Assembly (NCBI RefSeq): GCF_024298965.1
Contig: NZ_CP085193.1
Span: forward strand, 6,820,001-6,884,000
Origin: Streptomyces rapamycinicus NRRL 5491
Lineage (GTDB): Bacteria > Actinomycetota > Actinomycetes > Streptomycetales > Streptomycetaceae
Direction of reading: 5' to 3'
DNA length: 64,000 nt
Under the pieces are notes generated by a model. The model saw only the letters and a program-made list of their open reading frames with translations, did no database searches and was not told the origin of the DNA. Both the position numbers and the translations under genes were made by a program. Shown here piece after piece: positions 1 to 64,000 of the stretch. Each line of letters begins with the position of its first letter. Within the stretch, counting starts at the first letter, position 1.

Positions 1-1379
1 GCGGAGGATCCCCCGCCGTTCCCCCCGCCGTTGTCGTGGTCGAGGCCGAACACATAGATGCCGCCCGCCACGGCCACGACCGCCAGGGAGGTCGCCGCGG
101 CGGTCCACACCGCCTTACGGCTCTTGCGCGCCGGAGCGGGCGGGGGCGGGGGCACCGGCGTCTGGGCGGTCATGGACGGCGTCGACGCGGTGAACGGCGT
201 GGCGGTGGGCGGGGTGTGCTGCACCCCGGGCGTGTTCCCGGTGCCCGGGGGGTGCGACGGAAGCCGTGGGTCCGACGGGTGCGGTGTGCTCGGAGTGTGC
301 GACGCGTTCAGCGGGTTGTGCGGAGTGCTGGTCGCGTTGTGCGGAGTGCTCGTCGTGTTGTGCGGAGTGCTCGGTGTGTGGGTCGTGTGTTGATACGGGG
401 TCGGTGTCGTGGGCGCGTTCGGCGCGGCGTGCGCGTCCGTGCCCGTGGCCCGGTCCGAGCCCGTACCGGAGTCCCGCCGCGTCGACAGGTTCATGGTCGC
501 GTCGAGCGGCGGATTCTTGGTGGTCGTATCGAGCGGCGGGGTCTGCAGCGAGGACGTCTCGGGCTCCGAGGCCGGGAGCCGCAGCGTCCGTTCGGTCTCC
601 TCGGCCGTGGGCCGCAGCTCCGGCTCCTTGGCCAGCAGGCTCTCGATCAACGGGGTCAGCGCGCCCGCCCGTACGGGAGGGTCCAGCGGATCGACGGCGA
701 TCGCGTAACCCGTCTCGATCGCCGTGGCCTTGCGGAACGGCGGCCGCCCCTCGACCGCCTGATAGAGCGTCGCCCCCAGCGCCCAGAGGTCCGACGCGGG
801 GCCGGGCTTGCGGCCCCTCACCCGCTCGGGCGCGATGTAGTCGATGGAGCCGACGACCTCGCCGGTCTTGGTCAGCGTCGAGGTGCCGGTGGCCATGGCG
901 ATGCCGAAGTCCGTGAGCACGACCCGGCCTTCGGGGCCGAGCAGCACATTGCCGGGCTTGACGTCCCGGTGCAGCACCCCGGCCGCGTGCGCGGCGCGCA
1001 GCGCGGCGATCATGCCGCGGCCGATGCGGGCGGCCTCGTCGGGCGAGACGCGTCCCCCGTCCTTCAGCAGGTCGGCGAGGGTCGTGGAGGGCACGTACTC
1101 CATGACGATGCACGGCAGTCCGTGGTGGTCCACCACGTCATGGACCACTACCACGTTGGGGTGGGTGATGCGGGCCGCGCTGCGCGCCTCGCGGCGGGTG
1201 CGTTCGTGCAGGGTCGTCAGCTCGTCATCGGCTAGGTGCGGAGAGACGTAGAGCTGCTTGACCGCGACCTGGCGGCCCAGCAGTTCGTCCTCCGCGCGCC
1301 ACACCTCGCCCATGCCACCACGGCCGATCTTCTCGACCAGGCGGTAACGTCCGGCTATCAGGTGGCCTTCGTCCGACAC
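1..1379 (-). CDS. Ser/Thr protein kinase, PASTA-less, C-terminus cut by window edge
   Basis: Membrane-anchored eukaryote-like Ser/Thr kinase. The GTG start at 1379 follows GGGAGAGC. The protein opens with SDEGHLIAGRYRLVEKIG and a glycine loop (GRGGMGEVW), then the ATP lysine in QVAVKQL, the catalytic loop HRDVKPGN and the metal-binding DFG in LTDFGIAM. The activation segment ends in the APE-like YIAPERVRG. After the kinase domain (about residues 10-270) comes a long Thr/Pro/His/Asn-rich linker holding repeats of the type TSTPHN (DNA 315-377). A transmembrane helix (AVWTAAATSLAVVAVAGG) and a Gly/Asn-rich outer stretch follow, running off the window at base 1. The extracellular sensor part is therefore unseen, and its family and ligand cannot be named. 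The gene is divergent from the PspC gene at 1504. Confidence 0.93.
   Translation of the reverse strand, partial: MSDEGHLIAGRYRLVEKIGRGGMGEVWRAEDELLGRQVAVKQLYVSPHLADDELTTLHERTRREARSAARITHPNVVVVHDVVDHHGLPCIVMEYVPSTTLADLLKDGGRVSPDEAARIGRGMIAALRAAHAAGVLHRDVKPGNVLLGPEGRVVLTDFGIAMATGTSTLTKTGEVVGSIDYIAPERVRGRKPGPASDLWALGATLYQAVEGRPPFRKATAIETGYAIAVDPLDPPVRAGALTPLIESLLAKEPELRPTAEETERTLRLPASEPETSSLQTPPLDTTTKNPPLDATMNLSTRRDSGTGSDRATGTDAHAAPNAPTTPTPYQHTTHTPSTPHNTTSTPHNATSTPHNPLNASHTPSTPHPSDPRLPSHPPGTGNTPGVQHTPPTATPFTASTPSMTAQTPVPPPPPAPARKSRKAVWTAAATSLAVVAVAGGIYVFGLDHDNGGGNGGGSS
315..377. repeat. 21-bp in-frame tandem repeat (3 copies) in the kinase linker
   Basis: Three consecutive 21-bp units beginning gttgtgcggagtgct. 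On the minus strand they encode a seven-residue Ser/Thr-Pro-His-Asn repeat in the juxtamembrane linker of the kinase, so length changes would stay in frame. Confidence 0.8.
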
Positions 1380-1439
1380 CGCTCTCCCCTCCCGCACACG
1401 TTCGATGCGACACGATAGCCGCCGTGACCCCCGGGGAGA

Positions 1440-1458
1440 TCTCAGGGAAGACCTAGGG
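1440..1458. promoter_or_regulatory. TCAGGG-type candidate operator upstream of first PspC gene
   Basis: The sequence TCAGGG-aaga-CCTAGG lies 45-65 bp before the ATG at 1504. It resembles the perfect palindrome at 3301-3318 in front of the PspC histidine kinase. The shared TCAGGG-N4-CC pattern suggests one regulator, perhaps the response regulator at 4627, acts on both; this is inference only. Confidence 0.35.
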
Positions 1459-1503
1459 GCATGCCGGATGTCGCGAGTACGGCCCTGTTGTCACCATGGA
1501 CGT

Positions 1504-2814
1504 ATGACCGAAGCACCCACCGTGGCGGACGAGGCCGAGGCCGCGTCCGGTTCCCGCCTGTCACAGACGCCCCTGCGGCGCAGTCGTGACCATAAGGTGA
1601 TCTCGGGGGTCTGCGGAGGGCTCGGCCGCTACTGCGACCTGGACCCGGTGATCTTCCGGGTGGTGCTGTCGGTACTGGCCGTCGCGGGCGGCCTCGGTCT
1701 GATCGTTTACGGGTTCTGCTGGCTGCTGATCCCGTTCCACGGCGAGGACGAGAACGAGGGGCGCAGACTGCTCTCGGGCCGGGTCGAGGGCCCTGGGCTG
1801 ACGGCGGTGCTGGTGGCGCTGGTGGGCTGTGGGCTCTTCCTGTCGATGCTCAACAACGGCGGCGTCATGTACTTCTCGTTCATGCTCGCCCTCGCGGCGG
1901 CCGGTGCGGGCTATTGGTCGCACCACCGGCGGCAGGCGGAGAGCGTGGGCGCGGTGGACGCGGCCACGGCCCAGGCCGTCGCCGACGCGCCGCCCGAGAC
2001 CAAGGCGCCGCCCACGCGCGGCGGCCCCGGCCCCTCCTGGTGGCGCGACCCGATCGTCAAGGACGGTACGACCGGGCCGCTCGGCGCCGGGGCCGGGTCG
2101 CGGACCGGCTATCTGTGGGGGCCGGACGACGGCCCGTACGACAAGCGGGAGGCGAGGGCGGAGCGGGCCCGCCGGGTGCCGGACCGGGCCTCGATCGGCG
2201 GCTGGGCCTTCCTGGTGGCGGTCGCCGCCGCCGTGGTGGGGGCGCGGGCGGGGTGGTCCTCGCAGCCGCTGGGCACCAGCCTCGAGATCGGGTTCGCCTG
2301 CGCGCTGGGCGTCTTCGGGCTCGCCCTCGTCATCAGCTCCCGCTGGGGGCGGGCCGGCGGCGGCACGGTGTTCCTCGCGCTGCTGACGAGCGCGCTGCTG
2401 GCGGGCGCGGCCGCCCTCCCCGACGCCGTCACCCCCGACTGGGCGCGGCGCACTTGGGCCCCGACCTCGGTGGCGTCGCTGCGCGACGGCTATGAGCTGG
2501 GCGGCGGCGTCGCCGAGTTGAAGCTGGACCGGCTGCCCCTGAAAGCGGGCAGCTCCGTCTCCAGCCGGGTCGAGATGGGCGCGGGCAAACTGGCCGTGAA
2601 GGTCCCGCGCGACGCCCGGGTGAGGCTGGACATCGAGGTCGGGATCGGCGACATCTGGCTGCCGGGCGAGAAGCGGGACAAGCACAACGTCGACATCGGC
2701 CCGGGCCGGGAGCGCAAGCTCACGCTGGAGCCGGTGGGCGGCGGCAAGGCCGAGGGGACGGTCTCGCTGAAGCTGGAGATGGGGCTGGGTGCGGTGGAGG
2801 TGAAGCGCTCATGA
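1504..2814 (+). CDS. PspC domain membrane protein
   Basis: 436-residue membrane protein. Residues about 20-75 form a PspC domain: basic segment LRRSRDHKVISGVCGGLG, then the membrane helix running into YGFCWLLIPFHG. PspC domains of the phage-shock type sense or signal membrane stress. Several further hydrophobic segments follow (about 100-150 and 240-310). The last ~120 residues (about 320-436) alternate hydrophobic and charged residues in the style of LiaF/DUF4097-like 'toast-rack' beta domains, which is inference from pattern. The ATG at 1504 was chosen because the PspC domain starts soon after it; no convincing in-frame start lies upstream. The stop overlaps the next gene by four bases (ATGA), so the two are translationally coupled. 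With 3353-5424 it forms a membrane-stress cluster. Confidence 0.88.
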   Translation: MTEAPTVADEAEAASGSRLSQTPLRRSRDHKVISGVCGGLGRYCDLDPVIFRVVLSVLAVAGGLGLIVYGFCWLLIPFHGEDENEGRRLLSGRVEGPGLTAVLVALVGCGLFLSMLNNGGVMYFSFMLALAAAGAGYWSHHRRQAESVGAVDAATAQAVADAPPETKAPPTRGGPGPSWWRDPIVKDGTTGPLGAGAGSRTGYLWGPDDGPYDKREARAERARRVPDRASIGGWAFLVAVAAAVVGARAGWSSQPLGTSLEIGFACALGVFGLALVISSRWGRAGGGTVFLALLTSALLAGAAALPDAVTPDWARRTWAPTSVASLRDGYELGGGVAELKLDRLPLKAGSSVSSRVEMGAGKLAVKVPRDARVRLDIEVGIGDIWLPGEKRDKHNVDIGPGRERKLTLEPVGGGKAEGTVSLKLEMGLGAVEVKRS

Positions 2815-3272
2815 GGCGCCGTTCACGTTCGTTCGGTCATCGGTTCGGGCATCGGGTCGGTGATCGGTTCGGTGATCGGTTCGGCCATGGGGTCGATCAC
2901 GGGGCCGATCACGGGGCCGGGCATCGGTTCGGCGACCGGTCCGGGCATGGGGCCGGTGATCGGTTCGGGCATCGGGTCGGCGATCGGTTCGGTCATCGGT
3001 TCGGGCATGGGTTCGACCACTCGCGCGGTCACTCGCTGGGGCATGCGGCCCCCGACCGGTCCCGCCATCCGTTCGAGCCGGGCAAGCTGGTGGCCGGGCT
3101 GGTGATCCTTGGCGTGGCCGCCGCGTACGGGATGGACGCGGCCGGGGAGTGGGACGTCCGCCCGGAGATCGCCCTCCCAGCCCTCCTGTGCGGCCTTTGC
3201 GTCGCGGCCCTGGCCTCGGCCCTCACGTACGCGTTCCGCCGCCGGTCGGGCAGGGCGACGCCGGACGACTGA
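2811..3272 (+). CDS. Small membrane protein with an expanded Gly-His/Asp-Arg-Phe repeat
   Basis: 153 residues, unknown function. The ATG overlaps the TGA of the preceding PspC gene. Residues 7-75 are a low-complexity repeat of the types GHRFG, GDRFG and GHGVD, encoded by imperfect tandem DNA repeats (2829-3030, core cggttcggtgatcggttcgg). The C-terminal half (about 85-145) is ordinary: a short linker PFEPGKLVAGLVILGVAAAYG giving one membrane segment, then a second helix (LPALLCGLCVAALASALTYAF) and a basic tail. The C-terminal part looks like the conserved protein usually found after PspC in streptomycetes; the repeat block appears to be a local expansion. Overlapping reading frames on both strands are shadows of the repeat. 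Confidence 0.75.
   Translation: MRRRSRSFGHRFGHRVGDRFGDRFGHGVDHGADHGAGHRFGDRSGHGAGDRFGHRVGDRFGHRFGHGFDHSRGHSLGHAAPDRSRHPFEPGKLVAGLVILGVAAAYGMDAAGEWDVRPEIALPALLCGLCVAALASALTYAFRRRSGRATPDD
2829..3030. repeat. Degenerate tandem repeat inside the small membrane protein gene
   Basis: Runs of cggttcggt/gatcggttcgg/ccatggg units repeat for about 200 bp. They are in frame with the coding gene and give a His/Arg/Asp/Phe/Gly repeat. Confidence 0.8.
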
Positions 3273-3300
3273 GGGGCCCCGGGCCCCAGGTCGGGGAACG

Positions 3301-3318
3301 ATCAGGGGCGACCCTGAT
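3301..3318. promoter_or_regulatory. Perfect palindrome ATCAGGG-GCGA-CCCTGAT
   Basis: Seven-base perfect arms separated by four bases, ending 34 bp before the kinase ATG at 3353. Size and position fit an operator for a dimeric regulator, plausibly the adjacent LuxR-type response regulator. No binding data; the related half-match at 1440-1458 supports a shared role. Confidence 0.45.
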
Positions 3319-3352
3319 ACCCGTTGTCGGCCATGCGTGTGACGATCGAGCC

Positions 3353-4630
3353 ATGACCGCCGCAGTGCCCCCCACGGCCCCCGAGCCACCCCCGCGCAAG
3401 CTCTACCGCAGCGCCGAAGGCCGCCTCCTCGGCGGTGTGGCGCGCGGGCTCGCGGGGCATCTCGGGCTGCCGGTCGCCTGGGTGCGGATCGTCTTCATCG
3501 CGCTGTTCATGGCAGAGGGGTTCGGCGCGCTCGTATACGCGCTCTTCTGGTTCATCGTCCCGCTCGGCGTCGGCGGCGTGGAGACGACCGCCGGGCGCCC
3601 GCTCACCGCCGTGGGCCCCGACGGCCGCCGCCGGATCCTGGCCCGCAGGCCGGAGCGCGGCCAGATCATCGCCCTGGTCGCCCTCCTCGTCGGCACGGGG
3701 ATCTTCGTCCAGGGCTTCCAGCTCGGCCGCGCCAACACCTACATCTGGCCACTCCTCCTCATCGGCGCGGGCGTCGCCCTCTTCTGGCGCCAGGCGGACA
3801 ACGCCCGCCGCGCCCAGTGGGTCGAGCTCAGCCGCAGCAAGCGGGTCCTGCCGCTGGCCCGTGGCGCCACGGGGGTCGTTCTGGTGGCGGCCGGGGTGTC
3901 CGGGATCGTCGTCCTCCAGGGCTCGGCCAAGCACCTGGGGGCCGTACTGCAGGCGGCCCTGGCCGTCCTTGTCGGCATCGCGCTGCTGGTGGGCCCGTAT
4001 GTGGTGCGGATGACGCAGGACCTCTCCGAGGAACGGTTGATGCGCATCCGCGCGCAGGAGCGGGCGGAGGTGGCGGCCCACGTCCATGACTCCGTGCTGC
4101 ACACCCTCACCCTGATCCAGCGCAGCGCGGAGGACCCCCGCGAGGTGGCCCGCCTCGCCCGTGCCCAGGAGCGGGAGTTGCGCGCGTGGCTCTACCGGCC
4201 GGAGGGGACGGGCAAGGACGAGGCCGAGGAGCCGGACACCCTCGCGGAGGCGGTGAAGAAGACGGCGGCGGAGGTCGAGGACCACCATGGCGTCCCGATC
4301 GAGGTGGTGGTGGTCGGCGACTGCCCCCTGGACGAGAAGCTGGGCGCCCAGATACAGGCGGCGCGCGAGGCGATGGTCAACGCGGCCAAGTACGGTGGCG
4401 ACGGCGGGGCCGTCCAGGTCTTCGCGGAGGTCGAGGGGGCCACGGTGTTCATCTCCGTGCGCGACCGCGGCCCCGGCTTCGACGTGGACGCGGTGCCGGA
4501 GGACCGGATGGGCGTACGCGAGTCGATCATCGGCCGGATGCAGCGGAACGGCGGCACGGCGCGCCTGAGATCCGCGCCGGACGGGGGCACGGAAGTGGAG
4601 CTGGAGATGGAGAGGGCGGCGACGACATGA
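3353..4630 (+). CDS. PspC-domain two-component histidine kinase
   Basis: 425-residue sensor kinase. Residues about 18-75 are a PspC domain (LYRSAEGRLLGGVARGLAGH then a membrane helix). Further membrane helices follow to about residue 220. The phosphoacceptor region is HVHDSVLHTL, with His245 followed by Asp as in the HisKA_3/NarX-DesK class. A HATPase domain with N-box REAMVNAAKYG and the G-box DRGPGFD closes the protein. It should autophosphorylate and pass phosphate to the response regulator at 4627, with which its stop overlaps by four bases (ATGA). The ATG at 3353 is preferred over upstream in-frame codons because it sits just before the PspC domain. A palindrome at 3301-3318 may be its operator. 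Signal: probably envelope or membrane stress (inference from PspC). Confidence 0.92.
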   Translation: MTAAVPPTAPEPPPRKLYRSAEGRLLGGVARGLAGHLGLPVAWVRIVFIALFMAEGFGALVYALFWFIVPLGVGGVETTAGRPLTAVGPDGRRRILARRPERGQIIALVALLVGTGIFVQGFQLGRANTYIWPLLLIGAGVALFWRQADNARRAQWVELSRSKRVLPLARGATGVVLVAAGVSGIVVLQGSAKHLGAVLQAALAVLVGIALLVGPYVVRMTQDLSEERLMRIRAQERAEVAAHVHDSVLHTLTLIQRSAEDPREVARLARAQERELRAWLYRPEGTGKDEAEEPDTLAEAVKKTAAEVEDHHGVPIEVVVVGDCPLDEKLGAQIQAAREAMVNAAKYGGDGGAVQVFAEVEGATVFISVRDRGPGFDVDAVPEDRMGVRESIIGRMQRNGGTARLRSAPDGGTEVELEMERAATT

Positions 4631-5424
4631 CCGACGCTACGGGCGGTACGAACGCGACGGGCGGCCCCGGGGCGCAGGGCGTGCCGGGCGCCGCGCCCGG
4701 CCCTGCGGGGGCCCGAGGTTCCGGGGGTTCCGGGGCTTCCGGGGCGGACGGCGCCGAGACGGAGCGGCGGGTGCGCGTGGTGCTCGTGGACGACCACCGC
4801 ATGTTCCGCACCGGGGTACAGGCCGAGATCGGGGAGACGGCCCGGACCGGCGTCGAGGTGGTCGGCGAGGCGGCCGACGTCGACCAGGCCGTGACCGTGA
4901 TCACCGCGACCCGCCCCGAGGTCGTGCTGCTGGACGTCCACCTCCCCGGCGGGGGCGGCGTCGAGGTGCTGCGCCGCAGCGCCTCGCTGATGGCCGACCA
5001 GGACCGCCCGGTGCGCTTCCTCGCGCTGTCCGTCTCGGACGCCGCCGAGGACGTCATCGGCGTCATCCGCGGCGGCGCCCGCGGCTATGTGACCAAGACC
5101 ATCACCGGCACCGACCTCGTGGACGCGATCTTCCGGGTCTCCGAGGGCGACGCGGTCTTCTCCCCGCGCCTCGCCGGTTTCGTCCTCGACGCCTTCGCCT
5201 CCACCGACGCCCCGCCCGTGGACGAGGACCTGGACCGGCTCACCCAGCGCGAGCGCGAGGTGCTGCGCCTGATCGCGCGCGGCTACGCGTACAAGGAGAT
5301 CGCCAAGCAGCTGTTCATCTCGGTGAAGACGGTCGAGAGCCATGTCTCGGCGGTGCTCCGCAAGCTCCAGCTCTCCAACCGCCATGAGCTGACCCGCTGG
5401 GCGACGGCCCGCCGCCTGGTCTGA
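4627..5424 (+). CDS. LuxR/NarL-family response regulator
   Basis: 265 residues and cognate partner of the upstream PspC kinase (ATGA overlap). Residues 1-48 are an unusual Gly/Ala/Ser-rich leader (GGPGAQGVPGAAPGPAG, then SGGSGASGADG). The receiver domain begins VRVVLVDDHRMF with the acidic pair Asp55-Asp56. The phosphorylated Asp103 lies in VVLLDVHLPG, and the conserved lysine in GYVTKTI. The C-terminal LuxR helix-turn-helix (about 195-260) contains LTQREREVLRLIARGYAYKE and KTVESHVSAVLRKL. It should bind DNA as a dimer; candidate sites are the TCAGGG elements at 1440-1458 and 3301-3318. An upstream in-frame extension exists, but the overlap start is the only one giving the coupled arrangement. 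Confidence 0.93.
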   Translation: MTDATGGTNATGGPGAQGVPGAAPGPAGARGSGGSGASGADGAETERRVRVVLVDDHRMFRTGVQAEIGETARTGVEVVGEAADVDQAVTVITATRPEVVLLDVHLPGGGGVEVLRRSASLMADQDRPVRFLALSVSDAAEDVIGVIRGGARGYVTKTITGTDLVDAIFRVSEGDAVFSPRLAGFVLDAFASTDAPPVDEDLDRLTQREREVLRLIARGYAYKEIAKQLFISVKTVESHVSAVLRKLQLSNRHELTRWATARRLV

Positions 5425-5428
5425 GCCT

Positions 5429-5505
5429 GGGAAGCGGGAAGCGGGAAGCGGGAAGCGGGAAGCGGGAAGCGGGAAGCGGGAAGCGGGAAGCGGGAAGCGG
5501 GAACA
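5429..5505. repeat. 7-bp tandem repeat, ten perfect copies (gggaagc)n
   Basis: Ten perfect gggaagc units run from 5429 to 5498, followed by a broken eleventh. It lies between the convergent response regulator (ends 5424) and XRE gene (ends 5525), just outside both coding sequences. A heptamer cannot be coding-neutral, so it is a non-coding satellite prone to slippage. Confidence 0.95.
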
Positions 5506-5524
5506 GGACGGTCGGGGCGGCGGC

Positions 5525-6376
5525 TCAGCCCGGCACCCCCATCCGCTGCGTGCCGACGACCGACAGCAGCCGCAGCGCCTCCTCGGCCGGTGAGCCGGGG
5601 TCGGCGGTGTAGATGATCACCCGCTGGTCCCGGTCGGCGATGTCCAGCACATCGCAGTTGACGGTGATGGGCCCGACGAGCGGATGGTGCAGCATCTTGC
5701 ACAGGGTGGGCTGGGCGGACACATCGTGGGACTCCCACAGCCGGGCGAACTCCTCGCTGCCCGAGCGCAGCTCGGCCACCAGCTCGGTCACCTCGGGGTC
5801 GTCCGGGTAGCGGGCGGCCGCGGCGCGCAGCCCCTGGGCCGAGGTCTGGGCGAACTCGTCCGCGTCCGACACCCCGTACAGCCGCCGCCCGTCCGGGTGC
5901 GGCCCGAGGAAGGCACGGCGGACGAAGTTGCGGTCGCGGCGCGAGAGGGCGGAGAAGTCCTCCATGAGGGCGGCGGCCAGATCGTTCCAGGCGATCACCT
6001 CATATGTCGCGGAGAGCACGATCGCCGCCGCGTTCGGCAGCCGCCGCAGCAGGTTCGCGATGCTCGGCCGCACCTCGCGGGAGGGCCCGGCCGGCGGGCC
6101 CGGCGGGGCGCCCGCGAGATGGTGCAGATGATCGCGCTCGATGTCGCCCAGCCGCAGGGCGCGGGCCAGTCCGGTCAGCACCTCGCGGGACGGGCGCGGG
6201 GCGCGGGCCTGCTCCAGCCGCGTGTAGTACTCGGTCGAGATGAACGCCAGCTGCGCCACCTCCTCGCGCCGCAGCCCGGGCGTCCGGCGCCGCGTCCCGG
6301 CGGGCAGCCCCACATCGGCGGGCGTGATCCGCTCACGTCGGCTGCGCAGGAACGCCGCCAGCTCTCGTCTGTCCAC
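5525..6376 (-). CDS. XRE-family transcriptional regulator (MmyB-like ligand domain)
   Basis: 283 residues from GTG 6376. The N-terminal helix-turn-helix has the signature RRRTPGLRREEVAQLAFIST then YYTRLEQARAPRPSREVL, typical of the actinobacterial XRE plus MmyB-like family. The remaining ~180 residues are the MmyB-like sensor domain (AIVLSATYEVIAWNDLAAAL; CKMLHHPLVGPITVNCDVLDI), which in relatives binds small hydrophobic ligands such as fatty acids. It is divergent from the SDR gene at 6465, with an imperfect inverted repeat at 6410-6430 between them. This layout is typical of a regulator controlling itself and an adjacent oxidoreductase. Longer in-frame starts exist but would run into the SDR gene. 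Confidence 0.92.
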   Translation of the reverse strand: MDRRELAAFLRSRRERITPADVGLPAGTRRRTPGLRREEVAQLAFISTEYYTRLEQARAPRPSREVLTGLARALRLGDIERDHLHHLAGAPPGPPAGPSREVRPSIANLLRRLPNAAAIVLSATYEVIAWNDLAAALMEDFSALSRRDRNFVRRAFLGPHPDGRRLYGVSDADEFAQTSAQGLRAAAARYPDDPEVTELVAELRSGSEEFARLWESHDVSAQPTLCKMLHHPLVGPITVNCDVLDIADRDQRVIIYTADPGSPAEEALRLLSVVGTQRMGVPG

Positions 6377-6409
6377 GCCTTCAGTGTGCGTGGGCGGCCG
6401 GGGGCTCAG

Positions 6410-6430
6410 CCAGGTACAGCCGGTGCCTGG
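6410..6430. promoter_or_regulatory. Inverted repeat CCAGGTAC-N5-GTGCCTGG, candidate operator
   Basis: Eight-base arms with one mismatch, midway in the 88-bp gap between the divergent XRE regulator and SDR genes. This is the expected place for an autoregulatory operator. Inference from position and symmetry only. Confidence 0.45.
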
Positions 6431-6464
6431 TTGCGTCCCCGACACCCGCAGCAGCCTCGGGGAT

Positions 6465-7292
6465 ATGAACGACACACCGAACACCTCCCCCCTCGGCACC
6501 ACCCCTCTCGACACCTCCCCCCTCACCCCGGCCGCCGGCCTCCTGGCGGGCAAGGTCGCCTTCATCACCGGCGCCGGGCGCGGCATCGGTGCCGCCGCGG
6601 CCCGCCTCTTCGCCCGGGAGGGCGCCCGGGTGCTGCTGGCGGCGCGTACGGAGGCCCAGCTCAAGGCGGTCACCGAGGAGATCCGCGCGGCCGGCGGCAC
6701 CGCCGATCACGTGGTGTGCGACCTGGCCGACGCGACGAGCGTCCGCGCCGCCGTCGACCGGGCCGTGGAGCTGTACGGCAGGCTCGACGTGGCCTTCAAC
6801 AACGGCGCGACGATCCAGCAGCCGGGCCCGATGGACCAGCTGCCGCAGGCCGACTTCGACCACGTCTACGCCGTCAACCTCCGGGGCCCCTGGCTGGCCA
6901 TGAACGCCGAGGTCGCCGCCATCCGCGCCACCGCCGGAACCGGCGCCATCGTCAACAACTCCAGCGTCGGCAGCCTCATGGGCAACCCCGAACTCCCCGC
7001 CTACGGCGCCATGAAGCGCGCGGTCAACAGCCTCACCGAGTCCGCCGCCGTCACGTACGGCCCGGAGGGCATCCGCGTCAACGCCATCGCGCCCGGTGGC
7101 ACGCTCACCGAGATGATCCGCGAATGGGAGGAGGCATCCCCCGGCGTCGTCGAGCGGATCACCACCCACACCCCGCTGCGCCGCGCCGCCGACCCGGCCG
7201 AGATCGCCCAGGCCGCGGCCTGGCTCCTCAGCGACCGCGCCTCGTATGTGACCGGCGTGGTCCTCCGGGTGGACGGCGGCACCCGGGCCTGA
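6465..7292 (+). CDS. SDR-family NAD(P)-dependent oxidoreductase
   Basis: 275-residue classical short-chain dehydrogenase/reductase. After a Thr/Pro-rich leader of about 25 residues the cofactor motif reads VAFITGAGRGIGAAAARL (TGxxxGIG). The structural NNG is in VAFNNGATI. The catalytic set is Ser in IVNNSSVGS with YGAMK (Tyr and Lys), and the C-terminus has RVNAIAPGGTLTEM. The Arg in AARTEAQ after strand 2 suggests an NADP(H) preference. The ATG at 6465 gives the shortest leader before the Rossmann fold; longer in-frame versions run into the divergent regulator. The substrate cannot be inferred. Probably controlled by the XRE regulator at 5525. Confidence 0.9.
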   Translation: MNDTPNTSPLGTTPLDTSPLTPAAGLLAGKVAFITGAGRGIGAAAARLFAREGARVLLAARTEAQLKAVTEEIRAAGGTADHVVCDLADATSVRAAVDRAVELYGRLDVAFNNGATIQQPGPMDQLPQADFDHVYAVNLRGPWLAMNAEVAAIRATAGTGAIVNNSSVGSLMGNPELPAYGAMKRAVNSLTESAAVTYGPEGIRVNAIAPGGTLTEMIREWEEASPGVVERITTHTPLRRAADPAEIAQAAAWLLSDRASYVTGVVLRVDGGTRA

Positions 7293-7515
7293 GAACACCG
7301 GTAACGCCGTTGGGAGACGACCCGCTCCGGCGAATAAACCACCCGATCCGGTGACTTCATGTGATCACCCCATCACAACTGATTTCCGCGCTCTAGCGTT
7401 CGTCACGTGCGGACAGCGATTGCCACCGCAGCCCGCGTACCGAAAGGAAGCGCGAATGACCGTGCAGGACGCACCGCCCGATGTCGGGGCAGTATGGGGG
7501 CGAGGAGGCGAAGCC

Positions 7516-8094
7516 ATGACCCCCAGCACCGCTGACCGGCCGGAGATGGGCATCGAGGAATTCGAGGAGCTCGCTCGCACGGCGCCGGAAACCGTGAGGC
7601 TCGAATTCATCGATGGGAAGCTAGAGGTCAAGCCCGTGCCGGACGGGGATCACGACGAGATCATCATGTGGGTCCAGGAACAGTGCATGCAGCACCGTCC
7701 GGATCTGCGGCTGTACCGGGAGCGGGGCCTTAAAACGGAGGGGTACCGGCAGGGGCGCGCTCGTCCGGACGGCACTCTCGCGCCTCGCAGGCATTTCGCC
7801 GGACATGGAGAGTGGTCCGACCCGAAGGGTGTCGTGATGACCGTGGAGGTCACCTCGCGGGAAGGGGACACGAACCGGCGGGATCGCCTGGACAAGCGGG
7901 TCGGCTACGCGAGCGCCGGCATCCCCGTCTACCTCCTCATCGACCGGGACGACTGCACGGTCAACGTCTTCAGTGAGCCGGAGGACGGCAGGTATCGGAG
8001 CCTGACCTCGCGGCCGTATGGGGTCGCCATTGAGCTCCCGGACCCCGTCGGGATCACCCTCGACACCGGGGAACTCAAGGACTACGCGTCCTGA
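7516..8094 (+). CDS. Uma2 family (DUF820) endonuclease-like protein
   Basis: 192 residues from the ATG at 7516, which has a good Shine-Dalgarno (GAGGAGG, 8 nt away). An in-frame ATG at 7456 (AAGGAAG) would add 20 residues and cannot be excluded. It belongs to the Uma2/DUF820 family with a PD-(D/E)XK restriction-like core: GRARPDG (Asp), VVMTVEVTS (Glu), then DKRVGYASAGIPVYLLID (Lys and the conserved helix). Members are abundant paralogues in streptomycetes and cyanobacteria with no settled role. A second, more divergent copy lies at 56186-56758. The gene converges on the SDR at 8105 with only a 10-bp gap. Confidence 0.88.
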   Translation: MTPSTADRPEMGIEEFEELARTAPETVRLEFIDGKLEVKPVPDGDHDEIIMWVQEQCMQHRPDLRLYRERGLKTEGYRQGRARPDGTLAPRRHFAGHGEWSDPKGVVMTVEVTSREGDTNRRDRLDKRVGYASAGIPVYLLIDRDDCTVNVFSEPEDGRYRSLTSRPYGVAIELPDPVGITLDTGELKDYAS

Positions 8095-8104
8095 TCGCCC
8101 AGCC

Positions 8105-9079
8105 TCACGCCGGGCCGAACCGCGGTTCGAGCCCCGTCAGGTCGTGGCTTGCCGACCACAGGTGGGCCGCGACTTCCGCGTCCGCAAGATGACCTCGGAC
8201 GGGGCGGCGGCGGGGGGTGCCGCGGAGGGCGAAGTGGCGGGGGGTCCATAGTTCGCCGCCGCTGATGGACGGGTCCAGGACCGCTCGTACGGCGGGCCAG
8301 GCGGCCGCGTCCTTGCCCTGGACGAGGATTCCGGCGGGCAGGCCGCGCAGCCGTTCGCCGGGCGTGCGGACGTGCAGGGGCGGGCGGGACGGGGTGAGGG
8401 AGTCGAGCGCGCCGCCGGGGTGGGTGACCACGCTCCGCACCGTGCTGCCGACCGCCTTCAGCCGTCGGTCGAGTTCGAAACCGAAGAGCATCTGGGCCAG
8501 TTTCGAGCGCCCATAGGTGCGCTCGGGCTCGTAGTCGCGGGTGCTCTCGAGGTCGTCCAGGTCCAGCCGTTCGGACATGGCCGCGAAGCTGCCCGTGGTG
8601 ATGACGCGGCCCTCGGGGGCGGCCGTGAGCAGCGGTGCCAGCCAGTGGGTCAGCGCGAAGTGCCCGAGGTGGTTGATGCCGAACATCGCCTCATGGCCGT
8701 CCCCGGTCTCTCGGCGCGGCGGCTGGTCGAACTTCACCCCGGCGTTGTGGACGACCGCGTCCAGACGGTCCAAGCCCAGCGCTTCCGCGGAGGCTTCGAG
8801 CGAAGAGAGATCGGCGAGGTCCAGCCGGATATGCCGCACCCGGGCGCCGGGCACGCGGGAGCGGATCGAGGCCACGGCGGCGTCCGCCCTGCCCGGGTCC
8901 CGGCTGCCGAGGACGACGGTGGCTCCCGTACCGGCGAGCTGTTCGGCGACGAAGTACCCGATCCCCGCGTTGCCTCCGGTCACCAGAAAGGTCTTTCCGC
9001 CGGCCCGTGGAAGGCTGTGGACATCCCACCGCTCGGTCGGGGATTCGGTGGGGGATCCGGTCGGGGCTGCGGAAGGCAT
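8105..9079 (-). CDS. SDR-family oxidoreductase (retinol dehydrogenase-like)
   Basis: 324 residues. The ATG at 9079 follows AAGGAG. After a Ser/Thr/Pro-rich leader (PTGSPTESPTERWDV) comes the Rossmann motif KTFLVTGGNAGIGYFVAEQL, then DAVVHNAG, INHLGHFALTHWL and the active-site pair TGSFA...YGRSKLAQML (Tyr and Lys). The WDV-type opening and NHLGHF match the extended 'retinol dehydrogenase/oxidoreductase' SDR group common in actinobacteria. The substrate is unknown. Upstream (9080-9250) is a 31-bp direct repeat; no clear operator was seen. Confidence 0.9.
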   Translation of the reverse strand: MPSAAPTGSPTESPTERWDVHSLPRAGGKTFLVTGGNAGIGYFVAEQLAGTGATVVLGSRDPGRADAAVASIRSRVPGARVRHIRLDLADLSSLEASAEALGLDRLDAVVHNAGVKFDQPPRRETGDGHEAMFGINHLGHFALTHWLAPLLTAAPEGRVITTGSFAAMSERLDLDDLESTRDYEPERTYGRSKLAQMLFGFELDRRLKAVGSTVRSVVTHPGGALDSLTPSRPPLHVRTPGERLRGLPAGILVQGKDAAAWPAVRAVLDPSISGGELWTPRHFALRGTPRRRPVRGHLADAEVAAHLWSASHDLTGLEPRFGPA

Positions 9080-9170
9080 GCGGGGGCTCCTTGCGTTCGT
9101 GAAGGCGGGGACGGTGTCCAATGGGGGCTCGCGCTGAACGCGTGTCAGCCTTACGGTCGTCACCGACGCC

Positions 9171-9252
9171 TCGCCGACAGAGCGCCGTCACCCCGCGCGC
9201 CTCGCCGACAGAGCGCCGTCACCCCGCGCGCCCCGCCGACAGAGCGCCGCTC
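9171..9252. repeat. 31-bp direct repeat, two perfect copies plus a partial third
   Basis: Units starting tcgccgacagagcgccgtca span 9171-9201 and 9202-9232 exactly. A partial third copy runs from 9233 to the stop codon of the homoserine dehydrogenase-like gene. It occupies the gap between that gene's end and the SDR gene's promoter region, both on minus. Function unknown. Confidence 0.9.
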
Positions 9253-10237
9253 AGGCGAACCCGTAACCCACCGGCCCCGCCACATCCAGCGTGTCCTTCA
9301 CCATGGCGAGGGCCGCGCCCAGGGGGCTGGAGCGGCCGCCGCTCACCGTGATGTCGCCCGCGTCGGGGCAGCCGTAGACGGCGGCCTTCTCGGGACCCCT
9401 GAGGGCATGCAGCGGGTCGCCCGGTTCGGTCTCCTCCAACGCGACGCGGACGACGAGCGGTTCGTCGGCGGTCGCGGTCGCGACCGACCGCAGACGGCGG
9501 CCCCGCGCGGCGGCCGTACAGGCCGCCTCCGCCGTCCCGGCGTCGATCCCCGGGCCGGCCTCCGTCCTTACAGCCGTCGCGTCCCACCCCCACAGCAGCG
9601 CCGCCAGCAGCCGTACCTTCACGGCCGCGTCGGCGCCGGAGAGGTCGGCCGTCGGGTCGGCCTCGGCGATACCGCGCCGCTGGGCCTCCGCGACCGCCCC
9701 GGGCAGCGCGTCGCCGTCCGCCAGCCGGTCCAGGACGAAGGTGGCGGTGCCGTTGGGGCAGGCGCGCAGCGTACGGCAGCCGAGGCCGCGTACCCCGATC
9801 CGGGCGAGGTCGGCGGCGGGGAGGGCGGCTCCGGTGGCGCCCGAGATCCGGATGCGGCTGCCGCCCCCGGCCGCCGCCCGGCCCAGCTCGCCCCAGTGGC
9901 TGAGCAGATGGCTCTTGGTGGCGGTCACCACATGGACGCCCCGGCGCAGGGCCGACAGCGCGTCCGCGGCGGCCTGTTCGCGCACCGCCGGGGACGACGG
10001 CACGGCCTGGGCCAGCACCGCCGCCCCCGTACGCTCCAGGGTCTCGGCGAGCGGCGGCAGCGGGCCCCAGCCGGTGCGCGGCTCCGGCGGCAGCCCCTCG
10101 GCCGCGCTGGTGCGCACGGCGGCGAGCCGCAGCGGCAGCGCGCCGCCGATCAGCCGCTCGGCGTAGGCCCGGCCCACCGGCCCGTAGCCCGACAGCACGA
10201 CGGAGGGTCCGGGCCCGATTTCGGCTTCGCGTGGCAT
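9251..10237 (-). CDS. Homoserine dehydrogenase-like oxidoreductase, no ACT domain
   Basis: 328 residues. The N-terminal NAD(P)-binding fold reads VVLSGYGPVGRAYAERL. The conserved lysine is in HVVTATKSHL (cf. VVTANK in homoserine dehydrogenase). The catalytic segment is RGIAEADPTADLSGADAAVK, with Asp and Lys matching the family's DPxxDxxGxDAAxK. The last segment (SSPLGAALAMVKDTLDVAGP) matches the family end. It lacks the ACT regulatory domain of the biosynthetic Hom enzyme and is alone, not beside thrC/thrB. It may be a secondary homoserine dehydrogenase or a relative with another substrate. GYGPVGR replaces the usual GxGxVG. ATG start at 10237; the upstream 43 bp separates it from the end of the next minus gene. 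Confidence 0.82.
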   Translation of the reverse strand: MPREAEIGPGPSVVLSGYGPVGRAYAERLIGGALPLRLAAVRTSAAEGLPPEPRTGWGPLPPLAETLERTGAAVLAQAVPSSPAVREQAAADALSALRRGVHVVTATKSHLLSHWGELGRAAAGGGSRIRISGATGAALPAADLARIGVRGLGCRTLRACPNGTATFVLDRLADGDALPGAVAEAQRRGIAEADPTADLSGADAAVKVRLLAALLWGWDATAVRTEAGPGIDAGTAEAACTAAARGRRLRSVATATADEPLVVRVALEETEPGDPLHALRGPEKAAVYGCPDAGDITVSGGRSSPLGAALAMVKDTLDVAGPVGYGFA

Positions 10238-10280
10238 GCGGCCAGTCTGCCTTGTGTCACCAGGTCGGGACCGGCGACCG

Positions 10281-11303
10281 CTAAGCCGGGCGGGCCGCTC
10301 CCGCGAAGGGCATGTCCGCCACCGAGGCCAACCGGACCGGGGCCCCGGGATGCGGGGCGTGGATCATGCGGCCGCCGCCGATGTAGAGGCCGACATGGCT
10401 GATGCCGGAGTAGAAGAAGACCAGGTCGCCGGGGGCGAGTTGATCGCGGGTGACGCGCTGTCCGGCGTTGATCTGGGTGTAGGTGGTGCGGGGCAGGGCG
10501 ACCCCGGCGGCGCGCCAGGCGGCCTGGGTGAGCCCCGAGCAGTCATAGCCGTGGGGGCCGGTGGCGCCCCACACGTACGGCTTGCCGAGGGCCGCGTACG
10601 CGTAGGAGACGGCGCGGGCGGCGCGGCCCGCGGCGGGGGCGAGGGAGCCGACGGCCTTGTCGCCGCCCCGCGCCGCCAGCAGGCGCTGCCGCTGCTCGAG
10701 GGTCAGCCGGTCGAGGAGGCGATCGGCGGCGGCGAGCTTCTCCTGGACGGTCCGCTTGTGGTGGGCGGCGGCCGTCCGGGCTGCGCGCAGAGCGGCGAGG
10801 CGGTCGGCCGCCTCGCCGCGGACCTGGCGTAATTTCCGCTCCTGACGGCCGATCGTGGCGATCAGGGCGGCCTGGCGGCTCCCCGCGCGCTCGGCGAGCG
10901 AGGCGCGCTGCAGGTACTGGTCGGGGGAGGAGGACAGGGCGAGCTGGAGGGCCGGGGCGATCGTCCCCGAGCGGTACTGGGCGGTGGCGAAGGCCCCGAG
11001 GGCGTTGCGCGCGGTGTTGAGCCGGGTGGTGCGGCGGGCGGCCTGGTCGCGCAGCGCCTCCAGCGTCCGGCGGGCCTTGTCGGCCTTCTCCCTCGCGCCG
11101 TTGTACTTCTCGGTGGCCTCCTCGGCCTCCCGTTGGTACTCGTCGACCTTCGCCTTGACCTGAGCGGGGGTGAGGCGGTTCTCGGCATGCCCGGTGCCGT
11201 CGAGGAGGGTGGCGGACGCGGCGCCGGCGAGGGCGAGGAGCGCGGCCGCGCGGGCTGTGCCGCTGGTGAGCGAGCGCTGCTTGGGCTTCCTGTGCGACGC
11301 CAC
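10281..11303 (-). CDS. NlpC/P60 peptidoglycan endopeptidase (RipA-like), TTA codon
   Basis: 340-residue secreted cell-wall hydrolase. GTG start at 11303 with AGGTGAA upstream. It has a signal peptide (basic MASHRKPKQRS, then ARAAALLALAGAASATLL), a long coiled coil (about 45-230) and a C-terminal NlpC/P60 domain with catalytic Cys in GYDCSGLT and His in ISHVGLYIG. NlpC/P60 enzymes cleave D-Glu-mesoDAP bonds in stem peptides. It is a paralogue of 13024-14187. An in-frame TTA (Leu158, bases 10832-10830) makes translation bldA-dependent, which the paralogue lacks. Unlike the paralogue, its leader shows no c-di-AMP riboswitch; it has instead a perfect 11-bp hairpin (11399-11450) and a 14-bp direct repeat (11327-11353). 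Confidence 0.93.
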   Translation of the reverse strand: MASHRKPKQRSLTSGTARAAALLALAGAASATLLDGTGHAENRLTPAQVKAKVDEYQREAEEATEKYNGAREKADKARRTLEALRDQAARRTTRLNTARNALGAFATAQYRSGTIAPALQLALSSSPDQYLQRASLAERAGSRQAALIATIGRQERKLRQVRGEAADRLAALRAARTAAAHHKRTVQEKLAAADRLLDRLTLEQRQRLLAARGGDKAVGSLAPAAGRAARAVSYAYAALGKPYVWGATGPHGYDCSGLTQAAWRAAGVALPRTTYTQINAGQRVTRDQLAPGDLVFFYSGISHVGLYIGGGRMIHAPHPGAPVRLASVADMPFAGAARPA

Positions 11304-11326
11304 TGCGGCGGTTCACCTGGTCTTTC

Positions 11327-11353
11327 TTGGGCAATCCAGTTTGGGCAATCCAG
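11327..11353. repeat. 14-bp direct repeat in the leader of the NlpC gene
   Basis: ttgggcaatccag occurs twice with a 14-bp period (11327-11339 and 11341-11353), 24-50 bp upstream of the GTG start at 11303. Candidate regulator or RNA-binding site. Confidence 0.6.
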
Positions 11354-11398
11354 GACATTCCGCAGATCCTGGACCCTTGTGGGGAGCGGACGGGCAGA

Positions 11399-11450
11399 TG
11401 GCAGTCCGCCATGAGGCGGGGACCCTCGGTTGACGGGAAGCGGACTGCCA
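11399..11450 (-). promoter_or_regulatory. Long hairpin (11-bp perfect arms) in the NlpC leader
   Basis: TGGCAGTCCGC (11399-11409) pairs exactly with GCGGACTGCCA (11440-11450) across a 30-nt loop, about 96 bp upstream of the NlpC start. It could be a leader RNA structure or a spaced operator. It does not match the ydaO consensus. Confidence 0.5.
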
Positions 11451-11651
11451 CCTGGAGGAGGAAGTTAGGCCGGAAAGCGGGGGTCGTGCGGGGGATTGAA
11501 CGGGAGTGCACGGATTTTTTCGGTCCCGTGACGGCTGCTGATCGCCCGGCGAGTGGGGTGGTCGGAAGTGTGGGGCGGCCGTGATCGAAGCGGCGATAGG
11601 GCCCCACCCGAGTGCCGGGCGATGATATGCGCGGGGCTAGTCTCCGGAGCC

Positions 11652-12005
11652 ATGGACGTACTCATTCACGTGTTCGTCGGCCTCCACGTCGTCGGCATCG
11701 GCGCGCTGCTCGGCGGCTTCTTCTCGCAGCTCAAAGCCGCGCGCGCGGGCGAGGCCCGGATGATCCCGGTGATGCTGCACGGCGCGCTGACCATGCTGGT
11801 GACCGGTGTGGCGCTGGTCGGGCTCAATCAGGCGGACGACAACAGCGTCAATACCGTCAAAATCGGTGTAAAGCTGGCGCTATTGGTCGTAATTCTCGGC
11901 CTGGTCTATGTGAAGCGCGACGAGGAGAAGGTAGGGTCGGCCGCCTTCGGCGCGGTGGGTGCCTTGACAACGGCAAACATCTTCATCGCCGTGCTGTGGA
12001 CCTGA
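11652..12005 (+). CDS. Small four-helix membrane protein, function unknown
   Basis: 117 residues from the ATG at 11652 (CTCCGGAG just upstream). Four predicted membrane helices: FVGLHVVGIGALLGGFFSQL, MLHGALTMLVTGVALVGL, IGVKLALLVVILGLVYV and GAVGALTTANIFIAVLW. The short loops include a conserved-looking AARAGEARMIPVMLHGA. Widespread in streptomycetes without an assigned role. Neighbours are cell-wall enzymes, but there is no operon link: the gap to the L,D-transpeptidase is 111 bp with its own leader. Confidence 0.85.
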   Translation: MDVLIHVFVGLHVVGIGALLGGFFSQLKAARAGEARMIPVMLHGALTMLVTGVALVGLNQADDNSVNTVKIGVKLALLVVILGLVYVKRDEEKVGSAAFGAVGALTTANIFIAVLWT

Positions 12006-12116
12006 CGAACGAGTGTTCTGGGGGTAATCCCAAGGCAATTGCACACGATCCCGAGGCAACCGTTTGCACTCGCGAGCTGTCTTAGTAAAGAGCGAGGCAG
12101 TCGAGAGGAGTGGCCA

Positions 12117-12884
12117 ATGGGGGTAGTGGGGGCAGTCAGAAGTCATAGGCGGCGCGTGGGCGTCGCGCTGGGGCTGGCGGGGATGGCGGTGCCGCTCGCG
12201 GTGGCCGTCGCCGGTCCGGCGCAGGCTCAGACACGGCCGCTGGGCCGGTCGGCCGGCACGGTGACACCGGTGAGCATGGCCGCGTCGTCGTGCACGACCA
12301 CCGCGGGGCCGTACCAGAAGCAGGCCGAGCGGTTCCTGGGCCGTCCCGTGGACGGGCGGCAGTCGCGGGCGGACTGTCTCGCGATCCAGAAGTTCCAGAT
12401 CGATCACGGCATCAGCCCGACGATCGGCTACGCGGGCCCGATCACCTCGGGCGTGATGAGCCTCATCAGCGCCCAGAAGGCCGCCGGGCACAATCCGAAC
12501 GCGGCGAGGAAGTGCCCCACCAACAAGGGCCGTATCGCCTGCGTGGACCTCACCCGCCAGCTGAGCTGGGTCCAGGACGGCTCCCGGCTGGTCTACGGAC
12601 CGGTGCCGGTGCGGTCCGGGCGGAACGGCTTCGAGACCCGCACCGGGCTGAAGAGGGTCTACTGGCGGAACATCGACCACTGGTCGACGCTCTACAAGGT
12701 CGCCATGCCCTACAGCCAGTTCTTCGACGGCGGCCAGGCGTTTCACTCGATCGCCGGCAGCGTATGGTCCCCGCCCGGCTCCCACGGCTGCGTCAACATG
12801 CGTAAGGGCGACGCCAAGAAGTACTGGAGCCTGCTGAAGAACGGCGACGACGTGTACGTCTACGGGCGCAAGCCCGGCACCTGA
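12117..12884 (+). CDS. L,D-transpeptidase with peptidoglycan-binding domain
   Basis: 255-residue secreted enzyme. The ATG at 12117 follows GAGAGGAG. Signal peptide: basic RSHRRRVGVALGLAGMAVPL ending near AQAQ. A PG_binding_1-like module (about 60-120) has QKQAERFLGRPVDGRQ and CLAIQKFQ. The C-terminal YkuD domain has the catalytic SHGCVNM, with the upstream His in AFHSIAG. It would form 3-3 crosslinks or attach chains through L,D-peptide exchange in the wall. It ends before a strong bidirectional terminator at 12967-13011, shared with the convergent NlpC gene. Confidence 0.92.
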   Translation: MGVVGAVRSHRRRVGVALGLAGMAVPLAVAVAGPAQAQTRPLGRSAGTVTPVSMAASSCTTTAGPYQKQAERFLGRPVDGRQSRADCLAIQKFQIDHGISPTIGYAGPITSGVMSLISAQKAAGHNPNAARKCPTNKGRIACVDLTRQLSWVQDGSRLVYGPVPVRSGRNGFETRTGLKRVYWRNIDHWSTLYKVAMPYSQFFDGGQAFHSIAGSVWSPPGSHGCVNMRKGDAKKYWSLLKNGDDVYVYGRKPGT

Positions 12885-12966
12885 GCCACTGACGGCGCGT
12901 GAGCCGCTTACGGCGCCGTGGGCCATGGACGGCGCCGCGACGCGCTGACGGCGCCGCTGAGCCGAA

Positions 12967-13011
12967 GACGATGCCGCCGCCCGGGGCCCGGCCCCGGGCG
13001 GCGGCATCGTC
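12967..13011. terminator. Bidirectional terminator, 21-bp perfect stem
   Basis: GACGATGCCGCCGCCCGGGGC (12967-12987; left arm) is exactly complementary to 12991-13011 across a 3-nt loop. An outer CTGAGCC/GGCTCAG pair extends it. It lies between convergent L,D-transpeptidase and NlpC/P60 genes. Confidence 0.9.
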
Positions 13012-13023
13012 AGGCTCAGGGCC

Positions 13024-14187
13024 CTACGAGGGCCGCACGCTCCCGTAGATGGGCATCTCCGTGATCGGCGCCTTCTTCACCACGTCGCCCGGCTTCGGCG
13101 CGTGGATCATCATCCCGTCGCCGATGTAGAGGCCGACATGGCTGATGTCGTCGTAGAAGAAGACGAGATCGCCCGGCTGGAGTTGGGACGTCGAGACGCG
13201 CGTACCGGCCTTCACCTGGTCCCAGGTGGTGCGCGGCAGCGAGATCCCGGCGGACTTCCAGGCCGCCTGCGTCAGCCCCGAGCAGTCGAAGGAGCTCGGG
13301 CCGGTGGCGCCCCAGACGTACGGCTTGCCGAGCTGCGCCTTGGCGAAGGCGATGGCCTGGGCCGCCTTGGAGCTGTTGGCCGGGACGGAGGGCGTTGAGG
13401 GCGCCGTCGAACCGGAGTCACCCGCGTTCTGCTCCTGCTGCTTCTTGCGCGCGGCCGCCTCCTGCCGCTGTTTCTCGGCCAGCTCGGCGGCCTTACGGCG
13501 GGCCTCTTCCGCCTTCTTCTTCTCGATCGCCGCCAGCCGCGCCTTCTCCTTGGCGGTCAGATTCGCCAGCAGCCGCCGGGCCTCGGTCAGCTTGTCCTGG
13601 ACGGTCTTCTTCTGGACCTTCAGCTGCTTCTGGGACGCGGTCAGCGAGGCGAGGCTCTCGCCGGCCTTACCGCGCTCCTTGGCGGCCTTCACCCGCTGCT
13701 TCTGGAAGTCGTCGACGGCCTGCTTCTGCCGGCCGGTCATCCGGTCCATCAGATGCGACTGGTCGAAGACGTCCTGCGGATCGTTGGAGAACAGCAGGGT
13801 CGCGGCGGAGCGGGCCATTCCGCCCTCGCGGTACTGGGCGGTGGCGTAGGCGCCGAGCATGCGCCGGGCCTCGTTGAGCTTCTCGGTGCGCCGGGCGACG
13901 GAGTCCAGCAGCTTGTCGACCTTGGCCCGCTGCTGGTCGGTGCGCTCCTTGGCGGCGTTGTAGCGCTGGGTGGCGGTCTCCGCCTGGTGGTAGAGGGTGT
14001 CGACCTTCTCCTTCACCTTCTCGATCGACTGGGCGGCCGGCTTGGGATCGGTGGGCGCGGCGTTGGCCGACTGGGAGAGCAGGGTGACGGATGCGAGGGC
14101 GGCCGTGGTGAACCCGACGGCCGTACGGCGGCTGTGACCCGTGAGCGAGGCGGGTATTCGGCTCCGCGGCTTGCGGTGCGACGCCAA
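13024..14187 (-). CDS. NlpC/P60 endopeptidase (RipA-like) under a c-di-AMP riboswitch
   Basis: 387-residue secreted hydrolase. A TTG start at 14187, preceded by GGAAGGAG at 9 nt, reads TTG-GCG-TCG-CAC and matches the GTG-GCG-TCG-CAC opening of its paralogue at 11303. Signal peptide (GFTTAALASVTLLSQSANA) then a long Lys/Glu/Ala-rich coiled coil (about 50-250). A Ser/Pro/Thr linker leads to the NlpC/P60 domain with Cys in SFDCSGLT and His in ISHVGLYIG. It cuts peptidoglycan stem peptides. The 5' leader (14203-14408, minus) is a ydaO-type c-di-AMP riboswitch, as known for streptomycete wall hydrolases. Expression should therefore fall or rise with c-di-AMP, i.e. osmotic and wall status. Confidence 0.94.
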   Translation of the reverse strand: MASHRKPRSRIPASLTGHSRRTAVGFTTAALASVTLLSQSANAAPTDPKPAAQSIEKVKEKVDTLYHQAETATQRYNAAKERTDQQRAKVDKLLDSVARRTEKLNEARRMLGAYATAQYREGGMARSAATLLFSNDPQDVFDQSHLMDRMTGRQKQAVDDFQKQRVKAAKERGKAGESLASLTASQKQLKVQKKTVQDKLTEARRLLANLTAKEKARLAAIEKKKAEEARRKAAELAEKQRQEAAARKKQQEQNAGDSGSTAPSTPSVPANSSKAAQAIAFAKAQLGKPYVWGATGPSSFDCSGLTQAAWKSAGISLPRTTWDQVKAGTRVSTSQLQPGDLVFFYDDISHVGLYIGDGMMIHAPKPGDVVKKAPITEMPIYGSVRPS

Positions 14188-14408
14188 GGGTGGCGACTCC
14201 TTCCGTGGACCGCCTACCGGGTTAGCTGTCGGGTTCGGGCGGTACGGAAGGTTGCCCTACGGCCGTGTCCGGACGGCACTGTCCGTGCCGTACCGTTTCG
14301 GGCCGATTCACCCCGGTCTTGCGTTGTTGGGTCCCCGGCTCCGGGCGCCTCACGGCGTACCGGACTCGGCGGAGGCCGCCCGTGCCGACGTGGTTCGCCG
14401 ACGGATCT
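14154..14408 (-). promoter_or_regulatory. c-di-AMP riboswitch (ydaO-yuaA type) and start region
   Basis: Read on minus, the leader contains the conserved blocks GGGGUGAAUCGG (14314-14303), GUAGGGCAACCUUCC (14260-14246) and CCCGAACCCGACAGCUAACC (from 14239), then the GGUAGGCGG closing strand at 14219-14210. The RBS GGAAGGAG (14204-14197) follows directly. These match the RF00379 ydaO consensus well. The feature core is about 14203-14408; the remainder includes the TTG start region. Confidence 0.88.
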
Positions 14409-14539
14409 TCCGGGCCGCCTGACGCAGGACGGTAGCCAACACGTGGGGCTCCTGTGAAGACTGGTGGCCGTTTTGCCCGAAACCGTTTCGTGATGTTCGG
14501 ACGTCGGCTGTCAGTGGGGCGGCCTAGACTCGGGGAGCG

Positions 14540-17014
14540 ATGAGCAGCCTCTTTGACGACAGCTTCCTGGCGGACCTCGGGCCTTCTCCGGACGAGGAGC
14601 GGCCACCGCCGCCCGAGGATTCGGCGCACCCTGGCCACGGTGGCGCCGAGGACGTGCCGCATCACCTCTTCAGCGGCGATTTCGAAGCGCCCGTGCCGCG
14701 GGAGGCCCACTACCGGGACGGCGCGGCCCGGCCCGCCGTGGACCCGTCCGCCCTGCTCGAGGGGTTGAACGAGCAGCAGAGGGCCGCCGTGGAGCACACC
14801 GGCTCGCCGCTGCTGATCGTCGCGGGCGCCGGCTCCGGCAAGACCCGGGTGCTCACCCACCGCATCGCCTATCTGCTCGGCGCCCGCTCCACCCACCCCG
14901 GCCAGATCCTCGCCATCACCTTCACCAACAAGGCGGCGGGCGAGATGAAGGAGCGCGTCGAGGAGCTCGTCGGCCCGCGGGCCAACGCCATGTGGGTGTC
15001 CACCTTCCACAGCGCCTGCGTCCGCATCCTGCGCCGGGAGTCGAAGAAGCTGGGCTTCACCTCGTCGTTCTCGATCTACGACGCGGCCGACTCCAAGCGG
15101 CTGATGTCGCTGGTCTGCCGGGACCTGGATCTCGACCCCAAGCGGTTCCCGTCGAAGTCCTTCAGCGCCAAGATCTCCAACCTCAAGAACGAGCTGATCG
15201 ACGAGGAGACCTTCGCCGGGCAGGCTACGGAAGGTTTTGAGAAGACGCTGGCCGAGGCGTATGTGATGTACCAGGCGCGGCTGCGCGAGGCCAACGCGCT
15301 GGATTTCGACGACATCATCATGACCACGGTCAATCTGCTCCAGGCGTTCCCGGACGTCGCCGAGCACTACCGCCGCCGCTTCCGGCACGTCCTGGTGGAC
15401 GAGTACCAGGACACCAACCACGCGCAGTACACACTCGTGCGCGAGCTGGTGGGCACCGACACCGAGGAGACCACTGCCGCCGAGCTGTGCGTGGTGGGCG
15501 ACGCCGACCAGTCGATCTACGCCTTCCGGGGCGCCACGATCCGTAACATCCTCCAGTTCGAGGAGGACTACCCCACCGCGCGGACGATCCTCCTCGAGCA
15601 GAACTACCGCTCGACCCAGACCATCCTGAGCGCGGCCAACGCGGTCATCGAGCGCAATGAGAACCGCCGCCCCAAGAACCTGTGGACGGACGCCGGCGCC
15701 GGGGCCGAGATCATCGGCTATGTGGCCGACACCGAGCACGACGAGGCCCAGTTCGTCGCCGACGAGATCGACCGGCTGACGGACGCGGGCGACGCCAAGG
15801 CCGGGGACGTGGCGGTCTTCTACCGCACCAACGCCCAGTCCCGTGTCTTCGAAGAGGTCTTCATCCGCGTCGGGCTGCCGTACAAGGTCGTCGGCGGCGT
15901 GCGCTTCTACGAGCGCAAGGAGGTCCGGGACGTCCTCGCGTATCTGCGGGTGCTGGCCAACCCCGAGGACTCCGTCCCGCTCCGCCGGATCCTGAACGTG
16001 CCCAAGCGCGGCATCGGGGAGCGCGCGGAGGCCATGATCGACGCGCTGTCGCTGCGCGAGAAGATCACCTTCCCGCAGGCGCTGCGCCGGGTCGACGAGG
16101 CGTACGGCATGGCGGCCCGCTCGGCCAACGCCGTCAAGCGGTTCAACACGCTCATGGAGGAGCTGCACACCATCGTGGAGTCCGGGTCGGGCCCGGCCAC
16201 CGTCCTGGAGGCGGTGCTGGAGCGCACCGGCTATCTGGCCGAGCTCCAGGCGTCCACCGATCCGCAGGACGAGACCCGGATCGAGAACCTTCAGGAGCTC
16301 GCCGCCGTGGCCCTCGAGTTCGAGCAGGACCGAGGCGAGGAGAACCCCGGCACCCTCGCGGACTTCCTGGAGCAGGTCGCGCTCGTCGCCGACTCCGACC
16401 AGATCCCCGACGAGGACACCGAGGGGTCCGGCGTGATCACGCTGATGACCCTGCACACGGCGAAGGGCCTGGAGTTCCCGGTCGTCTTCCTCAGCGGCAT
16501 GGAGGACGGCGTGTTCCCGCACATGCGGGCGCTCGGCCAGACCAAGGAGCTGGAGGAGGAGCGGCGGCTGGCCTATGTCGGGATCACCCGGGCCCGCGAG
16601 CGGCTCTATCTGACCCGCTCGACGATGCGCAGCGCCTGGGGACAGCCCGCGTACAACCCGCCGTCCCGCTTCCTGGAGGAGATCCCGGACCAGTATGTGC
16701 GCTGGCGGCGCACCGGGCCCGCCACCCCGTCCGCGTCCATGGGCGGCATCGCCTCGACCCCGTCGTCGGGGCTGTCGTCCGGTCTGTCGACGTCGCGTTC
16801 GCGCACCGGAGGCAGCGGGTTCGCCACCCGGCGGGCCAAGGAGCGCCCGGTGGTCGCCCTGGCCATCGGTGACCGGGTCACCCATGACTCGTTCGGGCTC
16901 GGCACGGTGGTGGCGGTCAAGGGCAGCGGGGACAACGCGGAGGCGACGATCGACTTCGGCGACGAGAAGCCGAAGCGGCTGCTGCTGCGGTACGCACCGG
17001 TGGAGAAGCTGTAG
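14540..17014 (+). CDS. pcrA: ATP-dependent DNA helicase PcrA/UvrD
   Basis: 824-residue superfamily 1A 3'-5' helicase for repair and replication restart. Acidic/Pro-rich leader of ~75 residues, then motif Q (LNEQQRAAV), Walker A GAGSGKT, motif Ia TFTNKAAGEM, motif II DEYQDTN, motif III GDADQSIYAFRGA, motif IV QNYRST, motif V TLHTAKGLEFPVVF and motif VI YVGITRARERLYL, all intact. A Ser/Thr-rich linker (PSSGLSSGLSTSRSR) precedes a C-terminal Tudor-like region (VTHDSFGLGTVVAVKG) that in Bacillus PcrA contacts RNA polymerase. It is divergent from the NlpC gene and ends at a hairpin terminator (17075-17104). Confidence 0.97.
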   Translation: MSSLFDDSFLADLGPSPDEERPPPPEDSAHPGHGGAEDVPHHLFSGDFEAPVPREAHYRDGAARPAVDPSALLEGLNEQQRAAVEHTGSPLLIVAGAGSGKTRVLTHRIAYLLGARSTHPGQILAITFTNKAAGEMKERVEELVGPRANAMWVSTFHSACVRILRRESKKLGFTSSFSIYDAADSKRLMSLVCRDLDLDPKRFPSKSFSAKISNLKNELIDEETFAGQATEGFEKTLAEAYVMYQARLREANALDFDDIIMTTVNLLQAFPDVAEHYRRRFRHVLVDEYQDTNHAQYTLVRELVGTDTEETTAAELCVVGDADQSIYAFRGATIRNILQFEEDYPTARTILLEQNYRSTQTILSAANAVIERNENRRPKNLWTDAGAGAEIIGYVADTEHDEAQFVADEIDRLTDAGDAKAGDVAVFYRTNAQSRVFEEVFIRVGLPYKVVGGVRFYERKEVRDVLAYLRVLANPEDSVPLRRILNVPKRGIGERAEAMIDALSLREKITFPQALRRVDEAYGMAARSANAVKRFNTLMEELHTIVESGSGPATVLEAVLERTGYLAELQASTDPQDETRIENLQELAAVALEFEQDRGEENPGTLADFLEQVALVADSDQIPDEDTEGSGVITLMTLHTAKGLEFPVVFLSGMEDGVFPHMRALGQTKELEEERRLAYVGITRARERLYLTRSTMRSAWGQPAYNPPSRFLEEIPDQYVRWRRTGPATPSASMGGIASTPSSGLSSGLSTSRSRTGGSGFATRRAKERPVVALAIGDRVTHDSFGLGTVVAVKGSGDNAEATIDFGDEKPKRLLLRYAPVEKL

Positions 17015-17074
17015 GTGGAGAGGTTGTAGCTGTGGAGAGGCCGTAGCGGGGCCCGGCCGGGGCTGGGCGCCGAG

Positions 17075-17104
17075 GCTGTAGCGCGCCGGTGGGCGCGCTA
17101 CAGC
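17075..17104. terminator. Hairpin terminator between pcrA and the M23 gene
   Basis: GCTGTAGCGCGCC (17075-17087) is exactly complementary to 17092-17104 with a 4-nt loop. It lies between convergent genes. Confidence 0.85.
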
Positions 17105-17129
17105 GGTGCTGTCGGCGGCCCTGGCCGGA

Positions 17130-18848
17130 TCAGGTCGGGTCGAGGCCCTTGCCGCGCAGCCAGGGCAGCGGGTCGATGGCCGCGCCACCGCCGGGGTGGA
17201 CCTCGAAGTGCAGATGCGGGCCGGTGGAGTTACCGGAGTTCCCGGAGTACGCGATGGTCTCCCCGGCCTTGACGGTCCCGGAGCGGATCTTGGCGCTGCT
17301 GAGGTGGCAGTACCAGGTCTCCGTGCCGTCCGGGCTGGTCAGAACGACCATATTGCCGTAGGCGTCGTTCCACTGCGTCCTTACGGTGCCATCGGTGGCG
17401 GCCATCACGGGCGTCCCGTAGCTCACCGGGAAGTCGATGCCGGTGTGCACCGACATCCAGTTGATACCGGCCTGGCCGAACTGGGCGCTCAGGCCGTGCT
17501 GGGCGACGGGCAGCGCGAACTTCGGGCGCAGCGCTTCCTTGCGCGCCGCCTCGGCCGCCTTGCGCTTCTTCTCGGCGGCCTGGCGCGCCTGGAGGTCGAT
17601 CCGCTCCTGGGTGCGGCTGGCGCGGTCGCGGAAGTCGTCGGCGCCCTCCCGGACCCCGGCGAGCTGGGAGTCCAGCTTGCTGTTGGCGACGGAGGGCTTC
17701 ACGGGGGCCGCCGCGGTGTCGGGGGCGGCCTGAGTGGTGGACTCGTCCTTCTTGTCGCTCCCCACGCCGCTGACCGAGGCGGCGGCCACGGCGGTGACGC
17801 CCAGGGCGCAGACGGAGGGGACGGCGACGGTGAGCAGTGCGGAGCGCTTGGGACGGGGCGAGGGGGTACGGCGGCGGCCGCGGTTCGCCTCCCGGCGAGG
17901 GGAGGGGGCGGATTCCCGCATGACCGCCGCCTCGGGTTCAGGTTCGGCTTCGGGGCCGGGGCCGGAGTCGTACGGCTGGTCGGGCTCGTTGACCGGCTCG
18001 AAGACGGCGGTGTGCTCGAACGCGCCGGGCTGCTCGGGGATGACGGCCTGCTCGAACGCGGCGGTCTGGTCGTAGGCGTTGGGCTCGTGCTCGGGCTGGT
18101 CGAGCCCTGCTTGATCGAAGCCGGAGTGGTGGTCGAACCCCTGCTGGTCGAGCCCCTGCTGGTCGAACCCCGGATGGTTCAGCCCCGAGTGGTCGTACTG
18201 CGCCTCGTCCACGGTCCCGTAGACGGAGGTGTCCCAGACCTGGGTCTGACCGGTGTCCACGCCCGAGGCGTACGCCTCGGCCTCGTACCCCGCCCCGTGC
18301 TCCCACTGATCCGGTACCTCGGTGTGGCCGGTGGCGCCCGTGTCCCAGGCGCCGATGTCCCACTGGGCGCCGGTCTCGGCGTCCTGCTGGGCGGGGATGC
18401 CGGTGGGCAGGTGATAGCCGGAGGCGGCCCACATCGCGGTGGTGTCGTAGGAGCCGGAGTCGTAATGGGCCGTGTCGTAGTGGCCGGTGTCATGGTGGCC
18501 GGTGTCATGGCCCAGGTCGTAGTGGCCGGTGGCGTACGACCCCGTCTGGTGGTGCTGGTCGGCCGTGGCCCACTGCGAGGCGTCGTACTGACCGCTGTGG
18601 GCGCCCTGCCCGCCGTCGTACGCGCCCGGAAGCGCGCCGAAGAGCGGATCGCTGTCGCCGTAGAGCGGGTCGCCGTCACCGTAGGCGGTGGCCAGGTGGG
18701 CGAAGTTGCCGGTGGAGTACCCGTCGTACCCGACGTAGCCGTGCGCTGTGTCCTGCCGCTGACTGTAGGCCTCGCCGTACGGATACGAGGCGTCGGGAGC
18801 GGGGACGGTCGGAGAGGCCCCCGACGGGTGACGGTCGTTCACCACCAC
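17130..18848 (-). CDS. M23 peptidase with long repetitive cytoplasmic N-terminus
   Basis: 572 residues. The start is ambiguous among three consecutive GTG codons at 18848, 18845 and 18842. Residues 1-340 are disordered and very rich in Tyr, Asp, His, Gln and Gly, with repeats such as TGHHDTGHYDTAHYDSG and FDQQGLDQQGFDHH. A basic stretch (RPKRSALLTV) leads to one membrane helix (about 345-365). Outside it are a coiled coil (RDRASRTQERIDLQARQAAEKK) and a C-terminal LytM/M23 domain with zinc ligands HTGIDF (HxxxD) and HLHFE. It would be a bitopic wall endopeptidase, or an activator like EnvC; the zinc set is intact, favouring activity. The lipase gene lies 27 bp upstream on the same strand, so co-transcription is likely. 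Confidence 0.9.
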   Translation of the reverse strand: MVVNDRHPSGASPTVPAPDASYPYGEAYSQRQDTAHGYVGYDGYSTGNFAHLATAYGDGDPLYGDSDPLFGALPGAYDGGQGAHSGQYDASQWATADQHHQTGSYATGHYDLGHDTGHHDTGHYDTAHYDSGSYDTTAMWAASGYHLPTGIPAQQDAETGAQWDIGAWDTGATGHTEVPDQWEHGAGYEAEAYASGVDTGQTQVWDTSVYGTVDEAQYDHSGLNHPGFDQQGLDQQGFDHHSGFDQAGLDQPEHEPNAYDQTAAFEQAVIPEQPGAFEHTAVFEPVNEPDQPYDSGPGPEAEPEPEAAVMRESAPSPRREANRGRRRTPSPRPKRSALLTVAVPSVCALGVTAVAAASVSGVGSDKKDESTTQAAPDTAAAPVKPSVANSKLDSQLAGVREGADDFRDRASRTQERIDLQARQAAEKKRKAAEAARKEALRPKFALPVAQHGLSAQFGQAGINWMSVHTGIDFPVSYGTPVMAATDGTVRTQWNDAYGNMVVLTSPDGTETWYCHLSSAKIRSGTVKAGETIAYSGNSGNSTGPHLHFEVHPGGGAAIDPLPWLRGKGLDPT

Positions 18849-18875
18849 TTCTCTTTCGCCTCGGCTGCAGGAGAA

Positions 18876-19646
18876 TTAGCGGCGACTGTACCCGGCAGTA
18901 CGCGGCAGCGACAATCTTCCGTGAGATTTGAGCATCTCGGCAAAGGGCATTTGGCCGTCTTTCGGCTGACTGTACGTGCTTCCTTGGCCGGATGTTCGAT
19001 TGACGTTCGGCAATTCCGAGGCTTCTGAACCATCGGGAACCGCGCCGGAGGCGTCCGCCGGCGCCTCGTCGGCGGCGTTCAGGGCCTCACGGATGCGGGC
19101 CGCCACGGAGAAATGCACCGCCAGGGCGAGATGTCCGATTCCGTTGACGCGGATGTTCTGGGAGATCACATCCGGATGGTCTATCCGAACCGTCTCCTTC
19201 GGGATCATCAACTGATCCACATCGCTCCAGAAAGCGATGAATCGCGTACGGCAATCGGGGGCAGGCTGCCGCAACTCCGTTATCACCGAGGAGTCCGGGC
19301 GCATCTGACGCACGAGTGGATGTACGGACAACAGGGGCGCGATACGTGTGCCGCCGTGCGGGGTGCCGAGCGTCACCAGGGTGTGGACGCGGGCGTCGCC
19401 GCCGAGACGCTGGACGTAGTAACGGGCGATCAGGCCGCCCAGGCTGTGCCCGATGACGTCCACCTGGCCGTGGCCGGTGCGGGCGCAGGCCTCCTCGATA
19501 TGGCGGCCGAGCAGCGCGGCGGCGGTGCGGAGGTCGCACGGCAGCGGTGAGTAGTTGAGCGCCTCGATGTGCTGACGGCCGTGGCGGCCGGCCTCCCGCG
19601 ACGCGGCGCGCGGGAGGCGGCTGGAGGCTCCCCCGAATGCCCTCAT
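18876..19646 (-). CDS. Lipase/esterase (alpha/beta hydrolase), apparently N-terminally truncated
   Basis: 256 residues from the ATG at 19646; a GTG at 19691 is also possible. The catalytic triad is present: Ser in VIGHSLGGLIARYYVQRLG, Asp in FWSDVDQLMIP and His in NGIGHLALAVH, the pattern of the streptomycete triacylglycerol lipase-like family. Family members normally have ~60 more N-terminal residues, with a membrane segment and an oxyanion strand of the form LLHGF just before the RRHGR-HIEALNYSP segment. Here the family match starts at GRHGRQHIEALNYSP and the sequence before it is unrelated Arg/Ala-rich coding in all three frames. A 13-bp hairpin (19683-19734) sits at the break. The tail after residue ~195 is an unusual Ser/Asp/Glu-rich extension. 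Possibly a pseudogene. Confidence 0.6.
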   Translation of the reverse strand: MRAFGGASSRLPRAASREAGRHGRQHIEALNYSPLPCDLRTAAALLGRHIEEACARTGHGQVDVIGHSLGGLIARYYVQRLGGDARVHTLVTLGTPHGGTRIAPLLSVHPLVRQMRPDSSVITELRQPAPDCRTRFIAFWSDVDQLMIPKETVRIDHPDVISQNIRVNGIGHLALAVHFSVAARIREALNAADEAPADASGAVPDGSEASELPNVNRTSGQGSTYSQPKDGQMPFAEMLKSHGRLSLPRTAGYSRR

Positions 19647-19682
19647 GGGCAGCCGGTCGCTTCGGTCATGACGCAGGACCGC

Positions 19683-19734
19683 CCGTCGCACCGCGGCGCC
19701 GTGCGGCTCGCGGCGGCGCTGCGCGGTGCGACGG
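19683..19734. other. 13-bp inverted repeat at the broken 5' end of the lipase gene
   Basis: CCGTCGCACCGCG (19683-19695) pairs exactly with CGCGGTGCGACGG (19722-19734) over a 26-nt loop. It could be a terminator or a scar of a rearrangement. The stretch 19735-19961 holds only a GTACGGGTGCA-like low-complexity run (19797-19832) and the icmB leader. Confidence 0.6.
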
Positions 19735-19961
19735 TCCCCGCTGCGGCTCCCCTGATGTGGCCGGCCCGAGCGTATGCGGCGTCCGCGCGGATGCGGATGC
19801 AGGTACGGGTGCAGGTACGGGTACGGGTGCGGCCTTCAGTGAACGTGTCCCACGTGTGACTTCCCCCTCGCTGCGCGCCGCGAAACTGCCCGGTAGGGGA
19901 TCCTGGAGATAACGTTCGTTCACGTCAATATGGGTAAGTGTGTGACGGCTTGGAGGCTGCG

Positions 19962-20372
19962 ATGGGTGTGACCGGTCCGATCCGTGTGGTGGTGGCCAAG
20001 CCGGGGCTGGACGGCCATGACCGTGGGGCGAAGGTGATCGCGCGGGCGCTGCGCGACGCGGGCATGGAGGTCATCTACACCGGGCTCCACCAGACCCCCG
20101 AGCAGATCGTCGACACCGCGATCCAGGAGGACGCCGACGCGATCGGGCTGTCCATTCTGTCCGGTGCCCATATGACCCTGTTCGCCAAGGTGCTGGAGCT
20201 GCTGCGGGAGCACGACGCGGAGGACATCAAGGTCTTCGGCGGCGGGATCATCCCCGAGGCGGACATCCCCCCGCTCAAGGAACAGGGCGTCGCCGAGATC
20301 TTCACCCCGGGCGCGACCACGACAGCCATCGTCGACTGGGTCCGCAAAAACGTTCGCCCGGTAGCCGCCTGA
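19962..20372 (+). CDS. icmB: Isobutyryl-CoA mutase small (B12-binding) subunit
   Basis: 136 residues, the same length as characterised IcmB of Streptomyces. The ATG at 19962 follows GGAGGCTGCG. It is a stand-alone cobalamin-binding domain: [20 protein letters not shown] carries the DxHxxG signature whose His is the lower ligand of cobalt. Further B12 motifs are GLSILSGAH (SxL) and FGGGIIPE (GG). With the large subunit IcmA, encoded elsewhere, it interconverts isobutyryl-CoA and n-butyryl-CoA, feeding valine breakdown and polyketide precursors. Some relatives serve 2-hydroxyisobutyryl-CoA mutase (HcmB) instead, so partner assignment is by similarity. It stands alone in a monocistronic context. 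Confidence 0.88.
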
Positions 20373-20461
20373 CCCGCCGCACCGCTCTCGCCCCGGGCCC
20401 GTCGCACTGCTCTCGACCGGGGCCTGAGGCCCTGGCCCTGAGCCAAGCCGGGATGCCGGAG

Positions 20462-20499
20462 CACGGCCGGAGCCCGTGGCATCCACGGCCGGAGCCCGT
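20462..20499. repeat. 16-bp direct repeat (22-bp period)
   Basis: cacggccggagcccgt occurs at 20462-20477 and 20484-20499. It lies in the 228-bp gap between convergent icmB and the DUF5691 gene; nothing else recognisable was seen in that gap. Confidence 0.75.
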
Positions 20500-20600
20500 C
20501 GCTCCGCCGACGCCGTGGGACGGACGTCCGAACGCCGGATCAACCGGCCGCGAGCACGCCCCGAGCCCAGGGCGTCCCACGAGCCGGAAGCCGGTCCGGG

Positions 20601-22352
20601 TCAGCTCGGGTCGAGCTCTGCTCGCATCGCTTCCCTCAGCCGGAGTGTGCCGACCAGTCGTTGGAACGCTTCCGCCCAGTAGCCTCCGGCTCCCGGCGCC
20701 GCTCCTTCCCTCTCGTCCGGTATCGCCGTCAGCACTTCGAGGCGGTCCGCCTGGGTCGGGTCCAGACAGCGCTCGGCCAGGCCCATGACGCCGCTGAAGC
20801 TCCAGGGGTAGCTGCCCGCGTCGCGGGCGATGTCCAGGGCGTCCACGACGGCCCGGCCCAGCGGCTCGGCCCAGGGCACCGCACACACCCCGAGCAGCCG
20901 GAATGCGTCGGACAGCCCGTGGGACGCGATGAACTCGGCGACCCACTCCGCCCGTTCCCGGGAGGGCAGCGCGGAGAGCAGCTTCGCCGGGTCCCGCCAG
21001 GCGGCGGGGGCCGCCTCCCCGGCGGTGACCGGCGCGACCGCCGGGGTGCCGAGCAGCGCACGGCACCACTCGGCGCTGCGCTGCCGCACCGCCGCCCGGC
21101 ACCAGGCCGCGTGCAGATCCGCCTGCCAGCCGTCCGCGACGGGCAGCGCCACGATCTCGGCTGGACGCCGTCCGCCGAACCACTCGGTCCAGCGGTCCAG
21201 CGGGGTCGCCTCCACCAACTGGCCCAGCCACCAGGACCGTTCCCCCCGGCCGGAGGGCGGCTTGGGCACGACGCCGTCGCGCTGCATTCCGCTGTCGCAC
21301 TCGTCCGGCGGGCGGACGGTTATCCGGAGTGTCCGTCCGTCGGCCGCCAGCCCGTCTCCGGTCGGCCTGTCGCCGGTTGCCTCGGCGGTCAGCCCATCTG
21401 CGGTCGGCCCATCCGCGGTCAGCGACACGCAGCCCCGCGACCGCTCGGCCATGCGCGTGGCGAGGGCCGAGTCGGGGAGTGCGGAGAGCAGCTCGGCGGC
21501 GGTCGCCCGGACGTTCCGGCTGCGGTCGGACAGCGCCTGTTCGAGGAATGGCTCGTCGGAGGGGGAGAGATCGTCGCGCAGCGAGTCCAGGAACATCAGC
21601 CGGTCCTCGGCCCGCTCGGTCGGCCAGGTGCCGCTGAGCAGCGCCAGCCCCGCCGCTGGGTCGCGGTGGCGGGCCGCCGACAGCAGCGACACCCGCTCGG
21701 CGAACAGCCCCTCCTCCCACAGCCGCTGTTCCTCGTCCGGTGCGGGGGCCGCCCCGGACGGCTCCGAGAGCGATGCGGACGCCCGGCCCGCCGCGCCCCG
21801 CAGCGCGAACTTCCAGCCCGGGTTGAGCCGGGCCAGCCACAGCGCACGCGGCCCGCCCAGCGTCAGCGCCTCGGCCCGCAGATCGGTGCGGGCGCGGGCC
21901 GCGTCGAGCAGCGCCGGGAGCAGCGCGTCCGGCACGCGATAGCCGTGGTGATTGGCCAGCGCGAGCCACTGAGGCAGCAACTCGGCGAGGTCGGGCGCGG
22001 AGCGCGAACCGCCGCGCCCCGGCGCCGAACGGTCGGCCAGCAGCAGCGCGAGCCTGCTGCGGGCGGCCGCGGGCAGCGCCGGGCGCGGGTCCTCGGGCGC
22101 CCGGCCCGGCCCCGGCCGGGCGGGCGCGGGCCGCAGCCCGGCCCGCCGCCGCACCGTGCTGAGCGCGGCCGCGTCCAGCAGGGCGGACGGCACGTCCTGC
22201 CCGGGGCGCGGCGCGACGGGCGGGGTGCGCCGCTCGGTGCCGAGCAGCGCGGCCGCGACGAGATCGTCCCAGGACGCGGTGGACGCGGTGGACGTGCTGG
22301 ACGCGGTGGCTGCGACGGACGTGCTGGCCGCGACGGGCGTCGTACTGGTCAA
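20601..22352 (-). CDS. DUF5691 family protein of the MoxR-VWA module
   Basis: 583 residues of unknown activity. The TTG start at 22352 overlaps the SWIM gene's TGA as TTGA and has a strong RBS (AGGGAGG). The protein opens with a Thr/Ser/Ala-rich leader, then SWDDLVAAALLGTERR. It is almost all alpha-helical with repeated hydrophobic/Arg helices, including SRLALLLADR, LPQWLALANHHGYRVPDALL, DPAAGLALLSGTWPTERAEDRLMFLDSLRDDL and EPFLEQALSDRSRNVRATAAELL; the last resembles HEAT-like repeats. No catalytic motif is visible. DUF5691 genes are found beside SWIM, MoxR, DUF5682 and VWA genes across actinobacteria, so it is likely a scaffold or adaptor of that complex (inference). Confidence 0.85.
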   Translation of the reverse strand: MTSTTPVAASTSVAATASSTSTASTASWDDLVAAALLGTERRTPPVAPRPGQDVPSALLDAAALSTVRRRAGLRPAPARPGPGRAPEDPRPALPAAARSRLALLLADRSAPGRGGSRSAPDLAELLPQWLALANHHGYRVPDALLPALLDAARARTDLRAEALTLGGPRALWLARLNPGWKFALRGAAGRASASLSEPSGAAPAPDEEQRLWEEGLFAERVSLLSAARHRDPAAGLALLSGTWPTERAEDRLMFLDSLRDDLSPSDEPFLEQALSDRSRNVRATAAELLSALPDSALATRMAERSRGCVSLTADGPTADGLTAEATGDRPTGDGLAADGRTLRITVRPPDECDSGMQRDGVVPKPPSGRGERSWWLGQLVEATPLDRWTEWFGGRRPAEIVALPVADGWQADLHAAWCRAAVRQRSAEWCRALLGTPAVAPVTAGEAAPAAWRDPAKLLSALPSRERAEWVAEFIASHGLSDAFRLLGVCAVPWAEPLGRAVVDALDIARDAGSYPWSFSGVMGLAERCLDPTQADRLEVLTAIPDEREGAAPGAGGYWAEAFQRLVGTLRLREAMRAELDPS

Positions 22353-23830
22353 CGGGTGCCTCCCTGCGCTGCCGTGCCGATGAGCGAGACGGCGGTCGGA
22401 TCCCAGGTGGTGATGGGGGAGAAGCCGGCGTGGCCGCACTCACCGAAGACGGTGACCGGGCCACCGCCGGATATCGACATCAGCTGCCACAGATCGGTGC
22501 GCCCCGCACAGCGCGGATCGACGGGCAGCGCCGAGCCGCTTCGCTCGTCCGCCAGCTGCCATCCGTCGTCGCCCCCCGGGACGGGCACCACATCGGTGAG
22601 CACCACCGGCCAGCCGTCCAGCCACGGATCCTCCCCGAGCGCCGTCCCATAGGCCGCGAGCGCGGTCTCGACATCGCACCCCTCGGGGGCTCCAGGCACC
22701 TCGCACCCCTCAGCGGTCGGAGGCGCCACGGGAGGCAGCGCCTCCGCCGCCTCCCGCAGCTCCTCGTGGTGCTGGGGGCGGAGCGCCGCCCGCAGCGGCC
22801 GGGCCGCGGGGTAATACGTGAGGTCCGCGTCGAGCACCAGCCCGGTGGGCAGTGCGAGCTCGGGGGACTGGCCGGGGGCGCTGAAGGAGAGCAGCAGCGC
22901 CATACGGTTCGTACGCTCGCCCCGCAGCCAGATCCGGCGCGTGGTCAGCCTGCCGTCCGTGCCGTCCTGGCGGCCCAGCACCAGCCAGCGGTCCCGGATC
23001 GCCTCCTCCGTCGCCAGCAGCTCGGCCACCGGTGTCGTGAGGCCCACGCGGGTGCGCGTGGTGGCGGCCAGCTTTTCCGGGATGCCGTCCAGGTGGAGAA
23101 AGCCCTGGTTGAGCAGGTGGGCCAGCGCGCACTCCTCCAGCAACCGGCCGGGCCACCCCGGACCGGACGACGGAATCGCGGCCAGCTCCCGCACCCGCGC
23201 CTCAAGGCCCGGTGCCTGGGCGTCGATCATCCGCGCGGCCGTTTCGTCCCACGCCCCGTACCCGGCGCGGTCGGCGGAGGCCAGACCGTCGCGGAGCAGA
23301 TCGGCGAGCCGCCGCTCCAACTCCGTGGCGCCCGCGGCGATGCGCTGGGTCCGCCGCTCGGCGCGGCGGCGCGCCGCCTCCGGATCGGCCGCGCCTCCGC
23401 TCCCCCCTTTCCCCGCGCCGTCCCCCGTCCCGCCGCCGGGGCCCGGGCCCCCATCCCGGGCCCCGGCGGCGAGCTTTTCGGCCCGCTCCCGCCGGTCGCC
23501 GAGCCACTGCCCGGCCCACTCCGGCGGCTCCCCGCCCGCGGGCACGCCCCCCTCGCCGGACGTCCACAACAGCAGCAGCCCCAGCGCGTGCTTGCACGGG
23601 AACTTCCGACTCGGGCAACTGCACCGATATCCGGGCCCGTTCAGATCGACCACCGTCTGGTACGGCTTGCTGCCGCTGCCCGAGCACAGCCCCCACACCG
23701 CCCGCCCGTGCGCGCCCGCGCCCGACCACTTGCTGGCCGCGGCGAGCTTGCCGCCCGCCGTGCGCGACGCGGTGTCAGGAGCCAGGGCCAGCACCTGCTC
23801 CGCCGTCCAGCGTTCCCCCTGCGGATTCAT
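22349..23830 (-). CDS. SWIM zinc-finger protein of the MoxR-VWA module
   Basis: 493 residues from the ATG at 23830 (NPQGERWTAEQVLALAPDTA). An in-frame upstream codon at 23878 is less likely. The SWIM finger is YRCSCPSRKFPCKHALGLLLLW (CxC...CxH; residues about 65-85). SWIM domains bind DNA, RNA or proteins. A Gly/Pro-rich linker follows, then a helical region (ELERRLADLLRDGLASADRAGY; ECALAHLLNQGFLHLDGIPE) and a beta-rich C-terminal half with no catalytic motif seen. Translationally coupled to DUF5691 (TTGA overlap) and divergent from the MoxR gene, 137 bp apart, so the five genes probably share a control region. Confidence 0.88.
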   Translation of the reverse strand: MNPQGERWTAEQVLALAPDTASRTAGGKLAAASKWSGAGAHGRAVWGLCSGSGSKPYQTVVDLNGPGYRCSCPSRKFPCKHALGLLLLWTSGEGGVPAGGEPPEWAGQWLGDRRERAEKLAAGARDGGPGPGGGTGDGAGKGGSGGAADPEAARRRAERRTQRIAAGATELERRLADLLRDGLASADRAGYGAWDETAARMIDAQAPGLEARVRELAAIPSSGPGWPGRLLEECALAHLLNQGFLHLDGIPEKLAATTRTRVGLTTPVAELLATEEAIRDRWLVLGRQDGTDGRLTTRRIWLRGERTNRMALLLSFSAPGQSPELALPTGLVLDADLTYYPAARPLRAALRPQHHEELREAAEALPPVAPPTAEGCEVPGAPEGCDVETALAAYGTALGEDPWLDGWPVVLTDVVPVPGGDDGWQLADERSGSALPVDPRCAGRTDLWQLMSISGGGPVTVFGECGHAGFSPITTWDPTAVSLIGTAAQGGTR

Positions 23831-23967
23831 GTCTGCGACGGTACGGGCACCCACTGACAATCGCTCTGACCTGTGCATTCGCTGACGGGCAGCCGGTTGT
23901 CAGTGGGGTGGTGCAGTGTGGTTCACGCGTCCGGAAACGGAGCGAGGAAACGAGTCGTGGGGGAGCT
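23831..23967. promoter_or_regulatory. Divergent control region of the five-gene module
   Basis: 137-bp spacer between the SWIM (minus) and MoxR (plus) starts. It is less G+C-rich than its flanks near 23850-23900 (ctgacaatcgctctgacctgtgc) and is the only obvious site for promoters of both arms. No palindrome stood out. Confidence 0.5.
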
Positions 23968-25113
23968 GTGACCGTCACTGTGCCCGGAACCGAATCCACC
24001 GATACGAGCGGGGCGGCAGAGGCCGCCGGAGCCGCGGAAGCGTTGCGTCCACATGCGGAGGACGCCTTCGCCGTCGAGCTGAGCGCACTGGCCGCGGCCG
24101 ACGACCGCCCGCGTCCCGCACGATGGCGGCTGTCGCCGTGGGCGGTCGCCACCTATCTGCTCGGCGGCACGCTGCCCGACGGCACCGTGATCACACCCAA
24201 GTACGTGGGCCCGCGGCGCATCGTCGAGGTCGCCGTCACCACCCTCGCCACCGACCGCGCCCTGCTGTTGCTGGGCGTGCCCGGCACCGCCAAGACATGG
24301 GTCTCGGAGCATCTGGCGGCGGCGGTCAGCGGTGACTCGACCCTGCTGGTCCAGGGCACCGCCGGGACGCCCGAGGAGGCCATCCGGTACGGGTGGAACT
24401 ACGCCCAGCTCCTCGCCCACGGCCCGAGCCGGGACGCTCTCGTGCCGAGCCCGGTGATGCGCGCGATGGCGGACGGCATGACCGCGCGCGTGGAGGAGCT
24501 GACGCGCGTCCCGGCCGATGTGCAGGACACGCTGATCACCATCCTGTCCGAGAAGACGCTGCCGATCCCGGAGCTGGGGGAGGAGGTCCAGGCGGTCCGC
24601 GGCTTCAACCTGATCGCGACCGCCAACGACCGCGACCGCGGGGTCAACGAACTCTCCAGCGCTCTGCGCCGCCGCTTCAACACGGTCGTGCTGCCGCTGC
24701 CCGCGACCCCGGAGGACGAGGTCGACATCGTCTCCCGCCGCGTCGCCCAGATCGGCCGCTCGCTGGAGCTCCCGGAGCTCCCGGAGGGCGTCGAGGAGAT
24801 CCGCCGGGTGGTCACGGTCTTCCGCGAGCTGCGCGACGGAGTGACCGGTGACGGCCGTACGAAGCTGAAGTCGCCCTCGGGCACGCTGTCCACGGCCGAG
24901 GCCATCTCCGTGGTCACCGGCGGCCTCGCGCTCGCCGCCCACTTCGGCGACGGCGTGCTCAGGTCGGGTGATGTGGCCGCGGGCATCCTGGGCGCGGTCG
25001 TCCGCGACCCGGCGGCCGACCGCGTGATCTGGCAGGAGTACCTGGAGACGGTGGTCCGTGAGCGCGAGGGCTGGAAGGACTTCTACCGCGCGTGCCGAGA
25101 GGTGACCGCATGA
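23968..25113 (+). CDS. MoxR-type AAA+ ATPase
   Basis: 381 residues from the GTG at 23968 (GGGGGAG upstream). It belongs to the MoxR/AAA_5 class of AAA+ ATPases that act with VWA-domain partners as chaperone-like or complex-activating machines. Motifs: Walker A GVPGTAKT (103-110); a Walker-B-like ARVEELTRVPADVQDTLI, in which the usual Asp-Glu is Glu-Glu; sensor 1 NLIATANDRDRGVNELSSAL; arginine finger region LRRRFNTVVLPLP. The C-terminal lid contains KLKSPSGTLSTAEAISVV. A ~30-residue acidic leader precedes the domain. Its TGA overlaps the DUF5682 start (ATGA). Confidence 0.92.
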   Translation: MTVTVPGTESTDTSGAAEAAGAAEALRPHAEDAFAVELSALAAADDRPRPARWRLSPWAVATYLLGGTLPDGTVITPKYVGPRRIVEVAVTTLATDRALLLLGVPGTAKTWVSEHLAAAVSGDSTLLVQGTAGTPEEAIRYGWNYAQLLAHGPSRDALVPSPVMRAMADGMTARVEELTRVPADVQDTLITILSEKTLPIPELGEEVQAVRGFNLIATANDRDRGVNELSSALRRRFNTVVLPLPATPEDEVDIVSRRVAQIGRSLELPELPEGVEEIRRVVTVFRELRDGVTGDGRTKLKSPSGTLSTAEAISVVTGGLALAAHFGDGVLRSGDVAAGILGAVVRDPAADRVIWQEYLETVVREREGWKDFYRACREVTA

Positions 25114-27719
25114 CGGGCGCCCCACGGGCGCGGGCCGCCGGCCCGCTGCTGCTGGGCGCGCGGCACCACGGGCCCGGGTCGGCGCGTGCGGTGCGGGCCG
25201 CGCTGGAGGCGTGCCCACCGCGCGTGGTGCTGATCGAGGGGCCGCCGGAGGCGGACGCGATCGTGGGGCTCGCCGCAGAGAAGGACATGCGCCCGCCGGT
25301 GGCGCTGCTCGCCCATGCCGCGGACGATCCGGGGCGCGCCGGATTCTGGCCGCTGGCCGGGTTCTCCCCGGAGTGGGCGGCCATCCAGTGGGCGCTGGCC
25401 CATGAGGTTCCGGTGCGGTTCATCGATCTCCCGGCGGCCAACTCGCTGGCCATGGCGGCGAAGAGGCCCCCGGCGCCCTCGCCCGCCCCGGCCGGTCCGG
25501 CGAACCCGCACACCCCGGTTGATCCGGCTGATCGGGCCGATCCGCCCGCCCCGGCCGACCAAATCGACCCGGGTGACCCGGCCGCCCCGGGCGGCCAAGC
25601 GGCTCCGGTCGCCGACCAGGCCGAGCGGATGCGTGTCGATCCACTGGCCGTGCTCTCCGAGGCGGCCGGATACGACGATCCGGAGCGCTGGTGGGAGGAC
25701 GTCATCGAGCACCGCGGCACCGGCGGCGCTGAGGCGTTCACGGCCGTGGCGGAGGCCATGGGGGCGCTGCGCGCCGAGTACGGGCACGGCGGGCACGAGG
25801 ACGACGCGGTGCGCGAGGCCCATATGCGGCTGCGGCTGCGCGAGGCCCGGCGGGAGTTCGGGGACGAGGTCGCGGTCGTCTGCGGGGCCTGGCACGTACC
25901 GGCGCTCGGGGAGCGGACCACCGTGGCCGCCGACCGGAAGCTCCTCAAGGGGCTGCCCAAGGTCAAGACCGAGATCAGCTGGGTGCCGTGGACCCACCGG
26001 CGGCTGGCCCGGCACAGCGGATACGGGGCCGGCATCACCTCGCCCGGCTGGTACGACCATCTCTTCCACGCCCCGGACCGGCCCGTCGAGCGCTGGCTCA
26101 CCAAAGTCGCCGGGCTGCTGCGGGACGAGGATTTCGCGGTCTCCTCGGCCCATGTCATCGAGGCCGTAAGGCTCGCCGAAACCCTGGCCGCCATGCGCGG
26201 ACGCCCGCTCGCCGGGCTCGCCGAGACCCTCGACGCCGTGCGGGCGGTGATGTGCGACGGCTCCGATGTGCCGATCGCGCTCGTCCAGGACCGGCTCGTG
26301 GTCGGCGACACCCTGGGCGAAGTGCCCGAGTCGGCTCCGGCGGTGCCGCTCCAGCGCGATCTGACGCGCACCCAGCGCTCGCTGCGGCTCAAGCCCGAGG
26401 CGCTGGAGCGCGAGCTGGAGCTGGACCTGCGCAAGGAGACCGACGCGGGACGCAGCCGTCTGCTGCACCGGCTGCGGCTCCTCGGGGTCGGCTGGGGCAC
26501 CCCGGCCGTCTCGCGCGGCAGCACCGGCACCTTCAGGGAGACCTGGCGGCTGCGGTGGGAGCCGGAGCTGGCCGTGCGGGTCGCCGAGGCGGGGGTGTGG
26601 GGCACCACAGTGCTGTCGGCGGCCACCGCCAAGGCGGAGACCGAGGCCCGGAGCGCCAAGGGGCTCGCCGAGGTCACCGAGTTGGCCGAGCGCTGTCTGC
26701 TCGCCGGGCTCTCCGGGGCCCTCCCCATCGTGATGCGCTCGCTCGCCGACCGGGCCGCGCTCGACGCGGACGTCGGCCATCTCGCCCAGGCCCTGCCCGC
26801 CCTGGTGCGCTCGGTGCGCTACGGGGACGTACGGGGCACCGGAACGGCCGCGCTCGGCGAGGTGGCGGTCGGGCTGGCCGAGCGGATCCTGGTCGGGCTG
26901 CCGCCCGCCTGTGTCGGTCTCGACGCCGACGGCGCCGCCGAGATGCGCCGCCATATGGAGGCCGTGCACCGGGCGATCGCCCTGCTGTCGGAGACAGAGT
27001 CGGCCGGGACAGAGGCAGGAACCGGGACAGAGTCGGCCGGGACAGAGATGGGAACCGGAACAGAGACCGGGACGCAGCCACACACGTGGACCGACATGTC
27101 GACTATGGACTTGTCGACAGCCGAGACGCGGGCGGCCGAGCCCCGCGCCGCCGACGGTCTACGGGCCCGCTGGGCCGCCATGCTGCGCAACCTCGCCGGG
27201 CGGGACGGCACCCCCGCCACCCCCGGGCTGATCCGGGGCCGCGCCGCGCGGCTGCTGCTGGACGACGGCCGGCTCGCCGAGGACGAGGCGGCCCGGCTGA
27301 TGGGGCTCGCGCTCTCGCCCGGCACCCAGCCGCCCGAAGCGGCCTCCTGGATCGAGGGGTTCATCGGCGGCGGCGCGGGCGGCGGCATGCTGCTCGTCCA
27401 CGACGAGCGGCTGCTCGGCCTGGTCGACCGCTGGCTGGTATCCGTTCCCGCCGAAGCGTTCACCGACGTCCTGCCGCTGCTGCGGCGCACCTTCTCCGCG
27501 TACGACACCGGCGTGCGCCGCACCCTGGGCGAGCTGGTCCGCCGGGGCCCCGCGGTCGACGGGTCCACCGTAGTCGGCGGCCAAGGCGCCCCCGCCGCAC
27601 CCGGCTTCGGCCCCGGGCTGGACCCGGACCGAGCGGCGGCCGTCGTACCGACGGTGCGGCTGCTGCTGGGCCTCGATCCCGCCCCGCACGCCAACGACTC
27701 CATGGAGGCAGCCCGATGA
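25110..27719 (+). CDS. DUF5682 family protein of the MoxR-VWA module
   Basis: 869 residues; the start overlaps the MoxR stop. The N-terminus reads LLLGARHHGPGSARAV followed by VVLIEGPPEADAIV. The G-x-x-H...S then I/L-E-G pattern resembles the TraB/TIKI/ChaN/EreA fold, a metal- or His/Glu-dependent hydrolase group (inference). Two disordered inserts are present: a Pro/Asp/Ala stretch at about 120-165 and a Thr/Glu/Gly stretch at about 625-665 with an 11-residue tandem repeat (DNA 26993-27058). The middle part carries a conserved VAVVCGAWHVPAL, which fits the His-bearing strand seen in EreA/TraB-like enzymes. The rest is helical. The stop overlaps the VWA start (ATGA). Role unknown: probably the effector or substrate-handling member. 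Confidence 0.85.
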   Translation: MTGAPRARAAGPLLLGARHHGPGSARAVRAALEACPPRVVLIEGPPEADAIVGLAAEKDMRPPVALLAHAADDPGRAGFWPLAGFSPEWAAIQWALAHEVPVRFIDLPAANSLAMAAKRPPAPSPAPAGPANPHTPVDPADRADPPAPADQIDPGDPAAPGGQAAPVADQAERMRVDPLAVLSEAAGYDDPERWWEDVIEHRGTGGAEAFTAVAEAMGALRAEYGHGGHEDDAVREAHMRLRLREARREFGDEVAVVCGAWHVPALGERTTVAADRKLLKGLPKVKTEISWVPWTHRRLARHSGYGAGITSPGWYDHLFHAPDRPVERWLTKVAGLLRDEDFAVSSAHVIEAVRLAETLAAMRGRPLAGLAETLDAVRAVMCDGSDVPIALVQDRLVVGDTLGEVPESAPAVPLQRDLTRTQRSLRLKPEALERELELDLRKETDAGRSRLLHRLRLLGVGWGTPAVSRGSTGTFRETWRLRWEPELAVRVAEAGVWGTTVLSAATAKAETEARSAKGLAEVTELAERCLLAGLSGALPIVMRSLADRAALDADVGHLAQALPALVRSVRYGDVRGTGTAALGEVAVGLAERILVGLPPACVGLDADGAAEMRRHMEAVHRAIALLSETESAGTEAGTGTESAGTEMGTGTETGTQPHTWTDMSTMDLSTAETRAAEPRAADGLRARWAAMLRNLAGRDGTPATPGLIRGRAARLLLDDGRLAEDEAARLMGLALSPGTQPPEAASWIEGFIGGGAGGGMLLVHDERLLGLVDRWLVSVPAEAFTDVLPLLRRTFSAYDTGVRRTLGELVRRGPAVDGSTVVGGQGAPAAPGFGPGLDPDRAAAVVPTVRLLLGLDPAPHANDSMEAAR
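26993..27058. repeat. 33-bp in-frame tandem duplication in the DUF5682 gene
   Basis: Two consecutive 33-bp units beginning gacagagtcggccgggacag, each encoding an 11-residue Thr/Glu/Ser/Gly repeat in a disordered linker. Confidence 0.8.
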
Positions 27720-29047
27720 CGCACGGCGCCCCTTACGTCGATGCCGAACCCCTCGTCGATGCCGAACCCCACGGCGGTGCCGACCCCCACGGCGACCCCG
27801 CCCCCAACCACGACAGCCCCCAGAGCGACCATGCCCACCCCCGGACCGACCAGGAACGGCTGCGGCGCTGGCGGCTGGTGCTCGGCGGCCAGGGCGCCGA
27901 CGGCACCGGCTGTTCGCTCAGCGGGGCCGACGCCGCCATGGACCGCACGCTCGAGGCCCTCTACGGCTCCGGAGGTGGCGACGGCGCGGGCGGCAGCGGC
28001 ACGGCCGTCGGGCGCAGCGGCGGCTCCCAGGGTGCCGGGAGCGGCGCGCGCTCCGGTGGGCTCGGCGGTTCCGCGCCGCAAGTGGCCCGCTGGCTCGGTG
28101 ACATCCGTACGTACTTCCCCACCTCCGTCGTCCAGGTCATGCAGCGCGACGCCATCGACCGGCTGGGGCTGTCCGCCCTGCTGCTGGAGCCGGAGATGCT
28201 GGAGGCCGTGGAGGCGGACGTCCATCTCGTGGGCACTCTGCTGTCCCTCAACAAGGTGATGCCGGAGACGACCAAGAACACCGCGCGGGCCGTCGTCCGT
28301 AAGGTCGTCGAGGATCTGGAGAAGCGGCTGGCGACCCGTACCCGCGCCACCCTCACCGGGGCGCTCGACCGCTCCGCCCGGATCAGCCGCCCGCGCCACC
28401 GGGACATCGATTGGGGCCGCACCATCCGGGCCAACCTCAAGAACTACCTGCCCGACCACCGGACGGTCGTCCCCGAGCGGCTCATCGGATACGGGCGGGC
28501 GGCCCGCGGGGTGAAGAAGGACGTGGTGCTGTGCGTCGACCAGTCGGGGTCGATGGCCGCGTCCGTGGTCTACACCTCGGTCTTCGGCGCCGTGCTCGCC
28601 TCGATGCGCTCCCTCGCCACCCGGCTGGTCGTCTTCGACACCTCCGTGGTCGACCTGACCGAGGAGCTCGACGATCCGGTGGACGTCCTCTTCGGCACCC
28701 AACTCGGCGGCGGCACCGACATCAACCGCGCGCTGGCCTACTGCCAGTCGCAGATCACCCGCCCCGCCGACACCGTTGTCGTCCTCATCAGCGACCTCTA
28801 CGAGGGCGGCATACGCGAGGAGATGCTGGGCCGGGTCACCGCGATGAAGGCGTCCGGGGTGCAGTTCGTGACGCTGCTCGCGCTGTCCGACGAGGGGGCG
28901 CCGAGCTACGACCGCGAGCACGCGGCGGCCCTCGCCGCGCTGGGCGCGCCCGCCTTCGCCTGCACCCCCGATCTCTTCCCGGACGTGATGGCCGCGGCCA
29001 TCGAACGACGTCAACTGCCTATACCGGACATGGCGATGCATCAGTGA
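27716..29047 (+). CDS. VWA domain protein (MoxR partner)
   Basis: 443 residues; the ATG overlaps the DUF5682 stop. The N-terminus is His/Asp/Pro-rich (residues 1-45), followed by WRLVLGGQGADGTGCSLSG. A Gly/Ser-rich linker (85-115) precedes a helical domain, then the von Willebrand A domain with an intact MIDAS: D275-Q-S-G-S-M, the Thr in GGGTD (Asp335) and the Asp in ISDLYEGG. The layout resembles CoxE-type VWA proteins that pair with MoxR ATPases. It should bind a metal-dependent ligand and transmit the ATPase's action to DUF5682/DUF5691/SWIM partners (inference). Last gene of the plus arm. Confidence 0.92.
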   Translation: MTHGAPYVDAEPLVDAEPHGGADPHGDPAPNHDSPQSDHAHPRTDQERLRRWRLVLGGQGADGTGCSLSGADAAMDRTLEALYGSGGGDGAGGSGTAVGRSGGSQGAGSGARSGGLGGSAPQVARWLGDIRTYFPTSVVQVMQRDAIDRLGLSALLLEPEMLEAVEADVHLVGTLLSLNKVMPETTKNTARAVVRKVVEDLEKRLATRTRATLTGALDRSARISRPRHRDIDWGRTIRANLKNYLPDHRTVVPERLIGYGRAARGVKKDVVLCVDQSGSMAASVVYTSVFGAVLASMRSLATRLVVFDTSVVDLTEELDDPVDVLFGTQLGGGTDINRALAYCQSQITRPADTVVVLISDLYEGGIREEMLGRVTAMKASGVQFVTLLALSDEGAPSYDREHAAALAALGAPAFACTPDLFPDVMAAAIERRQLPIPDMAMHQ

Positions 29048-29215
29048 TCCGGGGCTTGCGCCGACCCCTGTGGGTCGTGCAAGGATCATCCCCGTCGCCC
29101 AGGACATGAATCCAGCCATCCGGTTGGCGATGTCGTCCTGTTCCGGCGGCCCACAAGCCATATCGCCACGCTTACGTGCCCGTTGTACGACTCGTACTCA
29201 GGGAAGGCCCCGCTC

Positions 29216-30088
29216 GTGTCTGTCACGTCCGCCATGCCTGTCGCCGTGCGCCTGCCGCGCACGGTGGCCGCGCGGCGGGCCCTGCTGGCGGCGCTCTTCC
29301 TCGGTGGCTTCCTCGCCCTGGGGTTCCTCTTCGGCGGCAGCGCTCACGCCGCCGAGCGGAGCGACCAGGGCGCTGCCGTCGGTGCGACGAGCGAACAGGC
29401 CGGTGTCTCTGCCGACCGCTCCGGTGTCTCCCGGCTGCTCGACCCCTCGGGTGTCGAGCGGGCGCGGCAGCAGGTGGAGCGCACCACGCACAAGGCCCAG
29501 GACGTCGTACAGGAAGCCGTGCGGCCCATCCAGGAGCCGGTCGAGCGCCAGGCGCAGAAGATCACCAAGCCGATAGACGACCTGGTCGGCGGCGCCACCA
29601 GCGGCGAGCTGCCGGTGCGCCTTCCCGAGGTCGGCATCGGTGACGCGATCGGCGTGGGTCCCCAGGACTCCGCGGCGCACCACGGCCCGGCCGCCGGGCA
29701 CCACGCGGCCAGGGCCGAACCGGCGACCGTGCACGAGGCGGCGCCCGCGGCGCCAGAGCCGATGGGGCCCGGGGCACACGCCCAGGCCGTCATCGCACAC
29801 GCCGACGCGGCCGTCTCCCGCGACGGGCACGGGCCCGTCGTCCGGGCGGCCGTCTCCGGCACCGGCCCGGACGGTGGCGCCCCGGCGCCGCTGCCCCTTC
29901 CGCGGTCCCCGCTCGGGGCCACCTCCCAGTACACCGGCGACAGCGGCGCTTCCCGTGGCGGGAACACCCAGGCCGCTCTTCCGCCGTCCGGCGTGCCGTC
30001 CTTCGGGCTGAAGCCCGGTACGGTCCGCGCGGAGAGCTCGGCGCCGACGCGCGAGCGGTTCAACGAAGTCCTCGAATTCCCCGGCTAG
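29216..30088 (+). CDS. Secreted low-complexity protein, function unknown
   Basis: 290 residues from the GTG at 29216 (AGGGAAGG upstream). Clear signal peptide: VRLPRTVAARRALLAALFLG, FLALGFLFG, then AHAAE. The mature part is disordered: a Gln/Glu/Arg segment (ARQQVERTTHKAQDVVQ; IQEPVERQAQKITKPIDDL) and then an Ala/His/Pro/Gly-rich stretch ending ERFNEVLEFPG. No domain recognised and no LPxTG anchor. It is followed by a hairpin (30088-30147) and another secreted repetitive protein. Possibly a cell-surface protein of aerial growth, by similarity of style only. The preceding 168 bp show no other gene. Confidence 0.75.
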   Translation: MSVTSAMPVAVRLPRTVAARRALLAALFLGGFLALGFLFGGSAHAAERSDQGAAVGATSEQAGVSADRSGVSRLLDPSGVERARQQVERTTHKAQDVVQEAVRPIQEPVERQAQKITKPIDDLVGGATSGELPVRLPEVGIGDAIGVGPQDSAAHHGPAAGHHAARAEPATVHEAAPAAPEPMGPGAHAQAVIAHADAAVSRDGHGPVVRAAVSGTGPDGGAPAPLPLPRSPLGATSQYTGDSGASRGGNTQAALPPSGVPSFGLKPGTVRAESSAPTRERFNEVLEFPG

Positions 30089-30147
30089 GGCAGACCTCAC
30101 CCCCGTCTGTATGAGACCTGCCGCGCGGGGGCGGGTCAGGTCTGCCC
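30088..30147 (+). terminator. Hairpin after the first secreted protein gene
   Basis: GGGCAGACCT (30088-30097) pairs with AGGTCTGCCC (30138-30147). Inside, CCCCCG and CGGGGG can pair, giving a nested stem. It begins on the stop codon of the upstream gene. Either a terminator or a leader attenuator for the gene at 30188. Confidence 0.6.
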
Positions 30148-30187
30148 GTCCGAAACCCCTCTTGACTTTCGAAGGACTTCCTCCACC

Positions 30188-31645
30188 ATGCGCAACAACC
30201 TTCGCCGCTCCATCCTCGTAGCCGCTGCCGCCACCGGTATCTGGGCCCTCGGCTCGGCCGCCGCCTCCGCCGCCGAGAACCCGGCCGTCCCCTCCACCGA
30301 CGGTGTCACCAGCACCGTGGACGGCGTGACCAAGACGGTCGACGGTGTGACCGGCGGCGTGGCCGACACCTCCAAGGTGACCGACACCGCGAAGAAGACC
30401 GTGGACGGCGCCGCCTCCACCGTCGACGGCGTCACCGCCCCGGTGCGGGACCGCGTCCCCGGCGCCGAGAACCTGCCGCGGGTCTCGGATGTCACCAAGA
30501 CCGTCGAGCACACCACCGACGGCCTGACCGGCGACGTCGCCGGCAAGCCGGACAAGGTCGTCAAGAAGGCCCACAAGGCGGTCAAGGGCGTCGAGAAGAC
30601 CGTCAAGAAGACCACCGACCTCGACCTGCCCACCGGCGAGGTCCCCGGCGTCGTGCCCAGCCTGCCCGGCCTCGGCTCGCTGCCGACGACCCTGCCCGAC
30701 ACCTCCACGCTGCCCACCGGCTCGCTGCCGAACGTCGACGGCGTCACGGGCCAGCTGCCCACCGAGCTCCCCGCCACCCCGAAGCTGCCCACCGCCCCGG
30801 GCTCGGCCAATGACCTGCTCGCCTCCCTCTCCGGCGCCGGGATCCGCCCGGAGGAGCTGACCGGCAAGGTGCAGGGTGTCGTCGGCACCACCAAGCCGGC
30901 CGTGGACGGTGTGGCCTCGGACGTGCTGCCGCCCGCCGTGTACCGCCTCGTGGTCAAGGTCGTCCCGGTCGCCGAGCGGACCGTGGGTGACACCGGTGCG
31001 CTGGCCGACGACGCCGTCGCCCGCACCACCCCGTACGTGGACGTCGTGACCGGCAGCGCCGAGGGCTTCGCGCTGGGCACCGCCTCCAACGTGGTTCCGG
31101 CCGCCCAGGACACCGTCGACCGCCTGGTGCCGGTGGTGGTGAGCGTGCCGTCCACCGCCGTGCCGTTCGCGCAGGACGTGGCGGGCACCACCGTGCCGTT
31201 CGCCCACGGGCTGGCCACCGGCGTGGTCGGGAACGCCCAGACCACCGTGGGGAACGCCAAGGACGGTGCGCTGAGCCTGCTCCCGGCGGTGCCCACCGAC
31301 CTGACCGACGTCGCCAACATCCCGGCCCTCCCGGTGCTCCCGGCGGACCTGCCGCAGCTCCCCGCGGACCTGCCGACCGTCCCGGCCGACCTGCCGCAGC
31401 TCCCCGCCGAGCTCCCGCAGCTCCCCACCGACCTCCCGCAGGTCCCCGCCGACCTGCCGCAGCTCCCGGCGGACCTGCCGCAGCTTCCCGCGGACCTGCC
31501 GCAGCTCCCGGCCGACCTGCCGCAGCTCCCGACCGTTCCGGCCGACCTGCCGCAGCTGCCGGCTGACCTCCCGCAGGTTCCGGCGGACCTGCCCTCCGTC
31601 CCGGTCCAGCTGCCGACCGTTCCGGGCACGCTCCCGACCGTCTGA
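30188..31645 (+). CDS. Secreted protein with Pro-Ala-Asp-Leu heptad repeats
   Basis: 485 residues. The ATG at 30188 has AAGGACTTCC upstream. Signal peptide: RNNLRRSILVAAAATGIWAL ending near AAASAAE. Residues 35-85 repeat a DGVT/TVDGVTKTV motif. The middle is Val/Thr/Pro-rich with short hydrophobic stretches. The C-terminal ~100 residues are a heptad repeat: about twelve copies of PADLPQL variants (PAELPQL, PTDLPQV, PADLPTV), then PVQLPTV and PGTLPTV. No sorting motif. This architecture suggests an extended wall-spanning or surface fibre. Function unknown. DNA identity among the repeats is high, so slippage is likely. A terminator follows at 31728-31763. Confidence 0.8.
   Translation: MRNNLRRSILVAAAATGIWALGSAAASAAENPAVPSTDGVTSTVDGVTKTVDGVTGGVADTSKVTDTAKKTVDGAASTVDGVTAPVRDRVPGAENLPRVSDVTKTVEHTTDGLTGDVAGKPDKVVKKAHKAVKGVEKTVKKTTDLDLPTGEVPGVVPSLPGLGSLPTTLPDTSTLPTGSLPNVDGVTGQLPTELPATPKLPTAPGSANDLLASLSGAGIRPEELTGKVQGVVGTTKPAVDGVASDVLPPAVYRLVVKVVPVAERTVGDTGALADDAVARTTPYVDVVTGSAEGFALGTASNVVPAAQDTVDRLVPVVVSVPSTAVPFAQDVAGTTVPFAHGLATGVVGNAQTTVGNAKDGALSLLPAVPTDLTDVANIPALPVLPADLPQLPADLPTVPADLPQLPAELPQLPTDLPQVPADLPQLPADLPQLPADLPQLPADLPQLPTVPADLPQLPADLPQVPADLPSVPVQLPTVPGTLPTV
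31338..31638 (+). repeat. 21-bp coding tandem repeats (about 14 units)
   Basis: Repeats of the type ccggcggacctgccgcagctc encode the seven-residue PADLPQL series at the C-terminus of the secreted protein. Unit-to-unit differences are mainly at third codon positions. Confidence 0.85.
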
Positions 31646-31727
31646 TCGCTCCGGCGGGCGTCAGGCAGTCAGGCCGTGAAGGCCATGAAGGCAGCGAAAC
31701 CGTAAAACCGTAAGGCAAGCGACATCG

Positions 31728-31763
31728 ACCGGGCGGCCCTCGTTGGGGAGGGGGCTGCCCGGT
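31728..31763 (+). terminator. Hairpin terminator after the secreted repeat protein
   Basis: ACCGGGC (31728-31734) pairs with GCCCGGT (31757-31763), with further imperfect G/C pairing inside. Confidence 0.6.
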
Positions 31764-31785
31764 TGTCGTACGGAGATAGATGGAA

Positions 31786-31806
31786 ACGGTCGCGATCTGT
31801 GACCGT
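31786..31806. promoter_or_regulatory. Palindrome ACGGTC-N9-GACCGT upstream of sucCD
   Basis: Perfect six-base arms with a 9-bp spacer, 187 bp before the sucC start. The region 31645-31992 holds no gene; it also has a repeated cggagata (31771-31778 and 31852-31859). Candidate operator; no known regulator is assigned. Confidence 0.35.
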
Positions 31807-31992
31807 AATCACCGCTCCAGTGTGATCTGCGATTTAGGGCCGCACGGCCCACGGAGATAACCTGCGAGACGGACATGCCGCGTACCCGGCGATCGTGTGC
31901 CGCCCTCGTTAAAGATCGCGTCCTCACGCTGCCCCCGCGGCACGCCCGCGCTGATAACGACCGCGATATCCATGGAAAAGGGACGGACGCGC

Positions 31993-33165
31993 GTGGACCT
32001 GTTCGAATACCAGGCGAGGGACCTCTTCGCCAAGCACGGTGTACCGGTGCTGGCCGGTGAAGTCATCGACACGCCTGAGGCGGCGCGCGGGGTGGCCGAG
32101 CGCCTGGGCGGCCGCGCGGTCGTCAAGGCGCAGGTCAAGGTTGGCGGCCGCGGTAAGGCGGGCGGCGTCAAGCTGGCCTCCGACCCGGCCGATGCCGTGG
32201 AGAAGGCGACCCAGATCCTGGGCATGGACATCAAGGGCCACACGGTCCACAAGGTGATGCTCGCCGAGACCGCGGACATCAAGGAGGAGTACTACGTCTC
32301 CTTCCTGCTGGACCGCACCAACCGCACCTTCCTCGCCATGGCCTCCGTCGAGGGCGGCGTGGAGATCGAGGTCGTCGCGGAGCAGAACCCCGAGGCGCTC
32401 GCCAAGATCCCGGTGGACGCCATCGAGGGCGTGACCCAGGAGAAGGCCGCCGAGATCGTCGCCGCCGCGAAGTTCCCGGCCGAGATCGCGGACCAGGTCG
32501 TCGCGGTCCTGCAGAAGCTGTGGGTCGTCTTCATCAAGGAAGACGCCCTGCTCGTCGAGGTCAACCCGCTGGTCAAGACCGAAGACGGCAAGGTCATCGC
32601 GCTGGACGGCAAGGTCTCCCTGGACGAGAACGCCGCCTTCCGGCAGCCGGAGCACGAGGCGCTCGAGGACAAGGCCGCGGCCAACCCGCTCGAGGCGGCC
32701 GCCAAGGCCAAGGGCCTCAACTACGTCAAGCTCGACGGCGAGGTCGGCATCATCGGCAACGGCGCGGGTCTGGTCATGTCCACCCTGGACGTCGTCGCCT
32801 ACGCGGGCGAGAGCCACGGCAACGTCAAGCCCGCCAACTTCCTCGACATCGGTGGTGGCGCCTCCGCCGAGGTGATGGCCAACGGTCTCGAGATCATCCT
32901 CGGCGACCCGGACGTCAAGTCGGTCTTCGTCAACGTCTTCGGTGGCATCACCGCCTGTGACGCGGTCGCCAACGGCATCGTCCAGGCCCTGGAACTGCTG
33001 AAGTCCAAGGGCGAGGACGTCAGCAAGCCGCTGGTCGTGCGACTCGACGGCAACAACGCGGAGCTGGGTCGCAAGATCCTCACCGACGCCAACCACCCGC
33101 TCGTATCGCAGGTGGACACCATGGACGGCGCGGCCGAGCGTGCCGCCGAGCTGGCTGCGAAGTAA
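31993..33165 (+). CDS. sucC: Succinate-CoA ligase (ADP-forming) beta subunit
   Basis: 390 residues. The GTG at 31993 was chosen because the protein then begins [19 protein letters not shown] as in other SucC, and AAAGGGA lies at a good distance; an ATG at 31972 would add seven residues. The ATP-grasp domain carries [18 protein letters not shown], and the subunit contact region is [18 protein letters not shown] with [10 protein letters not shown]. With SucD it converts succinyl-CoA to succinate with substrate-level phosphorylation in the TCA cycle. It forms an operon with sucD, 21 bp downstream. Codon use is strongly biased, as for a highly expressed gene. Confidence 0.97.
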
Positions 33166-33186
33166 GGGACGAGGTCACCAGAAACC

Positions 33187-34071
33187 ATGGCTATCTTCCT
33201 CACCAAGGAAAGCAAGGTCATCGTCCAGGGGATGACCGGGTCCGAGGGGCAGAAGCACACCCGTCGGATGCTTGCCTCGGGCACCAACATCGTCGGCGGC
33301 GTGAACCCGCGCAAGGCCGGCACCACCGTGGACTTCGACGGCACCGAGATCCCGGTCTTCGGGTCCGTCAAGGAGGCCATCGACGCCACCGGCGCCGATG
33401 TCACGGTCATCTTCGTCCCGGAGAAGTTCACCAAGAGCGCGGTCATCGAGGCGATCGACGCCGAGATTCCGCTGGCTGTCGTGATCACCGAGGGCATCGC
33501 GGTCCACGACACCGCCAACTTCTGGGCCTACGCGGGCAAGAAGGGCAACAAGACGCGCATCATCGGCCCGAACTGCCCGGGTCTGATCACGCCTGGTCAG
33601 TCGAACGCGGGCATCATCCCGGCCGACATCACCAAGCCCGGCCGGATCGGTCTGGTGTCGAAGTCCGGCACGCTGACCTACCAGATGATGTACGAGCTGC
33701 GGGACATCGGTTTCTCGTCCTGCGTGGGCATCGGCGGTGACCCGATCATCGGCACCACCCACATCGACGCCCTCGCCGCCTTCGAGGCCGACCCCGACAC
33801 CGACCTGATCGTGATGATCGGCGAGATCGGCGGCGACGCCGAGGAGCGGGCCGCGGACTTCATCAAGGCCAACGTCACCAAGCCGGTCGTCGGCTATGTG
33901 GCGGGCTTCACCGCCCCCGAGGGCAAGACGATGGGCCACGCGGGTGCCATCGTCTCCGGCTCCTCCGGTACCGCCCAGGCGAAGAAGGAGGCCCTCGAGG
34001 CCGCGGGCGTGAAGGTCGGCAAGACCCCGTCCGAGACCGCGCGCCTGGCGCGCGCCGCGCTGGCCGGCTGA
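33187..34071 (+). CDS. sucD: Succinate-CoA ligase alpha subunit
   Basis: 294 residues. CoA-binding Rossmann domain: [18 protein letters not shown] and [10 protein letters not shown]. The ligase domain has the phosphohistidine in [15 protein letters not shown], and GPNCPGLI is also present. It partners SucC; the phosphorylated His carries phosphate between succinyl-CoA and nucleotide. Strong terminator directly after (34088-34129). Confidence 0.97.
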
Positions 34072-34087
34072 CGCCGCGAGGCTCGAT

Positions 34088-34129
34088 GCCGCGGGCCCGT
34101 ACCACCCCATGGTGGTGCGGGCCCGCGGC
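34088..34129 (+). terminator. sucCD terminator, 19-bp stem
   Basis: Arms 34088-34106 and 34111-34129 pair with one G-U type mismatch around the loop ccat. It lies 16 bp after the sucD stop. Confidence 0.92.
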
Positions 34130-34277
34130 GTTCCCGGGCGACGGATACCCGGGCGGAACGCGGCAAGCCACCCATCCGTCCCACCACGCTATAAAAGACG
34201 CATAAGCGGACTAGCCGCGACACGGCGACCAAACCTTGATGTAGGGATGAAACGGCTGTTATTGGCAGCATGGTCAC

Positions 34278-36149
34278 GTGACGCAAACGACCGATCGCAG
34301 CCCGTCGGTGTCCGCACGCGACCGCTCAGCGCCCCGGCGCTCCTCCGCCATCAGGGAGGCGTTCCTCGGCGGAGTGGTCGCCGCGGGGCTCGGCCTCGGC
34401 ACGCTCGCCGTGGTCGTACTGCTGCTGTGGATCACTTCCTCGTCCCCCGAGAGCAGCCCCGACGGGGCCCTGCATGTCGCCGCCGACCTGTGGCTGCTCG
34501 GCCATGGCGCCGACCTCGTGCGCACCGAGACGCTCTCCGGCCACACCGCGCCCGTCGGGCTGACCCCGCTGCTGCTCAGCGTGGTGCCGTGCTGGCTGCT
34601 CTACCGGGCCGCCCAGCACGCCGTCTACCAGGGGGAGCCCGACGAGGGCGACGGGCAGTGGGTGCCCGAGGAGTCCGTCGTCGATCCGCGCACCGCCTTC
34701 GCCTGGGTCACCGGCGGCTATCTGCTGGTGGGCACCGCCGCCGCGGTGTACGCCTCGACCGGGGCGCTGCGGGTCGACCCGCTCAGCGCGCTGCTGCATC
34801 TGCCGGTCGTCGCCGGGGCCGTCACCGCGCTCGGTGTGTGGACGGCCGACGGACGGTTCCCGCTCCGGCTGCCGGGACGGGTGAGCGAGAGACTGCGGCG
34901 GCTCCCCGGCGCCGACTGGACCGTAAGGACGGCCGTCTCCCTGGCCGCGCGCAGCTGGTGCCGGCGCCGCCGGCTGACCGCCGCGCTACGGGCCGGGACC
35001 AGCGGTCTCGTCGTCCTGCTCGGCAGCGGTGCGCTCCTTACGGCGACGTCGATGCTGAGCCACGCGGGCGCCGTGCAGGTGACGTTCCTCAACCTCAGCG
35101 ATGTGTGGTCGGGGCGGTTCGCGGTGCTCCTGGTGAGCCTGGCGCTGCTGCCGAACGCGATCGTCTGGGGCGCCGCGTACGGGGTCGGGGCGGGGTTCAC
35201 GGTGGGCGGCGGCAGTGTGGTCGCGCCGCTGGGCATCACCTCCTACCCCCAGCTGCCGCACTTCCCCCTGGTCGCCGCGCTGCCCACGGACGGCTCCGGC
35301 GGTCCGCTGGTCTGGCTCACGGGGATCGCGGCCGGGGCGTCGGTGGCCTGGTTCATCGGGGTCGCGGCGGTGCGGCGACCCGGCAAGGGCGAGCCCAGGC
35401 CGCCCTGGGGCTGGGCCGAGACGCTCGTGCTCGCCGCGCTGGCGGCGGTCGGCTGCGCCGCCGCGATGGCGCTGCTGGCCGGGGTCTCGGGCGGACCGCT
35501 GGGCATCGGCATCCTCGCCGGCCTCGGCCCGAGCTGGTGGCGCACGGGCATGATCACGCTGGCCTGGACGGGAGTGATCGGAGTGCCGGGCGCGATGGTG
35601 CTGCGCTGGTACCGGCTGTGCGTCCCCACCAGAGCCTCCTGGCCGGAGTGGAAGGCGGCGCGGGCGGAGCGCCATATGGCCCGCGTGCAGGCCCGTACGG
35701 CGGCCAGGGAGGCCCGTACGGAGGCCAAAGCCGCCCGTGCGGCGAGGGCCGCGGCCGAGGCGGAGGCGCGGGCGGCGGTGCTGCCCACGGTGTCGCCCAT
35801 GGAGTCGGCCGAGGTGCGCGAGGCGATGGCCGAGCCGTGGTGGCAGTGGCTGCGCCCCGGGGCGCCGGGCGCCGACCGCAAGCGGAACCGTAAGGCGGGA
35901 CCCGGTCCCAGTGCTGAGCCGGGGCGGGAGACCGGACGCGAGACCGGGGTGGGCACGATGGCCGGGCTCGCGACCCCGGCGGGCACCCCGGACGCCGCCG
36001 GGGCGGCCCGTCCGCGGCGCTGGGCGCTGAGCCGGAAGCGTGCTCCCGAGCCGCAGCCGCCCGCCGAGTCCCAGCCCGCCCCGAACCCCGTCCGCACGGA
36101 GCCCTCACCGCGGCCGTCCCCGCCGGACGACGCCCGCCGCGAACCGTAA
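34278..36149 (+). CDS. DUF6350 integral membrane protein, PerM-like
   Basis: 623 residues from the GTG at 34278. About eight to ten membrane helices span residues 25-430 (e.g. [57 protein letters not shown]). Signature segments are [20 protein letters not shown] and [16 protein letters not shown]. The last ~190 residues are cytoplasmic: a basic coiled coil ([20 protein letters not shown]) and a disordered Pro/Gly tail. DUF6350 includes mycobacterial PerM, a divisome-linked protein; there perM also sits between sucCD and purNH, the same order as here. So a role in cell division is likely by family and synteny. The 148 bp upstream is A+T-richer (ctataaaagacgcataag) and probably holds the promoter. 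Confidence 0.88.
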
Positions 36150-36198
36150 GGCGGACGGCAAGCGGGTGCGAGCCGTCCGCCGCGCGGGCCCGGCGCCG

Positions 36199-37050
36199 TC
36201 AGTCCTGCGTGCTCAGCAGGGGGCGGAGCTGCTCGGGGAGCAAGGTTTCGCAGTCGTGGCGCGAGGTCTGCGTAAGGGCGTCGTCCACGCAGGTGTAGTA
36301 GTCGCTGTAGACGACCTGGAAGCTGAACGTCGCCGCGACGATCGCGAGCGCGAGCCCGCCCGTCACCAGACCGCTGATCGCCGCCGTCGACTGCGGCTTC
36401 GACGGGCCGCTGCCGGGCGCGGGCAGCGCCGCCCGGGCGGCGCCCGGAGGCGGGGGCGGGGCGTTCAGGGGCGCGGCGGCGGCCGGGGACGGCGCCGTAC
36501 GGCGCGGCTTGGCCCGCAGCGAGCTGATGCCCCAGTACAGGGCCAGCACCCCGAGCAGCAGCGCGATCTGCGGCAGACTGAAGAGCGCGAAGAAAAACGC
36601 CCACATGCCCGACAGCAGCGCGTACCGGGCGCGCCGCTGGGCCGGGTCGTTGGGGTCCCAGCGCGGGCCGCCGGGTCCGCCGGGGCCGGAGGGGCGGTTG
36701 GAGCCCGGGGCGCCGCCGAAGCCGCCGCTCTGGCGGCCGGGCTGGCGGCTGCTCCACTGGCTGCCCCAGGCCGGGGGCTGCTGCGGCTGCTGACCGCCCT
36801 GGTCGCCGTCCGGCCCGTCCGGCCCGTCCTGGCCGTCCTGGGTCCCTGGGCGGCCCTCGCCGCTCTCGCCGCCGGAGCCGTCCGGCCGGTGCCGGGGCCG
36901 CCAGGGCTGGTCCGGCCTGCCCTCGGGCGGTGGGGCGAACGGATTGTCCTCGTGCTGGTCCCCGTTCGGCCCGCCGGGGGCGGACGAGGACGAGGAGGAC
37001 GAGGAGGGCGACGACTGCTGCTCCCGGAGCAGCGGCGTCGTACGCGACAT
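36199..37050 (-). CDS. Membrane protein with disordered N-terminus, function unknown
   Basis: 283 residues from the ATG at 37050 (GAGG nine nt upstream); an ATG at 37065 would add five residues. Residues 1-130 are disordered (Ser runs, Pro/Gly/Gln, [19 protein letters not shown]). A conserved [20 protein letters not shown] follows, then two adjacent membrane helices ([28 protein letters not shown]), a Pro/Ala linker, a third helix ([19 protein letters not shown]) and a short outer tail with two cysteines ([20 protein letters not shown]). The layout resembles DUF4190-type proteins. It converges on the DUF6350 gene and is divergent from purN. Confidence 0.82.
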
Positions 37051-37175
37051 GCGGGCGCGCCTCATCGCCGCCCCCGGGCCTGGGCGGGGGGCGGAGTGAG
37101 GCGATGAGCCGCGCGGCGGCGTCGGTCCGGCATGTGGAGTGTGTCTTCCCCTTGTGTCGTCGTCCTGCACGCCGG

Positions 37176-37246
37176 GGCGGGTACGGCCTGGTGCCGTACG
37201 GCGCGGGTACGGCCGGTGCCGTACGGCTCGGGGCGCGGGTACGGCG
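37176..37246. repeat. Tandem palindromic repeats (GTACGGC...GCCGTAC) upstream of purN
   Basis: Two near-identical units of 26 and 25 bp (37176-37201, 37202-37226) each contain GTACGGC and GCCGTAC arms around a short centre. A partial third unit lies at 37234-37246. They occupy the 400-bp gap between the divergent membrane gene and purN. Possible operator array. Confidence 0.7.
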
Positions 37247-37451
37247 GTCGTTCCCACGGCGTCAGTGGCGTCAGTTGCATTCGCAGTCCAGACGCTACCT
37301 CCCGTGCCCGCCCCCGTCCCCTGGGGGCCGCTTCGTGTGCCGGTATCGTTGCTGACGGTCGGCGGCTTCGTAGAGTTCCCCGGAATTGATGAGTCCGCGA
37401 CCTTGTACGACCACACAAACGGCAGCACCGCCCGCGAGAAAGAACCCCGCC

Positions 37452-38108
37452 GTGGCCTCCCCGCCTCCCCCCGCCAGTCCTGCGCGCCCCGGGCGCCCGG
37501 TCCGCCTCGTCGTCCTCGTCTCCGGCTCCGGTACGAATCTCCAGGCGCTGCTCGACGTCATCGCCGCCGAGGGCGTGGCCCGCTACGGCGCCGAGGTGGT
37601 GGCCGTGGGCGCCGACCGCGACGGCATCGAGGGCCTGGCGCGCGCCGAGCGCGCCGGGATCCCCACGTTCGTGTGCCGGGTCAAGGACCACGCCGGCCGT
37701 GCCGAGTGGGACGCGGCCCTGGCCGAGGCCACCGCCGCCCACGAGCCGGACCTGGTGGTCTCGGCCGGGTTCATGAAGATCCTGGGCCAGGAGTTCCTGG
37801 CCCGGTTCGGCGGCCGCTGTGTCAACACCCATCCCGCGCTGCTCCCCAGCTTTCCCGGCGCCCATGGCGTGCGCGACGCGCTCGCGCACGGTGTGAAGGT
37901 GACCGGATGCACCGTCCACTTCGTCGACGACGGCGTCGACACCGGCCCGATCATCGCCCAGGGCGTGGTCGAGGTCCGGGACGAGGACGACGAGTCCGCT
38001 CTCCATGAGCGGATCAAGGAAGTCGAGCGCTCGCTGCTCATCGAGGTCGTGGGGCGTCTGGCCCGTCACGGCTACCGCATAGAGGGACGAAAGGTAAGGA
38101 TCCCGTGA
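37452..38108 (+). CDS. purN: Phosphoribosylglycinamide formyltransferase
   Basis: 218 residues from the GTG at 37452; an in-frame ATG at 37386 would add 22 Thr/Pro-rich residues, unlike the family. Motifs: GAR-binding [16 protein letters not shown]; catalytic Asn-His in [17 protein letters not shown]; Asp in [15 protein letters not shown]; folate site [10 protein letters not shown]. It adds formyl from 10-formyl-THF to GAR in purine synthesis. It overlaps purH by four bases (GTGA), a coupled pair. Confidence 0.95.
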
Positions 38109-39694
38109 CCGCCGAAGGTACCAAGCGGCCCATCCGCCGCGCGCTGGTCAGCGTCTACGACAAGACGGGTCTCGAGGAGCTGGCCCGAGGGCTGCACGCG
38201 GCGGGTGTCCAGCTCGTCTCGACCGGCTCGACGGCCGCGAAGATCGCCGCCGCCGGGGTCCCGGTCACCAAGGTCGAGGAGCTGACCGGCTTCCCCGAGT
38301 GTCTCGACGGCCGCGTCAAGACGCTGCACCCGCGCGTCCACGCGGGCATCCTGGCCGACCAGCGGCTGGACTCCCACCGTGAGCAGCTGCGGGAGCTGGG
38401 CGTGGAGCCCTTCGAGCTGGTCGTGGTCAACCTCTATCCGTTCCGCGAGACGGTCGCCTCGGGTGCCGCGCCGGACGAGTGCGTCGAGCAGATCGACATC
38501 GGCGGCCCCTCCATGGTCCGGGCCGCCGCCAAGAATCACCCGTCCGTGGCCGTGGTCGTCAACCCCGAGCGGTACGGCGACGTCCTCGAGGCAGCCGCGG
38601 AGGGCGGTTTCGACCTGGATGGGCGTAAGCGGCTGGCGGCCGAGGCGTTCCAGCACACCGCCGCCTACGACGTGACGGTGGCCAACTGGTTCGCGGCCGC
38701 CCGCGGCGGAGCCGCTGATGGACACAGCGCGGCGGCGGACGACTCCGCCTTCCCGGACTTCCTGGGCGCCACCATCACCCGTAAGAACGTGCTGCGCTAC
38801 GGCGAGAACCCGCATCAGCCCGCAGCCCTCTACACCGATGGCAGCGGTAAGGGGCTCGCGGAGGCCGAACAGCTGCACGGCAAGGAGATGTCGTTCAACA
38901 ACTACACGGACACCGAGGCCGCCCGCCGGGCCGCGTACGACCACACCGAGCCCTGTGTCGCGATCATCAAGCACGCCAACCCGTGCGGGATCGCGGTCGG
39001 GGCGGATGTCGCCGAGGCGCACCGTAAGGCGCACGCCTGCGACCCGCTGTCGGCCTTCGGCGGAGTGATCGCCGTCAACCGCCCGGTGTCGGTCGCCATG
39101 GCCGAGCAGGTTGCCGAGATCTTCACCGAGGTGATCGTCGCCCCGGCGTACGAGGACGGCGCGGTCGAGGTGCTCGCCCGTAAGAAGAACATCCGCGTGC
39201 TGCGCTGCGCGGAGCCGCCGGCGGACGCCACCGAGCAGCGTCCCATCGAAGGCGGCTTGCTGCTGCAGGTCAAGGACCGCCTCCAGGCCGAGGGCGACGA
39301 CCCGGCCAACTGGACCCTCGCCACGGGTGAGGCGCTGGACGCCGACGGCCTCGCCGAGCTGGCCTTCGCCTGGCGCTCCTGCCGCGCGGTGAAGTCCAAC
39401 GCGATCCTGCTCGCCAAGGGCGGCGCCACGGTCGGCGTCGGCATGGGCCAGGTCAACCGCGTGGACTCGGCGAAGCTGGCCGTCGAGCGGGCCGGCGCCG
39501 AGCGGGCCGCCGGTGCGTACGCCGCCTCCGACGCCTTCTTCCCGTTCCCGGACGGCTTCGAGGTGCTGGCCGAGGCGGGCGTGAAGGCCGTGGTGCAACC
39601 GGGCGGCTCGGTCCGTGACGAGGCGGTGGTCGAGGCCGCCCAGAAGGCGGGTGTGACCATGTACTTCACGGGCACGCGCCACTTCTTCCACTGA
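38105..39694 (+). CDS. purH: Bifunctional AICAR formyltransferase/IMP cyclohydrolase
   Basis: 529 residues. The GTG start overlaps the purN stop. The N-terminal MGS-like IMP cyclohydrolase domain has [22 protein letters not shown] and [16 protein letters not shown]. The C-terminal AICARFT domain has [16 protein letters not shown], the catalytic KHANPCG (Lys-His) and [18 protein letters not shown]. It performs the last two steps of IMP synthesis using 10-formyl-THF. Its substrate precursor ZMP/ZTP is the ligand class sensed by the riboswitch before glyA at 63154. Terminator at 39751-39783. Confidence 0.97.
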
Positions 39695-39750
39695 GCGAGT
39701 ACCGAGTGACCAGCGAGCGAGCACCGGGCGATCGCTGAACGAGCACAGGA

Positions 39751-39783
39751 GGCCGCACCCCGGCCGGATCACGGGGTGCGGCC
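39751..39783 (+). terminator. purNH terminator
   Basis: GGCCGCACCCCG (39751-39762) pairs exactly with CGGGGTGCGGCC (39772-39783) across a 9-nt loop. Confidence 0.88.
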
Positions 39784-39850
39784 TTCGCCGGTCCGGTCCC
39801 GGCCGGCCCCTGATTGGATCCGACGTCCCCGCATCCGGGAGGATGAAGTC

Positions 39851-40738
39851 ATGACCGCCCAGATTCTCGATGGCAAGGCAACCGCAGCCGCGATCAAGTC
39901 CGATCTCGTCAGCCGAGTGGAGGCGCTGAAGGCCAAGGGCATCCATCCCGGCCTCGGGACCGTGCTGGTCGGCGAGGACCCCGGCAGCAAGTGGTACGTG
40001 GCGGGCAAGCACCGCGACTGCGCCGAGGTCGGCATCGCCTCCATCCGGCGCGACCTGCCCGAGACCGCCACCCAGGAGGAGATCGAGGCCGCGGTCCGGG
40101 AGCTCAACGAGGACCCGTCCTGCACGGGCTACATCGTCCAGCTGCCGCTCCCCAAGGGCATCGACGCCAACCGGGTGCTGGAGCTGATCGACCCGACCAA
40201 GGACGCCGACGGGCTGCACCCGATGAACCTCGGCCGCCTCGTGCTCAACGAGAGCGGCCCGCTGCCGTGCACACCCCAGGGCGTCATCCAGCTGCTGCGC
40301 CACCACGGTGTGGAGATCAACGGCGCGCATGTGGTGGTCGTCGGCCGTGGCATCACCGTCGGCCGGTCGATCGGGCTGCTGCTGACCCGCCGCTCGGAGA
40401 ACGCGACGGTCACCCTCTGCCACACCGGCACCCGCGACCTGCCCGGGATCCTGCGCCAGGCCGACATCATCGTGGCGGCCGCCGGGGTGCGGCACCTGGT
40501 CAAGCCGGAGGACGTCAAGCCGGGCGCGGCGGTGCTCGACGTGGGCGTCAGCCGGGACGAGCACGGCAAGATCGCCGGCGATGTGCACCCCGGTGTGACC
40601 GAGGTCGCGGGCTGGGTCTCGCCGAACCCGGGCGGGGTCGGCCCCATGACCCGCGCCCAGCTGCTGGTCAACGTGGTGGAGGCCGCGGAGCGGGACGCGA
40701 AGGCGGCCACCGACGCCGGTGCCGGCCATGACGGCTGA
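39851..40738 (+). CDS. folD: Methylenetetrahydrofolate dehydrogenase/cyclohydrolase
   Basis: 295 residues; the ATG at 39851 has GGAGGATG upstream. Motifs: catalytic Lys in [14 protein letters not shown] (YxxxK), [24 protein letters not shown] and NADP loop [17 protein letters not shown]; the end is [18 protein letters not shown]. It converts 5,10-methylene-THF to 10-formyl-THF, supplying PurN and PurH just upstream. The final ~10 residues overlap the DUF3017 gene by 11 bp. Confidence 0.97.
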
Positions 40739-41198
40739 GGCGAGCGAACCGGCGGCCGGGGAGCAGCGGCAGGAGCCGCCCGCGTCGCCCGCGGGGCCCG
40801 GCCGGTTCATCCGCAGGTCGCGCCGCTTCCCGCTGATCACCCGGGACACCGCGCGTCCGGAGGGCGGCGGCCGGGCCGCGCCCGGCGCCGCTCCGGCGCC
40901 CGCCCGGCAGTGGCCGCTGCTCACGGTGATGGGCGGGGTGGGTCTGGGGCTGCTGATCGTCGCCCTGGACGCGTTCCGTGCGGGCACGGTGCTGATCGGG
41001 CTGTCCCTGCTGGCGGGCGCCTTCTTCCGGTGGGCACTGCCCGAGGTGGGGATGCTCGCGGTGCGGTCGCGCTTCACCGACATGCTGACCTACGGGCTGC
41101 TGGGCGCGGCAATCGTGCTGCTGTCCCTGATGGCCCAGCCGGATCCCTGGGTGTCGATCCCGTTCCTTGACGACGTGGTGCATTTCACGGTGCGCTAG
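40728..41198 (+). CDS. DUF3017 membrane protein
   Basis: 156 residues. The ATG at 40728 lies inside the end of folD (11-bp overlap), so it is translated with it. A 60-residue cytoplasmic Pro/Arg/Ala stretch precedes three helices: [40 protein letters not shown] and [18 protein letters not shown]. The segment [15 protein letters not shown] is characteristic of DUF3017, which follows folD in many actinobacteria. Function unknown. Two terminator hairpins follow. Confidence 0.9.
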
Positions 41199-41211
41199 CC
41201 GACGACGTGAA

Positions 41212-41253
41212 ACGGCGGCCCGTCCTCTCCCCCGTGGAAGGACGGGCCGCCGT
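41212..41253 (+). terminator. First of two folD-DUF3017 terminators, 15-bp stem
   Basis: ACGGCGGCCCGTCCT (41212-41226) is exactly complementary to 41239-41253 with a 12-nt loop. Confidence 0.88.
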
Positions 41254-41281
41254 CGTTGTGGCCGGATCCGAATGGTCCGGC

Positions 41282-41319
41282 GGCGGTCCGCCCTCTCCCC
41301 CGAAGAAGGACGGACCGCC
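41282..41319 (+). terminator. Second, sequence-related terminator hairpin
   Basis: GGCGGTCCG (41282-41290) pairs with CGGACCGCC (41311-41319), with partial pairing inside. The loop shares ctcccccg with the first hairpin, suggesting duplication. From 41320 to 41599 no gene was seen; it is the leader of the XRE-DUF2690 gene. Confidence 0.75.
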
Positions 41320-41599
41320 TGGTAATCAGGGTTGTGTGTGAGCTGTGCCGGATCAATGAGCGTCGAAACCCTGTGGCGCGGAAGTGACCGTTCCAGCACG
41401 AGGTCTCGGCCGTGCAACGACGAGCCGGGCGTGAGGGAGTGCGTACCGGTGCACGAAATGCTCCGATGCGCCCCCATCCGAAGAGCTGACATCCTGGGGC
41501 AAGGCATCCCTTTGGGTAGTCAGTTCGGGGCTCGGGTACGCCAACAGCGGTCGCGGCGCGGGAGATTGACAGGTACGTGCGGGGGGACAGGGGGAGGCA

Positions 41600-42700
41600 A
41601 TGCCTCGTTGGAGGGACTTACCGGAGGAACTCGATCCGCAGGTCCGGGAGTTCACCGGCCGACTGCGTACGCTCGTCGAGCGCAGCGGGCTGAGCGTCGT
41701 CGCCGTCGCCGACCGCACCGGCTGCAGCAAGAGTTCCTGGGAGCGCTACCTCAACGGGCGGCTGCTGCCTCCGCGGGGCGCGGTGGAGGCCCTGGCCGAG
41801 ACCACCGGCGCCGACGTCCACCACCTCAGCGCGCTGTGGGAGCTGGCGGAGCGGGCCTGGAGCCGCTCCCAGATGCGGCGCGACGTCACGATGGAGGCCA
41901 TCAGTGTCGCGCGGGCGCGGACCGCCGTCGAGCAGTTCGACCCGGCGGCGCAGGGGGTGGACGCCCGTAAGAACGGCCGCTCCCCGGGGGAGGCCCGGCC
42001 GAGGGTCGAACCGCCCGATCCGGAGCAGCCGTTGGTCGCGACGGCTCCGGTGTTCCCGGCCCGCGCGGCGTCGGCCGGGCGGGCACCGGACTCCGCCGAG
42101 CCGCCGTCGCCCGCGTCGTCCCTTCCGCCGTCGTCACCACCGTCGTCGTCCCCGCCGCCTTCGTCGTCGGCGTCCCCGAGGGGGCGGAAGCGTGTCGCCG
42201 CGCTGTCCGCCGGGGGCCTTGTCGGCGCGCTCCTGCTCGTCGCCGGTGCCGTCGTTCTGCTCGACGCGGGCGACGACGGCGGGAAGCGGGGGCAGAAGCC
42301 GGCCACCGCACCGGCCACCAGCGCGCGTCAGCAGCTCCCGGAGGGCGTGAAATGCGCCGGGCAGGACTGCACCGGCCAGGATCCGCAGGCCATGGGGTGC
42401 GGCACCTCCGCGACGACGACGGCGGACGTCACCGTCGGCACCGCGTATGTCGAGGTCCGCTACAGCAAGACCTGCGAGGCGGCCTGGGCCCGGATCACCC
42501 GGGCCACCCCGGGCGACGTCATCCAGGTCAAGGCGCCGGGTGCGGACGGCGGCGCGGCCCGCTCGCAGAGCGGCAGGGTCGGCGCCGACGGCGATGCCTA
42601 CACCAAGATGATCCCGGTGGACTCACCCGCGCGGGCCACCGCGTGCGCCACCCTCGGCGGCGGTACGCGCGCCTGCACGGCCCCCGGCGCCCGGGGCTGA
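41600..42700 (+). CDS. XRE helix-turn-helix and DUF2690 transmembrane protein
   Basis: 366 residues; the ATG at 41600 follows GGGGGAGG. Cytoplasmic XRE-type helix-turn-helix at about 15-85 (LVERSGLSVVAVADRTGCSK; WERYLNGRLLPP). Then come a Ser/Pro-rich disordered linker (SSLPPSSPPSSSPPPSSSAS), a membrane helix (VAALSAGGLVGALLLVAGAV) and an outer DUF2690 domain (about 245-355). That domain has conserved cysteines (KCAGQDCTGQDPQAMGCG) and VEVRYSKTCEAAWARIT. This HTH-TM-DUF2690 plan is common in streptomycetes. It suggests a membrane-bound transcription factor that senses an outside signal, by analogy with other one-component membrane regulators. Target unknown. Confidence 0.87.
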   Translation: MPRWRDLPEELDPQVREFTGRLRTLVERSGLSVVAVADRTGCSKSSWERYLNGRLLPPRGAVEALAETTGADVHHLSALWELAERAWSRSQMRRDVTMEAISVARARTAVEQFDPAAQGVDARKNGRSPGEARPRVEPPDPEQPLVATAPVFPARAASAGRAPDSAEPPSPASSLPPSSPPSSSPPPSSSASPRGRKRVAALSAGGLVGALLLVAGAVVLLDAGDDGGKRGQKPATAPATSARQQLPEGVKCAGQDCTGQDPQAMGCGTSATTTADVTVGTAYVEVRYSKTCEAAWARITRATPGDVIQVKAPGADGGAARSQSGRVGADGDAYTKMIPVDSPARATACATLGGGTRACTAPGARG

Positions 42701-42840
42701 ACGCGGGGGAGCGAGGCCCGTCCGGGAGGCAGCCCAGAGCTTGTCCGGAGCCGTTTCGCGGGCTCGTCCGGAGCTGACTCGCGGGCTCGTCCGGAGCCGG
42801 TTCGGGAACTCACCCAGAGCTGGTTCGGGAGCTCACCCGG

Positions 42841-42917
42841 AGCCCGTCCGGAGCCCGTCCGGAGCCCGTCCGGAGCCCGTCCGGAGCCCGTCCGGAGCCC
42901 GTTCGGAGCCCGTCCGG
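42841..42917. repeat. 11-bp tandem repeat, seven copies (agcccgtccgg)n
   Basis: Seven units, one with a single change, preceded by ~100 bp of decayed related units (42740-42840). It lies in the 496-bp non-coding gap between the DUF2690 gene and mdh. The remainder of the gap is the mdh promoter region. Confidence 0.92.
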
Positions 42918-43139
42918 AGGAATTCGTAAAACCGGGGGGAATGAGCCGGGGGAATCGGGGCAGGCGCTGCCCGAGCCCCCCCCACGGGTGCGGCACTGGG
43001 CGGCCGCCTGCACTCCCCCTCCTGGCAGGCGGCCGCCAGAGTGCGCGGTGGTCCCATGTGCGCGGTGGTCCGGAACGCGCGGTGAGCGGTTACACAATGG
43101 CCCGAGAGAACGTGGGTCAGGTGCCGTCGGATAGCCTGA

Positions 43140-44186
<1,047 letters not shown>

Positions 44187-44218
44187 CGCACCCCCGGCCC
44201 ACCCCGGCGCGGTCGCTT

Positions 44219-44264
44219 CCGAAGGGTCACATTCCGGTATTCACTCCGGAGTGTGACCCTTCGG
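44219..44264 (+). terminator. mdh terminator, 19-bp stem
   Basis: Arms 44219-44237 and 44246-44264 pair with one G-U type position around an 8-nt loop. Confidence 0.92.
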
Positions 44265-44332
44265 CCATGCACTGTAATCGCGGGCCATCTTCCCCTACCG
44301 TGGAGGCAGTTGCTACGGCCTCGGGGGGAAAC

Positions 44333-46237
44333 ATGGCCAATACGCGCGGTGAGCATTTTTCAGGTGATGCTGATTCTTCCGGCGCTCACTCTTCTGGCGA
44401 TGCTCACTCTTCCAGCGGTGCTCATTCTTCTGTAGGGAATCACTCCGCTCGTCTGCCGCGGTCGCGTTCGGAGCCGTCACGGGCCGTCCCTTCTCCTCGT
44501 ACCGGCGCTGACGCGTCTCCCTACGCCACCAGCGAGGCCACCCGGCTGTTATGCGCGGGCGCCTATCTGGACGACGACTTCCGGGACGCGGTCGTGGACG
44601 AGCTGTATGTCCACGAGGAGCGCGCCGTGGCGCCCTCGCTGGGCATCGACGCGGTCCGGGTGCTCGCACACGCGCTGCGCGCGCGCCGTCTGGAGGCGTG
44701 CTGGACCGCGCTGCTGGTGTCCTTATGGGTGCTGGACTTCCTGTTGGCGCAGGGCTTCTTCTATCTCTTCCTGCTCTCTTGCGCGTTGCTACTGCTGGCG
44801 GCCTGGGCCAGAGGTGGCGCCATGGGCGCCTTCCGCGCCGACTATCCCGGGGCCGACGGGGTCACCGTCACCCGGCGGCGGGCGGCCGCGGTGCTGCGGG
44901 TGCTCGGCTGTCTGACCCTGCTGTCCTATGCGTTCTCCGCCCTGACGCAGGCGTTCACGGACGGGCAGTCCGATCCGGGCGGGCTGCAGGAATTCGTACC
45001 GGTCCTGGCCACCGGGTCGGACACCACCGCCGCCTGGTTCGCGCTGGTGATCCCGGCCGCGATGGCCGCCGCGGTCGCCCTGCACCGTGAGCATGTGGCC
45101 CGGGTGCTGGCCACCGATCTGGAGCCGGAGACCTTCGCCGACCCCGCCGCGGACCCCGCGGAGCGGTTCGAGGGCGCGCGGTTCCAGCGGGTGCGGGCCC
45201 TGATCCGCCGTGAGCAGCACTCACCGGTGATCCTCTACCACGATCGGCACCCCTTCCTCGGCGCGGGCGCCGCGCATGACACCTGGACCCTCGCCGTGGA
45301 GCTGCGGCCGCGCGAGGGCGGGGATCCGGTGTCGCTGGACAACCGGGTGATCCTGGAGCGGATCCGGCCGCTGGTCGAGAAGTTGCGCACCCCGTCCGCC
45401 CAGGGCATGGCCGCCGTCCAGGGCGCCGCCGCCGCGCAGGGCGCCGCCCCCGTCCAAGGCGCCGCTCGTGCCGCCGCCGAGAGCCGTGACCGGCTGCGCG
45501 GCCTGGAGCTCGACGAATGCGTCTTCCTCAAGGTCACCGGATTACGAAGCCGCTCCTTCGTGCCGTACGGAGAGGCGGACTTCGCGCGGGAGCGGGCGGA
45601 GGCCGTCGAGGAGGGCGGTGAGATCCGCCGGCACTTCCTGCGCATCCGCGTCGGCGCATGGCGGGAAGAGGTCGTCACCACCGTCTTCGTGCGGGTGCAT
45701 ACGCAGGGCGGCATGCTGATGCTGGAGTTCGCCCCGCATGTACTGCGCCCGATCCGCCCGGACTTCCGGGCGGTCGACCGGCTCTCCGACTCCCACCGCC
45801 GCGGCGGGCTGCCGGGCAAGGTGATCTGGGCGCTGGGGCGGACGCCCACGGCGGCGGGCCGGGCGGTCATCCACGCCTTCCGCTCGGCCGCCTTCCTCTG
45901 GCGGATGTACGCGGGGGGTTATGAGGCGGCCATCCCCGACGGTCCGTGGGCCTCGGTGCGAGAGCTGGGCAGCGACGCCGGCGCGTCGCTCTTCCAGGAG
46001 ATGGATGTCAGCCGCTATCTGAAGAGCGTCGAGGACCGGGTGGCCAACGGCGTGCGAAGGGCGCTCGACGAAGCCGGCTGGGAGACCGGTGAGTTCGAGC
46101 AGAAGGTCATCAATGTGAGCGGCGGCGGAGTCTTCATCGAGTCCGCGGAGCACAGCGCCTTCGGCTTCGGTGACCACAACACCATCAGCAACACCACCGG
46201 AAGCAATGGAGCGGGAGGCGGCCATGGCGATGGCTGA
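44333..46237 (+). CDS. Membrane protein ending in a GFGDHN motif; three TTA codons
   Basis: 634 residues, no recognised family. The ATG at 44333 follows GGGGGGAAAC; longer in-frame readings run back into mdh. Ser/His/Gly-rich leader (1-50), helical cytoplasmic segment, then membrane helices at about 122-160 (two), 187-205 and 225-245. A soluble region of about 390 residues follows, with [20 protein letters not shown] and [19 protein letters not shown]. The C-terminus is [20 protein letters not shown], then FGDHNTISN and a Gly/Asn tail. SAFGFGDHN (608-616) matches SAIGFGDHN in the next gene. In-frame TTA codons at 44549, 44723 and 45542 make translation bldA-dependent. The gene overlaps the next by 14 bp. 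Confidence 0.78.
46154..46180 (+). other. GFGDHN motif, copy A (C-terminus of membrane protein)
   Basis: Encodes SAFGFGDHN followed by TISN. Eight of nine residues equal copy B at 46365-46391. Gly/Asn/hydrophobic composition and a disordered setting fit short amyloid-type signalling motifs (RHIM-like or BASS families); this is inference. Confidence 0.6.
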
Positions 46238-46685
46238 CACGGAGGACGGTAGCGACATGGGTGGCGGCGCGGACCACGCGGCGGGCGCGAGCGGTGGCGG
46301 CGCGACCCCGGCGGCGGGCGGCGGCAGCAAGTTCGGGAACATCCGGTTCGGCAAGGTGCAGGGCAGCGCCATCGGCTTCGGCGACCACAACCACATCGTG
46401 AACGGACCTCAGGCGGAGGCCCCCTGCGACCCCGCTTACCAGGAGCTGCTGGAGGCCGTTCGACAGCTAGCCGAGGATCTGCGGCGGGTGGTCCCCAGCC
46501 CGGAGGTCGGCGCGCTCTCCGACGAACTGGACCGGACCGAGGACGAGATCCAGCGCACCGGCCGGGCGGGGGCCGGCCGGCTGGCCCGGATCCGGGTGAT
46601 GTTGCAGGACGCGAGCGCCAGTGTCGGCATGCTCGCCTCGGGCGTCGCCGTCGGACAGGCGGTCGGCGCGCTGTTGGGCGGGTGA
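46224..46685 (+). CDS. Small protein with GFGDHN motif and hydrophobic C-terminus
   Basis: 153 residues. The ATG at 46224 (GGGAGG five nt upstream) lies within the end of the preceding gene. Disordered Gly/Ala-rich leader, then KFGNIRFGKVQGSAIGFGDH followed by NHIVNG (motif at residues 48-56), a helical coiled-coil region (YQELLEAVRQLAEDLRRVV; LSDELDRTEDEIQRTG) and a hydrophobic end (SASVGMLASGVAVGQAVGAL). This plan, a short self-assembly motif joined to a helical and membrane-seeking segment, is what would be expected of a small effector or adaptor triggered by a partner carrying the same motif. No catalytic domain seen. Function unknown. Confidence 0.75.
   Translation: MAMADTEDGSDMGGGADHAAGASGGGATPAAGGGSKFGNIRFGKVQGSAIGFGDHNHIVNGPQAEAPCDPAYQELLEAVRQLAEDLRRVVPSPEVGALSDELDRTEDEIQRTGRAGAGRLARIRVMLQDASASVGMLASGVAVGQAVGALLGG
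46365..46391 (+). other. GFGDHN motif, copy B
   Basis: Encodes SAIGFGDHN followed by HIVN; pairs with copy A at 46154-46180. It is preceded by KVQG, giving a V-Q-G...G...N spacing reminiscent of RHIM-like cores. Confidence 0.6.
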
Positions 46686-46686
46686 G

Positions 46687-47481
46687 ATGAGCACCCCGGG
46701 CGGCGAGGGGGGCCGTCGATGGGACGAGGAGGCCCAGCGCTGGGTGGGAGCGGGCGCGGAGCCACCGGCCCCGGGCCGAAGACCACCCAATCCGCATCTG
46801 GGCACGGTGCTGCTGGCGGTGCTCGCCGTGGTGCTGGTCGGCGGGATCGGGTTCGGCGCCTGGAAGCTGGTGTCGGACGGCGGGGATGACAAGCCCCGGG
46901 CGGACGGCGGTTCGCCCTCGGCCTCGTCCTGGTCGCCGTCGGCCCAGCAGCCTTCAACATCGTCGTCGGGGCCGTACGCGGAGCCGACCTCCGCGCCGCC
47001 GTCGGTGTCCGAGGACAGCACCCAAGGGCCGCCGGCGGACTATGTGCGCACCACCGACCCGGAGGGTTTCCGGCTGGATGTGCCCAGGGGCTGGCAGCGG
47101 GTCAAGCGCGACACCGGGGTGTTCTACGAGTCGTCCGACGGGGGCAGCCTGATCCAGGTCTTCGCGCTGACCGAGCCCGACATCACGCCGTATGAGGCGC
47201 TGCGCCAGGCGGAGACAGGGCTCAAGAAGAACCCCGACTACAAGCGGCATGAGCTCAAGCGGCTCGGGCCCGGCGATGACGCGGACGCGGAGCTTGAGTA
47301 CGGCTACCGCAGCGCCAAGTACGGTCCGCGCCGGATACTCGACCGGGCCTTCACCGGCCCCGACCGGGTGCAGTACGCGGTGCTGGTCGCGGGCCCGGCC
47401 GACGACTGGCCGAAGCAGCGGGAGCGGCAGGGCATCGTGCTGGCGTCCTTCTGCCCCACGGCCTACTGCCCGGCCACCTGA
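46687..47481 (+). CDS. Single-pass membrane protein with kinase-ectodomain-like C-terminus (1)
   Basis: 264 residues; the ATG is one base after the preceding stop. Short cytoplasmic N-terminus (EGGRRWDEEAQRWVGAG), one membrane helix (LGTVLLAVLAVVLVGGIGFG), Ser/Pro linker, then a ~145-residue outer domain beginning DYVRTTDPEGFRLDVPRGWQ. It ends FCPTAYCPAT with two close cysteines. The DPxGFxLxVPxGWxR opening is typical of the extracellular domains of many streptomycete Ser/Thr kinases, here without a kinase. Paralogue of 47614-48432. Probable ligand-binding partner in the GFGDHN cluster (inference). Confidence 0.8.
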   Translation: MSTPGGEGGRRWDEEAQRWVGAGAEPPAPGRRPPNPHLGTVLLAVLAVVLVGGIGFGAWKLVSDGGDDKPRADGGSPSASSWSPSAQQPSTSSSGPYAEPTSAPPSVSEDSTQGPPADYVRTTDPEGFRLDVPRGWQRVKRDTGVFYESSDGGSLIQVFALTEPDITPYEALRQAETGLKKNPDYKRHELKRLGPGDDADAELEYGYRSAKYGPRRILDRAFTGPDRVQYAVLVAGPADDWPKQRERQGIVLASFCPTAYCPAT

Positions 47482-47613
47482 CCGGCGGCCGGGCGACGGA
47501 TAAGTATCGGTGCGGTGACAGGGGGTGGGGCGGCCCCCGAACCGGGTACACCGATGTGAGCCAACACGGCTTATCCGCATATGGGAGCAGAGATCCATCA
47601 TCGGGGGGCATAG

Positions 47614-48432
47614 ATGAGCATGTACGACGGGGGCGCGCCGGGGCAGGACTCCAGGCGGGCGCTACGGGCGCTGGCGGTGATGATCTTCCTGGTCGCGGGG
47701 GTCGCGTTCTCCGGATGGGTGGCCTTCGGGGGCGATGGCACCTCCCGGAATCAGGCGGGTCCGCTGCCCTGGGACCGCGAGAGCCCCACGGCCACGCCGA
47801 GCGGGGACGCCTCCCAGCCGAGCGATCTCTACCCCTCGCCCGGCCCCGAGACCAGTGGGCCGACCGATCTCCCGACCGATCTCCCCACGGACCTTCCGAC
47901 CGGGGCACCCTCCGGATCCCCGTCCGCGACGCCGTTCGGCACCCCGTCCTCACCCTCCCTGACGGGTGCCGCCCCGCCCGCTGGCTACAGCACCCAGGCC
48001 GACCCGGCCGGATACCACCTCGCGGTCCCGGACGGATGGCGGCGGACGACCGAGGGCCCCAGCGTCTACTACACCTCGCCCGACGACAGCACCGTGATCC
48101 AGATCTTTGAGCTGCACGGCCCCGAGTCGACGCCGTACGAGTCCGCCCAGGAGGCCGAGCGGATCGCCTCCACCCACCGCGACTACGAGCAGATCGCCCT
48201 CACCCGGCTGGGCTCGGCCGCCATGGACCCGGTCCAGCTGGAGTACACATACGAGTCCAAGAGCGACGGCCACCGCCGGATGCTCGACCGCCGCTTCGCC
48301 GCCCCCGGCGGCACCATGTACGCGGTGCTGGTGAGCGGCCCCTCCGGGGCCGGGGACCGGGCGGAGGAGCGGAAGGTCCACCAGGCGGCGGTGGACACCT
48401 TCTGCCCGACCGCCTACTGCACCGCGTCCTGA
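47614..48432 (+). CDS. Single-pass membrane protein with kinase-ectodomain-like C-terminus (2)
   Basis: 272 residues; GGGGGG upstream of the ATG. One membrane helix near the N-terminus (LRALAVMIFLVAGVAFSGWV), a Thr/Pro/Asp linker (TDLPTDLPTDLPTGAPSGSP) and an outer domain starting GYSTQADPAGYHLAVPDGWR and ending FCPTAYCTAS. Clearly related to the upstream neighbour, so a tandem duplication. The 132-bp gap suggests its own promoter. Role unknown. Confidence 0.8.
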   Translation: MSMYDGGAPGQDSRRALRALAVMIFLVAGVAFSGWVAFGGDGTSRNQAGPLPWDRESPTATPSGDASQPSDLYPSPGPETSGPTDLPTDLPTDLPTGAPSGSPSATPFGTPSSPSLTGAAPPAGYSTQADPAGYHLAVPDGWRRTTEGPSVYYTSPDDSTVIQIFELHGPESTPYESAQEAERIASTHRDYEQIALTRLGSAAMDPVQLEYTYESKSDGHRRMLDRRFAAPGGTMYAVLVSGPSGAGDRAEERKVHQAAVDTFCPTAYCTAS

Positions 48433-48617
48433 GCGCCCTGTCTCCTGACCGCGCCGCCTCCTGATCACCCCCTCTCGACCGCATCCCCTTGTGGCCGAAC
48501 CACTTCTTGACCGCACGGCCCCTTGACATACAGGCCGATCATGAGCCGAGGGGCCGATTCCGCCTTCGGATCACGTGAGTCGGCCCACTTTCTCTTGCGA
48601 ATCGCGCATAGGTTCCC

Positions 48618-48692
48618 GCCTTCCGGTTAGGGGTCCAAGTTGCTGGCTTGGACCAGTGGCACAGCACGCGGAACCGGAAGGCAGAAATCACG
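48618..48692 (+). promoter_or_regulatory. Nested hairpin leader covering the RBS of the betaine aldehyde dehydrogenase gene
   Basis: Outer arms GCCTTCCGGTT (48618-48628) and AACCGGAAGGC (48672-48682) are perfectly complementary; the downstream arm contains the GGAAGG Shine-Dalgarno. Inside lies a second perfect stem, GGTCCAAG (48632-48639) with CTTGGACC (48647-48654), 7-nt loop. It could be an RNA switch hiding the RBS, or the inner palindrome could be a DNA operator. Confidence 0.6.
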
Positions 48693-50194
48693 TGGCGGCA
48701 GTCGAGACCATTCATGTGGACGGGGTGTGGCAGGCAGCCGCATCCGGGGCGCAGCGGGAGGTCCTCGACCCCGCGGACGCCAAGACCCTCGCCGTCGTCG
48801 CGGAGGGTGGTGTCGAGGACACCGACGCGGCGATCGCGGCCGCGCGTCGCGCCTTCGATCAGGGACCCTGGCCCGGGACGCCGGTGGCCGAGCGGGCGGC
48901 GCTGCTGCGTCGCGTCGCCGATCTGCTCCAGCGCGACCGCGAGACGATCGCGCTCATCGAGAGCCGTGACACCGGCAAGACCCTGGAGGAGGGCCGGGTC
49001 GACGTCGATGACGTGACCAACGCCTTCCGTTACTTCGCCGACCTGGTCGCGGGCGAGTCGGCCGGGCGCGTGGTCGACGCGGGCACGCCGGATGTGCACA
49101 GCGTCGTGGTCCATGAGCCGGTCGGCGTCTGCGCGATGATCACCCCCTGGAACTATCCGCTGCTCCAGGCCAGCTGGAAGGTCGCCCCGGCGCTGGCCGC
49201 CGGGAACACCTTCGTGATCAAGCCCAGCGAAGTGACCCCGCTGTCCACCGTCCATCTGGTGAAGCTGCTGGCCGAGGCCGGGCTGCCGACCGGGGTGGCC
49301 AATGTGGTCACCGGCGCGGGCGACCCCGTGGGCGCGCGGCTGTCCGAGCACCCCGATGTGGATCTGGTCTCCTTCACCGGTGGCCTGGTCAGCGGCACCA
49401 AGGTCGCGCAGGCCGCCGCGCCGACGGTCAAGAAGGTCGCGCTGGAGCTCGGCGGCAAGAACCCCAATGTGGTCTTCGCCGACGCCTGCGCCACCGCCGA
49501 GGGCTTTGACACCGCCGTCGACCAGGCCCTGAACGCCGCCTTCATCCACAGCGGCCAGGTCTGCTCGGCCGGTGCCCGGCTGATCATCGAGGAGTCGGTG
49601 CGCGAGCGGTTCGTGGCCGAGCTCGCCCGCCGGGCGGAGAAGGTCAAGCTGGGCCGCGGCACCGAGGACGGTGTCGAATGCGGTCCGCTGGTCTCGGCCC
49701 AGCAGCTGGACAAGACCGAGGCGTATGTGGCGTCCGCCCTGGCGGAGGGCGCGTTGCTGCGTTGCGGCGGCAAGCAGCCGGAGCCCAACGAGGTCCGCCC
49801 GGCCACCGGCTACTTCTACCTCCCGACCGTGCTCGACCAGTGCCACCGCGAGATGCGGGTGGTGCGGGAGGAGACGTTTGGGCCGATTCTGACGGTCGAG
49901 TCCTTCCAAACCGAGGACGAGGCAGTCACACTCGCCAATGACACGGAGTACGGACTGGCCGGCGCCGTCTGGTCCGCCGACACCGCCCGGGCGCGGCGCG
50001 TCGCCGCCCGGCTGCGGCACGGCACCGTGTGGATCAACGACTACCACCCCTACCTTCCGCAGGCCGAATGGGGCGGTTTCGGCAAGTCCGGGGTCGGGCG
50101 TGAGCTCGGTCCCGCGGGCCTTGACGAATACCGCGAGACCAAGCACGTCTACGAGAACCTGCGACCGAGCCCGGTGCGCTGGTTCGCCGGCTGA
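48692..50194 (+). CDS. betB: Betaine aldehyde dehydrogenase
   Basis: 500 residues from the GTG at 48692 (GGAAGG upstream). Aldehyde dehydrogenase fold with [20 protein letters not shown] (NAD site), [13 protein letters not shown], the general base Glu in [10 protein letters not shown], and catalytic Cys in [24 protein letters not shown] and [13 protein letters not shown] follow. Together with the GMC oxidase at 50404 it would turn choline into glycine betaine, an osmoprotectant. The choline/betaine importer follows. Substrate assignment rests on this context and family similarity. The leader folds into a nested hairpin. Confidence 0.9.
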
Positions 50195-50403
50195 CACTCC
50201 GCCGCCGGCCCCGCCCGGGGCACGGCCGGGCCCGGACTCGTCCCCCGGGGCCCGGACCCGGCCGCGCCCGATCGCGGCGACCGGCGGCGAGAAGCCGTAG
50301 GCACTTGAGGCACCCAGCAACACCCCCACCCCCAGGGGCGGCAGCAGCCCCCGGCCCGCACCGGCGCGGGCCGTTTGGGTAAGACCGCGAGGAGTAACCC
50401 CAC

Positions 50404-51989
50404 ATGTCCGTACCTGTCGCATACGACTACGTCGTGATCGGCGGCGGCACCGCAGGATCGGTGATCGCTTCCCGGCTCACCGAGGACCCGGACATCCGTG
50501 TCGCCGTCATCGAGGGCGGACCGTCGGATGTCGACCGGCCCGATGTGCTCACCCTGCGCCGCTGGCTCGGCCTGCTCGGCGGCGACTTGGACTACGACTA
50601 CCCCACCACCGAGCAGCCACGCGGAAATTCGCATATCCGGCACAGCCGGGCGCGGGTGCTCGGAGGGTGCTCCTCGCACAACACCCTGATCTCCTTCAAG
50701 CCGCTGCCCGGTGACTGGGACGAGTGGGCCGAGGCCGGCGCCGAGGGCTGGGACGCGGAGTCCATGGACCCGTACTTCCAGCGGCTGCGCAACAACATCG
50801 TCCCGGTGGACGAGAAGGACCGGAACGCGATCGCGCGGGACTTCGTCGACGCCGCCCAGGCCGCCGCCGATGTGCCGCGGGTCGAGGGGTTCAACAAGAA
50901 GCCGTTCCACGAGGGCGTCGGTTTCTTCGACCTCGCGTACCACCCGGAGAACAACAAGCGCTCCTCGGCGTCGGTCGCCTATCTGCACCCGTTCCTGGAC
51001 CGGCCCAACCTCCATCTGATGCTGGAGACCTGGGCGTACAAGCTGGAGCTGGACGACACCGGCCGGGTCACCGGCGTACACGTCCGCACCAAGGACGACG
51101 AGGAGATCCTGGTCCGGGCCGAGACCGAGGTCCTGGTCTGCGCGGGCGCCGTGGACACCCCGCGGCTGCTGATGCACTCCGGTATCGGGCCCAAGGGCGA
51201 TCTCGAGGCGCTGGGCATTCCCGCCGTCCACGATCTGCCGGGCGTCGGCGAGAATCTGCTCGACCACCCCGAGTCGGTCATCGTGTGGGAGACGGACGGC
51301 CCGATTCCGGACAACTCCGCGATGGACTCCGACGCGGGGCTGTTCATCCGGCGGGACCCCGAATCCCGGGGCCCGGACCTGATGTTCCACTTCTACCAGA
51401 TCCCGTTCACCGACAATCCGGAGCGGCTGGGCTACGAAAAGCCCGAGCACGGCGTGTCGATGACCCCCAACATCCCCAAGCCGCGCAGCCGCGGCAGGCT
51501 CTTCCTCACCAGCGCCGACCCGTCCGTCAAGCCCGCCCTCGACTTCCGGTACTTCACGGACGAGGAGGACTACGACGGCCGCACGCTGGTCGACGGCATC
51601 CGTGTCGCGCGTGAGATCGCCAAGACCGAACCGCTGGCGAGCTGGCTCAAGCGCGAGGTGTGCCCGGGCCCGGAGATCACCTCGGACGAGGAGATCAGCG
51701 AGTACGCCCGCAAGGTCGCGCACACCGTGTACCACCCGGCGGGCACCTGTCGTATGGGTGCCACGTCGGACGAACTCGCCGTGGTCGGCCCCGATCTGCG
51801 GATCCGGGGCCTGAACGGCGTCCGTATCGCCGACGCGTCCGTCTTCCCGACGATGCCGGCCGTGAACCCGATGATCGGAGTCCTGATGGTGGGCGAGAAG
51901 TGCGCTGAGCTGCTGTTCGAGGAGCGCGATCGGGAACGGCGCAGGCCCGATGACCGAGCCGCGACACTGGCGCCGGGAGGTGAGGCGTG

Positions 51990-51990
<1 letters not shown>
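50404..51990 (+). CDS. GMC-family FAD oxidoreductase, choline dehydrogenase-like
   Basis: 528 residues; the ATG at 50404 has GAGGAG upstream. FAD-binding [22 protein letters not shown] signatures [20 protein letters not shown] and [20 protein letters not shown]; active-site region [11 protein letters not shown] (His) and the late Asn in [19 protein letters not shown]. BetA-type enzymes oxidise choline to betaine aldehyde. Flanked by betB (210 bp upstream) and the betaine ABC genes (overlapping end), so choline is the best guess, though GMC enzymes vary. The 209-bp gap before it has Pro/Gly-codon-like low complexity and no gene. Confidence 0.87.
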
Positions 51991-53090
<1,100 letters not shown>

Positions 53091-53136
53091 GCCCCATCTC
53101 GACCCTCTCTCCGCCAGGTCGCACCGGGGGGCGCGT

Positions 53137-55158
53137 ATGAGTGCCACCGCAACCCGCCCCTCCACCGACCCCGCCACCGAACCGGCGGCCACCGGGTCGG
53201 CGGCGGACGAGACGCGCCCGTCCCTGTTGAGCGCCGTCGTGCACAGCCATGCCGCGCGCAAGCTGGCGGTGCTCGTGGTGATCGCCGTCGTGCTGGTGCC
53301 GATCGCGCACGCGAAGTGGGCGAGCGGCAGCTGGCCCGACGCGCTGACCGTCGATGTGTCCGGACCGCTCGGAAGGGCCAGCGACTGGATCCTCGACAAC
53401 CGGGACAGTCACTGGATCTTCCTCTACTTCTTCGGCCACATCAGCAACGTCATCATCATCGGCGTCCGCGCCGTCTACGTCGCCCTGCTCGCCCTCGGCT
53501 GGGCCGGTGTCACCGCCGGGCTGACCTTGGTCGCCTGGCGGGTCGCCGGGGTGCGGATCGCGGTGACGACCCTGGTGTCCTTCGCCGTCTGCGGACTGCT
53601 GGGCATGTGGGTGCCGACGATGCAGACGCTCGCGCTGATGGTCATCGCCGTCACCGCGTCCGTCGTCATCGGCGGACTGCTGGGGCTGGCCGGCGGCCTC
53701 TCGGAATGGGCGTTCCGGGTGCAGAGGCCGGTGCTCGACACCATGCAGGTGCTGCCCGCGTTCGCGTATCTGCTGCCCGTTGTGATGATCTTCGGCAACG
53801 GTGTGCCCGGCGCGGTGCTGGCCACCGTGATCTACGCGGCTCCGCCCATGGCCCGGCTCACCGCCCTCGGCCTGCGCGGCGCGGACGCCGGGGTGCTGGA
53901 GGCGGTGACCTCGCTGGGCGCCACCTGGCGGCAGCGGCTGCTGTCCGCCCGGCTGCCGCTGGCCCGCAAGGAGCTGCTGCTGGGCGTCAACCAGACGATC
54001 ATGATGGCGCTGTCCATGGCCGTGATCGCGTCCGTGATCGGCGGCGGTGGTCTCGGTGACCGCGTCTACCAGGCACTGTCCAGCGTTGACGTCGGCAAGG
54101 CGCTCGCCGCGGGACTCCCCATCGTGCTCCTCGCCATCGTGATGGACCGCACCATCGGAGCGGCGGGCGAGCGGATCGGCGAGCCCCCGGCCGAGGGCGG
54201 GCCCCGGCTGCTGCGCGGCTGGCCCGCGTGGGCGGGCGTCGGGGTGATCACCGTGGTGGTGACCCTCGTCGGACGGCTGGCCGGGTCCCAGACCTGGCCG
54301 ACCGGGTGGACCGTCGCCATCGAGGAGCCGGTCAACCAGTTCAAGGAGTGGATGGTCGACCACCTCTACACCGGAGTGCCGGTCGTCGGCGGCACTGCCG
54401 AATGGGCCGCGGACTACGTCAAGTGGATCCTCGACCCGCTGCGTGAGGGGCTGCAGGGCATCCCGTGGTACGGAATCCTGCTGATCGTCGCGGCGCTGGC
54501 CTGGCTGATCGGCACCTGGGGCACCGCGCTGACCGCCACCGCCGCCATGGCGGCGATCGGGGTGCTCGGGGTGTGGGCGCCGTCCATGGACACCCTCTCC
54601 CAGGTACTGGCGGCTGTCTTCGTCACGCTGGTCCTGGGTTTCGCGATCGGCATCTGGGCCGCGCGCAGCACCCGGCTGGAGCGGATGATGCGACCGGTGC
54701 TGGACATGTTCCAGACCATGCCGCAGTTCGTGTACCTGATCCCCGTGGTCGCGCTGTTCGGTGTCGGCCGTGCCCCGGCGGCCGCCGCGGCCATCGTCTA
54801 CGCGCTGCCCGCCGTCATCCGCATCACCACCCAGGGGCTGCGGAACGTGGACCCGGCGGCGCTGGAGTCGGCGCGCTCGCTCGGTGCCACCCAGGGGCAG
54901 CAGCTGCGCCAGGTTCAGCTCCCGCTGGCCCGCCCGGCGCTGCTGCTCGCCGTCAACCAGGGCGTGGTGCTGGTGCTGGCCGTGGTCGTCATCGGCGGTC
55001 TGGTCGGCTCCGGCGCGCTCGGCTACGACGTGCTGTTCGGCCTGGCGCAGGGCGATCTGGCCACCGGTCTGGTCGCCGGCGCGGCGATCGTCTGCCTGGG
55101 GCTGATGCTCGACCGGGTCACCCAGCCGACCTCGCGCCGCGACAAGAAGGGGGCCTGA
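53137..55158 (+). CDS. Fused double permease of the betaine/proline ABC transporter
   Basis: 673 residues: two OpuAB/ProW-type permease units in one chain. Unit 1 (about 30-350) has VLDTMQVLPAFAYLLPVVMI and the EAA loop LGATWRQRLLSARLPLARKE. Unit 2 (about 370-670) has VLDMFQTMPQFVYLIPVVAL and LGATQGQQLRQVQLPLARPA. Homologues normally have one such unit that homodimerises, so the fusion gives a built-in heterodimer. About 12 or more helices. A 46-bp gap follows the ATPase gene; the lipoprotein starts one base after this stop. Confidence 0.93.
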   Translation: MSATATRPSTDPATEPAATGSAADETRPSLLSAVVHSHAARKLAVLVVIAVVLVPIAHAKWASGSWPDALTVDVSGPLGRASDWILDNRDSHWIFLYFFGHISNVIIIGVRAVYVALLALGWAGVTAGLTLVAWRVAGVRIAVTTLVSFAVCGLLGMWVPTMQTLALMVIAVTASVVIGGLLGLAGGLSEWAFRVQRPVLDTMQVLPAFAYLLPVVMIFGNGVPGAVLATVIYAAPPMARLTALGLRGADAGVLEAVTSLGATWRQRLLSARLPLARKELLLGVNQTIMMALSMAVIASVIGGGGLGDRVYQALSSVDVGKALAAGLPIVLLAIVMDRTIGAAGERIGEPPAEGGPRLLRGWPAWAGVGVITVVVTLVGRLAGSQTWPTGWTVAIEEPVNQFKEWMVDHLYTGVPVVGGTAEWAADYVKWILDPLREGLQGIPWYGILLIVAALAWLIGTWGTALTATAAMAAIGVLGVWAPSMDTLSQVLAAVFVTLVLGFAIGIWAARSTRLERMMRPVLDMFQTMPQFVYLIPVVALFGVGRAPAAAAAIVYALPAVIRITTQGLRNVDPAALESARSLGATQGQQLRQVQLPLARPALLLAVNQGVVLVLAVVVIGGLVGSGALGYDVLFGLAQGDLATGLVAGAAIVCLGLMLDRVTQPTSRRDKKGA

Positions 55159-55159
55159 G

Positions 55160-56149
55160 ATGGCTACGGCCCGTACGCATCGCCTTCGGCGGCTGCTGAT
55201 GGCCGCCACCGGGGCCACGGCCCTGCTCACCGCGACCGGCTGCGGCGCGGCGGACATGACCAAGCAGTCCTCGCCGTACGCCAATGTGGGCGGCGCGAAG
55301 AGCGTCACGCTCTCGGTCCAGTCCTGGGTCGGCGCCCAGTCCAATGTCGCGGTCGCCCAGTATCTGCTGGAGCACGAGTTGGGCTACCACGTCGACACCG
55401 TCCAGGTGGACGAGATTCCGGCGTGGGACGCGCTCAGCCAGGGCCGGGTGGACGCGATCCTGGAGGACTGGGGCCACCCGGAGCAGGAGCAGCGCTACGT
55501 CAAGGACAAGAAGCTGATCGTGCCGGGCGGCGGCCTCGGCGTCACCGGCCATATCGGCTGGTGGGTGCCGAAGTACTTCGCCGACGCCCACCCGGACGTC
55601 CTGGACTGGAAGAACCTCAACAAGTACGCGAAGACCTTCAAGACCGCGGAGAGCGGCGGCAAGGGCCAGCTGCTGGACGGTTCACCGTCGTATGTCACCA
55701 ATGACAAGGCGCTGGTGAAGAACCTGAAGCTGAACTACCAGATTGTCTTCGCGGGTTCGGAAGCGGCGCAGATCACCCAGATCAAGCAGTTCGCCAAGTC
55801 GAAGAAGCCGTTCCTGTCGTACTGGTACGAGCCGCAGTGGCTGTTCAACCAGGTGCCGATGGTCGAGGTCAAGCTGCCCAAGTACACGGACAAGTGCGCC
55901 AATGAGGGCACCAAGGACCCCGAGTCCATCGACTGCGCCTACCCGACCACACCGCTGCAGAAGTACCTGAACGCGGACTTCGCGAAGAAGGGCGGCAAGG
56001 CGTCGGCATTCCTGAAGAAGTTCCACTGGACCAAGGAGGACCAGAACGAGGTGTCCGAATTGATCGCCTCGAAGGGGATGTCGGCGCAGGACGCCGCGAA
56101 GAAGTGGGTCGAGGCGCATCCGGACGTCTGGAAGAAGTGGCTGCCCTGA
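55160..56149 (+). CDS. Glycine betaine-binding lipoprotein (OpuAC/ProX type)
   Basis: 329 residues. Lipoprotein signal: TARTHRLRRLLMAATGATAL then LLTATGC with lipid-bearing Cys. Ligand-box tryptophans are suggested by VQSWVGAQSN, ILEDWGHPEQ and HIGWWVPKY, as expected for quaternary ammonium binding. Substrate-binding protein of the ABC importer. RBS AGAAGGGGG overlaps the permease end. Terminator at its stop (56143-56169). Confidence 0.93.
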   Translation: MATARTHRLRRLLMAATGATALLTATGCGAADMTKQSSPYANVGGAKSVTLSVQSWVGAQSNVAVAQYLLEHELGYHVDTVQVDEIPAWDALSQGRVDAILEDWGHPEQEQRYVKDKKLIVPGGGLGVTGHIGWWVPKYFADAHPDVLDWKNLNKYAKTFKTAESGGKGQLLDGSPSYVTNDKALVKNLKLNYQIVFAGSEAAQITQIKQFAKSKKPFLSYWYEPQWLFNQVPMVEVKLPKYTDKCANEGTKDPESIDCAYPTTPLQKYLNADFAKKGGKASAFLKKFHWTKEDQNEVSELIASKGMSAQDAAKKWVEAHPDVWKKWLP

Positions 56150-56169
56150 GCCCGGATCGCGCTCAGGGC
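56143..56169 (+). terminator. Terminator overlapping the stop of the betaine-binding gene
   Basis: GCCCTGAGC (56143-56151) pairs exactly with GCTCAGGGC (56161-56169); 9-nt loop. Confidence 0.8.
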
Positions 56170-56185
56170 GGCCTGGGCGACCGGA

Positions 56186-56758
56186 TTACTTGAGGAAGCC
56201 CGCGGTGTCGAGATCGAGGCCGAGCGGTTCGGGGAGCGTCAGTTTCTCCCCGAACATCGCTCGGTGCTCATCGCGGTAGAGGCCCTTCCCGTCGGGATGC
56301 GAGTACACGGTCGTGCTCCCGTCGCCGTCGTGCGGGTCGATCAGCAAATAGATCGGCACGTTGGAGTGCGCGTAGCCCTTGACCTTGGCTGTGAGATCGC
56401 GGTCCCGGGTAGAAGGCGAGGTGATCTCGGCGACGAGCAGAACGTGATCAGCGTTGAGCTGCCAGTCGTCGGGGCTGCTTGTGGCGCCGGATTTGTAAAC
56501 GACCAGGTCAGGGATGTATCGCTCCTCGGTGGCGGGCAAGAAGACTGTCGTGGTGTTGGTGACGAACCAGTCCTCCGGTACTCCCTGGTTGAGCCATCGC
56601 TGCAACCGCGCGTAAAGCTCGTTGTGGAAAATCGTGGGCGTCGGTGAGATGACGATCTCCCCCCCGATGAGTTCCGCTCGCTTCCCCTCCGGCAACTCAA
56701 GCCGGGCATGGATATCGAGCAGAGTTTCGAACTCTTGGTCGGGCAGTGGCGCCGTCAT
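56186..56758 (-). CDS. Uma2 family (DUF820) endonuclease-like protein
   Basis: 190 residues from the ATG at 56758 (GGGAGG seven nt upstream); an ATG at 56773 would add five. PD-(D/E)XK-like core: RYIPDLVVY (Asp), VLLVAEITSPST (Glu), and AKVKGYAHSNVPIYLLIDPHD (Lys). Low identity to the copy at 7516, so it represents another Uma2 subfamily. Slightly lower G+C than its neighbours. Role unsettled. Its 3' end faces the betaine operon. Confidence 0.88.
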   Translation of the reverse strand: MTAPLPDQEFETLLDIHARLELPEGKRAELIGGEIVISPTPTIFHNELYARLQRWLNQGVPEDWFVTNTTTVFLPATEERYIPDLVVYKSGATSSPDDWQLNADHVLLVAEITSPSTRDRDLTAKVKGYAHSNVPIYLLIDPHDGDGSTTVYSHPDGKGLYRDEHRAMFGEKLTLPEPLGLDLDTAGFLK

Positions 56759-56872
56759 CACGAGACCTCCCATTGGCGGGTCCCCCTTCTGGCTGTGTGC
56801 CTTCGTGCCGTACTGCCATGCGGGGGCCTGTCACCATCATGCGTTATGTGGTGACTCCGCCGTCGGTTAACG

Positions 56873-56902
56873 GCCCCCGTCGTCAATAACGACGACGGGG
56901 GC
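56873..56902 (-). terminator. Terminator of the AhpD-like gene
   Basis: GCCCCCGTCGTC (56873-56884) pairs exactly with GACGACGGGGGC (56891-56902), loop aataac. It lies just after the minus-strand gene ending at 56909. Confidence 0.88.
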
Positions 56903-56908
56903 AGATGG

Positions 56909-57388
56909 TCACACGTTCGGCTTGTAGGCACCGGGGGCCATGCGGGTGGTCACACCGATCCGGTTCCAGGCGTTGATGGTGAAGATCAGGGCGATGAGCT
57001 GGGCCAGCTCCCGCTCCTCGAAGTGCTTGGCGGCCCGCTCGTAGACCTCGTCCTGGACGAAGCCGTCGGTCAGGACGGTGACGGCCTCCGTCAGGGCGAG
57101 GGCTGCCTGCTCCTTCTCGGTGTAGAGGTCGCCGGCCTCCTCCCAGGCGTTGAGGAGGTACAGGCGGTCCTCGGCCTCGCCCGCCGCGCGGGCGTCCTTG
57201 GTGTGCATGTCGATGCAGAAGGCGCAGTGGTTGAGCTGTGAGGCACGGACCTTGACCAGTTCGGCCAGCGTCGGGTCGACGCCCTTTCTGGCGGCCGCGT
57301 CCAGGGTGACCATGGCCTTGTAGACCTCGGGGGCTGCCTTGGCGAACTGCATCCGGGGGCCGTGTGCGTGAGAAGTTCCGGTAGTCAT
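56909..57388 (-). CDS. Carboxymuconolactone decarboxylase/AhpD-like protein
   Basis: 159 residues. All-helical CMD/AhpD fold with the redox CxxC in QLNHCAFCIDMHTKDARAAG, preceded by LAELVKVRASQ; the His three after the second Cys matches alkylhydroperoxidase-type members. Probably a peroxidase-like or thiol-redox protein. Divergent from a MocR-type regulator 46 bp away, a pairing often seen in actinobacteria, so probably controlled by it. Confidence 0.92.
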   Translation of the reverse strand: MTTGTSHAHGPRMQFAKAAPEVYKAMVTLDAAARKGVDPTLAELVKVRASQLNHCAFCIDMHTKDARAAGEAEDRLYLLNAWEEAGDLYTEKEQAALALTEAVTVLTDGFVQDEVYERAAKHFEERELAQLIALIFTINAWNRIGVTTRMAPGAYKPNV

Positions 57389-57434
57389 GGCTCCACGCTA
57401 GAGGCCGGGCGGCCCAGGGGTATGGTCCATTTCC

Positions 57435-58943
57435 ATGACGGATTCATGGGCCACTTCGAGGAGTGACCCCGGACAGCGGACGGACGCCCCCGGACAGCGG
57501 GCGGACGGCCCGGCCGGGCCGGGGGCGGATCTCCATCTGGATCTGCTGCGGGGCGGCGGGGCCGGGGTGCGGGACGCGCTCATCCGCGCCCTGCGCGACG
57601 CCGTCCGCGGCGGGCGGCTCGCACCGGGCACCCGGCTGCCCTCCTCCCGCTCCCTCGCCGCCGACCTCGGTATCGCCCGGAACACCGTGGCCGACGCCTA
57701 CGGGGAACTGGTGGCCGAGGGCTGGCTGACGGCCCGGCAGGGCTCGGGCACCCGGGTCGCCCGGCGCGTCGTACCGCCCGAGCCCGCGCCGCCGCGCACA
57801 CCCCCGCCCGCCGCCGTGGCCGCCACCCGGCCCACCTACGATCTGCGGGCCGGTCAGCCCGATGTCTCGGCCTTCCCCCGGTCCGCCTGGCTCTCCGCGG
57901 CCCGGCGCGCCCTGACCGCCGCGCCGAACGACGCCTTCGGCTACGGCGACCCCGCCGGACGGCCCGAGTTGCGGCGGGTCCTGGCCGACTATCTGGCGCG
58001 CGCCCGCGGGGTGCGGGCCGCGCCCGAACGGATCGTGGTCTGCGCGGGGTTCGTCCAGGGGCTGGCCCTGCTCAGCAGGGTGCGGGCGAAGGCCGGACAC
58101 CGTGAGGTGGGCGTGGAGTCCTACGGGCTCGACGTCCACTGGAACGTGATGCGCGGGGCCGGGCTGCGCACCGTGCCGCTGCCGGTCGATCAGCGGGGTG
58201 CGCGGACGGCGGAGCTGGACCGGTCGGCCGGGCTGCGGACCGTTCTGCTCACCCCGGCGCATCAGTTCCCCACCGGGGTCTCGCTGGACCCCGACCGGCG
58301 CGCCGCCGTGGTCGACTGGGCGTCGCGGGTGGGCGGGCTGGTCCTGGAGGACGACTACGACGGGGAGTTCCGCTATGACCGTCACCCGGTCGGGGCGCTC
58401 CAGGGGCTCGACCCCGAGCATGTGGTCTATCTGGGCACCGCCAGCAAGAGCCTGGCGCCCGCGCTGCGGCTGGCGTGGATGGTGGTGCCGGACCATCTGC
58501 TGGACGACGTCCTGGCGTTCAAGGCGACCGGGGAGTGGCAGTCGGGCGCGCTGGACCAGCTGACGCTCGCGGAGTTCATCGACTCCGGGGCGTACGACCG
58601 CCATGTGCGTGGCATGCGGATGCGCTATCGGCGGCGCCGCGACCAACTGGTGGCGGCGCTCGCCGAACGCGCCCCGCGGGTGCGGGTCACCGGCATCGCG
58701 GCGGGGCTGCACGCGGTGCTCCAACTGCCGCCCGGTACCGAGCGGTCCGTGGTGCAGGGCGCGGCCTGGCAGAGCCTCGCCCTGGAGGGGCTGTCCCGCT
58801 ACCGCTACCGCGAGCGGCGGGGGCCGGACGAGCCCGGACCGGGTCCGGACGGGCAGTCGGACGCGCTGGTCTTCGCCTATGGCGCCCCGCCCGACCACGC
58901 CTTCACAGGCGCGCTGGAGGCGCTGTGCCGGGTGCTGCCCTGA
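57435..58943 (+). CDS. MocR-family (GntR/aminotransferase) transcriptional regulator
   Basis: 502 residues. GntR-type winged helix at about 35-110 (LIRALRDAVRGGRLAPGTRL; DLGIARNTVADAYGELVAEG; GSGTRVARR), then a fold-type I aminotransferase-like domain with the PLP lysine in LGTASKSLAPALRLAWMV and Asp-Tyr in EDDYDGEFRYD. MocR proteins use PLP as a sensor. No clear RBS: TATGGT lies 9 bp before the ATG, so the mRNA may be leaderless. ATGGTCCAT (57422-57430) is a possible half-operator. Likely regulates the divergent AhpD-like gene. Confidence 0.93.
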   Translation: MTDSWATSRSDPGQRTDAPGQRADGPAGPGADLHLDLLRGGGAGVRDALIRALRDAVRGGRLAPGTRLPSSRSLAADLGIARNTVADAYGELVAEGWLTARQGSGTRVARRVVPPEPAPPRTPPPAAVAATRPTYDLRAGQPDVSAFPRSAWLSAARRALTAAPNDAFGYGDPAGRPELRRVLADYLARARGVRAAPERIVVCAGFVQGLALLSRVRAKAGHREVGVESYGLDVHWNVMRGAGLRTVPLPVDQRGARTAELDRSAGLRTVLLTPAHQFPTGVSLDPDRRAAVVDWASRVGGLVLEDDYDGEFRYDRHPVGALQGLDPEHVVYLGTASKSLAPALRLAWMVVPDHLLDDVLAFKATGEWQSGALDQLTLAEFIDSGAYDRHVRGMRMRYRRRRDQLVAALAERAPRVRVTGIAAGLHAVLQLPPGTERSVVQGAAWQSLALEGLSRYRYRERRGPDEPGPGPDGQSDALVFAYGAPPDHAFTGALEALCRVLP

Positions 58944-59294
58944 CGCCCCACACGTCGGTCAGGCAGTCCCCGTCCAGCACTAACTAGAAAACACGCAGCG
59001 TGTACGTCCCCTCCTGGTTCAACATGCAAGACCACCCATGGGTGCGCGGGGAACCGAGTTCCGCCAGGAATATCCCCATCGCTTTACATTGGGCATGGGT
59101 CTTGAAGTTGCCGATAACTGACTGCGACCGTTACGAAGCAAAATGCAGCTCCTTAGAAGGTAATTTCAGCAGATAGCGTTGGCCGCTATCCGCAACAGGA
59201 CATCACGGAGATCCACCGGGATCATCAGCCAGAATTGTTCTGATCCGGCACTACCTCGTGGCACCGAACGGGGGCGGTACTGAGGGGAGGTTCG
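58944..59294. other. Lower-GC intergenic region before the LysR gene
   Basis: About 350 bp, clearly richer in A+T than its surroundings (e.g. gaagcaaaatgcagctcctt). A 50-codon ORF at 59024-59176 has codon use unlike the host and no recognisable product. Probably regulatory sequence or the remains of a lost gene. No terminator stem was identified after the MocR gene. Confidence 0.5.
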
Positions 59295-60167
59295 ATGGAG
59301 ATCCGCTTACTGCGCTACGTGGTGACTTTGGCCGAGGAGCTGCATTTCGGGCGGGCGGCCGAACGGCATCACATCTCGCAGCAGCCCTTCGGGCAGTACA
59401 TCCGGCGTCTCGAACGCGAGGTAGGCGCTTCGCTGTTCGAGCGGACCAGTCGGCGGGTGACCCCGACCCCGGCGGGTGTGCGGCTCGTGGCCGAGGCCCG
59501 GGTGCTGCTCGAGGTGGTGGACCAGCTCGCCGAGCGCGCCAGGTCCGAGGGCGCGGGACGGGACGAGCGGACGCTGCGCCTCGGGGTGCTCGGATTCGGA
59601 GCGGGGCAGCGGTGGGATGACCTGCGTGCGGCGCTGAACGCTCAGGTACCCGGATTGTGCGTCGACTACGTCGACCTGGACTGGTCCACGCAATACCGCG
59701 CCGTGCTCGACCGCACCGTGGACGCCGGGATCATGTGGCACGCCGGTCCGGTGGAGGGGTTGCGGTCCGACGTCGTCCTGTCGTCACCCCGCGTCGCGGT
59801 GGTGCCCGCCCGGTCGCAGCTTGCCGATGCCACGTCGCTGACCATGGACGATGTCGCCGACGGGCCATGGCTGGCGACTCCACGCCTGAGCCCGGCCTTG
59901 CGCGAATGGCTCGGCCCCGCCGCCGAGCCGGGGCCGAACGCACCGGTCGTCCGTCAGCCGGCCGCCATCCCGACCGCCGTCGCCACCAGCGGATACATCT
60001 CGCTGCACGCGGAAGTGGCACGCGACTTCTATCCACGCCCCGATGTGCGGTTCGTTCCCCTGGAGGGAGCGGCCCCGGAGATCGCCGTCGTCACACGAGC
60101 CGACGACAAGCGGCCGACCATCGCCGCCCTCCGGCGAGCGGCGCGCTTCGCGGAAGCGCGAGGTTAA
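59295..60167 (+). CDS. LysR-family transcriptional regulator, TTA codon at residue 5
   Basis: 290 residues; GGGGAGG upstream of the ATG. Helix-turn-helix at the N-terminus (YVVTLAEELHFGRAAERHHI; SQQPFGQYIRRLEREVGASL; FERTSRRVTPTPAG), then the periplasmic-binding-like effector domain (LRLGVLGFGAG; YVDLDWSTQYRAVLDRTVDA). The fifth codon is TTA (59307), so translation should need the bldA tRNA. No divergent partner gene; target and inducer unknown. The upstream 350 bp is lower in G+C. Confidence 0.92.
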   Translation: MEIRLLRYVVTLAEELHFGRAAERHHISQQPFGQYIRRLEREVGASLFERTSRRVTPTPAGVRLVAEARVLLEVVDQLAERARSEGAGRDERTLRLGVLGFGAGQRWDDLRAALNAQVPGLCVDYVDLDWSTQYRAVLDRTVDAGIMWHAGPVEGLRSDVVLSSPRVAVVPARSQLADATSLTMDDVADGPWLATPRLSPALREWLGPAAEPGPNAPVVRQPAAIPTAVATSGYISLHAEVARDFYPRPDVRFVPLEGAAPEIAVVTRADDKRPTIAALRRAARFAEARG

Positions 60168-60265
60168 GGTGGTCGGTCACGGCCCCGGGCGGGACGAGGG
60201 CCGCGGGTGGGACGACTGCCTCGGAGGAGATGACGGCCTCGGGGGACAGGAACGGGGAGACGGGG

Positions 60266-60616
60266 ATGGAACGGAAGACGACACGGCGGCTGCGGTCGAG
60301 CACGGTGATCCTGGGCGGTATGGGCGCGCTGGCGGCGGCACTCACCTCCTGTGGTTCGGAACCGGACAAGCGCTGTGTGGACCGGGACAGCTATGACGCG
60401 GTGAACGGCTATCGGGTCGTCGACTCCAGTGCCTGCAAGGGCTCTTCGTCCACCACGGGCGGCAAGGGCAAGAAGAGCCGGGGCACATCGGGCGTCGACG
60501 GCGAGTGGTACTACGACTCCGATGTCAGCGGCCGCTGGGCGGACTACGGCACCTTCGACAAGAGCAAGGCGGCCGACCGGGGCGGCTTCGGCTGCTCGGG
60601 CTCCGGCGGCGGCTGA
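60266..60616 (+). CDS. Small lipoprotein upstream of the GSP-synthase-like gene
   Basis: 116 residues from the ATG at 60266 (CGGGGAGACGGGG upstream). Lipoprotein signal: basic ERKTTRRLRSS, a hydrophobic core and lipobox LTSC. The mature part has CVDRDSYDAVNGYRVVDSSA, a Ser/Gly/Lys linker and an end rich in Trp/Tyr/Gly (WYYDSDVSGRWADYG; DRGGFGCSGSGGG), with three cysteines besides the lipidated one. Only 15 bp before the glutathionylspermidine synthase-like gene, hence one transcript. Function unknown. Confidence 0.82.
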   Translation: MERKTTRRLRSSTVILGGMGALAAALTSCGSEPDKRCVDRDSYDAVNGYRVVDSSACKGSSSTTGGKGKKSRGTSGVDGEWYYDSDVSGRWADYGTFDKSKAADRGGFGCSGSGGG

Positions 60617-60631
60617 GCGGGCCGCCCCACG

Positions 60632-61819
60632 ATGAAGCGCCACACCATCGACCCCCGCCCCGACTGGCAGTCCACGGTGGAGGAGCAGGGGGTCATCTAT
60701 CCGCTGACCCGCTACCCGGACGGCTCGCTGCGCCCCTACTGGGACGAGAGCGCCTACTACGCCTTCTCGCTGCCCGAGGTCGAGGCGCTGGAGGAGGTCG
60801 TCGAGGAGCTGCACCGGATGTCGCTGGCGGCGGCCGCCCATATCGTCGGGACCGGCCGCTTCGCCGACCTCGGCATCGACGATCCGCGGCTGGCCGGGCT
60901 GATCGCCGAGTCCTGGCACCGCAGGGCCGAACAGCCCAGCGTCTACGGCCGGTTCGATCTGCGCCACGACGGTGAGTCGGGCCCGGCGAAGCTGCTGGAG
61001 TACAACGCCGACACACCCACCTCGCTGGTGGAGGCGGCCGGCGCGCAGTGGTTCTGGATGGAGGACCGCTTCCCGGGCGCCGACCAGTGGAACTCCCTCC
61101 ATGAGCGGCTGGTGGACGCCTGGCGCGCTCAGGCGGCGCTGCTGCCGGCGGGGACGCCCCTGTACTTCGCCCATTCGGCCGGGGACGAGCTGGGCGAGGA
61201 CCTGATGACGGTGGCCTACCTCCGCGAGACGGCCGAGCAGGCCGGGCTGAGGACCGAGGCGATCTCCATGGAGGACATCGGCTGGGAACGGCTGTCGGGC
61301 CGCTTCGTGGACAAGCGGTTCCGCTTCATCCGGAGCTGCTTCAAGCTCTACCCCTGGGAGTGGCTGGCCACCGACCGGTTCGGCCCGCATGTGCTGGACA
61401 CGCTGGACAACGGCGGCGGCACCGGATCCACCCTGTGGATCGAACCGGCCTGGAAGATGCTGCTGTCCAACAAGGCGCTGCTGGCCGTGTTGTGGGAGCT
61501 CTTCCCGGGCCACCCCCATCTGCTGCCCGCCTACCTCGACGGCCCCCGGGAACTGGCCCGCACCACCGGCTATGTGGCCAAACCGCTGCTGGGCCGCGAG
61601 GGAGCGGGAGTCACCGTGCATCCGCCGGGCGAGGAGCCCGTCGTGCGCGACGAGCCGTGCTGCTACCAGGAACTGGCGCCGCTGCCCGACTTCGACGGCA
61701 ACCGCGTGGTGCTCGGCGCCTGGGTGGTCGAGGGCGAGTCGGCGGGGCTCGGCATCCGCGAGTCGGCGGGGCTGGTGACGGATGAGTACGCGCGCTTCCT
61801 CCCGCACGTCATCCTCTGA
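60632..61819 (+). CDS. Glutathionylspermidine synthase family protein
   Basis: 395 residues with the GSP_synth ATP-grasp-like fold: LLEYNADTPTSLVEAAG, ERFRF-type core KRFRFIRSCFKLYPWEWLAT, and AKPLLGREGAGVTV near the end. Family members ligate an amine to a glycine carboxyl group. Actinobacteria lack glutathione and trypanothione, so the natural substrate here is unknown. Relatives such as YjfC/YgiC act as carboxylate-amine ligases on peptides. Co-transcribed with the upstream lipoprotein, suggesting a periplasm-linked job. Confidence 0.9.
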   Translation: MKRHTIDPRPDWQSTVEEQGVIYPLTRYPDGSLRPYWDESAYYAFSLPEVEALEEVVEELHRMSLAAAAHIVGTGRFADLGIDDPRLAGLIAESWHRRAEQPSVYGRFDLRHDGESGPAKLLEYNADTPTSLVEAAGAQWFWMEDRFPGADQWNSLHERLVDAWRAQAALLPAGTPLYFAHSAGDELGEDLMTVAYLRETAEQAGLRTEAISMEDIGWERLSGRFVDKRFRFIRSCFKLYPWEWLATDRFGPHVLDTLDNGGGTGSTLWIEPAWKMLLSNKALLAVLWELFPGHPHLLPAYLDGPRELARTTGYVAKPLLGREGAGVTVHPPGEEPVVRDEPCCYQELAPLPDFDGNRVVLGAWVVEGESAGLGIRESAGLVTDEYARFLPHVIL

Positions 61820-61825
61820 GCCGCG

Positions 61826-61898
61826 CGGGCCCACCGAGCTGTACGGGCCCACCGAGCTGTACCGGGGCCACCGAGCTGTACGGGCCCACCGAGCGGTA
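61826..61898. repeat. 18-bp tandem repeat, four copies
   Basis: Units of cgggcccaccgagctgta at 61826-61843 and 61844-61861, a 19-bp variant at 61862-61880, and a fourth at 61881-61898. They fill the gap between convergent GSP-synthase-like and rocD genes. Confidence 0.92.
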
Positions 61899-61903
61899 CG
61901 CGT

Positions 61904-63124
61904 TCACTCGGCCAGCACCGCCCTCAGCTGATCCAGCCCCCACTCCAGATCCTCCTCGCTGATCACCAGGGGCGGGGCGATCCGGACCGTGGTGCCATGG
62001 GTGTCCTTGACCAGCACTCCGCGGTCCATCAGCCGCTCGGAGATCTGCCGCCCGGTGCCCCGCGACGGATCGATGTCCACACCCGCCCACAGCCCCCGGC
62101 CGCGCACCTCCTGGATCCCCCTTCCCAGCAGCAGCCCCAGCTCCCGGTGGAGCAGCTCGCCCAGCGTGGCCGAGTGGCGCTGGAACTCCCCGGTCCGCAC
62201 CATGGCGATGACCTCCAAAGCGACCGCGCAGGCGAGCGGGGAGCCGCCGAAGGTGGAGCCGTGCTCCCCGGGGCGGTGCACCCCGAGGACCTCGCGGGAG
62301 GACACCACCGCCGACACCGGCACCACCCCGCCGCCCAGCGCCTTGCCCAGCACATAGGCGTCCGGGACCACGCCCTCGTGCTCACAGGCGAAGGTGGTGC
62401 CGGTGCGGCCGAGGCCCGACTGGATCTCATCGGCGATGAACAGCACATTCCGCTCCCGGGTCAGCTCCCGGACCCCCGCCAGATAGCCGGGCGGCGGCAC
62501 CACCACCCCCGCCTCGCCCTGGATCGGCTCCAGCAGCACCGCGACCGTCTCCTCGGGCGCTGCGTCGAGCGTCGCCGCCATCGCCGCCAGATCCCCGTAC
62601 GGCACGATCGAGAACCCCGGGGTGAAGGGGCCGTGGTCGGCGCGGGCCTCGGGATCGGTGGAGAAGCTGATGAGGGTGGTCGTCCGGCCGTGGAAGTTGT
62701 TCCCGGCGGCGATGATCCTGGCCCGGCCGTCCGGGACGCCCTTGATCCGGTAGCCCCATTTGCGGGCGGTCTTGACGGCCGTCTCCATCGCCTCCGCCCC
62801 CGTGTTCATCGGCAGCACCATCTCCATGCCGCACAGCTCGGCCAGCTCGGAGCAGAAGGCGCCGAAGCGGTCGTGGTGGAAGGCGCGGGACGTGAGGGTG
62901 ACCCGGTCCAGCTGGGCCTTGGCGGCCTCGATCAGCCTGCGGTTGCGATGCCCGAAGTTGAGCGCCGAGTATCCGGCGAGCAGATCGAGATAGCGGCGGC
63001 CCTCGACATCGGTCATCCAGGCGCCTTCGGCGGACGCGACGACGACCGGCAGCGGATGGTAGTTGTGCGCGCCATGGGCCTCGGCGGCGGCGATGGCCCG
63101 CTCCGCGGAGCGTCCCGGTCCCAT
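61904..63124 (-). CDS. rocD: Ornithine-oxo-acid aminotransferase
   Basis: 406 residues; AAGGAGG upstream of the ATG at 63124. Class III aminotransferase: YLDLLAGYSALNFGHRN, NTGAEAMETAVKTARKWGY (phosphate grip), NNFHGRTTTLISFS, EPIQGEAGV, the Asp in LFIADEIQSGLGRTG, and the PLP lysine in VLGKALGGGVVPVSAV. Converts ornithine and 2-oxoglutarate to glutamate semialdehyde and glutamate, linking arginine breakdown and proline. Divergent from the ZTP leader and glyA. Confidence 0.95.
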   Translation of the reverse strand: MGPGRSAERAIAAAEAHGAHNYHPLPVVVASAEGAWMTDVEGRRYLDLLAGYSALNFGHRNRRLIEAAKAQLDRVTLTSRAFHHDRFGAFCSELAELCGMEMVLPMNTGAEAMETAVKTARKWGYRIKGVPDGRARIIAAGNNFHGRTTTLISFSTDPEARADHGPFTPGFSIVPYGDLAAMAATLDAAPEETVAVLLEPIQGEAGVVVPPPGYLAGVRELTRERNVLFIADEIQSGLGRTGTTFACEHEGVVPDAYVLGKALGGGVVPVSAVVSSREVLGVHRPGEHGSTFGGSPLACAVALEVIAMVRTGEFQRHSATLGELLHRELGLLLGRGIQEVRGRGLWAGVDIDPSRGTGRQISERLMDRGVLVKDTHGTTVRIAPPLVISEEDLEWGLDQLRAVLAE

Positions 63125-63153
63125 CTTGTCCTCCTTGTCTCACTAGCTAGAGT

Positions 63154-63253
63154 GGGGGTGCGCACCGTGACTGGCGAGCCGAGCGTGGAACCGACCACGA
63201 GGAAGCGATGCGCGGCCACAGCGCCACGAGGTGCCGCCCGCCTGGGCACCCCG
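63154..63253 (+). promoter_or_regulatory. ZTP riboswitch (pfl motif) upstream of glyA
   Basis: P1 arms GGGGTGC (63155-63161) and GCACCCC (63246-63252); the conserved GUGACUGGCG at 63167-63176; P2 hairpin CGTGG/CCACG (63184-63188 with 63195-63199) followed by AGGAAGCG; and CCGCCUGGGC at 63238-63247, which forms the pseudoknot with the upstream core. These are the diagnostic blocks of the pfl/ZTP class. It senses ZMP/ZTP, which rises when 10-formyl-THF is short. The RBS (GGAGGAA) lies about 30 nt further down. Confidence 0.9.
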
Positions 63254-63295
63254 GGACACGACCGGACCGTCACCGATCGCCCCGGAGGAACTCGA

Positions 63296-64000
63296 TGAGC
63301 CTGCCCCTGTCCCATCCCGCCCTGCTCGCCGCCGACCCCGAACTGGCCTCCCTCGTCGGCTCCGAGGAACTGCTGCAGTCCGAGACCCTGCGCCTGATCC
63401 CGAGCGAGAACTATGTCTCCGCCGCCGTCCTGGAGGCCTCCGGGACGGTGTTGCAGAACAAGTACAGCGAGGGCTATGCGGGCCGCCGCTACTACGAGGG
63501 CCAGCAGGTCATCGACCAGGTGGAGACCCTGGCGATCAACCGGGCCAAGGCCGTCTTCGGCGCCGAGCACGCCAATGTCCAGCCCTACTCCGGCTCGCCC
63601 GCCAACCTCGCGGTTTATCTGGCCTTCGCCCGGCCCGGTGACACCGTGATGGGCATGTCACTGCCCATGGGTGGTCATCTCACCCACGGCTGGGGCGTCT
63701 CCGCCACCGGCAGCTGGTTCCGCGGTGTCCAGTACGGGGTGCGGCAGGACACCGGCGTGATCGACTTCGACCAGGTGCGCGGGCTGGCCCGCAAGGAGCG
63801 GCCCAAGCTGATCTTCTGCGGTGGCACGGCGGTGCCCCGCACGATCGACTTCGCCGCCTTCGCGGAGATCGCCCGAGAGGTGGACGCCGTGCTCGTGGCC
63901 GATATCGCGCATATCGCCGGTCTGATCGCGGGCGGCGCCCATCCCTCGCCCGTCCCGTACGCCGATGTCATCTCCACCACCACCCATAAGACGCTCCGGG
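63296..64000 (+). CDS. glyA: Serine hydroxymethyltransferase (3' end outside window)
   Basis: First 235 codons. The ATG at 63296 follows CCGGAGGA. The family start motif [40 protein letters not shown] (substrate Tyr/Glu), [15 protein letters not shown], the PLP Asp-His in [12 protein letters not shown], and the beginning of the PLP-lysine motif TTTHKTLR at the edge. It makes 5,10-methylene-THF and glycine from serine, feeding FolD. Controlled by the ZTP riboswitch, so it is the folate-stress-responsive copy; another glyA is usual elsewhere in streptomycetes. Confidence 0.96.

Follow-up and report, generated by a model that had tools for sequence, protein, structure and literature searches.

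A probable receptor-effector signalling pair with a private homotypic motif in Streptomyces rapamycinicus, and its actinobacterial relatives

In Streptomyces rapamycinicus NRRL 5491, two overlapping genes in the 64,000-nucleotide stretch of DNA that was analysed (the window) encode a membrane protein and a small protein sharing a nearly identical short motif. The locus raises the question whether this likeness marks the two proteins as a signalling pair, in which a receptor passes a self-assembling fold to an effector. Such a pair had been proposed from the sequence alone, with a motif described as RHIM-like and a layout described as that of the bacterial BASS systems. Our analysis indicates that the two genes probably form a receptor-effector signalling pair that relies on a private homotypic motif, amyloid-like templating and a membrane-acting effector.

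The gene pair in the window

Both open reading frames and both motifs were found at the positions given in the sequence-only reading. The features of the locus are as follows (window coordinates).

44333..46237, forward strand: receptor gene, 634 amino acids (open reading frame and translation); disordered N-terminus, conserved helical module, hydrophobic segments, C-terminal part of about 380 residues and tail motif (from the translation; positions conserved in paralogues)
44690..45088, forward strand: hydrophobic segments of the receptor, residues 120-166, 184-205 and 231-252 (Kyte-Doolittle profile, loop charges)
46103..46195, forward strand: receptor-side motif region, with the motif at 46163-46180
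46213..46218, forward strand: GGGAGG inside the receptor gene, probable ribosome-binding site of the small gene
46224..46685, forward strand: small effector gene, 153 amino acids, overlapping the receptor gene by 14 bp
46326..46403, forward strand: effector-side motif FGNIRFGKVQGSAIGFGDHNHIVNG, with GFGDHN at 46374-46391 (translation, profile)
46623..46682, forward strand: C-terminus of the small protein, residues 134-153, glycine-zipper-like and hydrophobic (Kyte-Doolittle), with a putative membrane role
46687..47481, forward strand: third gene of the apparent operon, 264 amino acids, one hydrophobic segment
47614..48432, forward strand: fourth gene, 272 amino acids

The receptor motif SAFGFGDHN and the small-protein motif SAIGFGDHN are identical in eight of nine residues, as had been reported, and the small protein (46224-46685) bears SAIGFGDHNHIVN. 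The overlap of 14 bp was likewise confirmed; it spans 46224-46237, given the ATG at 46224 downstream of GGGAGG, and alternative in-frame starts of the small gene are possible at 46170 and 46206. The small protein runs from a Gly-rich leader through the motif and a helical body to a glycine-zipper-like C-terminus. Its last helix, GMLASGVAVGQAVGALLGG, is borderline-hydrophobic (Kyte-Doolittle maximum 1.63 over 19 residues), in agreement with the hydrophobic tail described earlier. In the receptor, residues 120-166 were read as a hairpin of two segments, and the charge pattern of the loops suggests that the C-terminal part may lie in the cytosol.

In the 12,466,108-bp genome, the codon pattern of GFGDHN is found at exactly two places, both in this pair, while the reversed control gave no occurrence. 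A profile of the wider motif retrieved the two copies of the pair (E 3.8e-15 and 1.2e-9) and no third carrier in the genome, the remaining matches being attributed to chance (E 2.93, 3.37 and 8.31).

The closest protein relatives are those of Streptomyces rhizosphaericus, S. violaceusniger and their kin. A near-identical small protein labelled Stenotrophomonas sp. NPDC087984 (P0019) probably comes from a mislabelled or contaminated Streptomyces assembly. At its N-terminus the receptor carries a Ser/His/Gly-rich low-complexity repeat (44378-44440) that is absent from the paralogues aligned, and it further contains a QGAA repeat insert (about 45400-45480) that the other 14 aligned sequences do not have.

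The earlier statement that the receptor has neither an NLR nor a known sensor was borne out, as Pfam, NCBIfam and PADLOC gave no family for it at E<=1. A family search with 15 receptors returned only FA_desaturase (one receptor) and DUF5313 (one receptor), each below cut-off, and a profile search of solved structures gave no match for the receptors. The small protein showed only weak coiled-coil-like matches to solved structures in the profile search (best E 0.061). Its assignment to DUF5955 (PF19380) was rejected at 12.3 bits (E 0.23), against a Pfam cut-off of 27.1 bits; 17 of 48 homologues of the small protein match this family at E<=0.1, and the effectors of L273 (33.9 bits) and L274 (33.0 bits) pass the cut-off. 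A match of the small protein to an anti-sigma model (E 0.056, with 13.4 bits where the cut-off is 100) was not credited, nor was one to JetC (E 0.054). Elsewhere, the genome encodes one clear member of DUF5955 (L245, genome positions 3409447-3409707), which has a similar helical layout and no evident motif.

Co-variation, effector variety and insulation

The receptor or a paralogue of it was found in 248 of 392 Streptomyces genomes with the query P0001. From the matches listed, 120 regions of 118 genomes were taken, strongest first, with rows containing internal stops and some short partial matches being skipped. A small homologue on the same strand accompanies the receptor in 119 of 121 loci (the window and the 120 regions), and was not found in L141 and L143. 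This gave 119 homologous pairs, in addition to the paralogue pairs with motifs of their own that are described below.

The motif changes in tandem in the two partners: GAFAFGEHGVANN is paired with GAFAFGAHGVANN, RADNSSFAFGDHARAET is found in both partners, and NSAVNFGANGTANN is paired with NSAVNFGAHGTANN. Over a core of 13 residues, the identity within the 119 pairs is 0.689, compared to 0.371 after shuffling (maximum 0.425 of 2000). The partial Mantel correlation amounts to 0.604 once receptor-body and effector-body distances have been removed, a value that none of 999 permutations reached, while the best of 150 receptor control windows gave 0.310 and the best of 37 effector control windows 0.298. 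In every divergence bin the own partner exceeded the swapped partner, with 3629 versus 73 comparisons (63 ties) at body distances of 0.4-0.5 and 4 versus 0 (32 ties) at distances <0.1. The resemblance of the motifs is therefore more than chance, because it has been kept and re-made across 119 divergent pairs. Judged from these sequences, the matching also appears to exceed shared ancestry, the effect of which is lessened in the statistics and still present.

The co-variation is in register. For 14 of 17 variable columns, the mutual information shared by a receptor column and an effector column is highest on the diagonal (row maximum); the top seven column pairs also lie there, and 10,000 random pairings of columns all stayed below the diagonal mean. 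The length of the motif, which varies by a one-residue indel, is concordant in every one of the 115 pairs that could be classified (four of the 119 could not). All 238 motif windows contain the core glycine, and 118 of them G-x-x-N, which is present in both partners of 54 pairs, in neither partner of 55 pairs and mixed in 10.

Distant receptor paralogues with 25-31% identity, some of them from other actinobacterial families, likewise end in a motif that is repeated at the N-terminus of the next gene's product. We tested 52 of 58 paralogue loci; L340, L344, L348, L358 and L359 were excluded owing to a miscalled next gene or frame, as was L360, a member of the primary clade, and L285 was kept in this test and excluded from the tree and the Pfam count. 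A 4-bp overlap of the two genes is seen in 24 of the 52 loci, and the match beats shuffles at p<0.01 in 48 of the 52, this level not being reached at L285, L331, L332 and L350. None of the 22 other same-strand neighbouring pairs of the window passed the same shuffle test, which used gene calls that did not include the pair itself. The own effector was ranked first of 52 for 27 receptors and among the top three for 42, close relatives often outranking it. The case for pairing is weakened by the four loci that miss p<0.01 and by the first rank in only 27 of 52.

In the 11 genomes from which two or three pairs were analysed, the receptor tail gives a higher score with its own effector than with another (26 of 26 comparisons), and cross-pair scores (mean 30.6) are near the shuffled background; pairs within one genome are insulated by this measure. 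Taking both kinds of pairs into account, the pairing of receptor tail and effector motif is well supported, and the view that a non-NLR receptor passes a self-matching motif on to the effector encoded next to it finds support well past the locus of the window, in co-variation, indels, paralogues and insulation.

The effectors are of several kinds. Among 51 of them, Pfam families at E<=0.001 were DUF5955 (15), CAP12-PCTIR_TIR (CAP12/Pycsar-type TIR; 11), PNP_UDP_1 (8) and EAD1 (3), the remaining effectors being small proteins without a match, or missed. At L287 the matched ends are NNFGGNQSVGNTNTTQTFG and NNFGGNQSAGNTDTTQTFG, the latter ahead of the TIR domain, and at L330 they are SGIVNMGGTNDFTNTAVGDQA and SGIVNMGGTNSFTNTAVGDQA, the latter ahead of the PNP_UDP domain. 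In a receptor tree built from 51 paralogues and 15 primary pairs (every eighth one was taken), 66 sequences in all, the effector class changes four times (minimum three; shuffled mean 21.6), so that the effector type is stable within clades while the motifs drift. In the SGGA clade, 9 of 10 effectors contain two motif copies by eye, compared to one in the receptor. These two-copy effectors, which include L329, L335, L338 and L147-L152, recall HET-S, which carries two pseudo-repeats of its motif.

Two distant receptors served as single-sequence queries, which under-count. One matched 34 of 296 genomes at class level, of which 18, from four families, are not Streptomyces; the other matched 8 of 296 at phylum level, including two from outside the class, and there no effector was callable in the sequence stretch examined.

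Proposed mechanism and rival explanations

We infer the cytosolic side, the amyloid state, the trigger, the membrane action and the outcome as follows. The membrane receptor would hold its C-terminal tail in the cytosol, and stimulation would cause receptors to cluster. The clustered tails could then stack in register and form a beta-arch or amyloid-like seed, which would template the small protein's nearly identical N-terminal motif. Templating would gather the helical domains of the small protein and push its hydrophobic C-terminus into the membrane, and this insertion would result in cell damage or arrest. Related receptors, each using a motif of its own, may perform the same handover from tail to N-terminus with TIR, PNP_UDP or EAD1 proteins or with other small helical effectors. 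On balance we favour the broader view that membrane receptors lacking an NTPase form an undescribed superfamily, which would run several mutually insulated, prion-like channels per actinobacterial cell. Each tail would template its own neighbour alone, and evolution would have joined the tail code to helical proteins active on membranes, to TIR NADases, to PNP_UDP nucleosidases and to EAD1 adaptors.

A templated beta-arch is preferred because the matching is by identity and in register, because the motif is short and surrounded by Gly/Ser/Thr/Asn-rich sequence, and because the effector classes (small hydrophobic helical, TIR, PNP_UDP) recur in bacterial and fungal amyloid signalosomes; TIR in bacteria and PNP_UDP in fungi are effectors of known systems in the excerpted texts of PMC7889193 and PMC9815663. 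The amyloid reading is weakened by the half of the motif windows without G-x-x-N and by the position of the motif, which leads the effector here, whereas known amyloid signalling motifs lie at the effector C-terminus in the excerpts cited. It is also weakened by fungal PUASM fusions with GFP behind the motif, an arrangement in which the motif leads as it does here, and which formed no foci according to the excerpted part of PMC9815663.

The main rival to templating is stoichiometric docking, in which ordinary beta-strand pairing between the motifs would give a small, fixed complex, with neither fibre nor propagation; in a variant, this complex would perhaps keep the effector at the membrane, possibly in an inactive form, until a signal releases it. 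The pairing, co-variation and insulation data also fit docking. However, identity at the same columns is expected of parallel in-register stacking and is not required of a complementary interface, and the two copies in SGGA-clade effectors versus one in the receptor, as in HET-S, also speak against docking, which we consider unlikely. As two chains with one motif could have a common ligand, a shared third partner, e.g., a cytoskeletal or cell-wall protein, might instead bind and select both motifs, and a third gene of the operon was indeed counted as conserved (in the gene-order survey, a fourth-gene-like gene after the small gene). Yet the profile search revealed no third motif carrier in the genome, and the motif varies by clade and between pairs of one genome, so that each pair would need a partner of its own; this makes a common ligand quite improbable.

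The match could also lack a function, if local duplication followed by repeated gene conversion kept the two segments alike. They lie about 200 bp apart, and a few loci (L064, L073) are near-identical at the DNA level as well. Against this, codons at identical residues agree at 780 of 1066 sites within pairs (0.732) versus 0.730 between genomes and, when matched by column and residue, at 772 of 1055 sites versus 755 expected. Codon identity within pairs thus equals that between genomes, so it is the residues, not the DNA, that are kept alike. Gene conversion was rejected as a general cause on these codon data, and we assign it a very small probability; single loci may have undergone it.

Known systems and gene neighbourhood

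The core of RHIM is [IVLF]-Q-[IVLF]-G-x-x-N (I/V-Q-I/V-G). Its glutamine core is missing in 238 of 238 motif windows, 118 of which have G-x-x-N, and the motif was rejected as a RHIM. The templated pair that we propose resembles HET-S/NWD2 in having one receptor motif versus two in SGGA-clade effectors (by eye) and in the co-variation of receptor and effector motifs; it differs in being bacterial, non-NLR and non-HeLo, with an unrelated motif sequence. A short Gly-centred hydrophobic core is common to the present motif, RHIM, the fungal PP motif and BASS3, and about half of the motif windows fit the pattern [FIV]-x-[IVF]-G-x-x-N, which is similar to the BASS3 peptide VDLRDAKGVQVGDGNVQINRF in the excerpted text of PMC8086366.

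In BASS1-10, NLR and Bell proteins form amyloid signalling pairs (Dyrka et al. 2020, as summarized in excerpts of PMC7889193, PMC8086366 and PMC9815663), with the motif at the N-terminus of the NLR and the C-terminus of the effector (PMC7889193, same excerpt). The BASS-pair layout proposed for the window held in part: the same motif does occur in adjacent or overlapping genes, but in the window and the pairs read it is located at the receptor C-terminus and the effector N-terminus, which is the reverse polarity. Likenesses to BASS are further the repetition of a short motif at the gene junction, the occurrence in multicellular actinobacteria and the membrane-type helical effectors, TIR effectors being a minority. 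In contrast to BASS, the receptor is a membrane protein without a known domain and without an NLR (NB-ARC/NACHT NTPase), and the family uses PNP_UDP and EAD1 effectors. It is set apart from BASS by layout and receptor type, the comparison of motifs covering one printed BASS3 peptide. As proposed here, the pair works like a BASS signalosome yet fails two defining features, the NLR and the polarity.

In the EACC1 system, a single-TM EACC1 domain is encoded beside a caspase-domain gene (2020; excerpt of PMC7159879). By that excerpt, the present family resembles it as a two-gene actinobacterial membrane system with variable effectors in which EAD1 is sometimes used, and differs in a receptor of 500-650 residues with several hydrophobic segments (window receptor) and in the matched motif. 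Membership in EACC1 was rejected, as none of 51 effectors matched a caspase family at E<=0.001 and the receptor is not single-TM. DUF5955 resembles the helical body of the small effectors and is matched by 15 of 51 paralogue effectors, whereas the small protein of the window falls below its threshold.

Searches of an open-access literature collection without bioRxiv preprints revealed no description of the receptor family, and an earlier description elsewhere is possible. We class the receptor superfamily as new and the present pair as otherwise akin to known amyloid signalling pairs. A 2021 review posed NLR-independent signalling amyloids in bacterial pathways as an open question (excerpt of PMC7889193). 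If our reading is true, bacterial amyloid signalling would not depend on NLRs. The family supplies many natural receptor-effector pairs with measured matching, including several that differ within one genome, so that the question can be tested with short peptides, and it offers a natural set for asking how self-templating motifs keep their specificity within one cell. The results suggest a possible role for a receptor family without a known domain that is widespread in Streptomyces and point to an unrecognised, possibly prion-like bacterial alarm system, in which private tags are joined to different, probably cell-damaging proteins.

The third gene begins 1 bp past the small gene. Both the third (E 4.1e-6) and the fourth gene (E 4.5e-5) weakly resemble TIGR03931 (type VII secretion-associated) below the family cut-off; the two (46687-48432) are paralogues with one hydrophobic segment, and kindred genes follow some SGGA-type pairs (L340, L348, L358). 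The conserved membrane protein encoded beside the pair might serve as a sensor or regulator. A tblastn survey of 80 named Streptomyces loci detected a fourth-gene homologue in 74 of them, mdh in 71 and the small protein in 68. Gene order was judged in 16 of these 80 loci, most of which share, within contig reach, the succession folD - DUF3017 - XRE - mdh - receptor - small - fourth-gene-like - aldehyde dehydrogenase. The conserved order of the pair therefore indicates a conserved chromosome and not a mobile island, and it weakens the reading as a defence system, because such conservation on the core chromosome is unusual for defence. In the intergenic region between the XRE/DUF2690 gene and mdh (about 42810-42960), the minus-strand translation repeats GLRTGSGRAPD, suggesting a tandem repeat.
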